Origin: an uncultured Faecalicatena sp.
GTDB taxonomy: Bacteria > Bacillota > Clostridia > Lachnospirales > Lachnospiraceae
Reading direction: 5' to 3'
Length of the DNA stretch: 64,000 bases
NCBI GenBank assembly: GCA_948468385.1
Contig: CAOKHZ010000007.1
Coordinates: 92,127 to 156,126, forward strand
Both the position numbers and the translations under genes were made by a program. Below the pieces are notes generated by a model. That model did no database searches. It saw only the letters and a program-made list of their open reading frames with translations, and was not told where the DNA came from. Of this stretch, positions 1 to 64,000 are shown piece by piece; positions within the stretch are counted from its first letter, which is position 1, and every line of letters starts with the position of its first letter.

Positions 1-179
1 TCGTACCTTGACGGCAAGCACAGAGTATTCTGCAACGTGGGGCATACGTTAGTTGCCGGGGATATGTTGGTATCCTGCAAAGAGTGCAGCTCGGCGACGG
101 GTTGTAAATCAAGGTGGCATCGCGGATAAATTGTTTTTATTCGTCCTTGACAGAAGTTTTTCTGTCGAGGACGTTTTTT
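1..179 (+). promoter_or_regulatory. T-box riboswitch leader of trpBA (5' end may lie outside the window)
   Basis: The conserved T-box sequence AAGGTGGCATCGCGG lies at 111-125 and is followed at once by a strong terminator hairpin (142-179), the usual antiterminator/terminator arrangement. The UGGN bulge reads TGGC; its variable C would pair with a G discriminator base, as in bacterial tRNA-Trp, which fits the trp genes downstream. Uncharged tRNA-Trp would stabilise the antiterminator and allow transcription of trpB and trpA. I did not fix the specifier codon or the stem I boundaries; a TGG occurs near 68-70. The T-box call is firm; the Trp specificity is inferred from the bulge and context. 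Confidence 0.75.
142..179 (+). terminator. Intrinsic terminator of the T-box leader
   Basis: The stem CGTCCTTGACAGAA pairs with TTCTGTCGAGGACG with one G-U pair, and a run of six T follows. It lies 16 nt after the T-box motif and is the regulated stop before trpB. Confidence 0.8.
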
Positions 180-288
180 AATTTGTGGGAAACTTTGTTC
201 TTCACAAGTCAAAAAGCCTCCGTATCACCACATGCAGCCAATTCTCCAAATACGCAATAGCATCGTTATATAGAAAGGATGGAACATC

Positions 289-1479
289 ATGACAAACTCC
301 AAAGGGCGTTTTGGCATCCACGGCGGACAATACATCCCCGAGACGCTGATGAACGCGGTTATCGAATTAGAAGCGGCATACGACCACTACAAGGACGACC
401 CGGAATTCAACCGGGAATTAACGGAATTATTTAACGAGTATGCCGGTCGCCCTTCGCGGCTTTATTACGCGAAAAAAATGACGGAGGATCTCGGCGGGGC
501 GAAGATTTACCTCAAACGGGAGGATTTAAACCACACCGGCTCGCACAAAATCAACAACGTGCTCGGCCAAGCACTCCTGGCCAAGAAAATGGGCAAGACC
601 CGCCTGATTGCCGAGACGGGGGCCGGACAACACGGCGTGGCCACCGCCACCGCGGCCGCGCTGCTCGGAATGGAATGCGTGGTTTTCATGGGTGAGGAGG
701 ACACGATTCGCCAAGCCCTCAACGTTTATCGCATGCGACTTTTGGGTGCCAAGGTCATCTCGGTGAAAACGGGAACGGCCACGCTAAAGGACGCAGTTTC
801 CGAAGCCATGCGGGAATGGACCAGCCGCATAGATGACACGCATTATTGCCTTGGCTCCGTGATGGGGCCGCACCCGTTCCCGACCATCGTACGCGATTTC
901 CAAGCGGTCATTTCCCGAGAAATCAAGGCGCAGCTTCAAGAAAAGGAAGGAAGGCTTCCAGACGCGGTAATTGCCTGCGTGGGCGGTGGCTCCAATTCCA
1001 TGGGCAGCTTTTACCATTTTATCGAGGATAAAGGCGTGCAGTTGATTGGTTGCGAAGCGGCGGGGCGCGGCATCGACACCTTCGAGACGGCCGCCACGGT
1101 AAACACCGGCAAAGTTGGCATTTTCCACGGGATGAAATCGTATTTTTGCCAGGACGAATACGGACAAATCGCGCCGGTCTACTCCATCTCGGCGGGACTT
1201 GACTATCCCGGCGTCGGGCCGGAGCACGCTCACCTCCACGACATTGGCCGTGCACGGTACGTGCCAATCACGGATGAGGAAGCGGTTCGCGCTTTCGAAT
1301 ATTTGTCCAGAATGGAGGGCATCATTCCCGCCATCGAGTCGGCACACGCCGTCGCCCATGCGATGAAACTCGCTCCGACCATGAAGAAAGAACAAATTAT
1401 CGTAATCACCATATCCGGCAGGGGTGACAAGGACTGCGCCGCCATTGCCCGCTACAGAGGGGAGGATATCTATGAGTAA
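289..1479 (+). CDS. trpB: Tryptophan synthase beta chain
   Basis: PLP enzyme that condenses indole with L-serine to give L-tryptophan, working as an alpha2-beta2 complex with TrpA in the cytoplasm. At 396 aa it is the normal family length. The PLP lysine is Lys87 in the motif HTGSHKINN, the same number as in E. coli. The phosphate-binding loop GGGSNS and the ETGAGQHG segment are present. The ATG follows AGAAAGGATGG. It lies 110 bp behind the T-box terminator and its last 8 bp overlap trpA. No other trp genes appear downstream, so the window shows only the final enzyme of the pathway. GC content and third-position C/G are clearly higher than in the origin-proximal genes. Confidence 0.97.
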
Positions 1480-2251
1480 TATAAAATCAGCTTTTGAAAA
1501 TGGAAAGGCATTTATTCCTTTTATCACCTGCGGCGACCCGGATCTGGAAACGACCGCCGCCGTGGTTCGCGCAGCCGTACAAAACGGCGCGGATTTGATT
1601 GAACTGGGAATCCCTTTTTCCGACCCTACCGCGGAAGGGCCAATCATCCAGGGGGCAAACCTGCGCGCCCTGACCGGCGGCGTGACCACCGACAAAATAT
1701 TTGACCTCGTAAGGGATTTACGTCACGACGTAAAAATCCCCATGGTATTCATGACCTACGCCAACGTGGTATTTTCCTACGGCGCAAAACGGTTTCTCTC
1801 CACCTGCAAGGAAATCGGCATCGACGGCCTTATTTTCCCCGACCTGCCATTTGAGGAAAAAGAGGAATTCCTGCCCATTTGCCATGAATACGGCGTGGAT
1901 TTGATTTCCCTCGTTGCCCCCACGTCGGAGAATCGCATCGCCATGATTGCCCGCGAGGCCGAAGGGTTCCTCTACGTCGTATCCAGCCTTGGCGTAACAG
2001 ACGCCCGCAACGAAATTACGACCGACCTCGCCTCCATCATGGCAATGATTCGGCAAAACACAAAACTCCCCTGCGCGATTAACTTCGACATCTCCACGCC
2101 CGGGCAGGCAAAAAAAATGGCCGACCTGTCCGATGGGGCCATCGTCGGCTCCGCCATTATCAAGATTCTCGAAAAATACGGGAAAGACGCGCCAAAACAC
2201 GTTGGGGAATATGTGAAATCCATGAAGGACGCGATACGGGATTGTGACTGA
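1472..2251 (+). CDS. trpA: Tryptophan synthase alpha chain
   Basis: Cleaves indole-3-glycerol phosphate to indole and glyceraldehyde 3-phosphate; the indole passes through a tunnel to TrpB. The start is ATG at 1472, overlapping the trpB stop, preceded by GGGGAGG; an open frame extends upstream inside trpB but has no use as a start. The protein is 259 aa, slightly shorter than the E. coli enzyme. The catalytic Glu lies in ELGIPFSDP. The position equivalent to E. coli Asp60 reads Glu (SDPTAEGP), a conservative change I recall from other Firmicutes TrpA. The loop GSAIIK near the C-terminus binds substrate phosphate. Confidence 0.96.
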
Positions 2252-2261
2252 CACAATCCCG
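2237..2261 (+). terminator. Hairpin at the end of trpA, possible terminator
   Basis: CGGGATTGTG pairs perfectly with CACAATCCCG around a 5-nt loop and spans the trpA stop codon. No T run follows, so termination is uncertain. The rest of the gap to 2516 shows only AT-rich DNA and a ribosome site (AAAGGAG) before the next gene. Confidence 0.35.
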
Positions 2262-2516
2262 CACCTGCCTTTCAAGATAACAACCACTCCACCAAATACA
2301 AGGAAGTCTGAAAAAAGCGCCCTCTAAAGACAAATTTTTCTTTTTGAATCTCCAATATTTTGTTATACTGTGTATAAAGGCTGATTTTTAATATGCCATA
2401 CTGCATTATATCAAGACAAAAAGCATGCCATACAAATCCTTACCGCCCGACATGTTTCACGCTCACGCCGACGGGATGTGACTTGTAACCCCAGTATGTG
2501 AAAGGAGTCTTCACAC

Positions 2517-3893
2517 ATGTACCTGAAACGAACCGTATATGACCAGCTTCTGGATTGGAAAAACAATCCAATTCGCAGCACTTTGGAAATAAATGGTGCC
2601 AGACAAGTTGGCAAGACATACATCATCAATAAATTTGCCGATGAAAATTACAAGCATAAGGTTTATATTAACCTTTTTGACCATTCTGGAAAGGACTTTC
2701 TGAAATGTTACAAGCAAACAAGTGAATGGATCCCAGGCACTCCACGCCCGGAACATCCGCTTCATGACGCGTTTCAATTGTTTGACGCATCTTTTGAAGA
2801 CAATGACGATACCGTGATTATCTTCGATGAAATACAAGAATCCGCAGAACTATTTAATTGTATTCGCGAATTCACCCGGCATTTCCAAGCACGATTTATC
2901 GTAACCGGGAGCTACCTTGGACGCGTCCTGGAACCGGATTTCCGCTTTTCCAGCGGGGACGTGACAAGCTTGCGCATTTTTACACTTTCTTTTCAAGAGT
3001 TTTTGGAAGCATTTGATTCCGTCCTCTTTCAGAAATATATGGAACTTCCTTTAACACATGCGGATGATTCCGCTCCTGAAATATATGATGCATTACAAGA
3101 CGCTTTTATCATTTACTCCCAAATTGGAGGATATCCAAAAGCAGTGGAAACGTATCTGAACACCCGGAGCATTTTGGAAGCTCAAAAGGAATTGGTAAAA
3201 ATCATCCATATTTTCCTAAATGAATCCTTGCGCTATTTTACAGATATTGAAGACATCAGCGTATTTACAAATATTTTTTTGAGCATTTGCCGCATTCTCC
3301 TTCGTGAAAAAAAAGGATTGGAAGAAAATAGCATCAGCGAAGAATTGCAAAAGCTGGTTACCAAAAATTACTCCAGCAACATTACCAAGACGGCCTGCTA
3401 CCGGGCAATGAACTGGCTCCATCAATCGGGAATTATTGGATTTTGCGGGAAAATCATCGAGATGGACATCCTTGATTTCAAGCCCGCAAGCCGATGCTAT
3501 TTCATGGATTTGGGAATCACCCATTACTATTTATCCCGTTCTGGTGCCGATTCTCCCACGCGCATCGGAACGTTGAACGAAAATTATGTTTATATCAACC
3601 TATTAAAACGACAAGAGTTCCCAGAAGAAATCATATTTGAGATGCCGGCCTTTGCCACCTATCGTGGGGGAGAAATTGATTTTATCGTACAAAGCATCCA
3701 TTCCTCCATCCGATATCTTATTGAAGTCAAGTCGGGAAGGGGAACCGCCACGACCGCGTTGAAAGCATTAGAACAAGGCAAGGCGCAGAAGCTGCTTTAC
3801 TTGAAAGGCAACACGAAGGGCGGTGTCGATGGAAAAATCGAAACGCTGCCAATTTACATGCTGGAACGTTATCAGTTTGAAAAAGACCGATAA
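2517..3893 (+). CDS. AAA-type ATPase with DUF4143 domain
   Basis: 458 aa. The N-terminal AAA_14-type ATPase has Walker A GARQVGKT (about residues 28-35) and Walker B VIIFDEIQE (about 100-108), with an arginine-bearing sensor region TGSYLGRVLE. The C-terminal third matches the DUF4143 pattern, including a nuclease-like segment EIDFIVQ...YLIEVKSG that resembles a PD-(D/E)XK core. Such proteins are widespread in gut Clostridia and Bacteroidetes, often in many copies per genome, and their function is not established. It stands alone, with its own ribosome site AAAGGAGTCTTC upstream of ATG 2517. Codon use is plainer and more AT-rich than in the trp genes before it. Confidence 0.85.
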   Translation: MYLKRTVYDQLLDWKNNPIRSTLEINGARQVGKTYIINKFADENYKHKVYINLFDHSGKDFLKCYKQTSEWIPGTPRPEHPLHDAFQLFDASFEDNDDTVIIFDEIQESAELFNCIREFTRHFQARFIVTGSYLGRVLEPDFRFSSGDVTSLRIFTLSFQEFLEAFDSVLFQKYMELPLTHADDSAPEIYDALQDAFIIYSQIGGYPKAVETYLNTRSILEAQKELVKIIHIFLNESLRYFTDIEDISVFTNIFLSICRILLREKKGLEENSISEELQKLVTKNYSSNITKTACYRAMNWLHQSGIIGFCGKIIEMDILDFKPASRCYFMDLGITHYYLSRSGADSPTRIGTLNENYVYINLLKRQEFPEEIIFEMPAFATYRGGEIDFIVQSIHSSIRYLIEVKSGRGTATTALKALEQGKAQKLLYLKGNTKGGVDGKIETLPIYMLERYQFEKDR

Positions 3894-3994
3894 CCCCTTC
3901 CATAAGGATTACCGACCTTCTCTTTAATAATAATTCCACTTGCGCAGTTGAATGGCTCTAAAGGCGCATCCAACTCACTATACATTCGCAAAAT

Positions 3995-4022
3995 TTGGGG
4001 GCAAAATACCTTTTGCCCCCAA
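3995..4022 (-). terminator. Terminator downstream of tRNA-Val
   Basis: TTGGGGGCAAAA pairs with TTTTGCCCCCAA (12 bp, 4-nt loop). On the minus strand it begins 10 nt past the tRNA 3' end and is followed by AAATTTTGCG. It could also serve the plus-strand ATPase gene. Confidence 0.65.
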
Positions 4023-4031
4023 TGATACCTA

Positions 4032-4104
4032 TGGAGACAACAGGACTCGAACCTGCGACCCTTTACACGTCAAGCAAATGCTCTCCCAGCTGAGCTATGT
4101 CTCC
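4032..4104 (-). tRNA. tRNA-Val (anticodon GAC)
   Basis: A 73-nt cloverleaf on the minus strand. The acceptor stem GGAGACA/TGTCTCC, D arm with AGCTGGGAGA, anticodon loop TTGACGT and T arm GGTTCGAGTCC are all present. The discriminator is A. No CCA is encoded. A promoter with good boxes sits just upstream at 4115-4142. Confidence 0.95.
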
Positions 4105-4114
4105 ATCAATTTCT

Positions 4115-4142
4115 ATTTTACCATGTTTTTCGAGATAGTCAA
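4115..4142 (-). promoter_or_regulatory. Promoter of tRNA-Val
   Basis: On the minus strand TTGACT (-35) and TAAAAT (-10) are separated by 16 bp and end 10 bp before the tRNA. Confidence 0.7.
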
Positions 4143-4180
4143 CTAAAAAGATAAATTTTTCGCATATTCATTGATAATAA

Positions 4181-4957
4181 TTATCTCCCCTTCACCATCT
4201 CCAAAATGGCTTCCGTCGTCTCTTTTTGTTGTTGCTCCCGGCTAATCTCCGCCTCGCGGTCACCTTCCTGCTGCCCATAATTTCCAAAATAAGCATGGTT
4301 TCCGCCTTCTATGCAAACCTCGGTATAATCATCTGGCATGAACTCACGTCCGTTCTCCACCTTTTCCATATTCAAAACACCGTCTTCGCTTCCATAAATT
4401 GACACGACGGAAAATTCTTCCGATATTATGTCACTCGTCGGATACGCGGCCAAAAGTACTAAACCCTCCAATTCTGACAAGTGCTTCGACGCATATGATG
4501 CCGCCATGGCTCCGCCCAAAGAATGTCCTGCCAGATACCAGTGTTCATACATTGACGGACTCGCAGAATCCGTATTCGCCGTGCCATCCTTTGCCGCACT
4601 ATATTCCTCCATGATTTTCTCCGCCTTGTTCTGTCCCAAAAATGCCAGATTACAAGGCATTTTTATCAAAAAGCAATCAATCCCCTGGCTGGCCAGTTCA
4701 TACATGAGGGGAAGGTACGCCGTATACTCCACCTTCGCTCCCGGATAAAAAACCAACGCATCTTCCTCTCCCGGACCATCTATAAATAGACCATCTTTAA
4801 TCTCCGTCACGGATACCAAACCATCACGTTCCATATAATCCTGCACACTGTCTTCACTGTGATAATAATCATTCACATACCAAAAGGCCGCTGCAAATAA
4901 AACAAATGCCACCACGGCCGGAAGAACAATTCTCTTCCTTTTCCAAATAGATTCCAT
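4181..4957 (-). CDS. Membrane-anchored alpha/beta hydrolase
   Basis: 258 aa. A basic start (about residues 5-9) followed by a hydrophobic stretch to about residue 27 forms a signal anchor, so the catalytic part should lie outside the membrane. The nucleophile elbow is GHSLGG. The probable acid is the Asp in GSEDGV and the histidine lies in GGNHAYFG, so a full Ser-Asp-His triad is present. The pattern matches the small alpha/beta hydrolase group (Abhydrolase_5-like) of Firmicutes; the substrate is unknown. It is the last of a series of minus-strand genes with short gaps. The start ATG follows AAAGGGGATAGGGT. Confidence 0.8.
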   Translation of the reverse strand: MESIWKRKRIVLPAVVAFVLFAAAFWYVNDYYHSEDSVQDYMERDGLVSVTEIKDGLFIDGPGEEDALVFYPGAKVEYTAYLPLMYELASQGIDCFLIKMPCNLAFLGQNKAEKIMEEYSAAKDGTANTDSASPSMYEHWYLAGHSLGGAMAASYASKHLSELEGLVLLAAYPTSDIISEEFSVVSIYGSEDGVLNMEKVENGREFMPDDYTEVCIEGGNHAYFGNYGQQEGDREAEISREQQQKETTEAILEMVKGR

Positions 4958-4992
4958 ACCCTATCCCCTTTTTCACTTTCGATAACGTCATA

Positions 4993-5631
4993 CTATCGCA
5001 CACCCAAAATTTCTTCCATCAATTCCGTATGTACACTCTCCAATTCCCTTTGAAATACATTTACATGGTTCAAATCCCCGCTCCGCTCCGTAAACGCGGG
5101 AAATAAAAAGCCACATTCCGGCTCTCCCGGCTCGTACTCTCCCGCAAGCGGACAAATGACACAAATCAAATATTCAAACATTTCTTCCGATTCCCATAGC
5201 CTTTCCTTGTCCGCCGCCTTTGCCGGAATATCATAGCGGTCGTGAAATAGCAAAATGGCATACTCATAATCCGCCCGATAATGCTCCATCACCACGTCGT
5301 AAAACGTATCCATCAAAGCGTCATTTTTCAATCCGCACTCCCGCATCGCCATGAGCAATTGCCACATGCTTCCCGGCTTCTGCGCTTCCGGGGTAAATTC
5401 ATACTTCTTCAAATTCTTATTTGTCTCCGAAAAAGGAACCGCCTTGGCCAGCTTCAAATTTTTCGTTTTTTCAGACGGCGAAAGCTTCAAAAAATTCGTG
5501 TTAAAGCTTCCGTCAAATTCTCCGTCCTTATCCACGTAACACCCGGCAATCCGCGTCATCGACGTCCGGGCGGTTGTCATCCTCCTCGTCAACTCCAACA
5601 TATCTTCCCGGTTAATCTTATTCCTATCCAT
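4993..5631 (-). CDS. DUF4317-family protein, half the usual length
   Basis: 212 aa from ATG 5631 (GGAG six bases upstream). A TTG at 5655 with AAGGA in front is an alternative start. The sequence follows the DUF4317 pattern common in Lachnospiraceae: an opening basic helix, TRIAGCYVD, then a GLKNDALMDTFYD segment, LLFHDRYDIP, and a closing GFLFPAFTERSGD. As I recall, family members are about 400 aa, so this one lacks the C-terminal half, yet it ends cleanly with a stop and no frameshift is evident. It may be a genuine short form or a deletion product. The family has no established function. Confidence 0.7.
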   Translation of the reverse strand: MDRNKINREDMLELTRRMTTARTSMTRIAGCYVDKDGEFDGSFNTNFLKLSPSEKTKNLKLAKAVPFSETNKNLKKYEFTPEAQKPGSMWQLLMAMRECGLKNDALMDTFYDVVMEHYRADYEYAILLFHDRYDIPAKAADKERLWESEEMFEYLICVICPLAGEYEPGEPECGFLFPAFTERSGDLNHVNVFQRELESVHTELMEEILGVR

Positions 5632-5713
5632 CTTCCACTCCCACTCCTCACTCAACTTTTATCCTTGATGATGCTTAGGAACTGTTCCTTGCGTCAGCAA
5701 ACATATGCGTTTT

Positions 5714-6352
5714 TCACGATTCTCCGTTTCCGTCACGCATGCGCGCCCGCCGTGCCTCGTCACATGCAATCCATTCATCCAGCGTAAGCGGCGTGTAATC
5801 CGAATACATGCAAAAACAATTGATCATGTTCGAAGGAATCGCCCGCATATTCCCATCCGCATTTTCCCGGACGCTCTTTCTCGTGATGTCCTGAAACTGT
5901 TCAATCAACCGTTGGTCGAACGTGTCATGCACATGTCCATAAAGCATGTACGCTTTCGGATTTCCATTCTCATCTACGCGATATTGCCCATTGTAACACA
6001 TAATCGGATAATGGCAAAGTACCACTTTCCGCTTGTTATCCTGCAATTCCTCATAGGGCTTAATCCACCTGAAACGACTTGCATTGTAATCCTTGTTTTT
6101 CAAAAATCGGTCATGATTTCCCTGAATCAAATATAAACGGCCGTGAAGCCTCTCAAGCAGCTCGTTCGTCTCCTCGGCCTTTCCCCATGACAAATCCCCC
6201 AAAATCACCACGTCGTCGTTCTTCCGAACCTTTGCATTCCACTTCTGCAACATGTATTCATTCATTTCTTCCACACTTTGGAAACCGCGGTTGTCCATCT
6301 TCGTATTAAGATTCCCATGGAAAAAATGTGAATCCGCGATATAATATCTCAT
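5714..6352 (-). CDS. Calcineurin-like metallophosphoesterase
   Basis: 212 aa from ATG 6352, chosen because GAGGA stands 7 bp upstream; an ATG at 6361 is also in frame. Metal-binding motifs occur in the expected order: ADSHFFH (D-x-H), GDLSWG (GD), GNHD, a histidine in LCHYP, and GHVH near the C-terminus. These define the small YfcE/MJ0936-like phosphoesterase fold, a dinuclear metal enzyme. Substrates of such enzymes include phosphodiesters and nucleotides; the one here is unknown. It lies between the DUF4317 gene and an AlkZ-related gene on the same strand. Confidence 0.88.
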   Translation of the reverse strand: MRYYIADSHFFHGNLNTKMDNRGFQSVEEMNEYMLQKWNAKVRKNDDVVILGDLSWGKAEETNELLERLHGRLYLIQGNHDRFLKNKDYNASRFRWIKPYEELQDNKRKVVLCHYPIMCYNGQYRVDENGNPKAYMLYGHVHDTFDQRLIEQFQDITRKSVRENADGNMRAIPSNMINCFCMYSDYTPLTLDEWIACDEARRARMRDGNGES

Positions 6353-6444
6353 ATATGACATTCCTCACCACATCCCAATTTTCAAAACTTGCATCTTATA
6401 TGTACTCCTCTAATATAGATATCCTATTACTTCTTTATCCATTT

Positions 6445-7167
6445 TTATTTTATTAATATCTCGATTTGCTTCTCACTCGCACATGGATATAAGTTCCGAA
6501 TTTGCCGAACTATGCGCCCCTTCGACTTTTCCGGCTTTTCACTATATGCCGACGAAACCATGTCGTATCCCCACATTTCCTCCGGACTGGCGTATACGGA
6601 TACCGCCAGTCCGTACTCCATTCCTTTTTTATTCCGCTTCCGCCGAAAATCACAAATCGTAAGATAGGTTTGCATTTGTAGCTCCGCAACAATGCCGTCA
6701 AAATTTTTCTCCCCGCCTTTTCCAAATCCGGCCTGCACTTTCAATTCACGCCCCATCCATTCCTTACGCTCTTCAAACTTATCCATAATTTTCTTGCAAC
6801 GCATGCTCACCAGGCCGTCGTCCCATCTGGCATCAAAATCATATCCGTCCCTTCGATAATTTGCAAAATAAGGAAACCATTTCAGAGAAATGAATCCCGA
6901 CTTCTTATGAAAAAATTTTCCATACGCCACTTTCCCGCTCCGCGCAATAATTTCGCGCCATTCCCATGGGTCTTTTTCCTTATCCCCCGTCCACCAAGAA
7001 CGGCTGGCCGTGTGCTCCTCGACAGAGAAACCTTGAATCTCATTTCTAAACAACGGAACAAAACCAACTTCATCAATCCATTTTATCAATTCCTCATAAG
7101 AATGAATACACGCCGGATGCTCCCATTCCAATCCATGCATCACCCACGTCGTATCTTCCATCACCAT
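6445..7167 (-). CDS. AlkZ-related protein (YcaQ/AlkZ glycosylase relative)
   Basis: 240 aa if translation starts at ATG 7167 (GGGGG just upstream); the frame stays open to 7218. I recognise the pattern of proteins described as AlkZ-related in Clostridia: an opening helical segment ending in VGFVPLF, then WWTGDKEKDPWEW, a KKSGFISL-WFPYFANYRRDGYDFDA block and a FGKGGEKNFDG-LQMQTYL block. AlkZ is a DNA glycosylase that unhooks crosslinks, but this group is shorter and I see no proof that it keeps that activity. It is probably co-transcribed with the genes on either side. Confidence 0.6.
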   Translation of the reverse strand: MVMEDTTWVMHGLEWEHPACIHSYEELIKWIDEVGFVPLFRNEIQGFSVEEHTASRSWWTGDKEKDPWEWREIIARSGKVAYGKFFHKKSGFISLKWFPYFANYRRDGYDFDARWDDGLVSMRCKKIMDKFEERKEWMGRELKVQAGFGKGGEKNFDGIVAELQMQTYLTICDFRRKRNKKGMEYGLAVSVYASPEEMWGYDMVSSAYSEKPEKSKGRIVRQIRNLYPCASEKQIEILIK

Positions 7168-7221
7168 AACGCCCCCATTCTGTCCTTTTTGTCCTATTCT
7201 ACCACAACGAACCACCATACC

Positions 7222-7317
7222 CTATATTGGAAGCACAACAGCAAAAAAAATAACAAATTGGAGAATCGCGATAGCCGCCACGACCGCGCCCGAATTAAAA
7301 ATAATTCCTATCGGCAT
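7222..7317 (-). CDS. Possible 31-aa hydrophobic peptide
   Basis: ATG at 7317 is preceded by GGGAGAAGGCAAA, a good ribosome site, and 31 sense codons end at TAG (7222-7224). The peptide opens MPIGIIFNSGAVV and is almost entirely hydrophobic from there to the end, so it could form a single membrane helix. It lies between the YbaK-like gene and the AlkZ-related gene on the same strand, 36 bp after the former. I do not recognise a family. Its placement, ribosome site and composition support it; the short length means chance remains possible. Confidence 0.45.
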   Translation of the reverse strand: MPIGIIFNSGAVVAAIAILQFVIFFAVVLPI

Positions 7318-7353
7318 TTTGCCTTCTCCCTCTCAACTTTTCCGTCCATCACT

Positions 7354-7833
7354 CTATACGACAATATCTTCCAACTCGAATTTTAACGCCTTTTTCAACT
7401 CGTCCAACGTGGTTTCAACCTGATAGCCGATTTTCCCGCCACTGAAAATGATGGTGTCAAATTCGCCTGCAGATACGTCAATTACCGTTCTAAACTGCTT
7501 TTTCATTCCAATCGGCGAGCAACCTCCGTGAATGTATCCCGTCAATGGCAACAAATCCTTTGACTTAAGCATGCCAAGGCTCTTTTCCCCAACCGCCTTG
7601 GCAGCCTTCTTTAAATCCAACTCCTTATCTACCGGAACTAAAAACACATAATTGTTATTCGAACTCCCAACCGTCACCAGCGTCTTAAAAACCTGCTTCG
7701 GATTTTGCCCGAGGACGGTCGCGACATCTATGCCGCTAATCACTCCGGTATCCACATAACAATGGCTTATATACGCTATTTTCTTCTGCTCCAACGTCCG
7801 CATGACATTAGTCTTTTCCATACTCTTTTTCAT
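7354..7833 (-). CDS. YbaK/EbsC-family Cys-tRNA(Pro) deacylase
   Basis: 159 aa from ATG 7833 (GGGAGAA upstream). It shows the YbaK fold signature: a lysine in the segment around KQVFKTLVTV, and the GYIHGGCSPIGMKK block before the C-terminal strand. Members hydrolyse Cys-tRNA(Pro) that ProRS makes by mistake. The full-length match to YbaK makes this the better candidate for the housekeeping editor of the two relatives in the window (the other is at 51850-52317). It heads the minus-strand series that runs down to about 4181. Confidence 0.88.
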   Translation of the reverse strand: MKKSMEKTNVMRTLEQKKIAYISHCYVDTGVISGIDVATVLGQNPKQVFKTLVTVGSSNNNYVFLVPVDKELDLKKAAKAVGEKSLGMLKSKDLLPLTGYIHGGCSPIGMKKQFRTVIDVSAGEFDTIIFSGGKIGYQVETTLDELKKALKFELEDIVV

Positions 7834-7972
7834 ACCATAATTCTCCCACACAAACACAATAACCTGCTTACTTAAAACATCTATGATACTTTTTATTGTA
7901 CATATTTTGATAAAAAATGTCTAGTGGGATTAAAATATTCTTATAACACACACTTAGAAACTTTCCCACAGC

Positions 7973-8001
7973 TTGATTTTTCCCCTCACCGCTTGTATAA
8001 T
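7973..8001 (+). promoter_or_regulatory. Promoter of the YcxB-like gene
   Basis: TTGATT and TATAAT are spaced by exactly 17 bp. The start codon lies 56 bp after the -10 box, with AAAGGAG before it. Confidence 0.75.
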
Positions 8002-8057
8002 AAAGTAAACATAAAAAATGTTGCGCAAAAATTAAAAGCTTACAAAAGGAGCATGCC

Positions 8058-8567
8058 ATGAAATACACCATTCATTTAACCGAGGAAGACTACATACGTT
8101 TCACTATATTTTTTAACAAACATTCAAAAAATGGACTACGGCAGATGCGCTATGCCCGAATGATGGTTTTAGCACTTGCGGCTTTAAACTTTTTTCTGTC
8201 TTTTTCTTCCGGTGGGATTGATTATCTTTTAATGGTTCCTTCCGTAATCCTTCTTCTCCTATTTATCGCATTTCCAAAAATAAACGAAATGGGAATGCGG
8301 ATAACAATTGCCGCATTAAAAAAAGGAGGAAAATTACCTTTTCCCCCCGTTTCAGAAATCGAATTTCAAGATTCCATGATTGTTCAAGATTACGAACAAG
8401 GCCAGCTTCGCATAAAATATAAAGATATCGAAAATATTTATTTTGAAAATAATTATATTTATATTATTTTTAGTGCCATGCAAGGAATCATCATTCCCTT
8501 CCAGAGTCTCGGAAATGACAAGGAACAAGTGATAGCCCACATCATGGAAAGAATGCATGAACCATAA
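8058..8567 (+). CDS. YcxB-like membrane protein
   Basis: 169 aa. An N-terminal soluble segment opening with MKYTIHLTEEDYIRF leads into two membrane helices (about residues 35-50 and 55-75). A C-terminal beta-rich part (IEFQDSMIV...IKYKDIENIYF...IIIPFQSLG) follows. This is the layout of the YcxB family, whose C-terminal domain resembles a PH-like fold; function is unknown. It is transcribed alone from the promoter at 7973-8001. No terminator was seen; the next sequence is a gene remnant on the other strand. Confidence 0.7.
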   Translation: MKYTIHLTEEDYIRFTIFFNKHSKNGLRQMRYARMMVLALAALNFFLSFSSGGIDYLLMVPSVILLLLFIAFPKINEMGMRITIAALKKGGKLPFPPVSEIEFQDSMIVQDYEQGQLRIKYKDIENIYFENNYIYIIFSAMQGIIIPFQSLGNDKEQVIAHIMERMHEP

Positions 8568-8574
8568 CCATCTA

Positions 8575-8977
8575 TCATTTTTCAGCCACCAATTCCTTGA
8601 TATTGCACTCCCGCCCCGAAAGCAGCCATGTGTGCTCGCTCCGGCAATACGGGCACACTTTCCCATGCTCGACCGTCGGGTATTCCTTCTTGCATTCCTC
8701 GCAAAACGTTACCGCCGCCGACCACGACCGTCCTGCCGGAAATTTTTTGCAAGAGATCCAGATTCACCCTTCTCAAGAAATCAATGCCCGTCTCGACATT
8801 TTCTGCGTCCTCGCCCGGTATGCCCGCTTTCCGTCCGGCCTGCAGTCCGATGGCCACGAAAAACGCCTTGTACCCCTGCCCGCGAAGTTCTTCCAGTGTC
8901 ACGCCCTTTTCAACCTCCACGCCGCAGCGTATCTCGGCCCCCATCGTCTTTATCACGTCATTTTCCGCCTGACAATA
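8575..8977 (-). pseudogene. Chimeric remnant: pyridine-nucleotide oxidoreductase fragment joined to a HypA-like tail
   Basis: Reading the minus strand from about 8977 to 8712, one frame gives a piece of an FAD/NAD(P)-binding oxidoreductase of the glutamate-synthase small-subunit type: AEIRCGVEVEKG, then FVAIGLQAGRK, IPGEDAENVETG and GRTVVVGGGNV. There the match stops. From about 8703 to the TGA at 8575 a second frame encodes CEECKKEY, CPYCRSEHTW and LLSGRECNIKE, which resembles the zinc-binding C-terminus of the nickel chaperone HypA (CxxC...CxxC). The two pieces meet at about 8705-8712, so a deletion appears to have fused two genes. Neither part can be functional. The frame stays open upstream of 8977, but I recognise nothing there. 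Confidence 0.6.
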
Positions 8978-9114
8978 TCTTCCTTCTTGAAAGCTTGCTA
9001 ACGAGCATCCTGCTAATAAAAACTCGATATTTCTTGGAAATAATCACTATGAAAGAACAAACCTTATAGCAATAGAATGACAACTTGTGGTTTATTGAAT
9101 TAGGATTCTAAAAC

Positions 9115-9152
9115 AAAAAAGACTACTTACTCAACGTATGTAGTCTTTTTTG
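9115..9152 (-). terminator. Terminator after the Fic gene
   Basis: AAAAAAGACTAC pairs with GTAGTCTTTTTT around a 13-nt loop, so it can act on either strand. It includes the last codons of the Fic C-terminal remnant. Confidence 0.7.
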
Positions 9153-9235
9153 TATTTTCCCTTTCCATAACCGGATACCGGCTCGATAATCCCCGCTTTT
9201 ACCAGTTTAGATATAAGCTTGGACGCGCTTGAGCC
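9131..9235 (-). pseudogene. Winged-helix tail of the Fic protein, cut off by an in-frame stop
   Basis: Directly after the TAA that ends the Fic gene, and in the same frame, 34 further codons read GSSASKLISKLVKAGIIEPV then SGYGKGKYKKDYIR and a TGA at 9131. This is the typical closing winged-helix segment of many Fic proteins (S-x-K-L-I-K-L...GII-PV-G-GKGKY). The region that normally links it to the Fic domain is also much shorter than usual, so both an internal deletion and a nonsense codon seem to have occurred. Confidence 0.7.
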
Positions 9236-10078
9236 TTAAATATCTACTTTTTCTGCTTTCCAAAGTTCACTTATATGCAGATTCCGATTATGCAACTCAT
9301 TTTTTTCATTTAAAAGCAAGTTTCTTAAGAATATCTCTAGGTATTCCGTAGTTTCATAAACACCCTTTTGCAAATTCGTATAGTTTGCCCGCACAAGAGC
9401 ATTTCTGAAATACCAGGAATTCTCGAAAGAAATATCATTGGTTACCGAAAAACCCAACATTCTCAAATATTTGATAAAAAATACCGCCGTCGTTCGTGTA
9501 TTACCCTCCTCGAAAATATGGATTTGCCATAATCTTGAAACAAATAACGCAAGGTGATGGATAATCTCATCCATGGAAAGTCCTTTGTAGCTAAAGTCCC
9601 TCTCCACCGAAAAATCATACTCGAGAGTAGCCCGCAACTCTGAAGCACTTCCGTATATAACAGTTGCCCCATCCAATACCCACTCTTTCTTTGTAATGTT
9701 ATAATCTCTTATTTTTCCGGCGTGTTTATAAATATCCTGAAACAATTTGCGGTGGATAGAAATATACTCATTTGTTAAAAACGAAAAGGCTGTTTCTGAT
9801 AATACCTCCGCAATTCTCGACGACACTTTATCTGCTTCTTCAGTACGCTCATCATCAAAACGAGAAGGATTTTCCTCATAATAGCTTTCTATCAGCTTTT
9901 GTGCTTCCTTCATCGTAATTTTTCCTTCAATGTTCTGAATAGCGGTATCTATCAAATATTTTGACGGCTTGAGTCCGTCTACTGCCTGCAACCCAATTGC
10001 CGTACTCCAGGCATAGCCCTTACTGGCTTTATCAGGTTCGGACTCTCTCAAATATTCCTTAAACGGGTCTTTATCCAT
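9236..10078 (-). CDS. Fic-family protein with N-terminal VbhA-like antitoxin segment, C-terminus truncated
   Basis: 280 aa from ATG 10078 (GAGGTGAC upstream). Residues 1-60 resemble the VbhA-like antitoxin segment that some Fic proteins carry in the same chain (DPFKEYLRESEPDK, then AYAW-type STAIGLQAVDG and an EAQKL helix). The Fic core spans about residues 85-230 with the active-site loop HIFEEGNTRTT; the usual HPF is HIF here, while the His, the acidic residue and GNxR remain. Fic enzymes transfer AMP or similar groups to protein targets. The chain stops before its winged helix (see 9131-9235). It adjoins a decayed island next to tRNA-Arg and may belong to it. Confidence 0.85.
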   Translation of the reverse strand: MDKDPFKEYLRESEPDKASKGYAWSTAIGLQAVDGLKPSKYLIDTAIQNIEGKITMKEAQKLIESYYEENPSRFDDERTEEADKVSSRIAEVLSETAFSFLTNEYISIHRKLFQDIYKHAGKIRDYNITKKEWVLDGATVIYGSASELRATLEYDFSVERDFSYKGLSMDEIIHHLALFVSRLWQIHIFEEGNTRTTAVFFIKYLRMLGFSVTNDISFENSWYFRNALVRANYTNLQKGVYETTEYLEIFLRNLLLNEKNELHNRNLHISELWKAEKVDI

Positions 10079-10100
10079 ATTGTCACCTCGTTTCACCTAG

Positions 10101-10133
10101 CATCGCTAAGAGGATTTGAACCTCTGCCTACCA
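10101..10133. repeat. Duplicate of the tRNA-Arg 3' end, possible attachment-site scar
   Basis: Positions 10103-10124 repeat exactly 22 bp of the T-arm and acceptor end of tRNA-Arg(CCT) (11603-11624), with further weaker similarity to 10133. A duplicated tRNA 3' end downstream of the intact gene is what site-specific integration leaves. No integrase is left in the 1.5 kb between the copies. Confidence 0.6.
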
Positions 10134-10179
10134 TTTAGAATAGGATTAGAACCAGAAATACTTTTTCTCTGTCCTCGAG

Positions 10180-10368
10180 TCATTGTATCACACCGTTTTT
10201 AAATTGTGCAGTGTCCACATTTACTTGTCCTCGCTTATACATTTGATAGAATGTAGGAAGAAAACTGTAAATCAATAAAAAAGAAATGAGTATTATACCA
10301 ACCATTAAACTAAGACAATGCAAAAAGGTTTTAGAAAATGGCAGAAAAATCAGCTGAAATATCCTCAA
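10180..10368 (-). pseudogene. N-terminal remnant of a sensor histidine kinase
   Basis: 62 codons encode a start typical of a kinase membrane anchor: FLPFSKTFLHCLSLMVG, then a hydrophobic run ILISFLLIYSFLPTFYQ. It ends at a stop before any HAMP or kinase domain. It overlaps the truncated response regulator by 38 bp, in the order expected for a two-component operon. Confidence 0.5.
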
Positions 10369-10753
10369 AGCATACTATTGTTTTGTCAATCGGGTAACTT
10401 CTACGGAGTAACGCAGATACCCGTTTTACAAGCACAATGGGCGAAAACGATTTCGTTACATATTCGTCTGCCTGCAAGTAAAAGCTTTTTATCTGCGTAT
10501 ATTCATCACCTAAAGCTGTCAGCATAATAACAAGAATGTCGGATAAAGTGCGGATTTCCTGCAAAACCTCCATATCGTTCTTTTTCGGCAGCATAATATC
10601 CAGTACAACTAAATCAAAACATCTTTCGTAAAATAGGGTGATTACCTCATCACCGTCATATGCGCCGGTTACGGCATATCCTGCTTCTTTCAAAAATTCA
10701 CAGATGACCTGGTGTGTATTCTTGTCATCTTCAACAACTAAAATCCGATACAT
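10331..10753 (-). pseudogene. Response regulator receiver domain, DNA-binding domain lost
   Basis: 140 aa from ATG 10753 (GGAGGG upstream). The receiver domain is complete: acidic pair Asp9/Asp10 in VVEDD, phospho-acceptor Asp52 in VVLDIMLP, threonine in MLTALGD and lysine in VTKSF. OmpR-type regulators carry about 100 more residues with a winged helix; here the chain runs out about 20 residues after the receiver and passes straight into the kinase start. A single deletion removing the regulator's C-terminus would explain this. It could still make a receiver-only protein, but the context of decay makes that unlikely. The 233 bp upstream (10754-10986) hold only small hairpins. Confidence 0.65.
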
Positions 10754-10986
10754 AAATTCCCTCCGAAAAAATTCAAGAACGCCACCGGCGTTCTTGCGGT
10801 GGTGCACAAGTCAGCTATGCTGACAAAATACATCTTTGTGCGCCTGCCATCCGCCGGAGGCATATCATAAGTATGTGGAGTTTGTGTGGAAAACGCTATT
10901 TTTTATTATATTTTGTCCTTCCTGGCATCAAAAAAGGACCAGTCTCCCGATCCAATTTTGATTTACTTTTATGACATAGTCTCACT

Positions 10987-11456
10987 TCAATAAATCTTAT
11001 CTGCAATTTCATTCCTTGATGAATCTGGTTTCTGCTTCAAAATAGCAAGGACCAACATCTCCGTTTCGTTCAAAGTGACATCCAAAGTGACACTTTTCGG
11101 TATTTTTACACCGTTGACACTTCCTTGACACCTCCTTGACACTTCCTTGACACCTCCTATTTTCTAAATCATTATTCCTCCAAATTCAAGTACAAGCTTG
11201 GATGAATTTTTTGAGGATTATTTAAAACATTAATGAAATTCTTTTTGATGTCATCAACAACCTTTGGATTAACACCAACGACCACGGCCTTGTTATCAAC
11301 CTCTTTAACACCAAAAAGCAATTATCCCCCATAGCGGTTTGAAAAAGAACAAACCGTTTCAAACACGCTATCATTTAGACCATTTATGCACTCTTTAAAT
11401 TCGATTGTGAATCCTTCTCCTTGTTCAAGAAATTCTTGCAATTTTTGTTGTGTCAT
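10987..11456 (-). pseudogene. Broken AlbA_2-domain ATP-binding regulator
   Basis: ATG 11456 follows AGAGGTAA and opens an AlbA_2 domain (EFLEQGEGFTIEFKE, then VFETVCSFSNRYGG). A TAA interrupts at once, and the frame resumes with LLFGVKEVDNKAVVVGVNP and a helix ending in LYLNLEE. It stops again at about 11175. Further on, a piece from 11159 to 10987 encodes VTLNETEMLVLAILKQKP and EIADKIY, the closing winged-helix start of such proteins. The ATPase middle is missing. At least one nonsense codon and one large deletion are therefore present. Confidence 0.7.
11114..11157. repeat. 22-bp tandem repeat, two copies
   Basis: Two identical copies of a unit beginning TTGACACTTCCTTGACACC lie at 11114-11135 and 11136-11157, inside the broken AlbA_2 gene at the point where its middle is missing. 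Confidence 0.8.
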
Positions 11457-11524
11457 TCATATTACCTCTGATTTCACGTAAATAACAATATTATTTACAA
11501 ATTCGTTATGTTTCCTATAAAGTA

Positions 11525-11598
11525 AAACAGAACAAAATTATTATATAAGTTCCAAACATCTTTCCGTTTGTAACTCATATAATAATTCCGTCCTGTTT
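11525..11598. repeat. 74-bp imperfect palindrome beside tRNA-Arg
   Basis: Arms of about 33 bp (11525-11557 and 11566-11598) pair with only a few mismatches around an 8-nt loop. It begins 2 bp beyond the tRNA-Arg 3' end. It may act as the tRNA terminator or be a small palindromic mobile sequence. Confidence 0.65.
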
Positions 11599-11600
11599 AA

Positions 11601-11674
11601 CGTCGCTAAGAGGATTTGAACCTCCGACCTACCGCTTAGGAGGCGGTCGCTCTATCCTGCTGAGCTATAGCGAC
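11601..11674 (-). tRNA. tRNA-Arg (anticodon CCT)
   Basis: A 74-nt cloverleaf: acceptor GTCGCTA/TAGCGAC, D arm with AGCAGGATA, anticodon stem ACCGC/GCGGT with loop CTCCTAA, T arm GGAGGTTCAAATCCTCT, discriminator G. It reads AGG codons. Its 3' end is repeated at 10101-10133. Confidence 0.95.
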
Positions 11675-11722
11675 ATTTATATAATGCATGATTCCAAACA
11701 CGTTATTGGAAGATGCTTATAT

Positions 11723-11751
11723 ATTTTACCATTAGTGGCGCATAAAATCAA
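11723..11751 (-). promoter_or_regulatory. Promoter of tRNA-Arg
   Basis: TTGATT and TAAAAT on the minus strand are 17 bp apart; the -10 box ends 49 bp before the tRNA. Confidence 0.65.
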
Positions 11752-11816
11752 CCATTAATTTTTATTTTACAATTTTTTTTAATAATTCATAGTTATAAAT
11801 GGCAGCAATAATTCCC

Positions 11817-12758
11817 CTAATAATTTATAAATCCCTGCAGCCATATCGTTCCTTTAAATCTTCTTCCTATCTCGGGTTCTCCAAGTAATCGGGCTTTTGG
11901 AACGCAAATGTCAAACTGCAATCCATTGACGTCTAATTTCATCTGGCATAGTATTTCCTTCGTCTTTGTATTTTCCCTTTCCCGAAATGCCAGTATTTCT
12001 CCCATAATGGAGTAAACGTCACATTCAACGCCATATGGCATGATATAGGTATCCACAATGGAAAATACGTCTTCGTCCACCAATCTGTGAGATACTTGTG
12101 TATAAAGGTCCATATCATCCAAAGTCAACGTCTCGATTGCATTCGGATCTCCATTTCTGGCCGCATGTACCAACCTCTTTCTAATGTCCGCCTGTTTGTT
12201 TTCATTTCTTATTTGCTCTTCGCTTTTCTGCACGGGAAATAAAATTTTTCCCGACAATGCAAGTCCGGAAAGCGTCACTGATATGTTATGAGGATTTATA
12301 TTTTTGGCCATGCATTCACTTATATAGTCCGCCCCGTTTTGAAGAAAAAATATGAGACTGATTCCCACTTTCGGATCTTCGCAGATTCCCACATAATGCA
12401 TCTTGTCAATTCTTCTTTCAACTACCACTTCCACAGAAGTAGTTACTCCGCTTCCTTCAAAATAGGGATAGTAATAATTGAATTCAAAATCTTCCTTTTC
12501 GTCCAATTCTCCGCAAACACTAATTCCTATCCCCTGGCCAAATGATTTTTGTAACTCACAAAAAACCTCCAAATACTCTTTTTCAAAAAGACGGGTACTT
12601 GTCATCTTTTGTGAAAGCGGACGAGTCACGTCCAGTAAGGTACTATAAGTAACTATTGATTGAAAATCATAGTTTTCTTCAATTTCCTCAATCAGTTTTT
12701 TTAACTCTCTTTTAGTCAAAATATCGCCAAACCCAATCGCCTTTAAATATTGATGCAT
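11817..12758 (-). CDS. DUF3881-family protein
   Basis: 313 aa starting at MHQYLKAIGFGDI (ATG 12758, GGAGA upstream), which matches the typical opening of DUF3881 proteins of Lachnospiraceae. An internal segment YVGICEDPKVGISLIFFLQNG and a C-terminal LNGLQFDICVPK-like strand region are present. There are no membrane helices or known catalytic motifs. It lies downstream of serS on the same strand, a conserved neighbourhood near the origin in this family. Function is unknown. Confidence 0.75.
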   Translation of the reverse strand: MHQYLKAIGFGDILTKRELKKLIEEIEENYDFQSIVTYSTLLDVTRPLSQKMTSTRLFEKEYLEVFCELQKSFGQGIGISVCGELDEKEDFEFNYYYPYFEGSGVTTSVEVVVERRIDKMHYVGICEDPKVGISLIFFLQNGADYISECMAKNINPHNISVTLSGLALSGKILFPVQKSEEQIRNENKQADIRKRLVHAARNGDPNAIETLTLDDMDLYTQVSHRLVDEDVFSIVDTYIMPYGVECDVYSIMGEILAFRERENTKTKEILCQMKLDVNGLQFDICVPKARLLGEPEIGRRFKGTIWLQGFINY

Positions 12759-12847
12759 ATTCTCTCCGATAACTTCTAGTGCGGCGCCGGCCGTCATGAC
12801 TCGCAATTAAAAATCATTTAAGTAAAGCCAAACGCCGCATCAGTATT

Positions 12848-14134
12848 TTAATGTTTTGGTAAAATCACTTCATTGCCGCCCATATATGGTCGCAGGGCTT
12901 CTGGAATTTTTACGCTTCCATCCTCCTGCAGATTATTTTCCAAAAATGCAATCAACATTCTTGGAGGTGCTACTACAGTATTATTCAACGTATGGGCAAA
13001 ATATTTTCCATTTTCTCCTTTTACGCGAATGCCAAGCCTTCTTGCCTGGGCATCTCCCAGATTGGAACAGCTTCCCACTTCAAAATATTTTTTCTGCCTT
13101 GGGGACCAGGCTTCTACGTCTACCGATTTCACTTTTAAATCAGCCAAATCTCCCGAGCAACATTCCAATGTACGAACCGGGATGTCCAAAGTCCTGAATA
13201 AGTCTACCGTGTTCTGCCATAGTTTATCATACCACTCCATGCTGTCCTCCGGCTTGCAGACAACAATCATTTCCTGCTTTTCAAACTGATGTATACGATA
13301 TACTCCCCTTTCCTCGATACCATGTGCTCCCTTTTCTTTTCTAAAACATGGAGAATAGCTGGTCAGGGTTTTGGGAAGTTCCTTTTCCTCTATCATGGTG
13401 TCAATAAACTTTCCAATCATAGAATGCTCGCTCGTCCCTATCAAATACAAATCTTCTCCTTCTATTTTATACATCATGGCATCCATTTCGGCAAAACTCA
13501 TCACTCCGGTAACCACATTGCTGCGAATCATGAACGGCGGCACACAATAAGTAAATCCCCTATTAATCATGAAATCTCTGGCGTAAGAAATCACTGCCGA
13601 ATGTAATCTGGCAATATCACCCATCAAATAATAAAACCCATTTCCCGCCACTCTTCCGGCACTTTCAAAATCAACCCCGTCAAATCGCTTCATGATATCC
13701 GTATGATATGGAATCTCAAAATCAGGAATGACTGGTTCCCCATATCTTTCTACTTCGACATTTTCACTGTCGTCCTTTCCTATTGGAACCGACGGATCAA
13801 TGATATTTGGAATCGTCATCATGTCCTTCTTTAATTTTTCTTCCACTTGCTTTTCTTCCGTCGATAATGCTTCTATCCTATCCGCATTTTCGGCTACTTG
13901 TTTTTTAACCTCTTCCGCCTCTTCTTTTTTTCCTTGTGCCATCAATGCGCCTATCTGTTTCGAAATTTTATTTTTCTGTGCGCGAAGTGCTTCCACTTCT
14001 TGTTTAATTTCACGATTTCTGGCATCCAATTCCAATACTTCGTCTACCAACGGAAGCTTTTCATCCTGAAATTTATTTTTGATATTCTGCTTTACAACCT
14101 CCGGATTATTTCTTACAAATTTTAAATCTAACAT
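12848..14134 (-). CDS. serS: Seryl-tRNA synthetase
   Basis: 428 aa, the normal length. It charges tRNA-Ser and tRNA-Sec with serine. The N-terminal coiled-coil arm that grips the tRNA long arm spans about residues 30-105 (rich in E and K). Class II motif 2 is in the segment SPCFRKEKGAHG, with the motif 3 arginine in VVAPPRMLIAFLENN at the end. It follows DUF4446 at the end of the par cluster. No T-box was found in the 165 bp upstream; that stretch is AT-rich with short repeats. Confidence 0.97.
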   Translation of the reverse strand: MLDLKFVRNNPEVVKQNIKNKFQDEKLPLVDEVLELDARNREIKQEVEALRAQKNKISKQIGALMAQGKKEEAEEVKKQVAENADRIEALSTEEKQVEEKLKKDMMTIPNIIDPSVPIGKDDSENVEVERYGEPVIPDFEIPYHTDIMKRFDGVDFESAGRVAGNGFYYLMGDIARLHSAVISYARDFMINRGFTYCVPPFMIRSNVVTGVMSFAEMDAMMYKIEGEDLYLIGTSEHSMIGKFIDTMIEEKELPKTLTSYSPCFRKEKGAHGIEERGVYRIHQFEKQEMIVVCKPEDSMEWYDKLWQNTVDLFRTLDIPVRTLECCSGDLADLKVKSVDVEAWSPRQKKYFEVGSCSNLGDAQARRLGIRVKGENGKYFAHTLNNTVVAPPRMLIAFLENNLQEDGSVKIPEALRPYMGGNEVILPKH

Positions 14135-14184
14135 TTTCCCTTTCCTCCATATTTTTCTTTATCTTCTTTATTGAAATACTTCTT

Positions 14185-14250
14185 TTTAATATTAACTTCC
14201 TTTTAATATTAACTTCTTTTTATATTAACTACTTTTAATATTTAACCCTT
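14185..14250. repeat. AT-rich direct repeats upstream of serS
   Basis: The motif AATATTAACTTCYTTTT recurs about three to four times in degenerate form. It lies in the 5' untranslated region of serS on the minus strand. Confidence 0.6.
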
Positions 14251-14299
14251 TTCCATTCTTGTCTATTAGATACTTCCTTGTTTACTCTTAGGCTTCTTT

Positions 14300-14830
14300 T
14301 TATTGAAGGTTGTCCATATACCTAACATCATATACTTCTTGGAAAATCGCACGCTCTAAAGATTCTCTTTCTTCCTTCGTCAGTTCGATATAACTTTCTC
14401 CTTTTATAATTTCCTTAATGTAATTATGGTTTTCCTTTTCTGTATTCATAGAATCAAAGAGCCAGCCATTATCATTTTCATCAAGCACGGTTAATGCAAA
14501 ACTAAGATTTCCTTCCATTCCGTCAAATGCATTATACCTTACAATTCCCACTTTCTGATAGTGTTTCTTCATTTTCTTTTCTAAATTTCTTAGTTCTTCT
14601 TTGAGTCTCTCTGATTCTTCCTTTACTGCCTCAAACTGACTAAATTTCTCCAACATGCTTTCTTCTAAATTTTTACCGTCTTTTCCCTTCATAAATGAAG
14701 AGTACGTTCGTTTTAATCGATTACATTTCATATTTACATGTATCATGAAAAATGTCTGAACAATTAGTAATGCCATCAAAGCCAGAATAAAATATACGGA
14801 ATATGATTCTATATAATCAATTATTTCCAT
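14300..14830 (-). CDS. DUF4446-family membrane protein
   Basis: 176 aa. One N-terminal membrane helix (about residues 12-30) is followed by a coiled coil (about 65-95) and a compact C-terminal domain with VRYNAFDGMEGNLSFALTVL and DNGWLFDSM, the hallmark of DUF4446. The family is regularly found next to parB in Clostridia; its role is unknown. The gap to parB is 48 bp, so the two are probably co-transcribed. Confidence 0.8.
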   Translation of the reverse strand: MEIIDYIESYSVYFILALMALLIVQTFFMIHVNMKCNRLKRTYSSFMKGKDGKNLEESMLEKFSQFEAVKEESERLKEELRNLEKKMKKHYQKVGIVRYNAFDGMEGNLSFALTVLDENDNGWLFDSMNTEKENHNYIKEIIKGESYIELTKEERESLERAIFQEVYDVRYMDNLQ

Positions 14831-14878
14831 TTTTTATTCCAATGCCTCCTATTTATCATTTATCTCCCGTCAACATTC

Positions 14879-15823
14879 TTATTCTTCCCGAATAGACATA
14901 ATCAAATCATAAATTCTCTCTAATTCTTGTTCCGAATAATATTCAATTTCTATCTTTCCTCTTCCATTCGGTTTTGCATTGATATTTATCTTTGTTCCTA
15001 TAACATTTTTCATCTTTTCAATAATGTCATCATATACAAACGTGTGTTCTATCTTATCTTTTTGCTTTTCTTCCTTTGATTCTTTTGGTGACTTAAGGGA
15101 TTTTACAAGTTTCTCCGTATCGCGTACACTCATTTTTTCATCAAATATTTTCGTAGCAATCGTATACTGCAATTCCTCATCGTCAATTGCTAACAAAGCT
15201 CTGGCATGTCCCGTTGAAATCATGTCATCAATAATCATTTGCTGCACTCGTTGGCTCAGCTTCAAAAGTCTCATAGAATTCGTTACCGCTGTCCGGCTTT
15301 TTGAAACCCTCTCCGCTACCTCGTCTTGTTTGAGATTGAATTCCTCCAACAATCTCTTAAAAGCCATCGCCTCTTCAATTGGATTCAAATTTTCTCTTTG
15401 AATATTTTCAATAAGAGAAATTTCAACAATCTCTTGCCTCGAATAATCCTTGATAATAACGGGAACCTCTTTAAGCCCTGCAATCTTTGCGGCACGCCAT
15501 CTTCTTTCTCCTGCTATGATTTCATAGTAATCTTTTCTTTTTTGAACGATAAGAGGTTGTAATATTCCAAATTGCTTAACAGAATCTGCCAATTCCATCA
15601 AAGAATCTTCATCAAAATCTTTTCTTGGTTGATCACGATTCGGTTCAACCTGATTAATTTTTAAAAATGTTTCTCCGCTATTTTCATCTTCATTTTTATC
15701 ATTTATCACATTGTCCGTGTTGATGTTTTGTTCTGTCTTTTGACCCTCATTTGCTCCCACATCAGCTTTTGCCGGTATCAAGCTATCCAGTCCCTTTCCC
15801 AACCCTTTTCTTTTTGCGACCAT
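14879..15823 (-). CDS. parB: Chromosome-partitioning protein ParB (Spo0J)
   Basis: 314 aa from ATG 15823, 7 bp behind GGAGG inside the end of parA. It opens with AKRKGLGKGLDSLIP, the usual ParB N-terminus. The CTPase/ParB-N domain includes IAGERRWRAAKIAGL (GERRxRA motif), followed by the IENIQRENLNPIEEA helix and the HTH that binds parS. ParB loads on parS as a CTP-dependent clamp, spreads, and organises the origin with SMC. Two perfect parS sites lie just upstream of parA. Confidence 0.96.
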   Translation of the reverse strand: MVAKRKGLGKGLDSLIPAKADVGANEGQKTEQNINTDNVINDKNEDENSGETFLKINQVEPNRDQPRKDFDEDSLMELADSVKQFGILQPLIVQKRKDYYEIIAGERRWRAAKIAGLKEVPVIIKDYSRQEIVEISLIENIQRENLNPIEEAMAFKRLLEEFNLKQDEVAERVSKSRTAVTNSMRLLKLSQRVQQMIIDDMISTGHARALLAIDDEELQYTIATKIFDEKMSVRDTEKLVKSLKSPKESKEEKQKDKIEHTFVYDDIIEKMKNVIGTKININAKPNGRGKIEIEYYSEQELERIYDLIMSIREE

Positions 15824-15825
15824 TA

Positions 15826-16602
15826 TCATTCCTCCACATTATTTTCTCTGCTTATCACTTCCTCTGCCAGCAAAAAATAACTTTGTGAACCAACAGATTT
15901 GGGTGAATATAAGTTGATCGGCATTCCATAACTAGGTGCCTCTGCTAATCTAATGTTTCTTGGGATAATCGTTTTATATATGTTCTGGTTCAAATTATCT
16001 TTTACATTTTCCACTACTTGCAAAGAAAGATTTGTTCGGGCATCATACATGGTAAATACAATTCCCTCTATTTCCAAAGAGGCATTTAGTCTTTCTTTTA
16101 CCAATTCTATCGTATGTATCAACTGGCTCAAACCTTCCAAAGCATAGTACTCACATTGAATGGGGACAATAACGGAATCTGCCGTTGTCATCGCATTAAT
16201 TGTAAGCATACTCAATGCCGGCGGACAATCAATGATTATATAATCATATTCTTCCCTTATTTTTTCAACTTCTTGTTTTATAATATATTCCTTATTTTCC
16301 ACCCCAATCAACTCGATTTCTGCAGCAGAAAGATTGACATCCGAGGGGAGCACGTCTACATTTTCAATGACATCCTTGTAAATACATTCTTCAATGCTTT
16401 GTTCGCCAATAATCAGGTCATAAATACTATTCTCAATACTTTCCTTGTCCAACCCCAATCCACTTGACATATTTCCTTGCGGATCAAGATCCAAAGATAA
16501 TACTTTTTTTCCAAGACTCGCCAAGCAAGATGATAAATTAATCGCGGTAGTAGTTTTTCCAACCCCACCTTTTTGATTTGCAATTGCAATAATTCTACTC
16601 AT
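15826..16602 (-). CDS. parA: Chromosome-partitioning ATPase ParA (Soj)
   Basis: 258 aa from ATG 16602 (GAAAGGGGTG upstream); the open frame upstream reaches the parS site and is not coding. It has the deviant Walker A motif KGGVGKTT near the N-terminus, DCPPALS as Walker B, and the Mrp/MinD-type fold. ParA with ParB segregates origins and, in Bacillus, also controls DnaA. Its stop overlaps the parB start region. parS1 lies directly upstream of the promoter, so ParB spreading could affect expression. Confidence 0.97.
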   Translation of the reverse strand: MSRIIAIANQKGGVGKTTTAINLSSCLASLGKKVLSLDLDPQGNMSSGLGLDKESIENSIYDLIIGEQSIEECIYKDVIENVDVLPSDVNLSAAEIELIGVENKEYIIKQEVEKIREEYDYIIIDCPPALSMLTINAMTTADSVIVPIQCEYYALEGLSQLIHTIELVKERLNASLEIEGIVFTMYDARTNLSLQVVENVKDNLNQNIYKTIIPRNIRLAEAPSYGMPINLYSPKSVGSQSYFLLAEEVISRENNVEE

Positions 16603-16629
16603 AAGTGCACCCCTTTCTTTCATTTTACT

Positions 16630-16658
16630 ATTATAGCACCAATTAACAATATAATCCA
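16630..16658 (-). promoter_or_regulatory. Probable parA promoter
   Basis: A perfect TATAAT on the minus strand (16630-16635) has a weak -35 (TGGATT, 16653-16658) at 17 bp. parS1 starts 5 bp beyond the -35 box. Confidence 0.55.
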
Positions 16659-16663
16659 CTAAA

Positions 16664-16679
16664 TGTTTCACGTGAAACA
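16664..16679. other. parS site 1
   Basis: TGTTTCACGTGAAACA is an exact match to the bacterial parS consensus and is a perfect 16-bp palindrome. It lies just upstream of the parA promoter. Confidence 0.95.
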
Positions 16680-16948
16680 TTTTTTGTTAATATTGTCATT
16701 TTTTGCAATTTTTATTGGGTGTTATCATTCATTTTATTGGTAAATTATTTTGAAAAATAATTCTATTTTATAGTTTTTTTTAAATCGACATGACTTTTAA
16801 TTTAAAACTCAGCTTTTTATCATTTATTCATTCCATGAAACTATTTTGTGGAGTTGTATAAAAAACTTATTTTTATCACCACAATAATACACAAATAAAC
16901 ATAATAAGAAAAAATATTTATCTTTAAGTCGTTTCATTTTCACTAATC

Positions 16949-16980
16949 ATGTAGAATGTTTCACGTGAAACATTCTACAT
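16949..16980. other. parS site 2 within a 32-bp perfect palindrome
   Basis: The same 16-bp parS sequence is at 16957-16972. The flanks extend the palindrome perfectly by 8 bp on each side (ATGTAGAA/TTCTACAT). It lies in the 409-bp gap between parA and rsmG (16681-17089), which otherwise holds only very AT-rich DNA. Confidence 0.93.
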
Positions 16981-17089
16981 TCAAAAAAATAAACCACCCT
17001 ACGGTTCACTGCAATGCCATTACAATTTTGACATGCTATAAACTATAAGATGGTTTTTGCACCTTCATACTTAATTTTATATTTTCATA

Positions 17090-17833
17090 TCATTCCCCAA
17101 ACAATGGTTCTTTTGCTGGAACTCCTGCCTTGCGTGGATATTTCTTTGAAGTGGGTTTTATTTTCTTCACATGCACAAACGCCCTTTTTATATCGCTATC
17201 CGGCAATTTAATCTTATCAACTTTTTCCACAATTCCTCCCAATATTTGAATTGCCTTTAAAGATTGTTCCACCTCTTCGTCCACTTTGTCACTTTTATAA
17301 GCTACAAACTTTCCTCCCACTCTCACATACGGAATACAATACTCACTTAAAGATGCCATATTTGCCACCGCACGAGACACACACAAATCATATTTTTCTC
17401 TATGTTCTTCTTTTCTTGCATAATCTTCTGCCCGTCCATGAAGAGTGCTCACATTTTTCAAGTCTAATATTCTCACCACTTCATCAAGAAATTTCACTCT
17501 CTTTTGCAAGGAATCCAGCAATGTGACTTTCAAATGAGGATATATGATTTTTAAAGGAATTCCAGGAAAACCGGCACCTGTTCCAACATCAACCATCACA
17601 TTGATTTTTTCCATATCTACTCCATTTACAATTGCCAAACTATCTACAAAATGCTTTATGTTAACTTCCTCGTGATTTGTGATTGCAGTTAAGTTCATCA
17701 CCTGATTCCATTCTACCAACAACTCATAATATTTTCGAAACTGTTCTTTTTGTCCTTCATTCAGATAAATCTTCATTTTGCCTAATTGAGATTCAAATTC
17801 ATTTTCTACTTTTTCATTTTTTACAATTTCCAC
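17090..17833 (-). CDS. rsmG: 16S rRNA (guanine527-N7)-methyltransferase
   Basis: 247 aa. SAM-dependent methyltransferase acting on G527 of 16S rRNA (helix 18). Motif I is in VDVGTGAGFPGIPL, and the LTAITNHEEVNIKHFVDSL block near the N-terminus is diagnostic of RsmG/GidB. It is the last gene of the mnmE-mnmG-rsmG group, with its start 3 bp after mnmG ends, so translation is probably coupled. It ends before the parS2 region. Confidence 0.96.
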   Translation of the reverse strand: MEIVKNEKVENEFESQLGKMKIYLNEGQKEQFRKYYELLVEWNQVMNLTAITNHEEVNIKHFVDSLAIVNGVDMEKINVMVDVGTGAGFPGIPLKIIYPHLKVTLLDSLQKRVKFLDEVVRILDLKNVSTLHGRAEDYARKEEHREKYDLCVSRAVANMASLSEYCIPYVRVGGKFVAYKSDKVDEEVEQSLKAIQILGGIVEKVDKIKLPDSDIKRAFVHVKKIKPTSKKYPRKAGVPAKEPLFGE

Positions 17834-17835
17834 TT

Positions 17836-19749
17836 TTACCTTGCACCTCCCAAATAAACAAGCAATACAGAAATATCTGCCGGGGACACTCCCGATATTC
17901 GGGAAGCTTGTCCTATAGACATTGGACGCATGGCAGTCAATTTTTGTTTTGCTTCAATCCTCAGACTTTTAATTTTCTCATAATCTAAATCCTCTGGAAT
18001 TTTTTTATCTTCCAATTTTTTAAACTGTTCCACCTGACGTTGTTGTCTTTTTATATATCCTTCGTACTTTATATTAATATTCACTTGTTCCATTACATCA
18101 ATTGGAAGTTCCGGCCGTTCCTTGTCAATTGGTTTCAGGCACTCATAAGACAATTCCGGTCTTCTTACCAGTTCCGCCAATTTTATTCCTGATATAAGCG
18201 GTGTACTATTATGCATTTTAAGAAGCTCCTGCACTTCATTTGAAGTCCCAATATTCGTTTCATTTACTCTTTCTATTTCATCGCTTATCATTTGTTCTTT
18301 CTTCAAAAGTTTTTGATATCTTTCTTCATCAATTAATCCTACTTCATACCCTATTTTCGTCAGTCGTAAATCCGCATTATCCTGACGAAGCAATAATCTA
18401 TATTCTGCCCTTGAAGTCATCATGCGATATGGCTCATGATTTTCTTTTGTAACCAAATCATCTATCAAGACACCTATATACCCTTGCGAACGATTTATTA
18501 CAAGTCCTTCTTTTCCTTGCAGTTTTCTAGCTGCATTTATTCCGGCAACCAATCCCTGGGCTGCCGCCTCTTCATATCCTGAACTCCCATTAAATTGTCC
18601 GCCGCTAAAAAGTCCTTCCACCGTTTTAAATTCCAACGTGCTTTTTAATTGTCTGGCATCAATACAATCATACTCTATGGCATATGCATTTCTCACAATC
18701 TTTGCGTGTTCTAAACCTCGAACGCTTCGATACATGGCATATTGAACATCCTCTGGAAGAGAACTGGACATTCCTCCCACATACATTTCCGTCGTTTCGC
18801 TTCCTTCCGGCTCTATGAATACCTGATGTCTATTTTTATCAGAAAATTTTACCACCTTGTCTTCAATCGACGGGCAGTATCGCGGTCCAGTGCCTTCTAT
18901 CATGCCAGAGAACAATGGCGAACGATTCAAATTATTTCTTATGATATCATGTGTCGTTTCATTAGTATAAGTCAGCCAACAAGAGACTTGCTCAATTTGC
19001 ACGTCATCCGGGTTTGTCGTAAAGGAAAAAGGTACGACTCTTTCATCCCCCTTTTGTTCTTCCATTTTACTAAAATCAATAGAATTTTTGTCTATTCTGG
19101 CCGGTGTCCCTGTCTTAAAGCGATACATTTTAATTCCAAGTGATTTCAAACTATCCGTCAAATAATTGGCTGGCTGCAATCCATTCGGCCCCGTCTGCAT
19201 GCTCACTTCTCCGTAAATGCAACGCGCGCGCAAATAAGTTCCCGTACATAAAATTACCGCCTTACAACGATATGATGCTCCAGAATACGTACGAACTCCG
19301 ACAACCTTCCGTACTCCTGACGTCAAGCCCTCCTCTGTCAATATGTCCGTCACTTCCATCTGCTTGATATCCAATCTTTCTTGATTTTGCAACACTTGTC
19401 GCATCACCTTGCTATAATTCGACTTGTCTGCTTGTGCCCTTAAAGAATGCACTGCTGGTCCCTTTGATTGATTCAGCATTTTGGACTGAATAAAAGTTCG
19501 ATCTATTACCTTGCCCATCTCTCCTCCAAGGGCATCAAGCTCTCTCACCAGATGTCCCTTTGAACTTCCACCTATATTAGGATTACATGGCATCAAGGCT
19601 ATCCCATCAATACTTACCGTAAAAAGTATCGTTCGAAATCCCATGCGGGCTGCCGCCAGAGCCGCCTCACATCCGGCATGTCCTGCCCCTACCACCGCTA
19701 TATCATAATCCTCTTTATTTTCCCATACAGAATTTACTGAATATTTCAT
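17836..19749 (-). CDS. mnmG: tRNA uridine-5-carboxymethylaminomethyl modification enzyme MnmG
   Basis: 637 aa, standard length. FAD protein that with MnmE places the cmnm5 group on U34 of certain tRNAs. The dinucleotide-binding motif is [12 protein letters not shown] near residue 20, followed by [22 protein letters not shown]-type sequence, the second signature GTYLRA, and the C-terminal helical MnmE-binding domain with [14 protein letters not shown]. The start overlaps the end of mnmE by 35 bp. Confidence 0.97.
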
Positions 19750-21175
19750 TAATCAAATCCTCTCCCATCTTCTCTCCCACAATCGTTCCAAGTGTCTCGT
19801 ATGCATCCATCAAGTCAATAGAATAAAAGTCTTCCGGCATCCCCGACACTATACTCTCCTTCACCTTTTCCAATGATTCGCAAGTTTTCTGCAAAGCTTC
19901 TTTTTGTCGCAAATTTGTAATATAAACTTCTTCATTAAAATGTAACTCTCCCTGAAAAGCTATCTTCTTCAATACATCGACCAATTCTTCAATACCCTTT
20001 CCTTCTTTTGTCGAAATACTTACTATATAATTCTTTTCATTAAAAATATTATTATCCAAAAGATTATCAATAGAATTTTCACTATTTCTATCAATGCTTC
20101 TTTCGACATTTGCGTGCCTTTGTTTTATTATATTTTGCAAGTTTTCCTTCATTATTTGCATTTTTAGGTCGCTTTTATTAAGTAAAATGACGGTTTTTCT
20201 GTCATAAATGTAATCAATGATTCTTTCATCATTCTCGTCCAAAGTTCGTGAAGCGTCCACAACATATAATATCAAGTCCGCCTCATCCGCATATTTCAGG
20301 GCACGATCCACCCCTATCTTCTCAATTTCATCATCAGTTCCTCGAATACCTGCAGTATCAATAAGATTCAATACAACTCCGCCAACCCTTACCTGTTCCT
20401 CCAAAATATCTCTTGTCGTACCTTCGATGTCTGTCACGATTGCCCTTTCATACCCAGTAAGAACGTTTAAAAGAGAAGATTTTCCGACATTTGGCTTTCC
20501 CAAAATAACTGTCTTTATCCCTTCCTTCATAATCCGGCCCGCATCTGCCGAATCGATCAACTTCTTTATTTCCACGGATAAATTTTCTATGACCGGCAAT
20601 AATTCTTCTCCATAATTTTCCATGTCAAGATGTTCTGGATCATCCAGGGCGGTTTCTATATAGGCTGTATGATAAAGAATCAAATCCCTTATCTCTTTTA
20701 TTTTCTTTTTCAAACTTCCCTTCAACTGGCTAATCGAACTCTTTAAGGCATATTCATTTTGGGACTGTATGACGTCCATCACGGATTCTGCCTGCGAAAG
20801 ATCCATTTTCCCATTTAGAAAAGCCCTTTTCGTAAATTCTCCAGGCTGCGCCAGTCTCGCTCCATTTTTCAACACAATTTCAAGAATTGCATTTGTCACG
20901 AACATGCCTCCATGACAATTGATTTCGACTGTGTCCTCACCCGTAAAAGTTTTTGGCGCACGCATGATACTGACAAGCACCTCGTCAATGACACTATCTC
21001 GATCCACGATATATCCATGATGAATCGTATGACTTTCCGCTTTGGACAATGGATGCTTTCCCTTATAGATTCTATCAATTATTTGAAAAGCCTCTTCCCC
21101 GCAAATTCGGATAATGCTAATTCCAGAATTTGTCATTCCCGTGGAAATCGCAGCAATTGTTTCTTTTTTTTCCAT
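19715..21175 (-). CDS. mnmE: tRNA modification GTPase MnmE
   Basis: 486 aa from ATG 21175, 7 bp after GGAGG. The N-terminal domain binds formyl-THF. The G domain has G1 [13 protein letters not shown]2 around GTTRDI, G3 DTAGI and G4 NKSD. The C-terminus ends in FCMGK, the catalytic Cys motif. The protein is about 30 residues longer than usual because of an insertion between G4 (NKSDLK) and the next strand (YIVSIS), which is rich in Asn, Asp and Ser. This lies on the surface of the G domain and is unlikely to abolish activity. Confidence 0.96.
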
Positions 21176-21243
21176 CAAAATTCCTCCATGGCAAATCTAT
21201 TCTTTAATCATCGCACTTCGTTTCAGTCTTCACTTACAGAAAT

Positions 21244-21293
21244 AAAGGACATTTCATACTCCCTTATTTTACGTGAAGCATAAAATGTCCTTT
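21244..21293 (-). terminator. Hairpin between jag and mnmE
   Basis: AAAGGACATTT and AAATGTCCTTT form an 11-bp stem around a 28-nt loop, with an A/T-rich flank. It would separate the rpmH-jag transcript from mnmE. Confidence 0.5.
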
Positions 21294-21309
21294 TACATTT
21301 ATTATCGTA

Positions 21310-22320
21310 TTATCGTTTTAATGTTACGACTACTTTCCTATAAGGTTCTTCTCCTTCACTATGTGTTGTAACATATGGGTCGGACTGCAACGCAGAATGA
21401 ATAATCCTTCTCTCATACGGATTCATCGGTTCTAAAGCTACGGGCCTCCTATTCCTCTTTACCTTATGGGCAATATTTTTCGCCAAATGTTTTAGGGTCT
21501 CTTCTCTTCTTTGACGATAATTTTCTGTATCTAGTTTCACTCGCACATAGCCGCTTTGTTGCTTGTTCGCCACCCGATTTGCCAGATACTGCAAAGAATC
21601 CAAAGTTTGTCCTCTTTTTCCAATAAGGATTCCCATGTTTTCCCCTTTCATTTCCACACCAAGGGAACCGTCTTCCTCCACTTTGGACTCAATTTGAACT
21701 TCCATTCCCATGGCCTTCAAGGTGTCACTCAAAAATTTCTCGACGGCCTGAATTGTTTCTTCTGTCACTTCGGCAATCTCAACTACATGCCTTCCATGCG
21801 GGTTATCCCTTTTTTCAAACTCTTTCTTTTCAAATTCCTTCTTTTCGAATTCTTTCTTTTCGAATTCTTTCTTTTCGAATTCTTTCTTTTCGAATTCTTT
21901 CTTTTCAAAAGAAGTTTCCTTTACCGTATCCTTTTCAACCGCTTTCTCTTCCTCATATTCCTTTGAATAATTACTTTTAGACTGCCTATAATCCTTCTTA
22001 TAATCCTTTTTATAATCTTTTTTATAATCTCTTTTTTCTTTCTTGAATTCTCTCTTGAAATCCTTCTTGAACTCTCTTTCTACTTCTTTCTTAAAGTCTT
22101 CAACCAGTTCTTCCTTCTCTTCCTCTATATCGTCTTCCTTCTGAACCCTTTTTCTTCTCGCCTCGATTACGGCTTGTTTCATTCCAATTCCAAGAAATCC
22201 GGCACTTCCCTTTTCAATTATTTCATAATCCAACCTATCGCTGGTCACTCCCAATTGAATCAATGCTTCGGTAATCGCGTCGTCAACGGTTTTTGCTGAT
22301 ACTCTGATACTTCCTTCCAT
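21310..22320 (-). CDS. jag: RNA-binding protein KhpB/Jag with expanded low-complexity linker
   Basis: 336 aa from ATG 22320, with GGAAGGG upstream. Residues 1-50 form the Jag_N domain (MEGSIRVSAKTVDDAI...GFLGIGMKQAVIEARR). The C-terminal 150 residues contain a KH domain with GILIGKRGQTLDSLQYL and an R3H domain ending MNPYERRIIHSALQ. Between them lies about 130 residues of charged linker with DYKK copies and six FEKKE copies. Jag binds RNA with KhpA and influences cell elongation in Firmicutes; it is usually next to yidC, as here. The linker is unusually long and repetitive. Confidence 0.94.
   Translation of the reverse strand: MEGSIRVSAKTVDDAITEALIQLGVTSDRLDYEIIEKGSAGFLGIGMKQAVIEARRKRVQKEDDIEEEKEELVEDFKKEVEREFKKDFKREFKKEKRDYKKDYKKDYKKDYRQSKSNYSKEYEEEKAVEKDTVKETSFEKKEFEKKEFEKKEFEKKEFEKKEFEKKEFEKRDNPHGRHVVEIAEVTEETIQAVEKFLSDTLKAMGMEVQIESKVEEDGSLGVEMKGENMGILIGKRGQTLDSLQYLANRVANKQQSGYVRVKLDTENYRQRREETLKHLAKNIAHKVKRNRRPVALEPMNPYERRIIHSALQSDPYVTTHSEGEEPYRKVVVTLKR
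21817..21907 (-). repeat. 15-bp tandem repeat in jag
   Basis: About six copies of GAATTCTTTCTTTTC (plus strand), encoding FEKKE on the minus strand. The copies are nearly identical, so copy number may vary by slippage in steps of five residues without a frameshift. Confidence 0.9.
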
Positions 22321-22362
22321 CGTAAGCCCTTCCTTTCTCATTCACAAAAAAATGGCATGTCC

Positions 22363-23706
22363 TTACTTCTTCCTTTTCTTGTCCTTCTTTTCCTCCGTCT
22401 CTTCTTCTACCGGACGTGGAGGTTCGACTTGTCCACTATTATAGCGATCTACCATGTTAATCATATCTGCCATGCTGCCCCTTTTCGCGTTTTTCCGATA
22501 TTCGGCCGCCTTCGCAATCTTTTCTTCCTTCTCTTTTTCGCTCATTACGAATGATTTTTCAATATTCTTCGTGTTGGCGGTGGCCATTCTGTTAATCGTC
22601 TCGGCAGAAACACTGTTCTTCTTTCTCTTCGCCTTTTTCTCGGCTTTTTTCTTGTTTTCCTCAATAATGGACTCGATACTCTTCGTGCTCAAGTACTTGT
22701 TGATGGCAAGTTGTTGTACACATCTCACGACCGCGCTGGCTATCCAGTAAATTCCAAGACCTGTCGGCAACGAAAATCCAATAAATACGGACATCAACGG
22801 CATCGTATACGTCATGGACTTCATATAATTTCCCATCGCGTCATTGCCGTTTTTATTATCTTGCTGCGCCTGCATCTGTGTCATGGACATCAACTTGGTG
22901 CTGACGAACTGTGACAAACCTGCAAGTACCGGAATAAGGATCGCGGCAATAATCCCGCTTATCGCCATCGGATGCAAGGAAGCCTGCAGCATGCTCCACG
23001 GTGTCTCGGCAATGTTCACTCCAAAGAAATTATTGATATTCGTAATGGATGCCCTCGTGTTTTCTACAACAGACCCAATAGACGGCATTTCTTCCAATAA
23101 CGTGTTCCATGTGGCATCCTGAAAATGGTACAACACGTTTGTCAAAACCGTACTATCCGTATAATCAAATGTATCTGGAGACATCAAAATAGGACTTGCC
23201 GCTCCAATCGTCTCCATAATCTTCTGATATCCGCCAGTTGCCGTGATTGCATCCACAATCGGCTTATACAACTCCCTTACTCCACTTACGTAAACCGGAA
23301 TATTCTGAATGACCGGATACAGTGCGAACAAGAACGGCATCTGAATCAAAGATGGTAAACATCCCGCCGTCATCGATGTCCCATACTTGTCATATACAGC
23401 CTGCATCTCCTCCTGCATCTTCAACTGGGATGCCTGATCCGTCTTTCCTTGATACTTCTTTTGTACTTTCGTAATTTCCGGTTGAACAATTGCCATCAAT
23501 TTTGACGACTTCTGTTGCTTAATTGTCAAGGGAATCAACAATGTAAATGTAATTACAGTGAAGATAATGATACATGCGCCAATGTTTTCCACGTTAAAGA
23601 AATGACTCATGACATAATAAATGCCTTCCATTATCTTTCCCATCAACCAGGCCAACTCACGTATGATGGGCCATCTGCCCATCCCCGTCGTTAATAAAAC
23701 CAACAT
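22363..23706 (-). CDS. yidC: Membrane protein insertase YidC/OxaA
   Basis: 447 aa. Inserts and folds membrane proteins with or without SecYEG. The conserved hydrophobic core begins IGACIIIFTVITFTLLIPL (TM1), followed by the coiled cytoplasmic loop with QPEITKVQKKYQGK, and further membrane helices at LPSLIQMPFLFALYPVI and near the C-terminal SLPTGLGIYWIASAV. The TM1 arginine-equivalent groove residue is not obvious from reading alone. The C-terminal tail is long, lysine-rich and polar (about 90 residues), as in other Gram-positive YidC proteins that contact ribosomes. Confidence 0.95.
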   Translation of the reverse strand: MLVLLTTGMGRWPIIRELAWLMGKIMEGIYYVMSHFFNVENIGACIIIFTVITFTLLIPLTIKQQKSSKLMAIVQPEITKVQKKYQGKTDQASQLKMQEEMQAVYDKYGTSMTAGCLPSLIQMPFLFALYPVIQNIPVYVSGVRELYKPIVDAITATGGYQKIMETIGAASPILMSPDTFDYTDSTVLTNVLYHFQDATWNTLLEEMPSIGSVVENTRASITNINNFFGVNIAETPWSMLQASLHPMAISGIIAAILIPVLAGLSQFVSTKLMSMTQMQAQQDNKNGNDAMGNYMKSMTYTMPLMSVFIGFSLPTGLGIYWIASAVVRCVQQLAINKYLSTKSIESIIEENKKKAEKKAKRKKNSVSAETINRMATANTKNIEKSFVMSEKEKEEKIAKAAEYRKNAKRGSMADMINMVDRYNSGQVEPPRPVEEETEEKKDKKRKK

Positions 23707-23718
23707 TTTCCATCCTCC

Positions 23719-23928
23719 TTAAGGTACCGGATCATATCCGCCTTTTGAAAAAGGATTGCATCGCAGAATCCTCCATGCAGCCATCAGGCCTCCCCGAAGT
23801 GCCCCATACTTTTCTATGGCTTCCAAGCCATACTGGGAACATGTAGGATAATATTTACACTTGCTTCCGCTCATGGGTGATATGTTTCTCTGATAAAACC
23901 GAATCATCCATATAAGAATTCTTTTCAT
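23719..23928 (-). CDS. yidD: Membrane protein insertion efficiency factor YidD
   Basis: 69 aa with the family pattern [22 protein letters not shown], then [11 protein letters not shown] and [16 protein letters not shown]. An amphipathic N-terminal helix associates with the inner face of the membrane. It lies between rnpA and yidC, spaced by 12-18 bp, in the classic order. Confidence 0.96.
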
Positions 23929-23946
23929 CCGCTTTGCTTTCCTTAT

Positions 23947-24288
23947 TTATATATATATTTTATGAAGCCTTCCCAGATGGAGCAATGCACCCTCTATATC
24001 TGAATAATTCCTTCCTTTTGCATTGACCCTTGCCACAATAACTATATCATATCCATCCTGGAAGTGTGCTTCCGAAATTCGATAACTTTCTCTTATCAAC
24101 CGAGTAACACGATGCCTTACCACGCTGTTTCCCACTTTTTTACTAACCGATATTCCTATGCGGTTTTTTCCTTCCTTCTCCCCATTCTTCCACACGTACA
24201 TGACCAAATATCGGTTCGCATAGGATTTTCCATTTTGATAGACGTTCTTAAAATCTTTGCTCTTCTTTAAAGATTCTGAAAATTTCAT
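23947..24288 (-). CDS. rnpA: Ribonuclease P protein component
   Basis: 113 aa. It binds the RNase P RNA and helps process tRNA 5' ends. The RNR-type motif region reads RIGISVSKKVGNSVVRHRVTRLIRE, with the basic KKSKDFKNVYQNGKS start. It is followed by yidD and preceded by rpmH. Confidence 0.96.
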   Translation of the reverse strand: MKFSESLKKSKDFKNVYQNGKSYANRYLVMYVWKNGEKEGKNRIGISVSKKVGNSVVRHRVTRLIRESYRISEAHFQDGYDIVIVARVNAKGRNYSDIEGALLHLGRLHKIYI

Positions 24289-24363
24289 TTACATCCTTTC
24301 TCAGATACATCACCGTCTGCGGCATGACAACCGCCCATCATATTAATTCTTATTATAATATAG

Positions 24364-24390
24364 AAGAAAAGGCCACAAAAATGCGGCCTA
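24364..24390 (-). terminator. Terminator or attenuator after rpmH
   Basis: On the minus strand AGGCCGC and GTGGCCT form a stem that overlaps the rpmH stop codon and is followed by TTTTCTTC. It could limit read-through into rnpA. Confidence 0.55.
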
Positions 24391-24522
24391 GGCTGATATC
24401 CTCTTTCTTCCTTTTGCTCTTCTGGCAGCCAGTACTTTTCTTCCACCCGGTGTGCTCATTCTTGCCCTGAATCCATGAACTTTCGCCCTGGTTCTCTTCT
24501 TCGGCTGAAATGTCATCTTCAT
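24388..24522 (-). CDS. rpmH: 50S ribosomal protein L34
   Basis: 44 aa, reading [18 protein letters not shown], then [20 protein letters not shown] and RISA. This is the complete L34 sequence; [20 protein letters not shown]-RRRxKGR is its signature. The start ATG 24522 has AGGGAGGTG upstream. It is the first gene of the minus-strand origin cluster and has a strong promoter at 24633-24661. Confidence 0.97.
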
Positions 24523-24632
24523 TATCCATACACCTCCCTTTATATGACATCGTCTAGGTCTAATGCCTGTCCATATCCTAAAATTTTATTCGTTCTTTCC
24601 TTATATATAATCTTGAAAAGACACTGCTTCTA

Positions 24633-24661
24633 ATTATATTCAAAAAATGTCTTGAAGTCAA
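24633..24661 (-). promoter_or_regulatory. Promoter of rpmH
   Basis: TTGACT and TATAAT on the minus strand with a 17-bp spacer, followed by a leader of about 110 nt. Confidence 0.8.
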
Positions 24662-24769
24662 GTAAATACTACTCATTTTCTCACTTTTTTCTTGCATTTT
24701 TCCTTGCAAGGTGTTGCTCCTATGACGCACACGGCACCATGAATCGAAAATCATTAAAGCTACTTTTCC

Positions 24770-24930
24770 ACCTAATGTGAATAACTTGTGGATAAAATGT
24801 GGATAACTCGTCAAAATAGTGTGGATAACTTTACAAAACAATGTGGATAAACAAATTTTATCATTCAAAATACGTTGATTTTTAGCACTTACTCTATGTT
24901 AATAACATGAATCTACAGTTATACACATCT
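24770..24930. other. oriC: oriC, upstream DnaA-box cluster
   Basis: Four exact DnaA boxes TGTGGATAA occur in the same orientation at 24787-24795, 24798-24806, 24820-24828 and 24842-24850. Near-matches are TGTGAATAA at 24776-24784 and TTATACACA at 24919-24927. They sit in the 511-bp rpmH-dnaA gap, the standard origin position in Firmicutes, and an AT-rich stretch follows (24851-24910). Confidence 0.92.
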
Positions 24931-24936
24931 TTTTGA

Positions 24937-24965
24937 TTGATTATAAGTCCATTTTGATGTAAAAT
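24937..24965 (+). promoter_or_regulatory. Promoter of dnaA
   Basis: TTGATT and TAAAAT are separated by 17 bp, 68 bp before the dnaA start. The DnaA boxes lie directly upstream, so DnaA binding probably represses this promoter. Confidence 0.65.
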
Positions 24966-25033
24966 AGAACGGAGAGTGTTTTTCTGTCATAGGAAGCTTC
25001 ATTCACTCTATTTTATAAGTCAGGAGTATTGGG

Positions 25034-26404
25034 ATGAACGTTGTAGAAGAAAACTGGAACCTTATTCTTAATAAGATGAAACTGGAATATTCTTCCAGTA
25101 ACCTCGCCTTTTCAACTTGGATTGAACCTCTGAAAGTATACGAGGTATCGGACAACACCGTTTACATTCTCGTTGAACTGGAAGGGAGCCTTGAACATAT
25201 TGAAAACAAGTACAAGCTTCCCTTTAAAGTATGTATTGCGGAAGTGACCGGACACGAGTACGAAGTATCTTTCGTAACGAAGGATCATGTCGTCATCCAA
25301 CAAAAGAAAATGGATGCCACACAGAGCAAAAAACTGAATGTCGTTTTTGAGAATGCCAATTTGAATCCGAAATATACATTTGATACCTTCGTCGTGGGAA
25401 ATAACAATAAATTTGCCCATGCCGCTTCCATAGCCGTTTCGGAATCACCTGGAGAAATTTACAACCCCCTCTTTATATACGGAGGAGTTGGACTTGGTAA
25501 AACCCACTTGATGCATTCCATCGCCCACTTCATATTAGAAAAGGATTCTTCTAAAAAGGTTCTTTACGTGACAAGCGAAACTTTCACGAACGAATTGATT
25601 GAATCTTTAAAGATGGGTAAGACGGGAAATGAACTGGCCATTACCGCTTTCCGTGAAAAGTATCGCTCCAACGATGTCCTTTTAATAGACGACATACAAT
25701 TTATTATAGGAAAAGAAAGTACGCAGGAAGAATTTTTCCACACGTTCAACCATCTTCATGTATCTGGAAAACAGATTATCATCTCCAGTGACAAGCCTCC
25801 AAAGGACATTGAAACTTTGGAAGCCAGATTACGAACACGGTTTGAATGGGGATTGATTGCGGACATTTCTTCGCCGGATTATGAGACAAGGATGGCCATT
25901 TTACGCAAAAAAGTGGAGATAGACAATCTGGAACGTTATAATATACCAGATGACGTCATGCAATATATAGCCAACAATATCAAATCCAACATTCGAGAAC
26001 TGGAAGGGTCACTGAACAAACTAATCGCCCTCGCCAATCTCGAAAACAGAGAGATTGACATTGAACTTGCGGCAGAAGCCTTAAAAGACATGATATCGGC
26101 AGACGACCAGCGGGACATCACGCCTGAACTTATCATAGATACGGTTTCCGAACATTTTAATATATCGGTTGCCGACCTAAAGAGCAGGAAGAGAAACTCC
26201 GAAATCGTACTGGCAAGACAAATCGTCATGTACCTTTGCCGTAATTTGACAGATACTCCTTTAAAGTCCATTGGCTCCATATTGGGCGGGAAGGATCATG
26301 CTTCTATCAGTCATGGGGTAAACAAAATCGCTGCAGCCCTGGAAGAGGACGAGGCACTTAACAATACGGTAAGCATCATTAAAAAGAAGATGAATCCGAT
26401 ATAA
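25034..26404 (+). CDS. dnaA: Chromosomal replication initiator DnaA
   Basis: 456 aa. Domain I (about 1-85) opens with NVVEENWNLILNKMK. The AAA+ domain has Walker A GGVGLGKTHL and Walker B VLLIDDIQF, with an initiator helix motif FNHLH after it. Domain IV (about 365-456) carries the DNA-binding signature LGGKDHASISHGVNKI. It recognises the boxes on both sides of its own gene. Confidence 0.98.
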   Translation: MNVVEENWNLILNKMKLEYSSSNLAFSTWIEPLKVYEVSDNTVYILVELEGSLEHIENKYKLPFKVCIAEVTGHEYEVSFVTKDHVVIQQKKMDATQSKKLNVVFENANLNPKYTFDTFVVGNNNKFAHAASIAVSESPGEIYNPLFIYGGVGLGKTHLMHSIAHFILEKDSSKKVLYVTSETFTNELIESLKMGKTGNELAITAFREKYRSNDVLLIDDIQFIIGKESTQEEFFHTFNHLHVSGKQIIISSDKPPKDIETLEARLRTRFEWGLIADISSPDYETRMAILRKKVEIDNLERYNIPDDVMQYIANNIKSNIRELEGSLNKLIALANLENREIDIELAAEALKDMISADDQRDITPELIIDTVSEHFNISVADLKSRKRNSEIVLARQIVMYLCRNLTDTPLKSIGSILGGKDHASISHGVNKIAAALEEDEALNNTVSIIKKKMNPI

Positions 26405-26423
26405 CCACATAAAGTGGATATCA

Positions 26424-26621
26424 TGTGGATAACTCTTAAATAACTTGTGGAAAGAATGTGAATTATGAAGTTAATAAAACTATTTCTTGTTATTACAAAA
26501 TAGTTTACTAAAAAGTTTTCTACCCTTCATCCACATTCTTTCCCAACTCTTTCCACAGAGTTATTAGTAAGGGCAAACCCTTATTCCATAAGGGCTGCAA
26601 GTAGTTATCCACTTATCCACA
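26424..26621. other. oriC, downstream DnaA-box cluster in the dnaA-dnaN gap
   Basis: TGTGGATAA at 26424-26432, TTATCCACT at 26605-26613 and TTATCCACA at 26613-26621, with weaker forms such as TGTGGAAAG (26446-26454). The gap (26405-26716, 312 bp) also holds a very AT-rich core (about 26455-26530) that could be the unwinding element, and a small hairpin around AAGGGCAAACCCTT. Two clusters flanking dnaA make a bipartite origin like that of Bacillus subtilis. Confidence 0.8.
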
Positions 26622-26716
26622 TCCCCTATTAAGAATGCTACTGAAAGTTTTTCTTTTATAAATATATAAAAGCGCGTTGAAAAAGATTTTGACAAACATG
26701 AAAGGAGTTATTCACC

Positions 26717-27826
26717 ATGAAAATGATATGTAGTAAATCCAACCTTGCAAAAGGAGTTAGCATTGTATCTAAGGCTGTAGCCACCAAAACAACGATGCCC
26801 ATCTTAGAATGTATTTTAGTTGACACTTCTCTTGACATTATCAAGCTAACGGCAAATGACATGGAATTGGGAATCGAAACTACCATTGAGGGAGAAATCA
26901 TAGAACACGGAATTATTGCTTTGAATGCAAAATTATTTTCCGAGATAGTAAGAAAACTTCCTGATAACGAAGTTATCATTGAGACGGACGAATCAAACCA
27001 GACCATGATATCTTGTGAAAAAGCAAAATTTACGATAGCCGCTCAATCAGGAGAGGATTTTTCCTACCTTCCAGCTATTGAAAAAGAAGATTCCATAGAA
27101 ATTTCTGAGTTTACTTTGAAAGAAGTGATAAGGCAAACGATTTTTTCTATTGCTGATAATGACACGAATAAGATGATGGCGGGTGAGTTGTTTGAAATTG
27201 AGGATGACATGTTGAAAGTAGTTTCCCTTGACGGCCATCGTATTTCCATACGTAAAATTAAACTGAGAGATTCCTACGAAAAGAGAAAGGTAATCGTTCC
27301 AGGAAAAACTCTGCAGGAGATTAGTAAGATTATCGGCGGTGAATCCGATGCGGAAGTAGAAATTTCATTTACGAACAACCACATCGTGTTCGAGTTTGAC
27401 AAGACTCTTGTCGTGTCTCGTTTGATAGAGGGGGATTATTTCCGAGTAGATCAAATGATTTCCAGTGATTATGAGACGAAAGTGACGGTGAATAAAAGGG
27501 AGCTGTTAGACTGTATTGACAGGGCTACCTTGCTCATCAAGGAAGGAGATAAAAAGCCGATTATTATAAATATAGGCGACGAAACGATGCAGTTGAAGAT
27601 AAAGTCGCAGATTGGTTCCATGGACGAGGAAATCATGATTGAAAAAGAAGGCAAAGATTTGTTGATTGGATTTAATCCGAAATTTATGATCGACGCGCTC
27701 AGAGTTATTGATGATGAGGAGGTAGACCTTTATTTTATGAACGCAAAGGCTCCTTGTTTTATCAGGAACGAACAACAATCATATATTTATTTGATTCTTC
27801 CGGTCAACTTTAACGTCGTGGCTTAA
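26717..27826 (+). CDS. dnaN: DNA polymerase III beta subunit (sliding clamp)
   Basis: 369 aa, three repeated clamp domains of about 120 residues each, with the usual ending MNAKAPCFIRNEQQSYIYLILPVN (M-P-R-type rim segment). It encircles DNA and holds polymerase and repair proteins. The ATG follows AAAGGAG. It lies downstream of dnaA in standard order. Confidence 0.97.
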   Translation: MKMICSKSNLAKGVSIVSKAVATKTTMPILECILVDTSLDIIKLTANDMELGIETTIEGEIIEHGIIALNAKLFSEIVRKLPDNEVIIETDESNQTMISCEKAKFTIAAQSGEDFSYLPAIEKEDSIEISEFTLKEVIRQTIFSIADNDTNKMMAGELFEIEDDMLKVVSLDGHRISIRKIKLRDSYEKRKVIVPGKTLQEISKIIGGESDAEVEISFTNNHIVFEFDKTLVVSRLIEGDYFRVDQMISSDYETKVTVNKRELLDCIDRATLLIKEGDKKPIIINIGDETMQLKIKSQIGSMDEEIMIEKEGKDLLIGFNPKFMIDALRVIDDEEVDLYFMNAKAPCFIRNEQQSYIYLILPVNFNVVA

Positions 27827-27842
27827 GTATGGGAGGTAGACT

Positions 27843-28058
27843 ATGGAAATCGTTAAACTTAGAAAGACAGATGAATATATCAAGTTAGGACAGGCACTCA
27901 AGCTCGCCGGCCTGGTCGATTCCGGAGTGGAGGCAAAGGAAGTCATCGTGGAAGGGCAAGTTACCGTGAATAACGAAGTTGATTTAAGACGAGGCAGGAA
28001 ACTTCGTGATGGGGACGTGGTAGAATTTGACGGTAATCAAATAAAAATTGAAAAATGA
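27843..28058 (+). CDS. yaaA: S4-domain RNA-binding protein YaaA
   Basis: 71 aa consisting of an S4 domain: IKLGQALKLAGLVDSGVEAK, then VIVEGQVTVNNEVDLRRGRK and GDVVEFDG. This small protein sits between dnaN and recF in most Firmicutes and associates with ribosome assembly. The start is 17 bp after dnaN, with GGGAGGT in front. Confidence 0.93.
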   Translation: MEIVKLRKTDEYIKLGQALKLAGLVDSGVEAKEVIVEGQVTVNNEVDLRRGRKLRDGDVVEFDGNQIKIEK

Positions 28059-28099
28059 TGGAAAAAGGTGTAAAATAGAAAAATAGTGATGGAGAAATT

Positions 28100-29185
28100 A
28101 TGTTTGTAAAGTCTTTGAAACTCAAAAATTATAGAAATTATGAGTTATTGAATATGACATTTGATTCCAACACCAATATTCTTTACGGAGATAATGCACA
28201 AGGAAAGACAAACATTTTGGAGGCATTATTCGTTTCGGGAACCACCAAGTCACATCGAGGGACGAAAGACAGGGATTTGATTCGGTTTGATCATGACGAG
28301 TCACATATTGAGACTGTCGTGGAAAAGAACGGGATTGATTTCCAGATTGACATGCATTTGAAAAAAAATAATCCCAAAGGAATCGCGATTAATAAAATTC
28401 CGATTCGCAAGGCTGGCGAATTGTTTGGTATTATTCATTTTATTTTTTTTTCGCCGGAAGATTTAAACGTGATTAAAGAGGGCCCTTCTGGCAGGCGGAG
28501 AGTCATAGATTTGGAATTATCCCAGCTTGATAAGGTTTATTTAAACAATCTCTTTAATTATAATCGCGTCGTGAACCAAAGAAATTCATTACTCAAAGAG
28601 ATCGCATTTAAGGAAAGTTTGCTGGATACGTTGGATGTATGGGACATGCAGCTGGCAAATTATGGAGAAAAAATTATTGAGGGTCGGAAAGATTTTATAA
28701 AAAAAATAAACGAAATTATTTCTGAAGTTCACTTAAAACTGACTGGAGGAAAGGAAAATATTTCTTTAAGTTATGAATCTTCCATAGGTGACATGCCTCT
28801 TTCGGAGGCTTTGAAAAAATATCGGGAAAGGGACGTTCGTTTTAAGAGTACTTCGGTTGGACCACATAGGGATGACTTGTGTTTTAAGAGCAGTGGTTTG
28901 GATATTCGTAAGTTTGGTTCCCAGGGCCAGCAGAGGACGGCGGCATTATCTTTGAAATTGTCAGAAATAGAGCTTGTAAAGCAGGTAATCCGGGATACCC
29001 CGGTTCTTTTATTGGATGATGTTTTGTCTGAATTGGACAAACATAGGCAAAACTATTTATTGGACAGCATTCACGACATACAGACCGTTATCACTTGTAC
29101 GGGATTGGACGAATTCGTGAATCACAGATTTTCTGTCAATAAAATTTTTCATGTAAAAAATGGAACAGTGGCAAAAGAGAACTAG
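28100..29185 (+). CDS. recF: DNA replication and repair protein RecF
   Basis: 361 aa SMC-like ATPase acting in recombination repair with RecOR. Walker A is GDNAQGKTNILEA near residue 35, the signature motif is FGSQGQQRTAALSLKL, and Walker B is VLLLDDVLSELD. The opening VKSLKLKNYRNYELL is typical. It lies between yaaA and gyrB. Confidence 0.97.
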   Translation: MFVKSLKLKNYRNYELLNMTFDSNTNILYGDNAQGKTNILEALFVSGTTKSHRGTKDRDLIRFDHDESHIETVVEKNGIDFQIDMHLKKNNPKGIAINKIPIRKAGELFGIIHFIFFSPEDLNVIKEGPSGRRRVIDLELSQLDKVYLNNLFNYNRVVNQRNSLLKEIAFKESLLDTLDVWDMQLANYGEKIIEGRKDFIKKINEIISEVHLKLTGGKENISLSYESSIGDMPLSEALKKYRERDVRFKSTSVGPHRDDLCFKSSGLDIRKFGSQGQQRTAALSLKLSEIELVKQVIRDTPVLLLDDVLSELDKHRQNYLLDSIHDIQTVITCTGLDEFVNHRFSVNKIFHVKNGTVAKEN

Positions 29186-29220
29186 CTGATTTTAATTTAG
29201 CAGACTTAGGAGGTTTTTGA

Positions 29221-31158
<1,938 letters not shown>

Positions 31159-31168
31159 CGATTGAGAG

Positions 31169-31297
31169 CGACATCCAGAACAAGAAAAAGAAAAGATTTT
31201 CAAGCTTGCTTGAAAAATCTTTGAGTTTTCTTGGGGTGGGTTGGCATTAGAAATGCCAACCCATCGAGAAAATCACTGATTTTCTCGATGGATGTCG
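31169..31297 (+). other. Multi-branched hairpin element between gyrB and gyrA
   Basis: An outer stem CGACATCCA (31169-31177) with TGGATGTCG (31289-31297) encloses three perfect or near-perfect hairpins: AAGATTTTCAAGC/TTGAAAAATCTT, GGGTTGGCATT/AATGCCAACCC, and a 15-bp arm pair CCATCGAGAAAATCA/TGATTTTCTCGATGG. The last two share bases at their border, so alternative folds are possible. It fills nearly the whole 162-bp gap and precedes the gyrA ribosome site. Confidence 0.65.
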
Positions 31298-31320
31298 ATA
31301 TGGTAAGGAAGGAGAATTAA

Positions 31321-33849
31321 ATGGAAGACAATATTTTTGACAAGGTTCACGAAGTCGATTTGAAGAAGACGATGGAGTCTTCTTATATTGACTATGCGAT
31401 GAGCGTCATTGCCGCCCGAGCGCTTCCCGACGTCAGGGACGGTTTAAAGCCGGTGCAGAGACGAATCTTATATTCCATGATTGAGTTAAATAACGGGCCG
31501 GACAAGCCGCACCGTAAGTGTGCGCGTATTGTCGGTGACACGATGGGTAAATATCATCCCCATGGCGACAGTTCCATTTATGGGGCATTGGTAAATATGG
31601 CGCAGGAGTGGTCTACCAGGTATCCGTTGGTTGACGGGCATGGGAATTTTGGTTCGGTGGATGGCGACGGGGCCGCCGCCATGCGTTATACGGAGGCGCG
31701 TCTTTCCAAGATTTCAATGGAGATGACGGCCGACATTAACAAGGACACGGTTGATTTTGCGCCAAACTTTGATGAGACGGAAAAGGAACCTAAGGTACTT
31801 CCATCTAGATTTCCGAATCTCCTTGTGAATGGAACGAATGGTATCGCGGTCGGGATGGCTACCAATATTCCACCGCATAATCTGCGGGAAGTAATTGGTG
31901 CCGTGGTCAAGATTATTGACGACCAGATTGATGATAATGGAGAAACATCCATCGAGGACATCATGGAAATCGTCAAGGGACCGGATTTTCCTACCGGTGC
32001 GGAGATTCTCGGCAAGAGCGGCATTGAAGAGGCTTACCGTACGGGACGCGGAAAAATCCGGGTACGTGCGATCAGCAACATTGAACCGATGCAAAACGGA
32101 AAAAACCGTATTATAGTAACAGAACTTCCTTACATGGTCAATAAAGCAAGGTTGATTGAAAAAATTGCCGAGCTTGTGAGGGATAAGAAGATTGACGGAA
32201 TTACAGATTTAAGTGACCAGTCCAGCAGGGAAGGCATGAGAATTTGTATAGAGTTACGCCGTGACGTCAACCCAAACATCATTTTAAATCAGCTTTATAA
32301 ACATACACAATTGCAGGATACGTTCGGCGTTATCATGCTTGCGTTGGTCAATAATGAACCGAAGGTCATGAATCTTTTGGACATGTTAAATCATTACCTG
32401 AAGCATCAGGAAAACGTGGTGACCAGACGGACGAAGTATGAGTTGAACAAGGCCGAGGAACGGGCGCACATTTTGAAAGGTTTGCTGATTGCCCTGGACA
32501 ATATCGACGAGGTCATCAAGATTATCCGTGGTTCTCGGAGCGTGCAGTTGGCGAAGGAAGAATTGATGTCCCGCTTTGAATTGACGGACGTGCAGGCACA
32601 AGCCATCGTGGACATGCGTCTTCGTACGCTGACTGGTTTGGAACGGGAAAAAATAGAGGCCGAGTATGCGGAATTGATGAAGCGTATCGAGGAATTGAAA
32701 GCGATTCTGGCAGATCGGAAGCTTCTTTTGGGAATCATTAAAAAAGAAATCATGCTTATTTCCGACAAGTATGGTGATGAGAGAAGAACCAGCATCGGGT
32801 TTGATGAGTTTGACATTTCCATGGAGGATATGATTCCGAAAGAGGATGTCGTTATCACGATGACGAAATTAGGATATATCAAGCGCATGACAATAGATAC
32901 CTTTAAGAGTCAAAATCGCGGAGGCAAGGGTATCAAGGGAATGCAAAAGTTGGAGGAGGATTATATTCAGGAGTTATTTATTACTTCTACTCATAATTAT
33001 ATTATGTATTTTACAAATACGGGCCGCGTTTATCGGATGAAAGCGTACGAGATACCGGAAGCGAGTCGAACTTCGCGTGGAACGGCAATTATCAACTTGC
33101 TTCAATTGATGCCGGAGGAAAAGATTACGGCCATGATACCGATTAAGACTTATGATGATAATCAGTATCTGTTCATGGCTACGGAGCAGGGATTGGTTAA
33201 GAAAACCCCGCTTCGGGAATATTTTAACGTCCGTAAAAAAGGCTTGGCGGCCATTACGCTGCGGGAGGACGACCAGTTAATTGAAGTGAAAATAACGGAT
33301 AATGAAAAGGATATTCTTTTGGTTACCAAGTATGGTCAATGTATTCGATTTGATGAAAATGATGTCCGTTCTACGGGAAGGACGTCGATGGGCGTACGTG
33401 GAATTAACCTAAGTGACAGGGATGTCGTAATCGGCATGCAGGTGTCAATACAAGGAGATAGTTTGTTGATCGTATCTGAAAAAGGTATGGGCAAGCGTAC
33501 TTCCATGGAAGAATTCACAAATCAAAATCGTGGAGGAAAGGGAGTCAAATGTTATAAGATAACGGAAAAGACCGGAAACGTGGTGGGCATGAAGGCCGTT
33601 TCCGAGGACGATGAAATCATGATGATTAACAGCGAGGGAATTATCATAAGAATGGCATGTGACACGATTTCCAAGTATGGAAGAATTACTTCCGGCGTGA
33701 AACTTATCAATTTGGGTGAAAAAGAAAGCGTGGTAAGTATCGCGAAAGTGAGAAAGACCGCGGCGGAAATTGACGGGGAAGAAGTGGAAATTTCTGAAGA
33801 AAGGGAAGATATAGAGAAAGCAGAAGATATAGAAGAAAAGCAAGAGTAA
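31321..33849 (+). CDS. gyrA: DNA gyrase subunit A
   Basis: 842 aa. The catalytic tyrosine is Tyr123 in [11 protein letters not shown]. The quinolone-contact region reads [12 protein letters not shown]: Ser84 aligns with E. coli Ser83, and Gly88 aligns with Asp87. The C-terminal beta-pinwheel contains the GyrA box [10 protein letters not shown], with a second copy [10 protein letters not shown] near 33520. A strongly acidic tail ([14 protein letters not shown]) closes the protein. It forms the A2B2 gyrase with GyrB. Confidence 0.98.
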
Positions 33850-33857
33850 GAATCAAG

Positions 33858-33969
33858 AATAAGATATAGTCATCTGTATGGTTACAACTCACGGCCTGAC
33901 TGGCCGCACAGAATAATAACTTTGAATGAACAAAATCAAAGTAAAAAGAACGGATGACTATATCTTATT
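33858..33969 (+). other. Large inverted repeat downstream of gyrA
   Basis: A perfect 17-bp pair, AATAAGATATAGTCATC (33858-33874) and GATGACTATATCTTATT (33953-33969), encloses 78 nt that fold into two small hairpins (CGGCC...GGCCG and ACTTTGA...TCAAAGT). It may terminate gyrA, although there is no T run. The architecture resembles the element upstream of gyrA. Confidence 0.65.
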
Positions 33970-34022
33970 CAATTATGAAGAAGTAAAATAAAAGTATTAG
34001 TGTAGGAAGAGAGGTGTCAGGT

Positions 34023-35846
34023 ATGGAATTATCATTGATGACGTTTTCCATGTTGATGGATGCAAGCTTAAAAAAAATAGATGCGGAAATATTGTGTCAG
34101 GTGGCAAAGGAGAACGGGCTTTCTTCGTTGGACTTGATGGATTTTGACTTGAAAATTTATGGGAAAGAAAAACTGAAAGAAGCAATGAGAAGGCATGGCA
34201 TTCATTGTGGTTGCCTGATTATGAGTGCTTCTTTTTTCAGCGCACCGGGCAAGGTATCTGGAGAAATTAAGGAAGGGCTTGAATTGGCCAGGGAATTGGG
34301 CACGGATGTGCTGATGGTCATTCCAGGTCAAACCACGCCTGCAGACAAGGCCGCATGCAAAAAGATGGACAAGAGAATGATGTTAAAGTATACCGTCCAT
34401 CATTTCCGGGATGCGGTGGAGCAGGCAAAACCTTATGGAATCAAGGTCGGTTTTGAAAATACGCCTCATAGTTATAAACCATTAGCTTCGGCAAAAGATT
34501 GCAAATTCGTGCTTCAAGAGGTTCCTGGTTTAGGACTTATCTTTGATACGGGCAACTTCCGGGTGGCTGATACGGGCTGTGACGAGTTAGAAATTTATGA
34601 AGAACTCAAGGAGTATATCATCCGCGTTCATTTGAAGGACGTGGCAATTGGCAACTTTCCGAATGGGGAAGAATGTGTGAATGGTCAGAAAATTCAGGCC
34701 GTTGTCACCGGAAGCGGAGTTATTCCGATGGAAAAGTTGATTACCAGGCTACGTGAGGACGGGTATGACAAAGGTCTTGCCATCGAGTATGCAAAACCGG
34801 GAGACATACATGGGATGGACAATGCGATGGCGGTGCAGCCTTATTGTGCATATATCCGATCAGCATGGGAAGGCAAGGTATTGCGACCCCCTTATACGAA
34901 AATTGAGGGAATCGATATTCCGGTTTCCCGCATTTTCTTTGGAACGGCGTTTATGCCCATGTTGATGGGAAAGGATGTCAACGCATTATTGGACGGGGCA
35001 TTTTCCATGGGAATCAATGCGTTTGATACGGCCAGGGGATATGGCATGGCTGAGAAATCATTGGGAAATTGGATAAAGGCCAGGAACAACCGTGACAAGG
35101 TGGTCGTTTTGTCAAAGTGTGGAAATGTAGGCTTGGGAGGTAAAGTTTGCGTCAATCGTAAGGTAATTGAGAAGGAATTGGCCAAGAGTCTGAAAACGCT
35201 GAATACGGATTATATTGACATTTTCCTGCTTCATCGAGACGATCCGGGCACCCCGGTCGGGGAAATGATTGAAGCGTTAAACGACGCGAAAAGAGAAGGA
35301 AAAATCAAAATTTTCGGCGTATCCAACTGGACGCATGAGAGGATTATGGAGGCCAATGCATACGCAAAGGAACATGATTTGGAAGGATTTTCCGTGTCCA
35401 GCCCGAACTTTGGCCTGGCGGAACAAGTGAATGATCCATGGGGCGGCGAGTGCATTACGATTTCTGGCCCGGAAAACGATGGAGCCAGGGAATGGTATGC
35501 GAAGGAGCAAATGCCGGTGATTGCTTATTCCAGTTTGGGAAGGGGATTTTTCAGCGGGAGATTTGCGAGTGGCGATTATGAAGGGGCGAAGAAAGTGATG
35601 GATGGTAACGCGCAGAAGGGATATTTGTGCGAATCCAACATGAAGCGTCTGGCCGTGGCGGAAGAAATGGCGAAGAGGGACGGATGCAGCGTGCCACAAG
35701 TGGCGATGCGCTATATATTCTCCACGCCGATGAACGTGTTTGCCGTAGTAAGCAGCCAGAACGTGGGGCGCATGAGGGAGAACGTCGAGGCCGCGAACAT
35801 GCCGCTTGGAGTGGAAGACGTGGAGAAGTTGGAAAGACCGGAATGA
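34023..35846 (+). CDS. Fusion of a sugar isomerase/epimerase-type TIM barrel and an aldo-keto reductase
   Basis: 607 aa from ATG 34023 (AGAGGTG upstream). Residues 1 to about 285 form an AP-endonuclease-2/xylose-isomerase-like barrel with metal-ligand motifs GFENTP, LIFDTGNF, RVHLKD and AIEYA. Residues about 295-605 form an aldo-keto reductase with tetrad residues in NAFDTARGYG (Asp, Tyr), VVLSKCG (Lys) and FLLHRDDP (His), and a nucleotide loop near VAVVSSQN. The two domains usually occur as separate proteins. The order suggests successive steps on one sugar or inositol-like substrate, perhaps isomerisation coupled to carbonyl reduction. It is 4 kb upstream of a sugar locus on the same strand and ends at a terminator, so it forms its own unit. 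Confidence 0.85.
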   Translation: MELSLMTFSMLMDASLKKIDAEILCQVAKENGLSSLDLMDFDLKIYGKEKLKEAMRRHGIHCGCLIMSASFFSAPGKVSGEIKEGLELARELGTDVLMVIPGQTTPADKAACKKMDKRMMLKYTVHHFRDAVEQAKPYGIKVGFENTPHSYKPLASAKDCKFVLQEVPGLGLIFDTGNFRVADTGCDELEIYEELKEYIIRVHLKDVAIGNFPNGEECVNGQKIQAVVTGSGVIPMEKLITRLREDGYDKGLAIEYAKPGDIHGMDNAMAVQPYCAYIRSAWEGKVLRPPYTKIEGIDIPVSRIFFGTAFMPMLMGKDVNALLDGAFSMGINAFDTARGYGMAEKSLGNWIKARNNRDKVVVLSKCGNVGLGGKVCVNRKVIEKELAKSLKTLNTDYIDIFLLHRDDPGTPVGEMIEALNDAKREGKIKIFGVSNWTHERIMEANAYAKEHDLEGFSVSSPNFGLAEQVNDPWGGECITISGPENDGAREWYAKEQMPVIAYSSLGRGFFSGRFASGDYEGAKKVMDGNAQKGYLCESNMKRLAVAEEMAKRDGCSVPQVAMRYIFSTPMNVFAVVSSQNVGRMRENVEAANMPLGVEDVEKLERPE

Positions 35847-35866
35847 ATAAAATCGTAATATATAAA

Positions 35867-35898
35867 AAGAAGCGTCAAAATATATCTTGGCGCTTCTT
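35867..35898 (+). terminator. Terminator after the isomerase/AKR fusion gene
   Basis: AAGAAGCGTCAA pairs with TTGGCGCTTCTT (one G-U) around an 8-nt loop and is followed by GATTATTATTT. Confidence 0.75.
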
Positions 35899-35907
35899 GA
35901 TTATTAT

Positions 35908-36180
35908 TTAAAAGATGTCCGAATGACTTCCAGTATTAACAAGTGTGAGGGTGAGAATATCATTTTCAATCATATATACAAGTAACCAGTCTGGCTTAAT
36001 GTGGCATTCACGAAAACCAATGAAGTTGCCGGTCAAAGAATGGTCATGATATTTCTCTTAAAGTGGAATGCCCTGACGCAGTTTATCCACAATATCATCA
36101 GGAAGAGAAATATCGAGGCCGTGTTTTTTCATTAGTCTATAACTTTTCTTATAGGCCGTTGTGTATTTTACCGTATACAT
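35908..36180 (-). pseudogene. yafQ: YafQ-family mRNA interferase with a nonsense codon
   Basis: Starting at ATG 36180, which overlaps the dinJ stop by 1 nt, the frame encodes MYTVKYTTAYKKSYRLMKKH and continues to LRQGIPL. There a TAA (36058-36060) replaces what is normally a Glu codon. The frame then goes on without further damage through EKYHDHSLTG, GFRECHIKPDWLLVY and TGSHSDIF to a natural stop at 35908. These are the YafQ toxin motifs with catalytic-type histidines and aspartate. As it stands, the first 40 residues alone would be made, so the toxin should be inactive. A single G-to-T change would account for it. Confidence 0.8.
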
Positions 36181-36455
36181 CAGTCAGCCTCCAGTGCCGC
36201 TTTTAGTTCTTCCATAGTGTTGTATCCCTTGATGTCCGGATTACGGGAGATATGTTTGGCTTCAGCCATTGCATCAAGTGTTTCTTTGTTATACCGTGGC
36301 ATTTCTACAGAGAAGGGAAGTCCTCCATGCAAAACACATTGATGGAGGAATATGTTTACCGCACTAGACATGTCAAGTCCCAGTTGGGCAAAAAGTGTTG
36401 TGGCTTGCTTTTTGATGTCAGTATCAATCCGAATTTGTGTTGGAATAGTTGCCAT
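36180..36455 (-). CDS. dinJ: DinJ/RelB-family antitoxin
   Basis: 91 aa from ATG 36455 (GAAAGGCGG upstream). The N-terminal ribbon-helix-helix reads IPTQIRIDTDIKKQATTLFA, followed by LGLDMSSAVNIFLHQCVLHGGLPF, the standard RelB/DinJ pattern. The acidic C-terminus would wrap the toxin. It is the first gene of the operon, directly after a promoter with a perfect palindromic operator. With the toxin broken, it survives as a possible orphan regulator. Confidence 0.92.
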   Translation of the reverse strand: MATIPTQIRIDTDIKKQATTLFAQLGLDMSSAVNIFLHQCVLHGGLPFSVEMPRYNKETLDAMAEAKHISRNPDIKGYNTMEELKAALEAD

Positions 36456-36477
36456 GCTATCACCGCCTTTCAAGAAT

Positions 36478-36518
36478 ATAGTAGCATAAGTGGTTTACGT
36501 TGTCAATCATATTGACAA
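36478..36518 (-). promoter_or_regulatory. dinJ promoter with palindromic operator
   Basis: On the minus strand TTGACA (36501-36506) and TACTAT (36478-36483) are 17 bp apart. A perfect 19-bp palindrome TTGTCAATCATATTGACAA (36500-36518) covers the -35 box and is the likely DinJ binding site. Confidence 0.75.
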
Positions 36519-36561
36519 GAACTGTAAAATTTATGACGATATCGTGTTACTATCCACGATT

Positions 36562-37635
36562 TTAAGTTTTATCCGTATCCTTTGGTTCTAAAAGATTCAT
36601 ACACATGTTACGATATTCTTGCGGGGTCATGTGAAAATGTTTTTGAAATTGGCGGTAAAACTGGGACGGGTTTTTAAATCCTACCGTTTCCGCTATTTTT
36701 TCTACTGTGTCGTCAGTCTGTAATAGCAGGCTGGCGGCTTTTTTTATGTAAGTGTAGCTACAGTAGGCGGAGAGAGTCATGCCCATGTTTTCTTTGAAAA
36801 GGCGGTTCAAATAGTCGCTGTTATAGTGCAGCGCGGCAGAAATGTCTTGCCGCGTCAGGCGGCAGGAAGAACTTTCGATAAAATGGCGGACGGTATCTAC
36901 CAGACTTTCCAGTTTTAACGTGACATAATCGCATTTGTAGTGTCTGGGATCAATTAATATATTAAGGAGGCGGCAAAACAAGCCATAAATAACCAGCCAG
37001 TAACCAGGTAACTGTTGTTCCAATTCTTTGCGCATGGCGAGAAAACAAGAAAATATTTCTGGAATAAATTCTACTTTGCCAATGTGACGAAATTCCAAAA
37101 AACTGCTGGAAGAGCACTTGTCTTGTTCCAGGGAATGAAAAAATCGTTCGAAGAGTTTATTATCTTTTGGATAATAGGACATGCCGCATTCCGGCCAATT
37201 ATCAAGAAAATCCTTGGTAATACAACAGTAAAGGATGGAGGTGTTCGTCTGTTGCACCTCTGCATGATGGATATTTCGATCAAAAAGGCAGGCATCACCT
37301 TCATGATAAGTATAAATTGTGTTTTCAATCTGTAGTTTCAAGGTTCCATTTCTGACAAACATCAACTCAAAATAATCGTGATTATGAAGAATGGGCGCGT
37401 GGGTGGCATCCTTCCTCGTCTGAGGAATTTCAATGTGGTAGTGTTTTCTTCCATTGCTTAATTCCACGGTTCGTTCATTTGGCGTGTTGACAAAGAAGGA
37501 AAAAGTCAGCGGACTTTGGGTATGGCGGCTGGAGGAGGTATTCATTCTCATGATGATGTCGGCCATCTCGTTTACAGAGAGGCCTTTGCTAAAAAGATTT
37601 TCAATGTCAATATTGGTTTTTGCTGATAAATTCAT
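36562..37635 (-). CDS. AraC-family transcriptional regulator
   Basis: 357 aa. The N-terminal half holds a cupin-like sensor with LHNHDYFELMFVRNGT and YTYHEGDACLFDRNIHH. The C-terminal 100 residues form the double HTH: LTRQDISAALHYNSDYLNRLFKEN, then SLLLQTDDTVEKIAETVGFK and the signature NPSQFYRQFQKHFHMTPQEYR. Such regulators usually respond to sugars or related small molecules. It is divergent from the CooC-like gene and is the only regulator between 36.5 and 52 kb, so it may control the plus-strand genes after it. Confidence 0.93.
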   Translation of the reverse strand: MNLSAKTNIDIENLFSKGLSVNEMADIIMRMNTSSSRHTQSPLTFSFFVNTPNERTVELSNGRKHYHIEIPQTRKDATHAPILHNHDYFELMFVRNGTLKLQIENTIYTYHEGDACLFDRNIHHAEVQQTNTSILYCCITKDFLDNWPECGMSYYPKDNKLFERFFHSLEQDKCSSSSFLEFRHIGKVEFIPEIFSCFLAMRKELEQQLPGYWLVIYGLFCRLLNILIDPRHYKCDYVTLKLESLVDTVRHFIESSSCRLTRQDISAALHYNSDYLNRLFKENMGMTLSAYCSYTYIKKAASLLLQTDDTVEKIAETVGFKNPSQFYRQFQKHFHMTPQEYRNMCMNLLEPKDTDKT

Positions 37636-37930
37636 ATATTACTCCTTTCAGGTCGGGAAATGCAATAAGCGTATAAAAAGTTGGTCGCTATCTGTGATTG
37701 TGATTAGTGACAAAAATTCTTATACTAAAACCAATATATGAGTGAAAGTAACGAATGCCTGATTGAAATATACCAGAAATTTTTCATAATTTCAATAAAA
37801 AAATAAATATAACAGAATTTACTAGTAAAAATAAGAATGCTATCTAAAATTTTAATCAGGCAGACAAGTAGTAGAAAATGTCGGAAAAGCGAATGTAAAG
37901 CAAAAAAAGAAAAGGAAGGGAGGAAGGTAG
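37636..37930. promoter_or_regulatory. Divergent intergenic region between the AraC gene and the CooC-like gene
   Basis: 295 bp, very AT-rich. It holds an inverted repeat TGCCTGATT (37756-37764) and AATCAGGCA (37854-37862) about 90 bp apart. These could be regulator half-sites, but I cannot show this from sequence. No clear sigma-A promoter was found. Confidence 0.4.
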
Positions 37931-38857
37931 ATGGGATTGTTTCATTGTCCAGTTGGCGCCGTGATGAAAGGAGACGAGGAATGTATCAATTGTGAACTTT
38001 GTAGTGCGAGCACTAAGGAAGAACGAATTCGTTCCACGCAAATCATACGGGAATGGTTGCAAGAGACAGAGAAGGAACGGAACAAGAATATTACAATTTT
38101 TAAAATTGCGATTTGTGGAAAAGGAGGGAGTGGAAAAAGCACGTTGACCGCGTTGTTAGCGGGTGCTTTGGAACAACTGGGATATGCCACGTTCATTATC
38201 GACTCGGATTCTTCGAATGGAGGATTGTGGAAAAAGTTAGGAATGGATGGACCTCCGAAGCCGTTGAGTCAAATAGACGAGAAAGGAGTGGATGGGGATT
38301 GGTTCAATCGTTCTCCCATGATATCCACGAATTTCGTGGAACCTTATGTAAAAAATCAAGGATTGAAAAGTCTGGTTTCTATTGGAAAAATTGAAGATCC
38401 TCTGGAAGGGGATGCCAGGGAGATGGGAGATTACGCGAAGGAAATCATTCGCCACATGGTGCCGTTGGACAAGGAAATTATTCTCGTTGATCAGGAGGCT
38501 GGGGTGGAAAGCTTCGGCAGGGGGATTGAGATTTTGTGTGATACCGTTCTGATACCCGTGGAACCTTCTGACGAATCGATGGAATTGGCCGGGAAGATTA
38601 AGTATATGGCAGGAGGACTGGGAATATGCCGTGTTCGCGCTGTCCTTAACAAGGTGGAGGACGAGGAGCAGGAGGAATATTTGCAAGAGGCTCTTTCACA
38701 GATGGACGTTCGTTTTTTAGGAACTTTGTCAAATCAAAAAGAGGTACGTTTGCGAAACATGAGGGGGCAGGGCTTTTCCTCGGAATTTTGTTATGAAACG
38801 GCAGGCACATTGGCACGCATGATGCTGGACGAAGCCCAGATGAAATATAAAAAGTGA
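37931..38857 (+). CDS. CooC/MinD-like P-loop ATPase with N-terminal cysteine motif
   Basis: 308 aa. Residues 1-30 carry cysteines (FHCPVG, then CINCELC) that could bind an Fe-S cluster. The deviant Walker A is GKGGSGKSTLTALLAG (about residue 62), typical of the CooC/ArsA/MinD group, followed by a DSDSSNGGLW segment and a Walker B-like VDQEAGVESFGRG. CooC proteins load metals or activate metalloenzymes using ATP. The ATG lies 7 bp after GGGAGGAAGG. It is followed 50 bp later by a cysteine-rich ferredoxin gene, so the two are likely partners in electron transfer or cluster activation. No corrinoid protein or CO dehydrogenase is nearby. Confidence 0.8.
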   Translation: MGLFHCPVGAVMKGDEECINCELCSASTKEERIRSTQIIREWLQETEKERNKNITIFKIAICGKGGSGKSTLTALLAGALEQLGYATFIIDSDSSNGGLWKKLGMDGPPKPLSQIDEKGVDGDWFNRSPMISTNFVEPYVKNQGLKSLVSIGKIEDPLEGDAREMGDYAKEIIRHMVPLDKEIILVDQEAGVESFGRGIEILCDTVLIPVEPSDESMELAGKIKYMAGGLGICRVRAVLNKVEDEEQEEYLQEALSQMDVRFLGTLSNQKEVRLRNMRGQGFSSEFCYETAGTLARMMLDEAQMKYKK

Positions 38858-38906
38858 CCCGCATCATAGACATATGAGGGCAATTACAAAAGAGAGGAGG
38901 AAATTT

Positions 38907-40052
38907 ATGAACGAAGAAAAGCAGAGAAAAGCGGTTGAAGAAATCGTAGGAAGCTTGTCGCCGGAGCCGGAGGAAGTTTATCAAGAGGCGGCGCACAAAA
39001 TTTTTGACAGAATGACGATGAACCGTTTTGTCACACCGTACTTGTTGCGGGAATTGTTCACGCCACTGGAGATGAAAATGGTGCTGGAGATGCCGGCCAC
39101 GGGCGAAGAATTAGCGGAAAAATTTGGAATGGAGACGGAAAAGACGAAAGAGATGCTGAATTGGCTGGTAAGTTTGGGACGCATCATCAGTTCCAGAAGG
39201 CCGCCGTTTACTTATAGTCCTCATATGAATGCCATTGCGTTTCGGGATAGCATTGGCGTGGGCCTGAATGCCAACAAGATGGATTGGATGCCGCATATAA
39301 AGGCAATTCGACTGATGTGTTTGTGGGTGAAAATGGAGTATAACGAGGAGCTTGCCAAGGTCGTAAGGCATGAAATGCGCGTCATCCCAAAATATGAGTC
39401 CGTCAAAAACGTCCCGGGAGTAATGTTTTGTGAGAACATGAAGGAGATCGTGGAAAACGCGGTTCGTGAAAGACAGTTTGTAGCAGCTCGCTGCGTCTGT
39501 CGTAGCTATGCGTCTTACACGGCAGAGGGAAAGGATAATCCAGAGCATTGTAATTGTCTTCAAGAACATGGGGCAAAGGACGGTCATTGCTTTTCCGTTA
39601 GCCGTCAGGCAGAATATTTCGCCACCCAGAGAGGGGCGTATTGTCCTGACGAGGAGGCGGCATGGAAATTGTTTGCGGAGGCTGAAGAATCAACCGCAAT
39701 TTATACCACGCCGAATACCAGGGATACCACGTTTATTTGCTCTTGTTGCGCGGATTGTTGCGGACTTTCAGAGTATGAGGAGCAAGGGTTCGAAGTGCGA
39801 AAACCGAGTCGGTTCAGGCCGAAAGTGAGACTGGAACGTTGCGTGGGCTGCAAATTGTGTGAAAAGCGTTGTGCGTATGAGGCCGTTCAAGTCGTTGACG
39901 GAAAGGCCGTCGTAACGAAGGAAAAATGCCTGGGATGCGGGAATTGCGTCGTTACCTGCAAGGCAAAGGCGTTAAAAATGGAAATCGTTCAGCCGCCGGA
40001 ATGGGTGCCGGACACGCCTTACGTGGAGGGATGGTATTTGCCAGAAAATTAA
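38907..40052 (+). CDS. HTH-type 4Fe-4S ferredoxin protein with CxCCxxCC motif
   Basis: 381 aa from ATG 38907 (GAGGAGG upstream). The N-terminal 100 residues look like a winged helix (TGEELAEKFGMETEKTKEML). The middle contains scattered cysteine motifs: ARCVCRSYAS, HCNCLQ, and ICSCCADCCGL. The C-terminus has two ferredoxin motifs, CVGCKLCEKRC and CLGCGNCVVTC, for two 4Fe-4S clusters. I recall similar ferredoxins in anaerobes beside flavoproteins and demethylases. Here it pairs with the CooC-like ATPase. The partner oxidoreductase is not in the window, so the role remains unknown. Confidence 0.8.
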   Translation: MNEEKQRKAVEEIVGSLSPEPEEVYQEAAHKIFDRMTMNRFVTPYLLRELFTPLEMKMVLEMPATGEELAEKFGMETEKTKEMLNWLVSLGRIISSRRPPFTYSPHMNAIAFRDSIGVGLNANKMDWMPHIKAIRLMCLWVKMEYNEELAKVVRHEMRVIPKYESVKNVPGVMFCENMKEIVENAVRERQFVAARCVCRSYASYTAEGKDNPEHCNCLQEHGAKDGHCFSVSRQAEYFATQRGAYCPDEEAAWKLFAEAEESTAIYTTPNTRDTTFICSCCADCCGLSEYEEQGFEVRKPSRFRPKVRLERCVGCKLCEKRCAYEAVQVVDGKAVVTKEKCLGCGNCVVTCKAKALKMEIVQPPEWVPDTPYVEGWYLPEN

Positions 40053-40110
40053 TCTATGTAGATGATTGGCAAAAGTATTCGTGAAATAGTAACCAGGTCT
40101 GATGTCGGGG

Positions 40111-40138
40111 TCAAAAGGCATTTTGATCTTGGTATAAT
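40111..40138 (+). promoter_or_regulatory. Possible promoter and palindrome before the MFS gene
   Basis: TATAAT at 40133-40138 with only a weak -35. Just upstream, TCAAAAGGCATTTTGA (40111-40126) is a palindrome that could bind a regulator. Placement 73 bp before the transporter suggests the sugar genes start transcription here. Confidence 0.4.
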
Positions 40139-40210
40139 CAAGGATTTAAGTAGTCAGAGCAGTATTCGGAATATTAGGAAATACGAATTCACAAAAGGAA
40201 GGAGAAAAGT

Positions 40211-41593
40211 ATGAGTCAGACAACACAACAAAAAAGAGAAAAAAATCAAGCGGAGTTAGCAAAATGGAAAGAGAAAGCTTCTAAGCCCACGCCGGCTAAT
40301 TATTTAATCATATTGGTCGTCATTGTGGCATTGGTCTACATCGTGGACGAGTTGACATCAAACATTACCAGCACGGTGCAGTCATCGGTAGTGAATGATT
40401 TCTTTGTAAGCCAGGGGGTGGACTTCAATACCGGACTTTCCAACATGTCCCTGATGATGATGCCAGCCTATGTATTTTATTTTATCCTGCCGTTTTATAA
40501 ATCTTTGGCAGACAAGCTGGGAAGAAAATTGTTCTTGGTCTTGAACACGCTTGGCATGGCGCTCGGCATGTTCACGATATGGGTTTCCCCCAATATTTAT
40601 ACGTATATTTTGGGATGTTTGATTATTCGCTTCTTTATCCCGAACGACATGCAGGTCATGTATATCATGGAAGCCGCTCCGGAAAAACACCGTGCAAAAT
40701 TGTGCTCGATTACCAAGGCATTTGGATATGTGGGAGTGAGCTGTATTCCGCTTTTGCGCCTGGTCATGATGGACAATGATCCGACGAGGTGGCGTGAAAT
40801 TTTTATCATTCCGGTTATCATGGGAGTAGTGGTAAGTATATTATGTGCGATTTTGGTAAAGGAGTCGCCGGTGTTCCTAAGCCAGAGAATCCATCATCTG
40901 GAAAAAGAGCTGACAGACGAAGGAGAAGCCGAGAGCAAGAAGAAAGCTCCCAAGGGCGGCGTGTTTAATGCCATCAAGTTCATTTTTACCCATAAGCAGT
41001 TGCGCTATATTGCCATTTGTGCGTTTATCTTTGCATGTTCCATCGCGGTGACGGGATTTTATGAGTCCATCATGACCACCGGTGGAATGGACACGGCTTC
41101 CGTGACGCAGGCATTGTTTATTTTCCCGTTGATGAACGCGTTGTTTACCCTGATTGGGGGATTTTTGACCGACCGTTTGGGAAGAAAGCGTTCTTTGGCG
41201 ACATTGGCGGTCATTAGCATGGTCATGTTGGGAATGTTCATCATGTCGGCCGGAATGGGCTGGAATCCGTATATCGTGGGTGGCTGCTATGGTATTTTCG
41301 TGGGATGCTTCTGGAGCGTCAGCGACTTGTTGTTCCTGATTTTCCCGGGAGAATCCACGCCGACCGAACTGCGGGCTTCCGTTTTGGGAACGTTGTCCCT
41401 GATTTTGTTTGCAGGAACGATTCTTTCGACGTTGCTTATTTCCGTAGCAATGCGTTTTGTTTCCTCCATTGGCATGCTGTGTCTGGTGGTGTGCATTCCG
41501 TTCATGTTGCTGAGTCTTTTGTTGGTAATGTTCAAGGTGCATGAAACCAAGGGCGTTGACATGGAGAAAATTACCGGGGAAGAGTGGGAGTAG
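40211..41593 (+). CDS. Major facilitator superfamily transporter
   Basis: 460 aa with about 12 hydrophobic segments. The MFS motif DKLGRKLF occurs between helices 2 and 3, and the repeat DRLGRKRSL between helices 8 and 9, as in sugar:H+ symporters. A long charged N-terminus and a central cytoplasmic loop (HHLEKELTDEGEAESKKK) are visible. It is the first gene of the sugar locus, so the likely cargo is the glycoside or sugar handled downstream. The ATG follows AAGGAAGGAG. Confidence 0.88.
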   Translation: MSQTTQQKREKNQAELAKWKEKASKPTPANYLIILVVIVALVYIVDELTSNITSTVQSSVVNDFFVSQGVDFNTGLSNMSLMMMPAYVFYFILPFYKSLADKLGRKLFLVLNTLGMALGMFTIWVSPNIYTYILGCLIIRFFIPNDMQVMYIMEAAPEKHRAKLCSITKAFGYVGVSCIPLLRLVMMDNDPTRWREIFIIPVIMGVVVSILCAILVKESPVFLSQRIHHLEKELTDEGEAESKKKAPKGGVFNAIKFIFTHKQLRYIAICAFIFACSIAVTGFYESIMTTGGMDTASVTQALFIFPLMNALFTLIGGFLTDRLGRKRSLATLAVISMVMLGMFIMSAGMGWNPYIVGGCYGIFVGCFWSVSDLLFLIFPGESTPTELRASVLGTLSLILFAGTILSTLLISVAMRFVSSIGMLCLVVCIPFMLLSLLLVMFKVHETKGVDMEKITGEEWE

Positions 41594-41647
41594 GTTACTA
41601 TGCAGGCTCTGTGGGCGTGCATAATAACGAATTAAGAGGAAATGGTC

Positions 41648-43711
41648 ATGGAAAATAAACAAGCTTTGCAAGCATTGCTTGCGGCTCTACATAAGGAACC
41701 TCCGTCTGTTTTGACGGAGGTTCAGACAAAAAAGGCGAAAATTGCGATATTGGATAATGGATTGTTCGCTTATTCTCTAAAGGGAGAACAAATATGCAAA
41801 GGTTATGCGACGGCAAAGACATTGGACGGAAGGGAAATCGACACACGCCGTGCCGAGTTGATTTCGAAAGAAGTGGTTTCCGATGAAATGGATTGTATTT
41901 GTGTCAGATTGTTGTATCAGGAGGGGCGATTGCAGCTTCGCCAGGAATTGGCCGTTTATGAAAATGGTGCCGCGACATCGCAAATTTTTCTGCACGATGA
42001 AAAGGAATTGACGAATACTCGCTATTTGGTGCCGTTTGCCACCCCTTATCCAGATAAAGAAGGGAAAGAGTTGTTTTTATCACTGGATCAGAAAATGTTG
42101 CTTGTCCCTTATGACAATGACATGTGGTCGCGCTATGAGTCGGCGGTTCCGGCTTGTGGTAGGAAAAGTTATGACGTGACGGCCATTTATGATGAAAATA
42201 GCCTGGAAGGACTCGTCGTTGGCGCATTGGAGTTTGAAGTGTGGAAAAACGCGATACAATGGGTGGCACATGACGCCCGCAGCTTCATCGCATATTGCGG
42301 GGTGGCAGATGTGGGGACGCATGATTGTTGTTTGCATGCCCCGGTGTCGGGGGAATGGGTCGCGTCGGCGCCCTTCGTATTTTTCTGGTCGGAGGATATT
42401 CGTGTCGGAATGGAAAAATATGGGGACATGTGCGCGTCGTTAATGCCGGCCAGGGCATGGAAAAAAAGAAAGGTGCCGTTTGGCTGGAATAGTTATTCGG
42501 CGTTGGGCCTGGGGCTTAAGCTGTCACATTGGCAGGAGGCGGGAGACTTCATGAAGGAAGAGCTGCCAGATTATTGCGACGAAGACGGAGTGACCTATGT
42601 CAATCTGGATGGGGCGTTTGGGCTGGATTCAAGGGAAATTAAGCGTACAATTGAAAATCTTCATGCCAGGGGGCAGAAGGCGGGATGGTATGCGAATCCT
42701 TGTAATTGGTTTCCGGCGGGAGGCGACATGCCGGTGAATTTGGTCGTGGGAGCCGGCGAGGCGGTGTCGGAGGAAATTCTGGATGTAGATGGAAATATCG
42801 GGGATTTATTTTTAAAGGATCATCAAGGGAACGTGATGCCGGCGGCGGATGGAACGGTTCCTTTGGACGTGACACACCCCATGTGGGAGAAGATGGCTCG
42901 CGCGACGATTCGCAGGTTAGTCGCTCTTGGAGTGGACTATTTGAAATTGGACTTTTTGTCACATGGTTCTGTCGAGGGGGCGCATTATCAAAAGGAATAT
43001 ACCGGGCGAATGGCCTTGAATTTGGCGTATCGTATTTTGTCGGAGGAAATTGACGCGGCAGGGAGGGAGATCTTTGTCAGTTTGTCCATCGCGCCGTTGT
43101 TCCCCTATTTTCTGGGAAATGCCAGACGCAGTTGTTGTGATACGTTCGGCCATCACGAGGATGTGCGCTATGTGTTGAACGCGTTGAATTTTGCATGGTG
43201 GACGAATGGAAAGATTTATCAGTATAACGACCCTGACCATGTGCCGTTGTATTTATCCGTGATAGATGGGCGGGGCGCAACCACGGAGGCGGAAGCCCGG
43301 TCAAGGTATTATGCCAGCGCAATTTCCGGCACGGTGATGATGTTGTCGGACAATTATGGCCCAGAAGGGGACGCGGAAGTGATTCGCATGTCCCAGGAGA
43401 GGACGAAGCAGTTTGCCAACGACTCCAAGGTGAATGCCATTGCCCGTTTGGGGAAGGCGTTCGTCCCGGTCGAACTCAAGGATGGTACCACGCCTTTCTA
43501 CACGCTGTCCCATGAGGGCAAGCATTATGCGGCGATTTTTAACTTTTCAGGGGAAAGGCAAACGTTGTCGTTTAGGGCAGAACGTGGAAGATTGCCGGTA
43601 AAAGGCTCGTTTTGTGACATTCACGGAGGTGAGAAAACGGTATATGACGGGGTGATTTCCGTCACGTTGGAGGGATTTGACGCGGTACTTTTAGAAATCG
43701 AGGCAAAATAA
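41648..43711 (+). CDS. Clan GH-D glycoside hydrolase (alpha-galactosidase-like)
   Basis: 687 aa from ATG 41648 (AAGAGGA 7 bp upstream). The first 270 residues form a beta-rich domain. The barrel begins PFGWNSYSALG, with YVNLDGAFG and GWYANPCNW on further strands. The probable nucleophile is Asp435 in YLKLDFL; the acid/base is probably Asp498 in RRSCCDTFG, about 63 residues on, as in GH27/GH36 enzymes. There is no signal peptide, so it acts in the cytoplasm on imported oligosaccharide or glycoside. Exact family and linkage are not clear from reading. Confidence 0.8.
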   Translation: MENKQALQALLAALHKEPPSVLTEVQTKKAKIAILDNGLFAYSLKGEQICKGYATAKTLDGREIDTRRAELISKEVVSDEMDCICVRLLYQEGRLQLRQELAVYENGAATSQIFLHDEKELTNTRYLVPFATPYPDKEGKELFLSLDQKMLLVPYDNDMWSRYESAVPACGRKSYDVTAIYDENSLEGLVVGALEFEVWKNAIQWVAHDARSFIAYCGVADVGTHDCCLHAPVSGEWVASAPFVFFWSEDIRVGMEKYGDMCASLMPARAWKKRKVPFGWNSYSALGLGLKLSHWQEAGDFMKEELPDYCDEDGVTYVNLDGAFGLDSREIKRTIENLHARGQKAGWYANPCNWFPAGGDMPVNLVVGAGEAVSEEILDVDGNIGDLFLKDHQGNVMPAADGTVPLDVTHPMWEKMARATIRRLVALGVDYLKLDFLSHGSVEGAHYQKEYTGRMALNLAYRILSEEIDAAGREIFVSLSIAPLFPYFLGNARRSCCDTFGHHEDVRYVLNALNFAWWTNGKIYQYNDPDHVPLYLSVIDGRGATTEAEARSRYYASAISGTVMMLSDNYGPEGDAEVIRMSQERTKQFANDSKVNAIARLGKAFVPVELKDGTTPFYTLSHEGKHYAAIFNFSGERQTLSFRAERGRLPVKGSFCDIHGGEKTVYDGVISVTLEGFDAVLLEIEAK

Positions 43712-43796
43712 GAGGAGAGCTTTGAGCAGTCGGGGGCGAAAAGACCTTGCTAAAGGACGAAGTATTTAACAAGCTCATAGTAAAGGGAGGTTTATG

Positions 43797-44297
43797 ATGC
43801 GAGAAGTTAAAGTAAAGGAATTGACACTGGAAAATTTTAAGCCGTTTGGATCATTTTCTCAAATGGTGAATCCGTCGGCCAGGGGAAATGGAATCGGCGG
43901 GATGGCATTTCATGCGGACATGGAGGTTTTGGAACTGGGAAACGCCCATGCGGCGGCATTTTCCACGACCCGGGTTACGAATCAGTTAAAGCCGGTGATT
44001 CTGGCGTTGGAAAATCATTCTCACTGTGGGGAGGGCATCATGTCCCTGGACAATGACATGTTGGTGTATTTTGCACCGGCGGGAGCAGATTTGGCTCATG
44101 CCATCGAAGAACTCTGCGCGTTTCAGGTACCGGCGGGCGTGATGCTGACCATTCGTCCCGGAGTGTGGCACTGCATGCCGTTTACGGTGGACACGGACGT
44201 GGTTAACGTGTTGAACGTGCTGCCGGAACGAACCTATGCCAATGACTGCGAAATGCACATATTGAAGGAAGAAGAGCGTGTGGCGATTATTAAATAG
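43797..44297 (+). CDS. AllA-like cupin (ureidoglycolate lyase superfamily)
   Basis: 166 aa. ATG 43797 is 6 bp after GGGAGG; an ATG 3 bp earlier is too close. The pattern LTLENFKPFGSF at the start and VPAGVMLTIRPGVWHCMPF near the end matches the AllA-type cupin, with a His in the RPGVWH motif. AllA itself splits ureidoglycolate, but there are no purine genes here. In a sugar locus it more likely handles a sugar derivative, for example an anomer or lactone step; that is inference. It is 85 bp behind the glycosidase. Confidence 0.65.
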   Translation: MREVKVKELTLENFKPFGSFSQMVNPSARGNGIGGMAFHADMEVLELGNAHAAAFSTTRVTNQLKPVILALENHSHCGEGIMSLDNDMLVYFAPAGADLAHAIEELCAFQVPAGVMLTIRPGVWHCMPFTVDTDVVNVLNVLPERTYANDCEMHILKEEERVAIIK

Positions 44298-44346
44298 GGA
44301 AACTCCGCACGACTGGGCTTAAAGCCGAGGAAGGAGGAAGAGTTTT

Positions 44347-45192
44347 ATGGCATTGGAAAAGGTAAGGGATTTGCTTTGCGCCGCGCAGAAGGCCAATACG
44401 TCGGTAATTGCCTTTGACGCGTGTGATTATAATACGATTTATGCTTGTATCAAGGGAGCGGAGGCAGCCAGACGGCCGGTCATCGTGATGCTATATCCGA
44501 CGATGCGAAGTGTGTTTTCCTTCGGGGCGTTCGCGGCCACGGTGAAGGATTTGGCGAGGGAAGCGTCAGTTCCCGTAGGGCTGCATTTGGATCATTGCAG
44601 CGATTTGTCCACGATTGTCGAGGCCATTCGTGACGGATTTACTTCCGTAATGGCAGATGGTTCTGCAATGCCATTGGAGGAAAATATCGCGTTTACCAAG
44701 TCCGTGGTGGACATTGCTAAAATATTTGACGTGGACGTGGAAGGCGAAATCGGCCATGTGGGGCAAGTGGCGGGCGGCTTTGATTATCAAAATGCCGACA
44801 CGTTTACCAAGCCTGACGAAGCGGCCGTTTTTGCCGAGAGAACGGGGGTGGCTTCCATGGCGGTGGCGTTTGGAAGCTGTCATGGGATGTACAAGGCCAC
44901 GCCGAATCTGGATTTGGAGCGGCTTGTGGAGATTGACAAGGCGGTGGACGTGCCGCTGGTGCTGCATGGTGGTTCCGGGATTCCAAAGGAACAGCTTCAT
45001 AAGGCATTTTGCATGGGAATCAATAAATTTAACGTGGGGACGGAATTTTTCTTATTGAATACGAAGCTTTGCAAAGAGGCTTACACGTCGGAAGAATTGC
45101 TGAAAAATCCATTCGCGGGAATCATGTTTATTCGTAAGGGATTGACGGAATATATTGCGAAGAAGCTGGAATTGTGCGAGATGAAAGTATGA
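44347..45192 (+). CDS. Class II (zinc) ketose-bisphosphate aldolase
   Basis: 281 aa. Zinc ligands are visible: His83 in LHLDHCSD (with catalytic Asp82), Glu134 in VEGEIGHVG, His179 in GSCHGMY and His207 in LHGGSG. The phosphate-binding loop NKFNVGTEFF follows. These enzymes cleave ketose 1,6-bisphosphates, or related ketose phosphates, to dihydroxyacetone phosphate and an aldehyde. It lies next to a PfkB kinase and an isomerase, which should supply its phosphorylated ketose. ATG is 6 bp after GGAGGAAGAG-type sequence. Confidence 0.9.
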   Translation: MALEKVRDLLCAAQKANTSVIAFDACDYNTIYACIKGAEAARRPVIVMLYPTMRSVFSFGAFAATVKDLAREASVPVGLHLDHCSDLSTIVEAIRDGFTSVMADGSAMPLEENIAFTKSVVDIAKIFDVDVEGEIGHVGQVAGGFDYQNADTFTKPDEAAVFAERTGVASMAVAFGSCHGMYKATPNLDLERLVEIDKAVDVPLVLHGGSGIPKEQLHKAFCMGINKFNVGTEFFLLNTKLCKEAYTSEELLKNPFAGIMFIRKGLTEYIAKKLELCEMKV

Positions 45193-45203
45193 GGTGAATG
45201 GAA

Positions 45204-46325
45204 ATGGAGAAGACATTTGACGTAATCGGGGTGGAGGATTTGATTATGGATTTTGCGCTCCAGATTAACAAGATACCGAAAACGGACGGGATGTCCATGA
45301 TAAAGGATAGCTGCTGGGCGGGCGGTGGAAATGCGTCGTCGGCCATCGTGGCACTTTCCAGGCTGGGGGCAAAATGTGCCATGGTGGGAACGACCGGAAA
45401 CGACGCTTATGGGAATTTTTGTCTGGAAGACATGAAAAGAAACGGAGTGGATGTGTCCCATATCAAGCAAGTGGAAGGTGATACGACGCTGTGCATTTGT
45501 CTGGCGGAAACGGAGACGCAAGGGAGGAGCTTTCTTGGCAAATTGGGCGTGCAAGGAGTGATGACTTCCGAGGAAGTGGGGGAAGATTTCATTCGCGACT
45601 GCAAGGTCATCCACCTAAGTTGCATGCCGTCTCCGGCCCAGGTCGCTGCCACCTCGTTTGCCAAGAAACATGGCGTGGAAATATCCTTGGACGCGGGGGC
45701 TTTTTTTCCGGGGGCAAAAGAGCTGGCAGAGCAAGCGGACATTTTAATTATGTCGGAGAATTTTTATGGCGGATTGTTCGGCGAAGACAAAAACTATTGT
45801 GAAAATTGTAAAAAACTGGTGGAAAAGGGTGCGAAAATCGCGGTGGTGACGTTGGGAAAGAAAGGGTGCGCCGGCGCGGACAAGGACGCAAGTTTTGAAC
45901 TGGATTCTTTTTCCGGCGCGGAAATCGTGGACACGACCGGGGCAGGAGACGTGTTCCATGGGGGATTTTTGTATGCGTACTTGTATCGGTACAAAAAGGA
46001 TGGGTATACCTTGTCGGACGCAAAGCGTCCGCTTGCGCGAAGCGCGTCAGATGCGGGATGCCCGGATGGGTATACCTTAACGAATGCGAAGCATTCGCCT
46101 GCCCCGCAAGGGCATGTATTAAGGGGTGCCCTTGGGTATACCTTGAAGGATTGCGCGCGCTTTGCCAGTGCGGTTTCATACATTAATTGCACCACTCTGG
46201 GAGGAAGGCCCGGCATTCCCACGCTGGAGATGGTGGACACGTTTTTGGAGAATGGCGTCATTTTGGAAGGTGATATTGCGCAGAGGAAAGAGTTTTATCG
46301 GAATGGAATTTTTGAATGGAGGTAA
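45204..46325 (+). CDS. PfkB-family sugar kinase with in-frame repeat insertion
   Basis: 373 aa from ATG 45204 (GAGGTG 7 bp upstream). The N-terminal substrate part reads SCWAGGGNASSAIVALSRLG, and the catalytic motif DTTGAGDVFHGG (Asp of GAGD as base) is near residue 248. It phosphorylates a ketose or related sugar. Immediately after the catalytic helix, two 22-residue units encoded by 66-bp palindromic repeats are inserted (46002-46133). The native sequence resumes at GYTLKDCARFASAVSYI. Family members are about 310-330 aa, so the extra 44 residues explain the length. They lie between two helices near the active site; activity is not assured. Confidence 0.85.
   Translation: MEKTFDVIGVEDLIMDFALQINKIPKTDGMSMIKDSCWAGGGNASSAIVALSRLGAKCAMVGTTGNDAYGNFCLEDMKRNGVDVSHIKQVEGDTTLCICLAETETQGRSFLGKLGVQGVMTSEEVGEDFIRDCKVIHLSCMPSPAQVAATSFAKKHGVEISLDAGAFFPGAKELAEQADILIMSENFYGGLFGEDKNYCENCKKLVEKGAKIAVVTLGKKGCAGADKDASFELDSFSGAEIVDTTGAGDVFHGGFLYAYLYRYKKDGYTLSDAKRPLARSASDAGCPDGYTLTNAKHSPAPQGHVLRGALGYTLKDCARFASAVSYINCTTLGGRPGIPTLEMVDTFLENGVILEGDIAQRKEFYRNGIFEWR
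46002..46144 (+). repeat. Two 66-bp palindromic repeat units inside the kinase gene
   Basis: GGGTATACCTT occurs at 46002, 46068 and 46134, exactly 66 bp apart. Each unit contains small hairpins: GGACGC-aaa-GCGTCC and GCGC-gaa-GCGC in the first, GAATGC-gaa-GCATTC and GCCCC-gca-AGGGC in the second. Both arms of the first hairpin change together between units, which points to selection on structure. Confidence 0.9.
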
Positions 46326-46328
46326 ATT

Positions 46329-47810
46329 ATGCGAGAGAAAGTGATCAGATTGGGTTACGTGCCCGTGATACGGGACACGTTTCCAGAAGGTCCGGCGGCG
46401 GAACTGCGGGACAAGGTTCGAAAACGGGTAGAAGAGATTTTATCAGGCCAGACCGACGTGGAACTGGTGGCCGTGGATGACAAAATTAAGGGCGGCATGC
46501 TGTGGGACAATGCGGACGTTCCCATGTTGGCGGCATTTTTTCAGGAAAAGAAGGTAGATGCATTGTTTTTCCCTCACTGTAATTTCGGACAGGAGGAGCC
46601 GGTGGCCATGCTGGCAAAGGCGGTGGACAAGCCGGTGCTTTTGTGGGGGCCAAGAGATCCGGCACCGCAGGGAACGCAGGAATTTCGCGTGTATGACACG
46701 CAATGTGGATTGTTTGCCACGTCCAAGGCACTTTCCCGTTATGGGGTAAAATTTACTTATCTCGAAAACTGCGCGTTGGACTCGCCGGTTTTGGAGCGGG
46801 GAATGGACAAGTTCATCCGGGTGGCGGCGGTCGTCAAGGCAATGCGTAACATGCGGGTGGGACAAATTGGCTTGCGTCCGCGCCAATTCCTTTCCGTAAA
46901 GGTAAACGAGAGCGAACTGCTTGAGAAGTTTGGCATTGAAATCACTCCCATCTGGACAGATGAGATCACTTCCGCGGTACATAAGTTGCGGACGGGCAAC
47001 GCGCACATGATAGGCGTGGTGAAAAAAATAGAACTGCCGATGGCCATGGCAATGGCAGGCATCAAGCTGGAGGAAGGGAAACCGGATCCGGCCATCAAGG
47101 AGCGGATGGAGGACATTCGGGGCAAGGTGGACTGCTCCGGCGTTTCCGAGGAGACGTTGGAAAAATTTGCCGTAATTGAATTGGCGATAGAACGCATTGC
47201 CGAAATCAATGAGTTGGATGCCATTGCATTTGATTGTTGGTCCTACTTGGCGGATACTTTCGGCATTTCCGCGTGCTTCATTCTCGGGGATCTGATTGAC
47301 CGGGGGCTGGTTGCGGCTTGTGAGACGGATTTGCACGCCGCCATTACTTCGAGGATGCTGCAGGCCGCGTCGAGGGAACAAAGCTGTCCGTTCGTGGCGG
47401 ACATGACCATTCGCCATCCCGACAATGATAACGGAGAATTGTTGTGGCATTGCGGACCGTTTGCCGCGTCATTGATGAAGGAAGGGGTAAAGGGTTCCAT
47501 TTGCAATTGTAAGGGATATTATGAAATCAAGGGAGGCGACATTACCTTGGCGAGGATGGATCAGGTCGGTGGAAATTATCAATTGTTTGCCGACCAGGCG
47601 GTGGGCATCGACGGCCCTGTCACCAACGGAAATTACGTGTGGGTGGAGACCTCGGATTGGCCGGAGTGGGAGCGAAAATTCATGTACGGTCCGTACATTC
47701 ACCACATTTGCGGCATTCATGGGCAATATGCGGACGTGCTAAAAGAGGCTTGTAAGTATATTGGCAACGTGACCCACGACAGCGTGAACGACGTTCCGGC
47801 GCATTTATAG
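46329..47810 (+). CDS. L-fucose/L-arabinose isomerase-family protein
   Basis: 493 aa. It follows the fucose-isomerase-like pattern: GYVPVIRDTFPEGPA start, LFFPHCNFGQEEP, a Rossmann-like centre with MRVGQIGLRPRQF, and a C-terminal domain with FDCWSYLADTFGISAC, the DLHAAITSRML block and a GPYIHHICGIHG metal-type segment. These Mn-dependent enzymes interconvert aldoses and ketoses. It should make the ketose for the PfkB kinase, whose stop lies 3 bp upstream. Substrate is unknown. The ATG follows GGAGGTAAATT. Confidence 0.85.
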   Translation: MREKVIRLGYVPVIRDTFPEGPAAELRDKVRKRVEEILSGQTDVELVAVDDKIKGGMLWDNADVPMLAAFFQEKKVDALFFPHCNFGQEEPVAMLAKAVDKPVLLWGPRDPAPQGTQEFRVYDTQCGLFATSKALSRYGVKFTYLENCALDSPVLERGMDKFIRVAAVVKAMRNMRVGQIGLRPRQFLSVKVNESELLEKFGIEITPIWTDEITSAVHKLRTGNAHMIGVVKKIELPMAMAMAGIKLEEGKPDPAIKERMEDIRGKVDCSGVSEETLEKFAVIELAIERIAEINELDAIAFDCWSYLADTFGISACFILGDLIDRGLVAACETDLHAAITSRMLQAASREQSCPFVADMTIRHPDNDNGELLWHCGPFAASLMKEGVKGSICNCKGYYEIKGGDITLARMDQVGGNYQLFADQAVGIDGPVTNGNYVWVETSDWPEWERKFMYGPYIHHICGIHGQYADVLKEACKYIGNVTHDSVNDVPAHL

Positions 47811-47821
47811 GAAGGAGAGGC

Positions 47822-48811
47822 ATGGGATTTCATTTTTGGTATCAGGAATTGGAAAAAGAAGCCTTTATTCGTCTGGGGTGCGACAAGGATGAAAAGCCGT
47901 GGATGAGCGTGGACGTGTATCCGGGCATGGGATTTAAGACGGCGGGGTTGTGTTACAAGGGTGAATGGCTGCAGCCTTATCATCCGGAGTGGTCGCCCTT
48001 GCTTCAAAAAGAAACGTTTGGAAACACGGTTTTGTTTCCCACGCCAAACCGGGTACGAAATGGCGTGTTCACGTTCCAGGGAAGACGGGTGGAAATGCGA
48101 AGGAATGATATTTTGCAAACTCAGCATGGCCTGGCTCAGAGTGGTTCCTGGCGCGTGACAAACCTTTCGAAGGCGGACGAGGACGTTTTTATTACGGCGG
48201 AATTTTGCATTTGCCCGGGGGATGAAAGTTATCAGGCATTTCCTTATGCTTCTCGGCTTACGGCGACGTACGTGCTCACGGCTTGCGGACTGACGTGCCG
48301 GTATGGGGTGCAAAATCTGGGAAATGATTCCATGCCTTTTGGATTTGGGCTGCATCCGTGGTTTCTCCTGCCAAAGAAACCGGAAAAAATCAGCGTGCGC
48401 GTGCCTGCGGATTATTGTTACGAGACAACTCTGGATTTACTTCCAACCGGACGTATGATTTCGGTAAGGGAAAATGCGGAATTTGACCTGCGTGAATTTC
48501 GTCCGGTGAGAAGTTTGGATTTGGACACGGTGTATCTGACCAGGGGACAAGACATGGCAATTTGTTATAAAGACAGGGGATATCAGCTTAAAATATCTCA
48601 TTCCTCGGAATTTATGGCAGGAGTCGTGTTTACCGCGTTTAACAAGGGAATGGAAAAGACGGGTTACGAGGCGTTCTGCGTGGAAAGCCAGACTTGTTGT
48701 ACGGATGCCATCAACATGTACGAAAAAGGATTTGAGAATAGCGGGTTAATGATATTAAAGCCGGGAGAGGCGCAGGAAGGGTATGTGAGGTATACATTGA
48801 CGGACGCGTGA
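47822..48811 (+). CDS. Aldose 1-epimerase-like protein
   Basis: 329 aa. It matches the galactose mutarotase fold: NRVRNGVFTFQGRRV, then a catalytic His in QHGLAQSG and the second in FGLHPWFLLP. A Glu near the C-terminus in CVESQTCCTDAINMY would be the base. It equilibrates sugar anomers for the isomerase. The last codons (YTLTDA) and the stop are supplied by the palindromic repeat at 48790, so the natural C-terminus was replaced. ATG is 6 bp after GGAAGGAGAGG. Confidence 0.88.
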   Translation: MGFHFWYQELEKEAFIRLGCDKDEKPWMSVDVYPGMGFKTAGLCYKGEWLQPYHPEWSPLLQKETFGNTVLFPTPNRVRNGVFTFQGRRVEMRRNDILQTQHGLAQSGSWRVTNLSKADEDVFITAEFCICPGDESYQAFPYASRLTATYVLTACGLTCRYGVQNLGNDSMPFGFGLHPWFLLPKKPEKISVRVPADYCYETTLDLLPTGRMISVRENAEFDLREFRPVRSLDLDTVYLTRGQDMAICYKDRGYQLKISHSSEFMAGVVFTAFNKGMEKTGYEAFCVESQTCCTDAINMYEKGFENSGLMILKPGEAQEGYVRYTLTDA

Positions 48812-48939
48812 GCGTCCGCTGGCGCGAAGCGCATTTGATGTGGGATGCCCGGATGGGTATACATTGACGGACGCGTGAGCGTCCGCCGGCCCCGCAGGGG
48901 CATGCGTTAGGGGATGCCCGGATGGGTATACATTGACGG
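48790..48939 (+). repeat. Two palindromic repeat units after the epimerase gene
   Basis: GTATACATTGACGG occurs at 48790, 48857 and 48926, giving units of 67 and 69 bp. Both units carry GGACGC-gtga-GCGTCC. The order, a GCGCGAAGC hairpin unit then a CCCCGCAGGGG hairpin unit, is the same as in the kinase gene. The first unit contains the epimerase stop codon (48809-48811). Confidence 0.9.
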
Positions 48940-48961
48940 GCATATAATGGAGGAAATGGAA

Positions 48962-49936
48962 ATGCAATACAAAGAATTAGGAAATACCGGGAAAAAAATT
49001 TCGGCGGTGACGCTGGGAAGCTGGGGCATCGGCGGGGCCGGTTGGGATGCGGCGGACAAGAAGGAGTCACAAGCGGCAATTGACAAGATGTTGGAATATG
49101 GCGTAAATGCCATTGACACCGCTCCAATTTACGGATTCGTAAGGCCCAGAGAAGAAGATTTTGGTTATGGCTATGCCGAGAAAATCATAGGAGAGGCCAT
49201 TCGCGGCAAGAGGGAGGACATTTTTCTCGTGACCAAGTGCGGGCTGAATTATGACCGTGCGCAAGGGCCAAGGAGCATGTATAAGAGCATGACCAGAGAG
49301 GAAATCATTGCTGGGTGCGAGGGCTCTTTAAAACGTTTGGGGACGGACTATATCGACTTGTTGTTCGTGCATTGGCCGGACATGAAGACATCTTTGGAGG
49401 AAATGACGGATGCAATGAAAACATTGATGCAGCAGGGAAAAATATTGCACTACGGCTTGTCCAATTTTACGTTGGAAGATACTTGCCGGGCGGATGACTT
49501 GCTGCATGTGGCGGCGGTACAGCTTCCGTATTCCATGGTGGACAAGGGAAGCGAGGAAATGCTTTTGGAGGCGATAAAGCGGGGAATTGGCACGATGACT
49601 TATGGTTCCCTCGGTTCAGGAATTCTGACGGGAGCGTACCGGACGATTCCCACATTTGGCAAGATGGACGCGCGGGCTTCGTTTTATCACTTTTTTGAGG
49701 AGCCGATGTTTAGCAAGATTCAAAAGTTGTTGGGCGTGATGGACGAGATTGCCGCCGCGCACCAGGCCACGGTCTCACAAGTGGCAATTCAATGGAGCGT
49801 GAGGAAGGAATTTGTGGACACGGCCATCCTCGGGGTCAGCAAGGAAAAGCACGCACGGCAAAATTGTAACGCGTTTACGTGGGAGATGGACGAGGAAGAA
49901 ATAAGGAAATTGAATGCAGCAATTGAAAATTTATGA
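48962..49936 (+). CDS. Aldo-keto reductase
   Basis: 324 aa from ATG 48962, 8 bp behind GGAGG. It opens MQYKELGNTGKKISAVTLGSW. The catalytic tetrad residues occur in NAIDTAPIYGF (Asp, Tyr), FLVTKCG (Lys) and LLFVHWPD (His). The C-terminal NADPH loop contains TAILGVSKEKHARQN. It may reduce the aldehyde released by the aldolase, or a sugar carbonyl. The gene begins right after the palindromic repeats. Confidence 0.9.
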   Translation: MQYKELGNTGKKISAVTLGSWGIGGAGWDAADKKESQAAIDKMLEYGVNAIDTAPIYGFVRPREEDFGYGYAEKIIGEAIRGKREDIFLVTKCGLNYDRAQGPRSMYKSMTREEIIAGCEGSLKRLGTDYIDLLFVHWPDMKTSLEEMTDAMKTLMQQGKILHYGLSNFTLEDTCRADDLLHVAAVQLPYSMVDKGSEEMLLEAIKRGIGTMTYGSLGSGILTGAYRTIPTFGKMDARASFYHFFEEPMFSKIQKLLGVMDEIAAAHQATVSQVAIQWSVRKEFVDTAILGVSKEKHARQNCNAFTWEMDEEEIRKLNAAIENL

Positions 49937-49937
49937 T

Positions 49938-50145
49938 TAAGGAAGTTACGCTGCACTAGGCTCGAGGGAAACTCCACGCAACTAGGTTCGATAAATCTCG
50001 CCAAGGTGCGTGGAGTACATTCACGCTAAGCTCGTGTGAGACCTCGCTAAGCGTTCATTGTAAGTTGCAGGTAACTACATTCGCACATAAGCACTCAAAA
50101 AACGAGTGCCAAGTGCTCATAGTAAGGAAGTTACGCTGCACTAGG
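49938..50145 (+). repeat. 23-bp direct repeats and related motifs between the AKR and GH42-like genes
   Basis: A 23-bp unit beginning TAAGGAAGTTACGCTGCACT is repeated exactly at 49938-49960 and 50123-50145, 185 bp apart. A degenerate copy (CTCCACGCAACTAGGTTCGA) is near 49971, and a weaker one at 44298. A 10-bp inverted repeat ACTCCACGCA/TGCGTGGAGT (about 49970-50010) and GCACTC/GAGTGC form hairpins. The gap holds no gene. Confidence 0.8.
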
Positions 50146-50165
50146 TTTAAGGAAAGGAGAATATT

Positions 50166-51743
50166 ATGGTAAATTCATTATTTACAGTAAAGGGAAAGCC
50201 GTTTTTTTCCATTGGCGGGCAGACGAATAATTCGACGGGATATAAGGCGGAACATATGCAGCGCGCATTGCAGACTGCAAAAAATGCGGGAATGAATACG
50301 ATAGCGGCTCCCGCGTATTGGGAAATGCTGGAAAAGGAAGAGGGAGTATTTGATTTTTCACAAGTGGACATGCTGGTGGAAATGAGCCGGAAATTTGACA
50401 TGCATTTGGTCATCCTCTGGTTTGGAACGTGGAAAAACGGAAATTCACATTATGTGCCGGAGTGGGTGAAGTTAGACCATGACAGATTTACCTGGGCTTG
50501 TGGAGCAGATGGTACGCCGGTTCGTACCATTTCCCCGCATTGCAAAAATACGCTGGCTGCAGATAAGAAAGCATTTTTGAAGTTGTGTGAACATGTGGAA
50601 GCGGTGAATACGGACGAGACCGTGATTGCGCTCCAGGTGGAAAACGAACCGGGCATCATCGGTTCGGCGAGGGATTATGGTAAACTTGCTACGGAATTGT
50701 TCCTGCAGCCGGTGCCGGAACCGGTAGAAAAATATGCGGGCAAGGGAGGTACTTGGGAAGAGGTGTTTGGATTCGACGGGGCGGAATTTTTCACGTCATA
50801 CGCCATTGCCCGGTATATTGACGAAATCGTGGTGGAGGCAAAGGAAATCACCAAGCTTCCCATATACACCAACGTGTGGCTGGGAGAAATGCACAACCGA
50901 ATCGCGGGCGTGGACTATCCGTCAGGTGGCGCGGTAATGAAGACGATTGAATTATTCCGTATCGGCGCGCCGCATCTGGACACGATTTCGCCGGATATCT
51001 ATCTGCTGGATCAAGCCACGTGGGACGAGTTGAATGAGGCGTATCAGGACGGCGTGCACCCATATTATTTGCCGGAATCAATGCCAAGCCCGCTATCCAT
51101 TACCCGTTCCATGCAGGCGGTGGTGGAACATGGCCTTTGCGGCGTACACTTCTTCGGCGTGGACATGATGAGCCTGCCCGACGGGACGATAACGGAATAT
51201 TTCAAGGAGGCGGCCGACGGCATGCTTACGTTGAAGGAAATGAAGCCGTTGATTGAAAAATATCAGGGGACGAGCAAATTGTATGCGGTCGCCCAGTATG
51301 AGGGAATGTCGGAAAAATATATTGATTTTGGCGATTATATCGGCAGTGTCCGCTTTGACAACCGTAATAATGACCTGATGGCAAAAAATACGGATCGCAC
51401 GATGGATAATCGGCATAGCTCGTTTTTCGCACCAGCGGGGCCGCCGATTCGCGGCAAAGGAATCATTTGCTACGAAGGCCACGGAAAATTTTATCTGGCA
51501 GGCAGCGGGTGGCGGCTAATGCTGTTTCCTAAGAAAAATATCAAGTGGGCGACAAACGCGGCACACAGCGCGGATTTCCTGAATCAAAGATGCCAGCCGT
51601 TCCTTTCCGTGGAGGAGGGACATTTGGACGAGGAAGGAAACTTCACCGCGGTCGTGAAACGGAACGGGGACGAGATGGATTATGGATTCTGGGTCGCATC
51701 GGACGTGGGAGTCGTGCGCGTGAGACTGGATGAAGCATTTTAA
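50166..51743 (+). CDS. GH42/GH35-like glycoside hydrolase
   Basis: 525 aa. The barrel opens GGQTNNSTGY, then AGMNTIAAPAYWEMLEKEEG and DFSQVDMLV, the common GH42/GH35 pattern. Glu161 in ALQVENEPG is the likely acid/base. The nucleophile is not certain. The C-terminal part with YVAVAQYEG-type sequence resembles the DUF5597 beta domain of such enzymes. There is no signal peptide. It ends the sugar locus, and a set of hairpins follows. Family members cleave beta-galactosides; the exact bond here is unknown. Confidence 0.8.
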   Translation: MVNSLFTVKGKPFFSIGGQTNNSTGYKAEHMQRALQTAKNAGMNTIAAPAYWEMLEKEEGVFDFSQVDMLVEMSRKFDMHLVILWFGTWKNGNSHYVPEWVKLDHDRFTWACGADGTPVRTISPHCKNTLAADKKAFLKLCEHVEAVNTDETVIALQVENEPGIIGSARDYGKLATELFLQPVPEPVEKYAGKGGTWEEVFGFDGAEFFTSYAIARYIDEIVVEAKEITKLPIYTNVWLGEMHNRIAGVDYPSGGAVMKTIELFRIGAPHLDTISPDIYLLDQATWDELNEAYQDGVHPYYLPESMPSPLSITRSMQAVVEHGLCGVHFFGVDMMSLPDGTITEYFKEAADGMLTLKEMKPLIEKYQGTSKLYAVAQYEGMSEKYIDFGDYIGSVRFDNRNNDLMAKNTDRTMDNRHSSFFAPAGPPIRGKGIICYEGHGKFYLAGSGWRLMLFPKKNIKWATNAAHSADFLNQRCQPFLSVEEGHLDEEGNFTAVVKRNGDEMDYGFWVASDVGVVRVRLDEAF

Positions 51744-51756
51744 CTTCATAAGGGAA

Positions 51757-51838
51757 GACCCCCGCTTCTTAAAGAGGGGGTCGGACTTTCTTGTTTCAGT
51801 GGGAGTACAAGCTCCCACTGAAATGCCGCGAAGCGGCA
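51757..51838. terminator. Three consecutive hairpins ending the sugar locus
   Basis: Perfect or near-perfect stems at 51757-51782 (GACCCCC/GGGGGTC), 51794-51823 (TTTCAGTGGGAG/CTCCCACTGAAA) and 51824-51838 (TGCCGC-gaa-GCGGCA). They lie between the GH42-like gene and the converging YbaK-like gene and probably terminate both. Confidence 0.7.
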
Positions 51839-51849
51839 ATGAAGTATTT

Positions 51850-52317
51850 TCAATATCCCTTGCATACGTCCACCCATTCCTTGTATCCGGAATAGGTTTC
51901 CAGTTCGGGAATCGTAAGTTCTATCGCGCTGTTTGCGCTTCCACAAGCGGGGAACACCGTTTCGAATCGTTTCAGTGACACGTCGAGATAGACCGCCACG
52001 GCTTCATTTATCGCGAAGGGGCAGACACCGCCCACGGCATGTCCGACGAGCGTTTCCGCTTCTTCGGGAGAGAGCATCTTGGCTTTCGTATGAAATTGTG
52101 CCTTGTACTTTTTGTTGTCAATTTTCGCGTCTCCCGCGGCCACGACGAGCATCGCGTGATCGTCTGTCATGAAAGAGAGCGTCTTTGCTATCCGCTGCGG
52201 TTCGCAGTGTAATGCCGCGGCGGCAAGATCCACCGTCGCGCTAGACGTGTCAAATTCTTGAATCCGTTCTTCCATGCCATGTGTTCTAAAATATTCTTTT
52301 ACCTTTTCAATTGCCAT
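51850..52317 (-). CDS. YbaK/ProX-family aminoacyl-tRNA deacylase-like protein
   Basis: 155 aa from ATG 52317; the open frame extends upstream but lacks a ribosome site. It shows the family pattern SATVDLAAAALHCEPQRIAKT, DAKIDNKKYKAQF and VGGVCPFAI near the conserved pocket. Such proteins trim mischarged tRNAs; this subgroup resembles YbaK/ProX-type free-standing editors of unknown specificity. It is the second relative in the window (see 7354-7833) and only weakly similar to it. Its own promoter is at 52361-52389. Confidence 0.85.
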   Translation of the reverse strand: MAIEKVKEYFRTHGMEERIQEFDTSSATVDLAAAALHCEPQRIAKTLSFMTDDHAMLVVAAGDAKIDNKKYKAQFHTKAKMLSPEEAETLVGHAVGGVCPFAINEAVAVYLDVSLKRFETVFPACGSANSAIELTIPELETYSGYKEWVDVCKGY

Positions 52318-52360
52318 CTTAAGTTCTGTCTCCTTTGTTAAAAATCTTTGACATAAATTC

Positions 52361-52389
52361 ATTATACTAAAGGAAAGTTGTTTATTCAA
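52361..52389 (-). promoter_or_regulatory. Promoter of the second YbaK-like gene
   Basis: TTGAAT and TATAAT on the minus strand, 17 bp apart, 44 bp before the start codon. Confidence 0.7.
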
Positions 52390-52578
52390 GTAGGGCGTGT
52401 CATGGATTTTGTAATATTTACTCCTTGGCATGTTGTCCACATTTTCCACGTAGAAAATGGGAAGTTATCAACAAAAAACACGTTGAAATTTTGCCGAGGA
52501 GGTGTTATGGTATTGATATTGGGACAAGGATGAATGTAGAAGGATATTCAAGAATTAAACAGAACAGCCAAAAGTTAA

Positions 52579-53487
52579 ATGATACAGAAAGAGAAAAGAG
52601 AAATCGCGTACCAAAACAAGGACGTTCTATCCAAGATATTGGCAGAGAATTTTAAAGAAAAGTCATTGAAGGTTTATGGGGTGAAGGTGCCGAGGATTAA
52701 GGAGGTGCTTCCCACGAATTTGCCGGCAATTCAGGTAAACGAGATGCGGCTTGATAATTTGTTTCTTTTAGAGGACGGTTCTCTTGCAGTCATTGATTAT
52801 GAGAGCGAGGTCAAGCGGAGTAATCAACTGAAATATGTAAATTACATCGTTCGTGTCTTGGAACGTTACAAGAAGAACGGGATGCCGAAAAATATTCGGA
52901 TGATTGTCATCTACACGGCGGACGTGAAGACGGCACCTAAGCGTTTTTCGGCGGGATGCCTTACCCTTCGGATGGAGAGGGCGTTCCTTGGCAAGATGAA
53001 TCCCGAGGCCATGAGCAAACAGATTAGAGTGAAGTTGGAGAACAAGGAACCCTTATCCGAGGAAGAGCAGATGAAGTTAATTATCCTGCCTTTGGCATAC
53101 AAGGGGAAGGAGCGGAAAAGGCGGGCGGTAAAGGAAGCTGTAGAATTGGCAAAGCAGATTCCTGGTGATGAGGAGAGGACGTTTGCCCTCTCGGGGATTC
53201 TGGTGTTTGCCGACAAGATTATTGATGATGAGACGGCGGAGTATGTAAAGGAGGTCTTGCGTATGACAAAGGTTGCGCAGTTATTGATGGAGGAAGGAAG
53301 ACAAGACGGATGGAAGAAGGGACAGCAGGATGGATGGCGCAAAGGCCAGCAGGACGAAAGACGTGAGGGAATCAAGGCTCTGATTAACAGTCTTAAGTCA
53401 TTTTCCATTCCGGATGAAATGATTGTGAATCAATTGATGGAGCAATATCGGTTGAATAAGGACGATGCGCGTGCCCTTTTGAAATAA
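52579..53487 (+). CDS. Rpn/PD-(D/E)XK nuclease-family protein
   Basis: 302 aa. The nuclease-like core contains MRLDNLFLLEDGSLAVIDYESE, with Asp then Asp-x-Glu in the pattern of PD-(D/E)XK enzymes. The C-terminus has WKKGQQDGWRKGQQDE repeats that are typical of Rpn (recombination-promoting nuclease) and YhgA-like transposase families. No terminal repeats or target duplications were found. The ribosome site before ATG 52579 is poor. A closing helical domain (FSIPDEMIVNQLMEQY) is seen after the repeats. Confidence 0.75.
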   Translation: MIQKEKREIAYQNKDVLSKILAENFKEKSLKVYGVKVPRIKEVLPTNLPAIQVNEMRLDNLFLLEDGSLAVIDYESEVKRSNQLKYVNYIVRVLERYKKNGMPKNIRMIVIYTADVKTAPKRFSAGCLTLRMERAFLGKMNPEAMSKQIRVKLENKEPLSEEEQMKLIILPLAYKGKERKRRAVKEAVELAKQIPGDEERTFALSGILVFADKIIDDETAEYVKEVLRMTKVAQLLMEEGRQDGWKKGQQDGWRKGQQDERREGIKALINSLKSFSIPDEMIVNQLMEQYRLNKDDARALLK

Positions 53488-53518
53488 CGTTAGAATTAGG
53501 AAAAAAGACCCAGAGTTG

Positions 53519-53549
53519 GTGTACGGATGGCGTGTCTCCATCCGTACAC
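53519..53549. terminator. Shared terminator hairpin between converging genes
   Basis: GTGTACGGATGG and CCATCCGTACAC form a perfect 12-bp stem with a 7-nt loop between the Rpn-type gene and the flavodoxin gene. Confidence 0.65.
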
Positions 53550-53554
53550 GGACT

Positions 53555-54085
53555 TTAAGAATTAAGGCACTCTAAAATCGGTTCAATATATTTCTTATTG
53601 GAAATGTCATAGGACGAGGAAATCATTTTTATCATTTCCTCCTCGGCTTTTGTTTTATTCTTTTTTGTTTTTAGCATTTTTATGAAAAATTTCATCATAA
53701 GTTTTGACGAGGCGGACATTTTTTCATAATTGAATCCACCCGGGCAATAAAATACGTTTACTTTTTTGCGCTCCGAATCATTAAAGTTTCGTTTTAGGGC
53801 GGGTTCGATGTCCGGGCTGTCCATTGGACTCCCGCCCACGCAAAATGCAATTAGTTTTTTGCCTATCCATTTATCTAGGTTACTTTTGAACCATTTGAGT
53901 TTGCTGATGCCCCCTGCGCAGGCCCAGCCGCCGAAAATAATTGCTTCGTAAGCGTCCAGGTTTTTCTTTTTGGCCTCCGAAAATTCAAAACAGTCAGCAC
54001 TTGTCGCCTCTGCAATCCACTGGGCATAACGTTTGGTAAAACCGGTCTGGGAATTATATATTACGATTGTTTTTAATTGCCTCAT
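53555..54085 (-). CDS. Flavodoxin-domain protein
   Basis: 176 aa from ATG 54085 (TTGGAGG upstream). The FMN phosphate loop is near the N-terminus, IVIYNSQTGFTKRYAQ, and further flavin contacts lie in AIIFGGWACAGG and the CVGGSPMDSP segment. It resembles HemG-like flavodoxin family members. It overlaps the marR gene by 32 bp, so they form one operon; the role may be redox response or detoxification. Confidence 0.87.
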   Translation of the reverse strand: MRQLKTIVIYNSQTGFTKRYAQWIAEATSADCFEFSEAKKKNLDAYEAIIFGGWACAGGISKLKWFKSNLDKWIGKKLIAFCVGGSPMDSPDIEPALKRNFNDSERKKVNVFYCPGGFNYEKMSASSKLMMKFFIKMLKTKKNKTKAEEEMIKMISSSYDISNKKYIEPILECLNS

Positions 54086-54557
54086 GTTTTTCCTCCAAAT
54101 TATCAATTCCTGCATACAATTTTGACAACAGCATAAATAATGTTTTGATTTCCTCATCGCTGTAAACTTCGAAGAGATATTTTAGCTCTTCTTGATATTG
54201 TAAAAATTCATTTTGAAAATAATCTTCCACCTTCTCCGTGGGACGAATGCACATGGCTCTCGTGTCGTGGGGGCTTTGGTGGATGGTGATGAATCCTTTT
54301 TTCATCAAGGCATCTGCCAGTTTTTTTATGTTTTGCCGTGAACAACCCAGTAAGCTTCCCAATTGGGTAAATGTGAGCTGTTCGTCAGATTGCCTGACGA
54401 TTGACAGTAGCATGAATTGTTTTAATGATACTTCTGGAATATGGCTGTCAAAAAGCGTCTGCAGTTTATTTCCGGCAATAAACAAGGTATTAAAAATGGC
54501 TTTTTGTCGATCTCTCGTGGTACCGGAAAATCGCGTGATTAAATCATTTAGTTCCAT
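54054..54557 (-). CDS. MarR-family transcriptional regulator
   Basis: 167 aa from ATG 54557 (GGAG six bases upstream). The winged helix is centred on LTFTQLGSLLGCSRQNIKKLADALMKKGF with the wing HQSPHDTRAMCIRPT. It is the first gene of an operon with a flavodoxin, and a 13-bp inverted repeat sits on its own promoter, so it probably represses itself and the flavodoxin until a ligand or oxidant appears. Confidence 0.9.
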   Translation of the reverse strand: MELNDLITRFSGTTRDRQKAIFNTLFIAGNKLQTLFDSHIPEVSLKQFMLLSIVRQSDEQLTFTQLGSLLGCSRQNIKKLADALMKKGFITIHQSPHDTRAMCIRPTEKVEDYFQNEFLQYQEELKYLFEVYSDEEIKTLFMLLSKLYAGIDNLEEKHEAIKNNRNI

Positions 54558-54573
54558 AAAATTCTCCAACTTA

Positions 54574-54628
54574 AAATAGGTAACTTGTTACTATATATGA
54601 TTATAGCAATAAGTTACCTATTTGTCAA
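54574..54628 (-). promoter_or_regulatory. marR-flavodoxin promoter with inverted-repeat operator
   Basis: On the minus strand a consensus promoter, TTGACA (54623-54628) and TATAAT (54600-54605), has 17-bp spacing. The arms AAATAGGTAACTT (54574-54586) and AAGTTACCTATTT (54611-54623) are perfect inverted copies; one fills the spacer and the other lies past the start of transcription. Confidence 0.85.
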
Positions 54629-54660
54629 GATGAAAAATGTATATTGGATGGGGAATGTTT

Positions 54661-55593
54661 TCACACGCCTTCCTCTCTTACGCCATCCAGGTATTTTTTC
54701 AATTCCTCAATATATTGTTCACCCATTTGGCTTAGGACGCTATTTTTCTTTGTCAGATAACCGATTTCCATGACGCTGTTCGGGTGTGCCTCGTCCTCAC
54801 GAAATGGCACGACGACATAATCATCGCCGTTTAAGTCGCCGGAAATGATGCCGGAGCAGAGTGTGTACCCATTCAGGCCAACCATCAGGTTTAGCATCGT
54901 GGCACGGTCGCAGGCCTTTATCGTTCGCGGGTAGACGTTTTCATTTAAAATTTCCTCGGAAAAATAATAGCCATCCTCCTCTTGCTCGAAAGAAAGGCAA
55001 GGGTAAGGCGAGAGGTCGTCAAAACAGATGGATTCCTTCTTCGCCAGGGGGTGCTTGTCCCACAAATAAACGTAGGCGCGGCAGTGGATCAGTGGGTGAA
55101 ATTCCAATTCATGTTCGGTCAAAAGCTTTCCAAGCACCTTGCGGTTCGCGCTGTTCATATAGAGGATGCCAATTTCGCTTTTGAGTGTCGCAACGTCTAA
55201 AATTACGCTTCGCGTGCGCGTTTCCCGGATGGCAAAGTCAAATAAGTTCATGTCATAGTGCTTTGCCATTTCCACGAACGCTTTGACGGCAAAGGAATAA
55301 TGCTGCGTGGAAACGCCAAATTTTCTTTTATAATTTCCCTCGCCCTCGTATTTTTTCATCACCATGCCGTAGTGGTTGTGCAGCGAGCGGATGTCGGCCA
55401 AAAACTCCGCACCCTCAGGGGTGGGAATGACCCCCTTGTGTGTTCGAAGGAAGATGGGAATCCCGACTTCTCGCTCTAGCTCTTGTACTGAGCTCGTCAG
55501 TGTTGACTGGGCAATGTATAATTTTTCCGCGGCCTTGTTCATGGAGCCGCATTCTTCAATCGTGAGGGTATAAAAAATTTGTTGTAAGGTCAT
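54661..55593 (-). CDS. LysR-family transcriptional regulator
   Basis: 310 aa from ATG 55593 (GGAG upstream). The N-terminal HTH reads LQQIFYTLTIEECGSMNKAAEKLYIAQSTLTSSVQELE with GIPIFLRTHKGVIPTPEG after it. The remainder is a periplasmic-binding-like effector domain. No divergent target gene is obvious, since the MNT/HI0074 pair is on the same strand upstream. Effector unknown. Confidence 0.92.
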   Translation of the reverse strand: MTLQQIFYTLTIEECGSMNKAAEKLYIAQSTLTSSVQELEREVGIPIFLRTHKGVIPTPEGAEFLADIRSLHNHYGMVMKKYEGEGNYKRKFGVSTQHYSFAVKAFVEMAKHYDMNLFDFAIRETRTRSVILDVATLKSEIGILYMNSANRKVLGKLLTEHELEFHPLIHCRAYVYLWDKHPLAKKESICFDDLSPYPCLSFEQEEDGYYFSEEILNENVYPRTIKACDRATMLNLMVGLNGYTLCSGIISGDLNGDDYVVVPFREDEAHPNSVMEIGYLTKKNSVLSQMGEQYIEELKKYLDGVREEGV

Positions 55594-55692
55594 TGTTTTC
55601 TCCGTAAATTTTGTAAAATTCATGACAAAATAGTAGCGCAATCGTTTGGTTTGAATGATATTTTAAAAGAGCATCCACAGTTGGAAAAAATC

Positions 55693-56103
55693 TCATACCC
55701 AATTCTCATTAGCCTCGCCAAGCTTCTCCTGAAGAGTTCCTTCTAAAACGACAAATGCAGGAATAAAACTGTCGCGGATAAGTAGGAGCATTTCGTCAAT
55801 TTTGTCTTCGTCATAGATATGAACCGCAGAGTTGCGTTTTTTCAGCATCATGAGCCAAACGGCGGAATCTGACACAAAGCCGAGCTTATAGCCAAGTTGC
55901 AAAATCTCTCTTGGCGACCCCGTTTCCGCACCTGCTGCCCCGTGAAGCCGGAGTACCTCCTGAAGCGCTTTCCACGCAAGCTCAAATGTAAGGTTGAACT
56001 GCCCGATCACGCCGGTTCGGTATATCTCGTTTTCGTTTGCAAATTCAAAATTCGCCTCTTTCAATACATTTAGACAATTCGTGAAATTATCGAGTTTTTT
56101 CAT
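55693..56103 (-). CDS. HI0074-family nucleotidyltransferase partner
   Basis: 136 aa. The four-helix substrate-binding fold of HI0074 (HEPN-related) shows in GVIGQFNLTFELAWKALQEVL and GSPREILQLGYKLG, with RNSAVHIYDE-type closing helix. It overlaps the nucleotidyltransferase gene by 17 bp, the usual pairing. The two form a heteromeric complex of unclear target; related MNT/HEPN pairs act as toxin-antitoxin systems. Confidence 0.9.
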   Translation of the reverse strand: MKKLDNFTNCLNVLKEANFEFANENEIYRTGVIGQFNLTFELAWKALQEVLRLHGAAGAETGSPREILQLGYKLGFVSDSAVWLMMLKKRNSAVHIYDEDKIDEMLLLIRDSFIPAFVVLEGTLQEKLGEANENWV

Positions 56104-56380
56104 ATATCGTCACACCGTCCTTTTCAATTTCTTTTTTTAATTCCTCGGACGTTCCTGAATCAATATCGGCAATATCAAAGGACAGAAGAGAGTGGACATT
56201 TTCCTTTATGTCCCAATAGAAAGCGTCAAAATCGCCGCCACTCACGGCAATATCAATATCACTTCTTTCCGAATGAGTACTCCTTGCGCGGGAGCCAAAC
56301 AATATCACCTTTTCCACGCCGTGCTTGTCCGCCAATACGGTAATGTCTTTTATAACCCTTTCAGGGAGATTATATTTCAT
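56087..56380 (-). CDS. MNT-type minimal nucleotidyltransferase
   Basis: 97 aa from ATG 56380 (AGGAG upstream). The catalytic motif is VILFGSRARSTHSERSDIDI, with both aspartates of the DxD pair in SDIDIAV. It partners the HI0074-type gene. In known MNT/HEPN pairs, the MNT protein can adenylylate the partner and neutralise it; this pairing is inferred. Confidence 0.9.
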   Translation of the reverse strand: MKYNLPERVIKDITVLADKHGVEKVILFGSRARSTHSERSDIDIAVSGGDFDAFYWDIKENVHSLLSFDIADIDSGTSEELKKEIEKDGVTIYEKTR

Positions 56381-56411
56381 ACCCAATCGCTCCTAACTTT
56401 TTCCTATAATC

Positions 56412-56640
56412 CTATATTTGTTTCGTTTTCCAATTCAACACGATTTTATTCATCTGTGCAAGGATGGAGGATTTTATTGTTTTGTTTAAATATGCTTTAT
56501 TTAATGTTTTCTTTGAATACGCAAGATAAGTGTTTTTAGATGTTTTACTTAATAAGGCGGTAAAAAAGCGTTCCCAACTAAAAAACTCTTTGCATTCAAT
56601 ATAATTTGCAGGTTTATCCAAGATGTTTTTTATAATTTTA
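56412..56640 (-). pseudogene. C-terminal remnant of the split ATPase
   Basis: Just behind the stop of the preceding ATP-binding gene, another frame reads KIIKNILDKPANYIE, CKEFFSWERFFTALLSKTSK and NTYLAYSKKTLNKAYL to a stop at 56412. I recall this closing pattern (YIE-x-YFSWE-FFT-LL...T-LAYSK-LN-YL) from full-length proteins that follow DUF4869 genes. A deletion and frameshift have separated it. Expression from TTG 56621 is possible but unlikely. Confidence 0.55.
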
Positions 56641-56643
56641 TCA

Positions 56644-57279
56644 TTAAAAATTCAAGTGGTGAAAGACATTGGATTTTCCACCGGCCGAAATACATTTCAA
56701 ATCATAATCGCTACATACAGAATCAAAAAACTGATAACCAGAATTGCTGTCTTCTATAATGACAGTTTCTGGTTTTACGGTTTTGGCTAGGGTGTTATCT
56801 CTATAGATTCTGTAAAATTCATGATAATATTGTTTCAACGTCCCATATTTTCCAGAAGTGCGGATACCATATATTTCGTCCACGCTGTAAGGCAGGGTGG
56901 GCAATCCTTCCCTGGATACGATTACGTAGTAGTTATCCGTAACTTGAATTTCTTTGGAAAAGTCTTTTGATTTGACAAATTCGTTCCCTTCATCAATAAA
57001 AACGATGGCATCTTGCATGGCTGACAATTGTTCCCGCCATAACGTCCCGGTTAATACATGGCATGCCTTGTCGCAAGTCAATTCCACGGGACTTCCAGAA
57101 GGGTTATTGACATATTCCTGAATCATGTCGATGAGAGTGGTCTTTCCGGTGGCACTGTCACCACGGATTATGGTAATGTTTCGCCTTAATTCAAAATCGT
57201 AGCGCAATCGTTTGGTCTGGATGATGACTCTATGTGTTCCCTTCAATTTTAATGCCCCCTTATACGAATTCTCCGGCAA
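56644..57279 (-). pseudogene. N-terminal part of an ATP-binding protein that follows DUF4869
   Basis: 211 codons with a P-loop RGDSATGKTTLIDMIQEY and an acidic VFIDEGNEF Walker B-like segment, ending SAGGKSNVFHHLNF. In related operons the protein goes on for about 100 more residues, whose end is found in another frame at 56412-56640. The middle is missing, so this is a broken gene, though the ATPase core could still be made. It overlaps DUF4869 by 20 bp. Confidence 0.6.
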
Positions 57280-57697
57280 TTGGTATGAGTTCTGCCATTG
57301 AATGTACAGTTTGATTCGTGTTTAAAATATGAATCATAAATGGTTCATCACCAAAATCCATCAAATGTCGAAGATTGATTGTTCGATCTTCCTTTTCCGC
57401 TATCTTGAGAAGCCATTTTGCACAATTGTCGCCACGAGTTGAGGCATTAAATACTTTTGTCGTGTTGAATTTGACAAGAATCAAGGTTTTCACGCCACCA
57501 GATAGGGCAAGTGGAGGTATTTTTCCTAAAACGGGACTGTCAATTACACCGCTGTCCAAGACGGTGGAATGATCCACGTCAAGAATCATCTTTTTGACGA
57601 AGGAATCTACAATCCATTCATCCTCATAGTCATATTTAAAATATGATGCCGTATTATATACCGCATCCGACATATCCCCATAAAAAATGTTTAGCAT
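57260..57697 (-). CDS. DUF4869-family protein
   Basis: 145 aa from ATG 57697 (GGGAG 8 bp upstream). It opens MLNIFYGDMSDAVYNTASYF and carries SPVLGKIPPLALSGGVKTL, FNASTRGDNCAKW and NLRHLMDFG, the signature of DUF4869 in Lachnospiraceae. Function unknown, but it is consistently followed by the ATP-binding gene seen here in broken form. A good promoter is at 57734-57762. Confidence 0.8.
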   Translation of the reverse strand: MLNIFYGDMSDAVYNTASYFKYDYEDEWIVDSFVKKMILDVDHSTVLDSGVIDSPVLGKIPPLALSGGVKTLILVKFNTTKVFNASTRGDNCAKWLLKIAEKEDRTINLRHLMDFGDEPFMIHILNTNQTVHSMAELIPIAGEFV

Positions 57698-57733
57698 TAC
57701 AAAGTCTCCCATATCGGTTTTCATGTTTGCATT

Positions 57734-57762
57734 ATATTATCATAAATTCATTTGTTTATCAA
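57734..57762 (-). promoter_or_regulatory. Promoter of the DUF4869 operon
   Basis: TTGATA and TAATAT on the minus strand, 17 bp apart, 37 bp before the start codon. Confidence 0.65.
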
Positions 57763-57887
57763 TAATAGAGAAACATAAAATTTTGGCAACATTTATACTG
57801 GGTTACTTTTCACGGGGACTGAATAGTAAGTTATACGGCCATTTCTGTATTCGATTTTTTCGATAACCAAGTCTCATTTTTATATAC

Positions 57888-57916
57888 TTGTCATTTTCAA
57901 TGGAAGCCGTTATAAT
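57888..57916 (+). promoter_or_regulatory. Promoter of the met operon
   Basis: TTGTCA and TATAAT with 17-bp spacing. The leader to metQ is about 125 nt; I saw no SAM riboswitch core in it. The gap from 57725 otherwise contains only the DUF4869 promoter. Confidence 0.75.
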
Positions 57917-58049
57917 AGCACACATGGCAGCGATGCTAAAGAAAAATAAAACGGACTTTTTGAAATGAGGGATTTGTCGGTATCTGCAGGCCGCATGGCA
58001 TTACGGATGGCGGCAGGCACGTTTCAGAAAGCGGATGGGAGAAAAAATT

Positions 58050-58976
58050 ATGAAAAAGAAGAAAAACACTTTGAAAAAGCTATTTTGCCTTGTGTTGGCG
58101 GGAGTGTTGACCGCAGCACTGTTTACCGGCTGCGGCTCTCCGGCCAAGGATGATTCAGGTGACGTGCAGAAGGAAGACGATGCAAACAAGTCATCGGGTT
58201 CTGGAAGCGATGACAAAAAGATCACCGTCGGCGTCAATCCGGTTCCGCATGCGGACATTCTTGAAAATGTCGTAAAAGACGTGCTCGCAAAGGATGGTTG
58301 GGAATTGGAGGTCGTAGTATTTCAGGATTACGTGTTGCCCAACACGTCTCTTGAATCCGGGGAACTGGATGCCAACTATTTCCAGACGCTTGGCTACATG
58401 AACCAGCAAAACGAGGATGCCGGACTTCATCTGGCGGCAGCGGCGGGCGTGCATATCGAGCCGATGGGAATTTATTCACAGAAATATTCCTCGATTGAGG
58501 AAATCCCGGACGGAGCCGAAATTGGAATTCCCAACGACCCGGACAACGCGGAGCGCGGATTGCAGCTTTTGGTTCAAAAAGGCCTTTTGAATTCTACTGG
58601 GGATTATGGGAAAGATGAAAATTATACGGCGGACTCGCTTTCGAATGACAAGGAAGCAAACCCGCATGGATACAAGATTACTGCATTGGAGGCGGCGAAC
58701 CTGCCATTGTCATTGCCGGACTTGGACGCGGCGGCGATAAATGGAAATTACGCGCTTGGAGCCGACCTTCCGTCAGATTATCCCGCGTTGGAAATCGAGG
58801 AATTTGACGACGAGGCCGCGATTCGTCGGACGAACTTCATCGTCGTGCGCCAGGGTGACGAGGATTCGGAGAAGACCCAAGCCTTGATTAAGGCCGTCCA
58901 GTCCGACGAGGTGAAGCAATATATCGAAGACACGTACAAAGGATCCGTAATTGCGTCCTTCATAGAGGAAAAGTGA
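58050..58976 (+). CDS. metQ: Methionine ABC transporter substrate-binding lipoprotein
   Basis: 308 aa from ATG 58050 (GGGAG upstream). A lysine-rich start and hydrophobic signal end at the lipobox LFTGC, whose Cys would be lipidated. The NLPA/MetQ core follows: VGVNPVPHADILENVV, the EVVVFQDYVLPNTSLESGELDANYFQ region, and AAAGVHIEPMGIYS. It delivers D/L-methionine and derivatives to MetNI. First gene of the four-gene operon. Confidence 0.94.
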   Translation: MKKKKNTLKKLFCLVLAGVLTAALFTGCGSPAKDDSGDVQKEDDANKSSGSGSDDKKITVGVNPVPHADILENVVKDVLAKDGWELEVVVFQDYVLPNTSLESGELDANYFQTLGYMNQQNEDAGLHLAAAAGVHIEPMGIYSQKYSSIEEIPDGAEIGIPNDPDNAERGLQLLVQKGLLNSTGDYGKDENYTADSLSNDKEANPHGYKITALEAANLPLSLPDLDAAAINGNYALGADLPSDYPALEIEEFDDEAAIRRTNFIVVRQGDEDSEKTQALIKAVQSDEVKQYIEDTYKGSVIASFIEEK

Positions 58977-58991
58977 TAGAGGAAGAGTGAT

Positions 58992-59963
58992 ATGATAATA
59001 TTAAATGATGTGAGGAAGTCCTTTCAGAATCTGGAGGTTCTGAAAGGGATTTCCCTGACAATTGAGGATCATAAAATATATGGAATTATCGGACAGAGCG
59101 GCGCGGGAAAATCCACGCTGCTACGTTGCATTAATGGATTGGAGCCTTATGACTCCGGAGAAATCACCGTGGATGGGACGCTCGTTTCCGTTCGTGACAA
59201 GGACGCGCTTCGGCATTTGCAAAAGAGGATGGGGATGATTTTCCAGAGCTTTAATCTTTTGGAGCGTCTGGATGTTTACGACAATGTCGCGCTTCCCATG
59301 AAGTTCTGGGGCATGCGCACCAATACGAACGAGGCGCGGGAAAAAATACTCGGGCTGGTGCGTCTGGTCGGATTGGAGGACAAGCTCCATGCGAAACCGA
59401 GGGAGCTTTCGGGTGGGCAGAAGCAAAGGGTCGCTATTGCGAGGGCGTTAGTTTTGGATCCGCAGTTCTTGCTCTGCGATGAGGCCACGAGCGCGCTGGA
59501 TCCGGAAATTACAAAGGGTATTCTGGCACTTTTGCAAAAAATCAACCAGGAGCTTGGCATCACGATTATCGTGGTCACCCACCAGATGGAGGTCGTGAAG
59601 CAGATTTGCGAGCGCGTGGCCTTTTTAAGTCAGGGGTGCGTTCTCGCGGAAGGTCGGCCGGAGGAATTGTTCGTAAGGCCCGAAAGGCAAGAGATCAAGG
59701 ACTTTCTGCGTGAGGGAAGCGAAAGGCTGCCTGAGACAGGCATCAATATCCAGTTGTTTTTTAATGACGAAAACAACATGGATCCGGTCGTCACCCAGAT
59801 GGCGAGGAATCTCGACATGGATTTTTCCATTTGCTGGGCGAAGCTAGAGGATTTCCGCACCGACGTCTATGGCAGCCTCGTAATCAATATCAAAGAAAAC
59901 GACTTTGAGCGCGTTTCAGCGTTTTTAAATGATAAAAAAGTAACATGGGAGGCATTGCGTTAA
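58992..59963 (+). CDS. metN: Methionine ABC transporter ATP-binding protein
   Basis: 323 aa. Walker A GQSGAGKSTLLR, signature LSGGQKQRVAIARAL and Walker B LLCDEATSALDPE are present, and a C-terminal NIL domain (about residues 250-323) can sense methionine and inhibit transport. It starts 15 bp after metQ and ends one base before metI starts. Confidence 0.96.
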   Translation: MIILNDVRKSFQNLEVLKGISLTIEDHKIYGIIGQSGAGKSTLLRCINGLEPYDSGEITVDGTLVSVRDKDALRHLQKRMGMIFQSFNLLERLDVYDNVALPMKFWGMRTNTNEAREKILGLVRLVGLEDKLHAKPRELSGGQKQRVAIARALVLDPQFLLCDEATSALDPEITKGILALLQKINQELGITIIVVTHQMEVVKQICERVAFLSQGCVLAEGRPEELFVRPERQEIKDFLREGSERLPETGINIQLFFNDENNMDPVVTQMARNLDMDFSICWAKLEDFRTDVYGSLVINIKENDFERVSAFLNDKKVTWEALR

Positions 59964-59964
59964 T

Positions 59965-60627
59965 ATGGGAGGAATATTATCAACTACGAGCATGACGGAC
60001 ATTATCATCAATGCGCTGATGCAGACGCTTTACATGGTGTTCTGGTCAACGTTGTTTTCTGTCATCCTTGGCTTTTTCCCGGCGGTAGTGTTGACACTGA
60101 CCGCGCCGGACGGCCTTCGGCCAAATCGCATCATATATGAAGTATTGAGTTTTATCGTAAACGTGTTCCGTAGCTTTCCGTTCATCATCCTATTGGTCAT
60201 TTTGATTCCGTTTACGAGGATGGTTGTAGGAAAAGCCATTGGGACGACGGCAGCCATCGTGCCTCTGACGATTTCCGCAATTCCTTTTATCGCGCGGATA
60301 TTTGAGACGAGCCTGCGGGAAACGAACCCGGGCGTGATTGAAGCGGCGAGGTCGTTTGGCGCGTCCAATTTCCAAATTATGGTCCGCGTGTACATGAAGG
60401 AATCCATTCCCCGGATGTTAAATGGCATCGTACTCCTCGTCATTTCGTTGGTGGGATATTCCGCCATGGCGGGAACCGTCGGCGGCGGGGGAATCGGCGA
60501 TATTGCAATTCGCTTTGGCTATCAGCAGTATAAGACGGATTATCTGGTTATTTGCTCCGTCATACTGATCATATTTGTCCAGTTGATACAGATGCTGGGA
60601 AATCATTTGTATAAAAAAATGTCATAG
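59965..60627 (+). CDS. metI: Methionine ABC transporter permease
   Basis: 220 aa with five to six membrane helices. The EAA-type loop that contacts MetN reads GVIEAARSFGASNFQIMVRVYMKESIPRML. The periodic start MTDIIINALMQTLYMVFWSTLFSV fits MetI. It follows metN without a gap. Confidence 0.95.
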   Translation: MGGILSTTSMTDIIINALMQTLYMVFWSTLFSVILGFFPAVVLTLTAPDGLRPNRIIYEVLSFIVNVFRSFPFIILLVILIPFTRMVVGKAIGTTAAIVPLTISAIPFIARIFETSLRETNPGVIEAARSFGASNFQIMVRVYMKESIPRMLNGIVLLVISLVGYSAMAGTVGGGGIGDIAIRFGYQQYKTDYLVICSVILIIFVQLIQMLGNHLYKKMS

Positions 60628-60641
60628 ACGGGAGGCAAAAA

Positions 60642-61118
60642 ATGAACGAGGTAGATTATAAGTTGCTCGTCGAGCAGGTGCAGGCGTTTGCCGACACGGA
60701 AAATGATTTTGTGCCGCTTTTTTCGAACGTGTCCGCGCTGCTCTATGAAGCGTTGGAGGATTTAAACTGGGCGGGATTTTATTTGTTGGACAAGGGAAGC
60801 CTTCTTTTGGGACCGTTTCAGGGAAAGACGGCGTGCATCCGCATCCAGCCAGGACGCGGTGTCTGCGGTACCGCGCTCGTGAAGGACGAAGTCCTGCGGG
60901 TTGCCAACGTCCACGAATTTCCCGGGCACATCGCTTGTGACTGTGCGTCCGAGTCGGAAATCGTCGTTCCTCTGCATTGTGGTGGCGAGGTGGTAGGCGT
61001 GTTGGACATCGACAGCCCGAGGCAAGATCGCTTTAGCGAGGAAGACGAGGAGGGCTTGCGCGCCGTCGCGAGGCGATTGGAGGCGGTGACGGACTTCTCA
61101 AGACTCCGGCTTTATTAA
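60642..61118 (+). CDS. msrC: Free methionine-(R)-sulfoxide reductase (GAF domain)
   Basis: 158 aa GAF-domain enzyme of the fRMsr type. Cysteines lie in GRGVCGTALV and in HIACDCASESEIVVPL, matching the catalytic and resolving cysteines of MsrC. It reduces free Met-R-sulfoxide to methionine. The start lies 14 bp after metI, so methionine and its sulfoxide may be taken up and repaired as one system. The gap after it (61119-61211) holds an imperfect hairpin near GAGCGAC/GTCGCTC. Confidence 0.92.
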   Translation: MNEVDYKLLVEQVQAFADTENDFVPLFSNVSALLYEALEDLNWAGFYLLDKGSLLLGPFQGKTACIRIQPGRGVCGTALVKDEVLRVANVHEFPGHIACDCASESEIVVPLHCGGEVVGVLDIDSPRQDRFSEEDEEGLRAVARRLEAVTDFSRLRLY

Positions 61119-61211
61119 TAGTTTTCATTTTTTTATTTCACAGAGAGCGACCCGACATGTTTCCAGATTGGGCAAATGCGAGTCGCTCCCGTCAAGATTA
61201 TATTCTTTGTA

Positions 61212-61580
61212 TCAGGATACTTTTTCATTCAACCGAGGAACGCGAGGGAAACTGGAGGATTCTTTTTTCTTGTTTTGACGTATGAAAATCTGGCCTTGTT
61301 CCAAATAAAAATCTTGTTGTTCACCCGTCAAGGAGCGGAAAATATGAAGTAACATTTCTTCATCTTGAGATAATTTTGTATTATGATCATTACGTATCAA
61401 AAAATCTGTGGTTACGTGAAAATAATCGGCAATTCGAATCAGCGTATCATAATCAGGCTCACGGGTTCCCTGAATATAATTGCCGAGGGCGGAAGGGGAC
61501 AAGTCGAGTACTTCCGCCAGTTGCTTTTGCGTCATTTCATGTATGGATAATAATTCTTTTAAAGTGGTACCAAGTTTCAT
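61212..61580 (-). CDS. XRE-family transcriptional regulator
   Basis: 122 aa. The HTH reads MTQKQLAEVLDLSPSALGNYIQGTREPDYDTLIRIADYF near the N-terminus. The C-terminal half is helical with a RSLTGEQQDFYLEQGQIF segment and a basic tail. It is divergent from the BTAD regulator module, and the promoter of that module holds a perfect palindrome likely to be its binding site. Confidence 0.92.
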   Translation of the reverse strand: MKLGTTLKELLSIHEMTQKQLAEVLDLSPSALGNYIQGTREPDYDTLIRIADYFHVTTDFLIRNDHNTKLSQDEEMLLHIFRSLTGEQQDFYLEQGQIFIRQNKKKESSSFPRVPRLNEKVS

Positions 61581-61657
61581 TTTAAGCCCCCTTTTATTGA
61601 TTTAGTTTCTATTCTAACGTTATTAGTTTGATAGTGGACTGATAAACACGTAACGGG

Positions 61658-61686
61658 TTGACATAACACAAAATGTGTTATATAGT
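61658..61686 (+). promoter_or_regulatory. Promoter of the BTAD module with palindromic operator
   Basis: TTGACA (61658-61663) and TATAGT (61681-61686) are 17 bp apart. The whole spacer is the palindrome TAACACAAAATGTGTTA (7-bp arms). A bound repressor there would block polymerase; the adjacent XRE protein is the obvious candidate. Confidence 0.8.
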
Positions 61687-61716
61687 AAATAAAAAATACA
61701 CTTGGGAGTTATTAAA

Positions 61717-61896
61717 ATGATTGAAACGGGAATCAAGATTGGTTTTCGGACTATGATGGAAGTGACGAAACAAAGAAAAAATGGATACACCATCTGGCGG
61801 CATCATTGTAAGTGTGGAAGGGAAATTTATGACGAGTTCCTGAAGCGGCTTGAAGAAGAGAAAAATTCTATTTCTGGAGTGACGGACAATGAGTGA
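61717..61896 (+). CDS. Small conserved-looking protein, unknown
   Basis: 59 aa from ATG 61717 (GGGAGTT upstream). It is basic at the N-terminus and contains WRHHCKCGREIYDEFLKRLE, a small His/Cys cluster that might bind a metal. It is the first gene after the operator-promoter and overlaps the BTAD gene by 8 bp, so translation is coupled. I do not recognise the family. Confidence 0.7.
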   Translation: MIETGIKIGFRTMMEVTKQRKNGYTIWRHHCKCGREIYDEFLKRLEEEKNSISGVTDNE

Positions 61897-63121
61897 GAAA
61901 AAAAGCTTGTATTTTGAGTTATTGGGCTCGTTTTCTTATGGATATCTAAAACGTGCGGAAAAGAATGAAAGCGGACATGAAGAAAAAAGTGAACAGATTG
62001 GAGAGAACGATTCGACTTTGAAAGCGGGTCGAAAGACATTATCCTTTTTACAATATCTGATTGTATATCATGAAAGGAATCTCTCCTCGGAGGAATTGAT
62101 AGAGGAATTTTGGCCGGAACAAAGTAATGATCCTGGCAATGCGCTTCGGCGTATGTTATTTAAAGTTCGAAATATTCTGAAAGCCATGTTTCCAGAATAT
62201 GATAATCTCTTGCTGACACTTTCAGGCGGATATGCGTGGAGTCCTGACATTTGTTTGAAGTTGGATATAAAGCAATTTGAAGAGGTTTGCATGGAGGCGG
62301 GCAAAAGGTCAGGGGAGGAACGATTGAAGTTCCTCCTTTTGGCCGTGTCTTTGTATAAAGGCGATTTCCTTCCATCTAATGATAATGAATGGGCAATAGG
62401 TTTACGACAGTATTATCGGGCACTTTATCTGGATGCGTGCAAGGAGGCACTGCCATTACTTGGTAAGAAGGAAAACTGGCTGGAGATTCTAAGTATTTGC
62501 GAGCGGGCATGCAAGATTGATTTTGCAGAAGAGGATTTTACAGCATATGCAATGCAGGCGCTGATAGCCATGGGACAGCGGGAGCAGGCAATTGAAAAAT
62601 ACGAGGCTTTTCGAGTCAAGATGTTTCAGGAGTTTGGCATATCTCCTTCCGGACAAGTAGAACAGTTGTACATACTGGCCACGGGATTGATTAAAAAGGA
62701 AATGGGATTTAAATTATTGCACAAGGAAAGCGAAGAGAGAACGGCGTTTTTTTGTACATTCGAGACATTCCAGAGTATCGTGACTCTGGAAAGACGTCAT
62801 TTGGCTCGCTCAAAAGGGCAATCATCCCTTGTCATTGTAAGTCTTGACGGCGGGGAAGTTTCAACCACGGATGTACGGAGGCTGGAACGAGTTCTTTTGG
62901 AGGGACTTAGGGCGGGCGACCCCATTGCCAGACTGGAAGTCGGATCCTACGTTCTCATGCTGACGGGGGCTGATGAGGAAAGTGCATGGAGCGTAATGGG
63001 CAGACTTGACCGAATGTTCCACAAAACTTATTGGCGTTCGAAAGCCCACATCACATATCATGTATCCGTGTTGTCAGCAGAAGAAAATAAAAAAGAACCC
63101 CCGACTTTGAGTAAAAAGTAA
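61889..63121 (+). CDS. BTAD/SARP-type transcriptional regulator
   Basis: 410 aa. Residues about 5-110 form an OmpR-like winged helix (LGSFSYGYLKR, GRKTLSFLQYLIVYHERNLSSEELIEEFWPEQS). Residues about 115-265 are the TPR-like bacterial transcriptional activator domain (LLLAVSLYKGDFLPSNDNEWA, CERACKIDFAEEDFTAYAMQAL). The last 140 residues resemble a degenerate GGDEF-like fold, with GDPIARLEVGSYVLMLTGAD. It probably controls a surface or secretory system such as the gene that follows. Confidence 0.85.
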   Translation: MSEKKSLYFELLGSFSYGYLKRAEKNESGHEEKSEQIGENDSTLKAGRKTLSFLQYLIVYHERNLSSEELIEEFWPEQSNDPGNALRRMLFKVRNILKAMFPEYDNLLLTLSGGYAWSPDICLKLDIKQFEEVCMEAGKRSGEERLKFLLLAVSLYKGDFLPSNDNEWAIGLRQYYRALYLDACKEALPLLGKKENWLEILSICERACKIDFAEEDFTAYAMQALIAMGQREQAIEKYEAFRVKMFQEFGISPSGQVEQLYILATGLIKKEMGFKLLHKESEERTAFFCTFETFQSIVTLERRHLARSKGQSSLVIVSLDGGEVSTTDVRRLERVLLEGLRAGDPIARLEVGSYVLMLTGADEESAWSVMGRLDRMFHKTYWRSKAHITYHVSVLSAEENKKEPPTLSKK

Positions 63122-63184
63122 TGGATTGCTCACACTACCCCACTATAATGGAAACGTAAATTAAGGGAAGGGGGTGGAGGCATA

Positions 63185-63562
63185 GTGCTTCGGGAAAGAA
63201 TGATTCCTTGTAATGGCAGGGAGGCGTATGTCACGGTAACATCTTATAAAAATGGCACCATGACTGGCTATTTGCAGCATCCTCGGTTGGGAGAAAAGAA
63301 AAAACTTCAAAGCTTGTCGCAGATGGTTTTGCTTCTGAATGATTTGATGGATTTGGAAAATTGCCCGCATCCTCCTCCGCTGCCTTCGATTCGTCCGGGT
63401 GGTAATGGAGGGAAGGGCATCGCGGTATTTTGCATTCAGATTCTCTTTCGGGAACATTACACATGGCAGGGGAAACTGGTTTGGCAAGATGAAAAACAAG
63501 AGTTTGTATTTCACAGCGTAATCGAACTTCTCCAGCTATTGGATGAAATTCTTGCAGAATAA
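63185..63562 (+). CDS. Small protein linked to the BTAD regulator
   Basis: 125 aa from GTG 63185, preceded by GGAGG. The N-terminus has beta-rich sequence (GREAYVTVTSYKNGTMTGYL), then a Pro-rich centre (PHPPPLPS). The C-terminus reads FCIQILFREHYTWQGKLVWQ and FHSVIELLQLLDEIL. I recall this ending (FR-x-TWQG-x-x-W...F-S-EL-LLD) from small proteins beside BTAD regulators in Clostridia. Function unknown. Confidence 0.7.
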   Translation: MLRERMIPCNGREAYVTVTSYKNGTMTGYLQHPRLGEKKKLQSLSQMVLLLNDLMDLENCPHPPPLPSIRPGGNGGKGIAVFCIQILFREHYTWQGKLVWQDEKQEFVFHSVIELLQLLDEILAE

Positions 63563-63681
63563 TGGGGGTGAGAGACTAGAGGAATGACGAACAAGACAGA
63601 AAATAGAAAAATAATCGAATTTGGATTGGCTTTTGGTGTGCCGCAAGGCACATGCAAAGTTAGGAAAGGAGGATGTCAAAG

Positions 63682-64000
63682 ATGACAAAAAGAGCAAGAA
63701 AGCGATTTCGGGCGAAGTTGTTATCTGCACTGCTGACAGTGAGTATGTTGGTAAGCATGATGGGGATGTCTGTACTTGCAGATGATTTGACCGAAACAAC
63801 CAAGTCTGCAGAAATTACGGAAACGCTCGAAGAACCTGAAGTGGTTTCAGAAGACACGGAAACTCCAAAAGAGGCAGACTCGGCGGTGGAAGTTGCAGAG
63901 CCGTCCGAGGATGTGAATGTGGCGGAGATTCCGGAGGCAGAAGACGCAGAGCCGTCCGAGGATGTGAATGTGGCGGAGATTCCGGAGGCAGAAGACGCAG
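63682..64000 (+). CDS. N-terminal part of a secreted repeat-rich protein, cut by the window edge
   Basis: The frame starts at ATG 63682, 9 bp after AGGAGG (an ATG at 63673 is too close to it). It encodes a signal peptide (KRARKRFRAKLLSALLTVSM, then LVSMMGMSVLADD). An acidic, Thr/Glu-rich region and tandem repeats of a 17-residue unit (EPSEDVNVAEIPEAEDA) follow and continue out of the window. This resembles the stalk of a cell-wall-bound surface protein; the rest is not visible. Confidence 0.8.
   Translation, partial: MTKRARKRFRAKLLSALLTVSMLVSMMGMSVLADDLTETTKSAEITETLEEPEVVSEDTETPKEADSAVEVAEPSEDVNVAEIPEAEDAEPSEDVNVAEIPEAEDA
63895..63996 (+). repeat. 51-bp tandem repeat, two complete copies and a third starting
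   Basis: Identical copies at 63895-63945 and 63946-63996; the third begins at 63997. The unit is a multiple of three, so the protein frame is kept. Confidence 0.9.

Follow-up and report, generated by a model that had tools for sequence, protein, structure and literature searches.

Short covarying palindromic repeats in frame within a sugar kinase and other genes of a Lachnospiraceae genus: a probable mobile element family resembling Rickettsia palindromic elements

The DNA analyzed here, hereafter the window, is a 64,000-nucleotide stretch of the genome of an uncultured Faecalicatena sp. (GenBank assembly GCA_948468385.1, contig CAOKHZ010000007.1, positions 92,127 to 156,126 of the forward strand), and it carries a run of sugar-metabolism genes coding for an aldolase, a kinase, a fucose-isomerase-like protein, an epimerase, and an aldo/keto reductase. 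An earlier note, made from the letters alone, had described two 66-bp units lying in frame inside the PfkB-family kinase of a gut-type Firmicute, flanked by a common motif and forming hairpins whose arms differ between the units yet remain paired. The description is accurate on each of these points: the motif GGGTATACCTT matches exactly at 46002, 46068, and 46134, leaving two 66-bp units between three copies; the frame of 375 codons stays open through both; hairpin 1 has the arms GGACGC/GCGTCC in the first unit and AATGC/GCATT in the second, different in sequence and paired in both; and the host belongs to the Lachnospiraceae (Table 1).

The Pfam PfkB match covers kinase residues 43-263 and ends just ahead of the insert, the units of which lie at G000:C7:138133-138198 and G000:C7:138199-138264 in the coordinates of the source genome (G000). 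Their 5' parts are 79% alike over 39 nt, flank included. Subtype A, as in unit 1, consists of TACCTTGACGGACTCGAAGAGTCCGC followed by TGGCGCGAAGCGCATTTGATGTGGGATGCCCGGATGGGTA, while subtype B, as in unit 2, has the same first half and another second half (subtype alignments of 20 and 10 units from the same genome); since the kinase array joins A to B, it is no plain tandem duplication. In the main frame the predicted peptide of such an insert is YTLxDxxxPLARSxxDxGCPDG.

Table 1. Positions of the kinase gene, its array, and the second array in the window
Feature	Position	Strand	Basis
PfkB-family sugar kinase gene with insert, 375 aa	45198..46325	+	open frame; Pfam PfkB 2.9e-41; insert-free orthologues
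Kinase array: three GGGTATACCTT junctions and two 66-bp units	46002..46144	+	
Unit 1, subtype A, TACCTT...GGGTA, 66 bp	46007..46072	+	covariance model R1, 94.1 bits
Unit 2, subtype B, 66 bp; 5' half as in A, 3' half different	46073..46138	+	R1, 44.9 bits; subtype alignment
TATA of the left junction, target duplication	46005..46008	.	single TATAC here in both orthologues
TATAs of the other two junctions of the kinase array	46071-46074 and 46137-46140		
Second array, unit 1, subtype A, 67 bp	48793..48859	+	
Second array, unit 2, subtype B, 69 bp	48860..48928	+	

A second array (48789-48939) lies 2.6 kb downstream of the first in the same gene run, its unit 2 being followed by an apparent 5' stub of another unit that extends to about 48939. 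The TGA at 48809-48811, in a hairpin loop of the first of its units, terminates the upstream aldose-epimerase gene (47822-48811; Pfam Aldose_epim).

Both arrays are members of a dispersed family. With the kinase region as query, BLASTN gave 41 matches up to E 10 in the 4.25-Mb source genome, at about 25 loci by our own grouping of the matches. The search with the unit and its covariance model that the earlier note had proposed returned 43 units with a subtype A model at E <1e-4; many copies of the family stand in frame in other genes. Nine of 12 genomes of the genus carry units, with 143, 46, 43, 43, 16, 6, 5, and 3 copies besides the 43 of the source genome, and three have none. Among 299 Lachnospiraceae genomes, one per genus and the source genome included, 29 matched at E 1e-3 with the first model and 35 with a model built from a wider set, which takes in weak hits of the first; copy numbers across the family are lower bounds because only 17 candidates per genome were scored. 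The source genome was the sole match among 246 genomes of the order (R1 at 1e-5) and 341 of the class (R3 at 1e-5); these draws also included genomes of the same family, none of which matched at 1e-5, so that absence from other families holds only as far as sampled. Unit length in the family is mostly 60-72 bp. BLAST with the element gave zero matches in plasmids and, in phages, one match of 29 bases (E 9e-3). Rfam models matched nothing around the window copies up to E 1 and, in eight loci at E 0.1, gave a single match, a cobalamin riboswitch (RF00174; L050 1248-1439, genome G231) about 60 bases from a unit. The family is a palindromic repeat dispersed in both intergenic and intragenic places, as protein-coding palindromic elements of the Rickettsia palindromic element (RPE) kind are.

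With the flanks included, each kinase unit outdoes every one of 200 dinucleotide shuffles in folding. The z scores are -3.47 and -3.79 for RNA; for DNA they are -4.36 on one strand of unit 1, -3.65 on the other, and -3.55 in unit 2. The effect is less striking for the bare 66-bp consensus units (z -1.83 and -2.08). With TATA flanks, unit 1 is predicted as both RNA and DNA to form three hairpins closed by GGTATACC/GGTATACC, and unit 2 forms two hairpins at lowest energy. The hairpins covary strongly. In an alignment of 143 units (three genomes), both sides have changed in 14 of the 15 pairs and 93.7% of cells are paired; double changes number 231, compared with 64.1 +/- 6.8 for shuffles and 10-46 for slid controls. 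A wider set of 69 units gives 99 double changes against 18.1; both alignments were fitted to the model and therefore lean towards the structure. An earlier, independent alignment of 20 units has double changes at six of 15 pairs.

Comparison of the kinase with homologues, also proposed in the earlier note, shows the insert to be absent from close orthologues. In G304, a genome of the same genus, and in Lachnospiraceae bacterium isolate A96_90.MI.DSS (L111), which share an identical kinase gene, the site reads RYKSGTYSYTIKDC, and in G309 it reads RYKNIKYNYTTKMC, in each case with one TATAC and no insert. The segment would have been ordinary protein sequence had all close homologues carried it with no relation to other repeats; instead they lack it, and it is related to dozens of repeats in the genome. 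The kinase has gained 42 residues rather than 44 because two codons before the site differ as well. Directly before the GTATACC of unit 1 stands GGATGG (45998-46003), which matches the element's own 3' end; together with the two codons missing relative to the orthologues, it may be what an earlier unit or gene conversion left behind.

The cleanest empty site is that of an FGGY kinase (L015), where both relatives read CTTTA-TATA-GCTTG and the source genome reads CTTTA-TATA-C...G-TATA-GCTTG, a gain of 66 bp with the TATA duplicated. At a rhamnosidase site (L014), G309 is empty, the source genome holds one unit (a gain of 66 bp), and G304 holds two in opposite orientation. The TATA duplication is an upper bound, of 4 bp at L015 and 4-5 bp at L014; target site duplication of the kind that marks miniature inverted-repeat elements (MITEs) is present at these two sites and weaker or unclear elsewhere. 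At a further six sites (L006, L010, L017, L019, L020, and L023) a relative is empty or reads differently, and the junction differs beyond the element. An ATPase-like gene (L003) has three units in both the source genome and G304, and the second array of the window lies at the same position in these two genomes, so that both are older insertions. Near-identical units, zero to one base apart, occur in unrelated genes and at different loci: a single base separates unit 1 of the kinase from one located where an ABC transporter gene ends, and likewise the unit of L014 from that of L015. As read from these orthologue alignments, the family has moved since the close species split. Of 177 arrays, 108 have TATA on the left, 91 on the right, and only 61 on both sides, which points to a loose target rule or to decayed copies; the TA dinucleotide background in the fetched loci is 5.7%.

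Arrays were counted as intragenic where the frame stayed open for no fewer than about 30 codons ahead of them and 20 beyond and had a Pfam match or an orthologue with such a match, the Pfam comparison covering part of the spanning frames. By this definition 25 of 99 arrays in the genus are intragenic (9/28 in the source genome, 8/20 in G304, 4/45 in G303, and 4/6 in G309), or 21/93 without G309, the sample of which contained one gene already known to be occupied; in a sampling that gave precedence to better-scoring copies throughout, G303 contributed 40 regions with 69 of its 143 units, G304 20 regions with 31 of 46, and G309 six with 10 of 43. In seven other genera, represented by 74 regions chosen in the same way, the corresponding figure is one of 78 (an RmlD gene, L296 in G214), and the difference between the genus and the other genera is marked (Fisher p = 2e-6, with orthologue-shared arrays non-independent). 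Among the host genes are those for PfkB and FGGY kinases, rhamnosidase, RluA, a histidine kinase ATPase domain, an ABC ATPase domain, a Mur ligase, a radical SAM enzyme, and an MFS transporter; stop-free insertion in frame within conserved genes and empty sites in their orthologues, both of them traits of RPE-like elements, are found here. Left out of the count were tail fusions (L002, L004, L010, L027, and L028), a Fur N-terminus, and three G303 frames that have no Pfam match (L200, L210, and L226); L283 in G231, from the other genera, coding in appearance and likewise with no Pfam match, is also uncounted. The units seen inside genes include those in a Mur ligase (L172), an ATPase-like protein identified by orthology (L174), a BlaR1/transpeptidase protein (L178), and the ATPase domain of an ABC transporter (L208).

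Since 66 bp is 22 codons and several frames are usually stop-free, a gene that receives a unit can stay open; on average, units are open in 2.9-4.3 of six frames, more than base-shuffled units in every genome. Length does not suffice for gene invasion. In G289, eight of 14 units measure 72 bp and none of 12 arrays lies in a gene, which rules out a multiple of three as the whole cause. The 61-bp units of G104 and the 64-bp units of G111 form 13 and nine arrays, respectively, with none in a recognisable gene and, in G111, one spanning frame that has no Pfam match. The TATA occupies codon phase 1 in 21 of 25 insertions; TATA in genes is mostly in phase 1 anyway (53/81 and 105/174), so that insertion phase says little, and what remains is a strand bias. 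Insertions in phase 1 run 18 in sense to three in antisense (p 0.0015), or 15 to two without repeated sites (p 0.0023). In three of the four genomes most units have both the sense and the antisense frame open; the exception is G303, with an open antisense frame in only 41% of units. Leaving G303 out gives 15 to three (p 0.0075), or 12 to two without repeated sites (p 0.013).

Arrays in three genomes of the genus provided 50 pairs of neighbouring units. Of these, 47 share orientation, and in only six is the neighbour the nearest relative. Identity between neighbours is clearly above random, and slightly so, only in G303: the observed value was reached or exceeded in six of 2000 permutations there, in 213 in G000, and in 391 in G304. 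Neighbours that keep orientation and are rarely most similar indicate that most arrays were built by the arrival of different members. Recent tandem copying occurs too, as equal-scoring neighbours in G104, a genome of another genus, indicate: of five 61-bp units at L253 (1013-1317), four consecutive ones score 58.1 bits, and of five at L255 (939-1243), three neighbours score 57.7 bits. Opposite orientations within an array were found at L176, L194, and L222 in the genus sample and once in G289.

Taken together, these comparisons make it very probable that the kinase insert consists of two copies of a palindromic mobile element, non-autonomous and MITE-like, that works like the RPEs. The element would be about 62 bp long and, with a duplicated 4-bp TATA, add 66 bp net; its unit would form a three-hairpin, cloverleaf-like fold closed by the palindrome GGTATACC, which a transposase or recombinase acting in trans may recognise. 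A new element would tend to enter the TATA junction made by an earlier copy, in the same orientation, and so give rise to arrays, while selection would purge insertions that break genes and leave tolerated ones as peptide inserts, in the kinase probably in a surface loop after the GAGD helix. A bolder form of this model, in which insertion into the element's own TATA junctions keeps orientation, cassette-like, on a folded strand and, in one genus, a family otherwise lying mainly between genes has turned gene-invading with a favoured sense peptide, as the sense excess among phase 1 insertions would suggest, is conceivable and doubtful on balance. That the array is an ordinary tandem repeat, a local duplication of kinase sequence (GYTL) unlinked to mobile DNA, could be suspected from the host motif GGGTATACCTT standing as a direct repeat at each end; the 55 bp between motifs match dozens of loci in the genome, and the units differ in subtype. 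Dispersed copies and empty sites refute this reading, to which we assign next to no probability. A repeat that no longer moves by itself, with ectopic recombination or gene conversion among copies yielding arrays and new sites, is in our judgement unlikely. Such exchange would keep orientation and mix subtypes, as the 47 like-oriented pairs and their seldom nearest neighbours would have it, and the GGATGG before unit 1 is what conversion could leave. Against it stand the four opposite-orientation arrays and the sites L015 and L014, where first insertions into naked sites with TATA duplication call for an insertion step rather than conversion.

The probable mobile element might alternatively be moved by a REP/RAYT system, in which an IS200-like tyrosine transposase mobilises palindromes. 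Short covarying palindromes, some families of which are also intragenic according to the account of REPs in PMC3733652, are common ground. The source genome (assembly 94% complete) has no match to Y1_Tnp (PF01797, E 1e-5), nor does G307 with its 43 units, and G302 has five such matches and zero units. A GTAG or CGTC tag in the arrangement usual for REPs would also be lacking here. REP/RAYT is refuted as far as the assembly of the source genome reaches, and we regard it as very improbable. An insertion sequence sharing the element's ends was sought by eye between neighbouring units at L245 and L273, and no transposase-like open reading frame was seen there. A separate question concerns the compensatory changes, which template switching that mends quasi-palindromes, rather than selection for folding, might have made. 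Template switching could produce paired arms without function; set against this, all three helices covary, genus- and family-wide, and single positions show between two and six kinds of pair. We consider this origin quite improbable.

The comparison with known systems supports the likeness to RPEs that the earlier note had drawn, as a likeness of behaviour judged by description. RPEs are described as short palindromes found between genes or in frame in conserved protein genes, with a recurrent peptide (PMC2229807, PMC10969869); intergenic and in-frame genic placement and a recurrent peptide, here known from sequence comparison, are held in common. RPEs measure 105-146 bp (PMC2229807) or about 150 bp (PMC10969869), and the table of PMC2229807 enters their target duplication as '?', whereas the present units are mostly 60-72 bp, duplicate TATA, form same-orientation arrays of mixed subtype, and reside in Lachnospiraceae, features that set them apart as far as these descriptions go. 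The regions of 171-843 bp resembling Wolbachia palindromic elements (WPE) reported in PMC4224334 are likewise in frame and stop-free, in several repair genes, but are longer and belong to a host of another phylum. The MITEs ERIC/RU-1, RUP, and Correia/NEMIS are given in PMC2229807 as non-autonomous, shorter than 200 bp, with TA ends, target duplication, and terminal inverted repeats of 7-24 bp, some having open frames fused to genes; the ends of the present element are alike, by eye, only over TATACC/GGTATA, and its duplication is TATA. REPs measure 20-40 bp. They include a GTAG class associated with transposase genes and some intragenic members (PMC3733652); like the GTAG- and CGTC-tagged REPs, the present units are small palindromes and some are intragenic, and they differ from them in length and in the lack of a Y1 transposase match in the source genome. 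A literature search by title and opening of the abstract returned no description of this family.

Palindromes that code for protein in frame are best known from obligate intracellular bacteria, with ERIC-type elements and intragenic REPs as the examples elsewhere in the accounts cited (PMC2229807, PMC10969869, PMC3733652). The present family extends RPE-like behaviour to a genus of Lachnospiraceae whose genomes measure about 4-5 Mb. Its empty sites are precise, close species have reached different stages (a site without a unit, with one, with two, or with opposite orientations), and relatives of the element in other genera stay mostly outside genes. Whether such elements create protein or are merely tolerated thereby becomes accessible to comparison and experiment. 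In G309 a rhamnosidase carries a pair of units (L322 935-1066), and the same rhamnosidase site in the source genome (L103), a tenth intragenic case there that lies outside the 9/28 count, holds at the place of the second G309 unit, YTLPDSQNSLVQDASAAGNSDV, a decayed unit, YVLPDSQNSQVQSASAAGDSDV (L103 1521-1586), which by its sequence appears to be an old insert becoming ordinary protein sequence.
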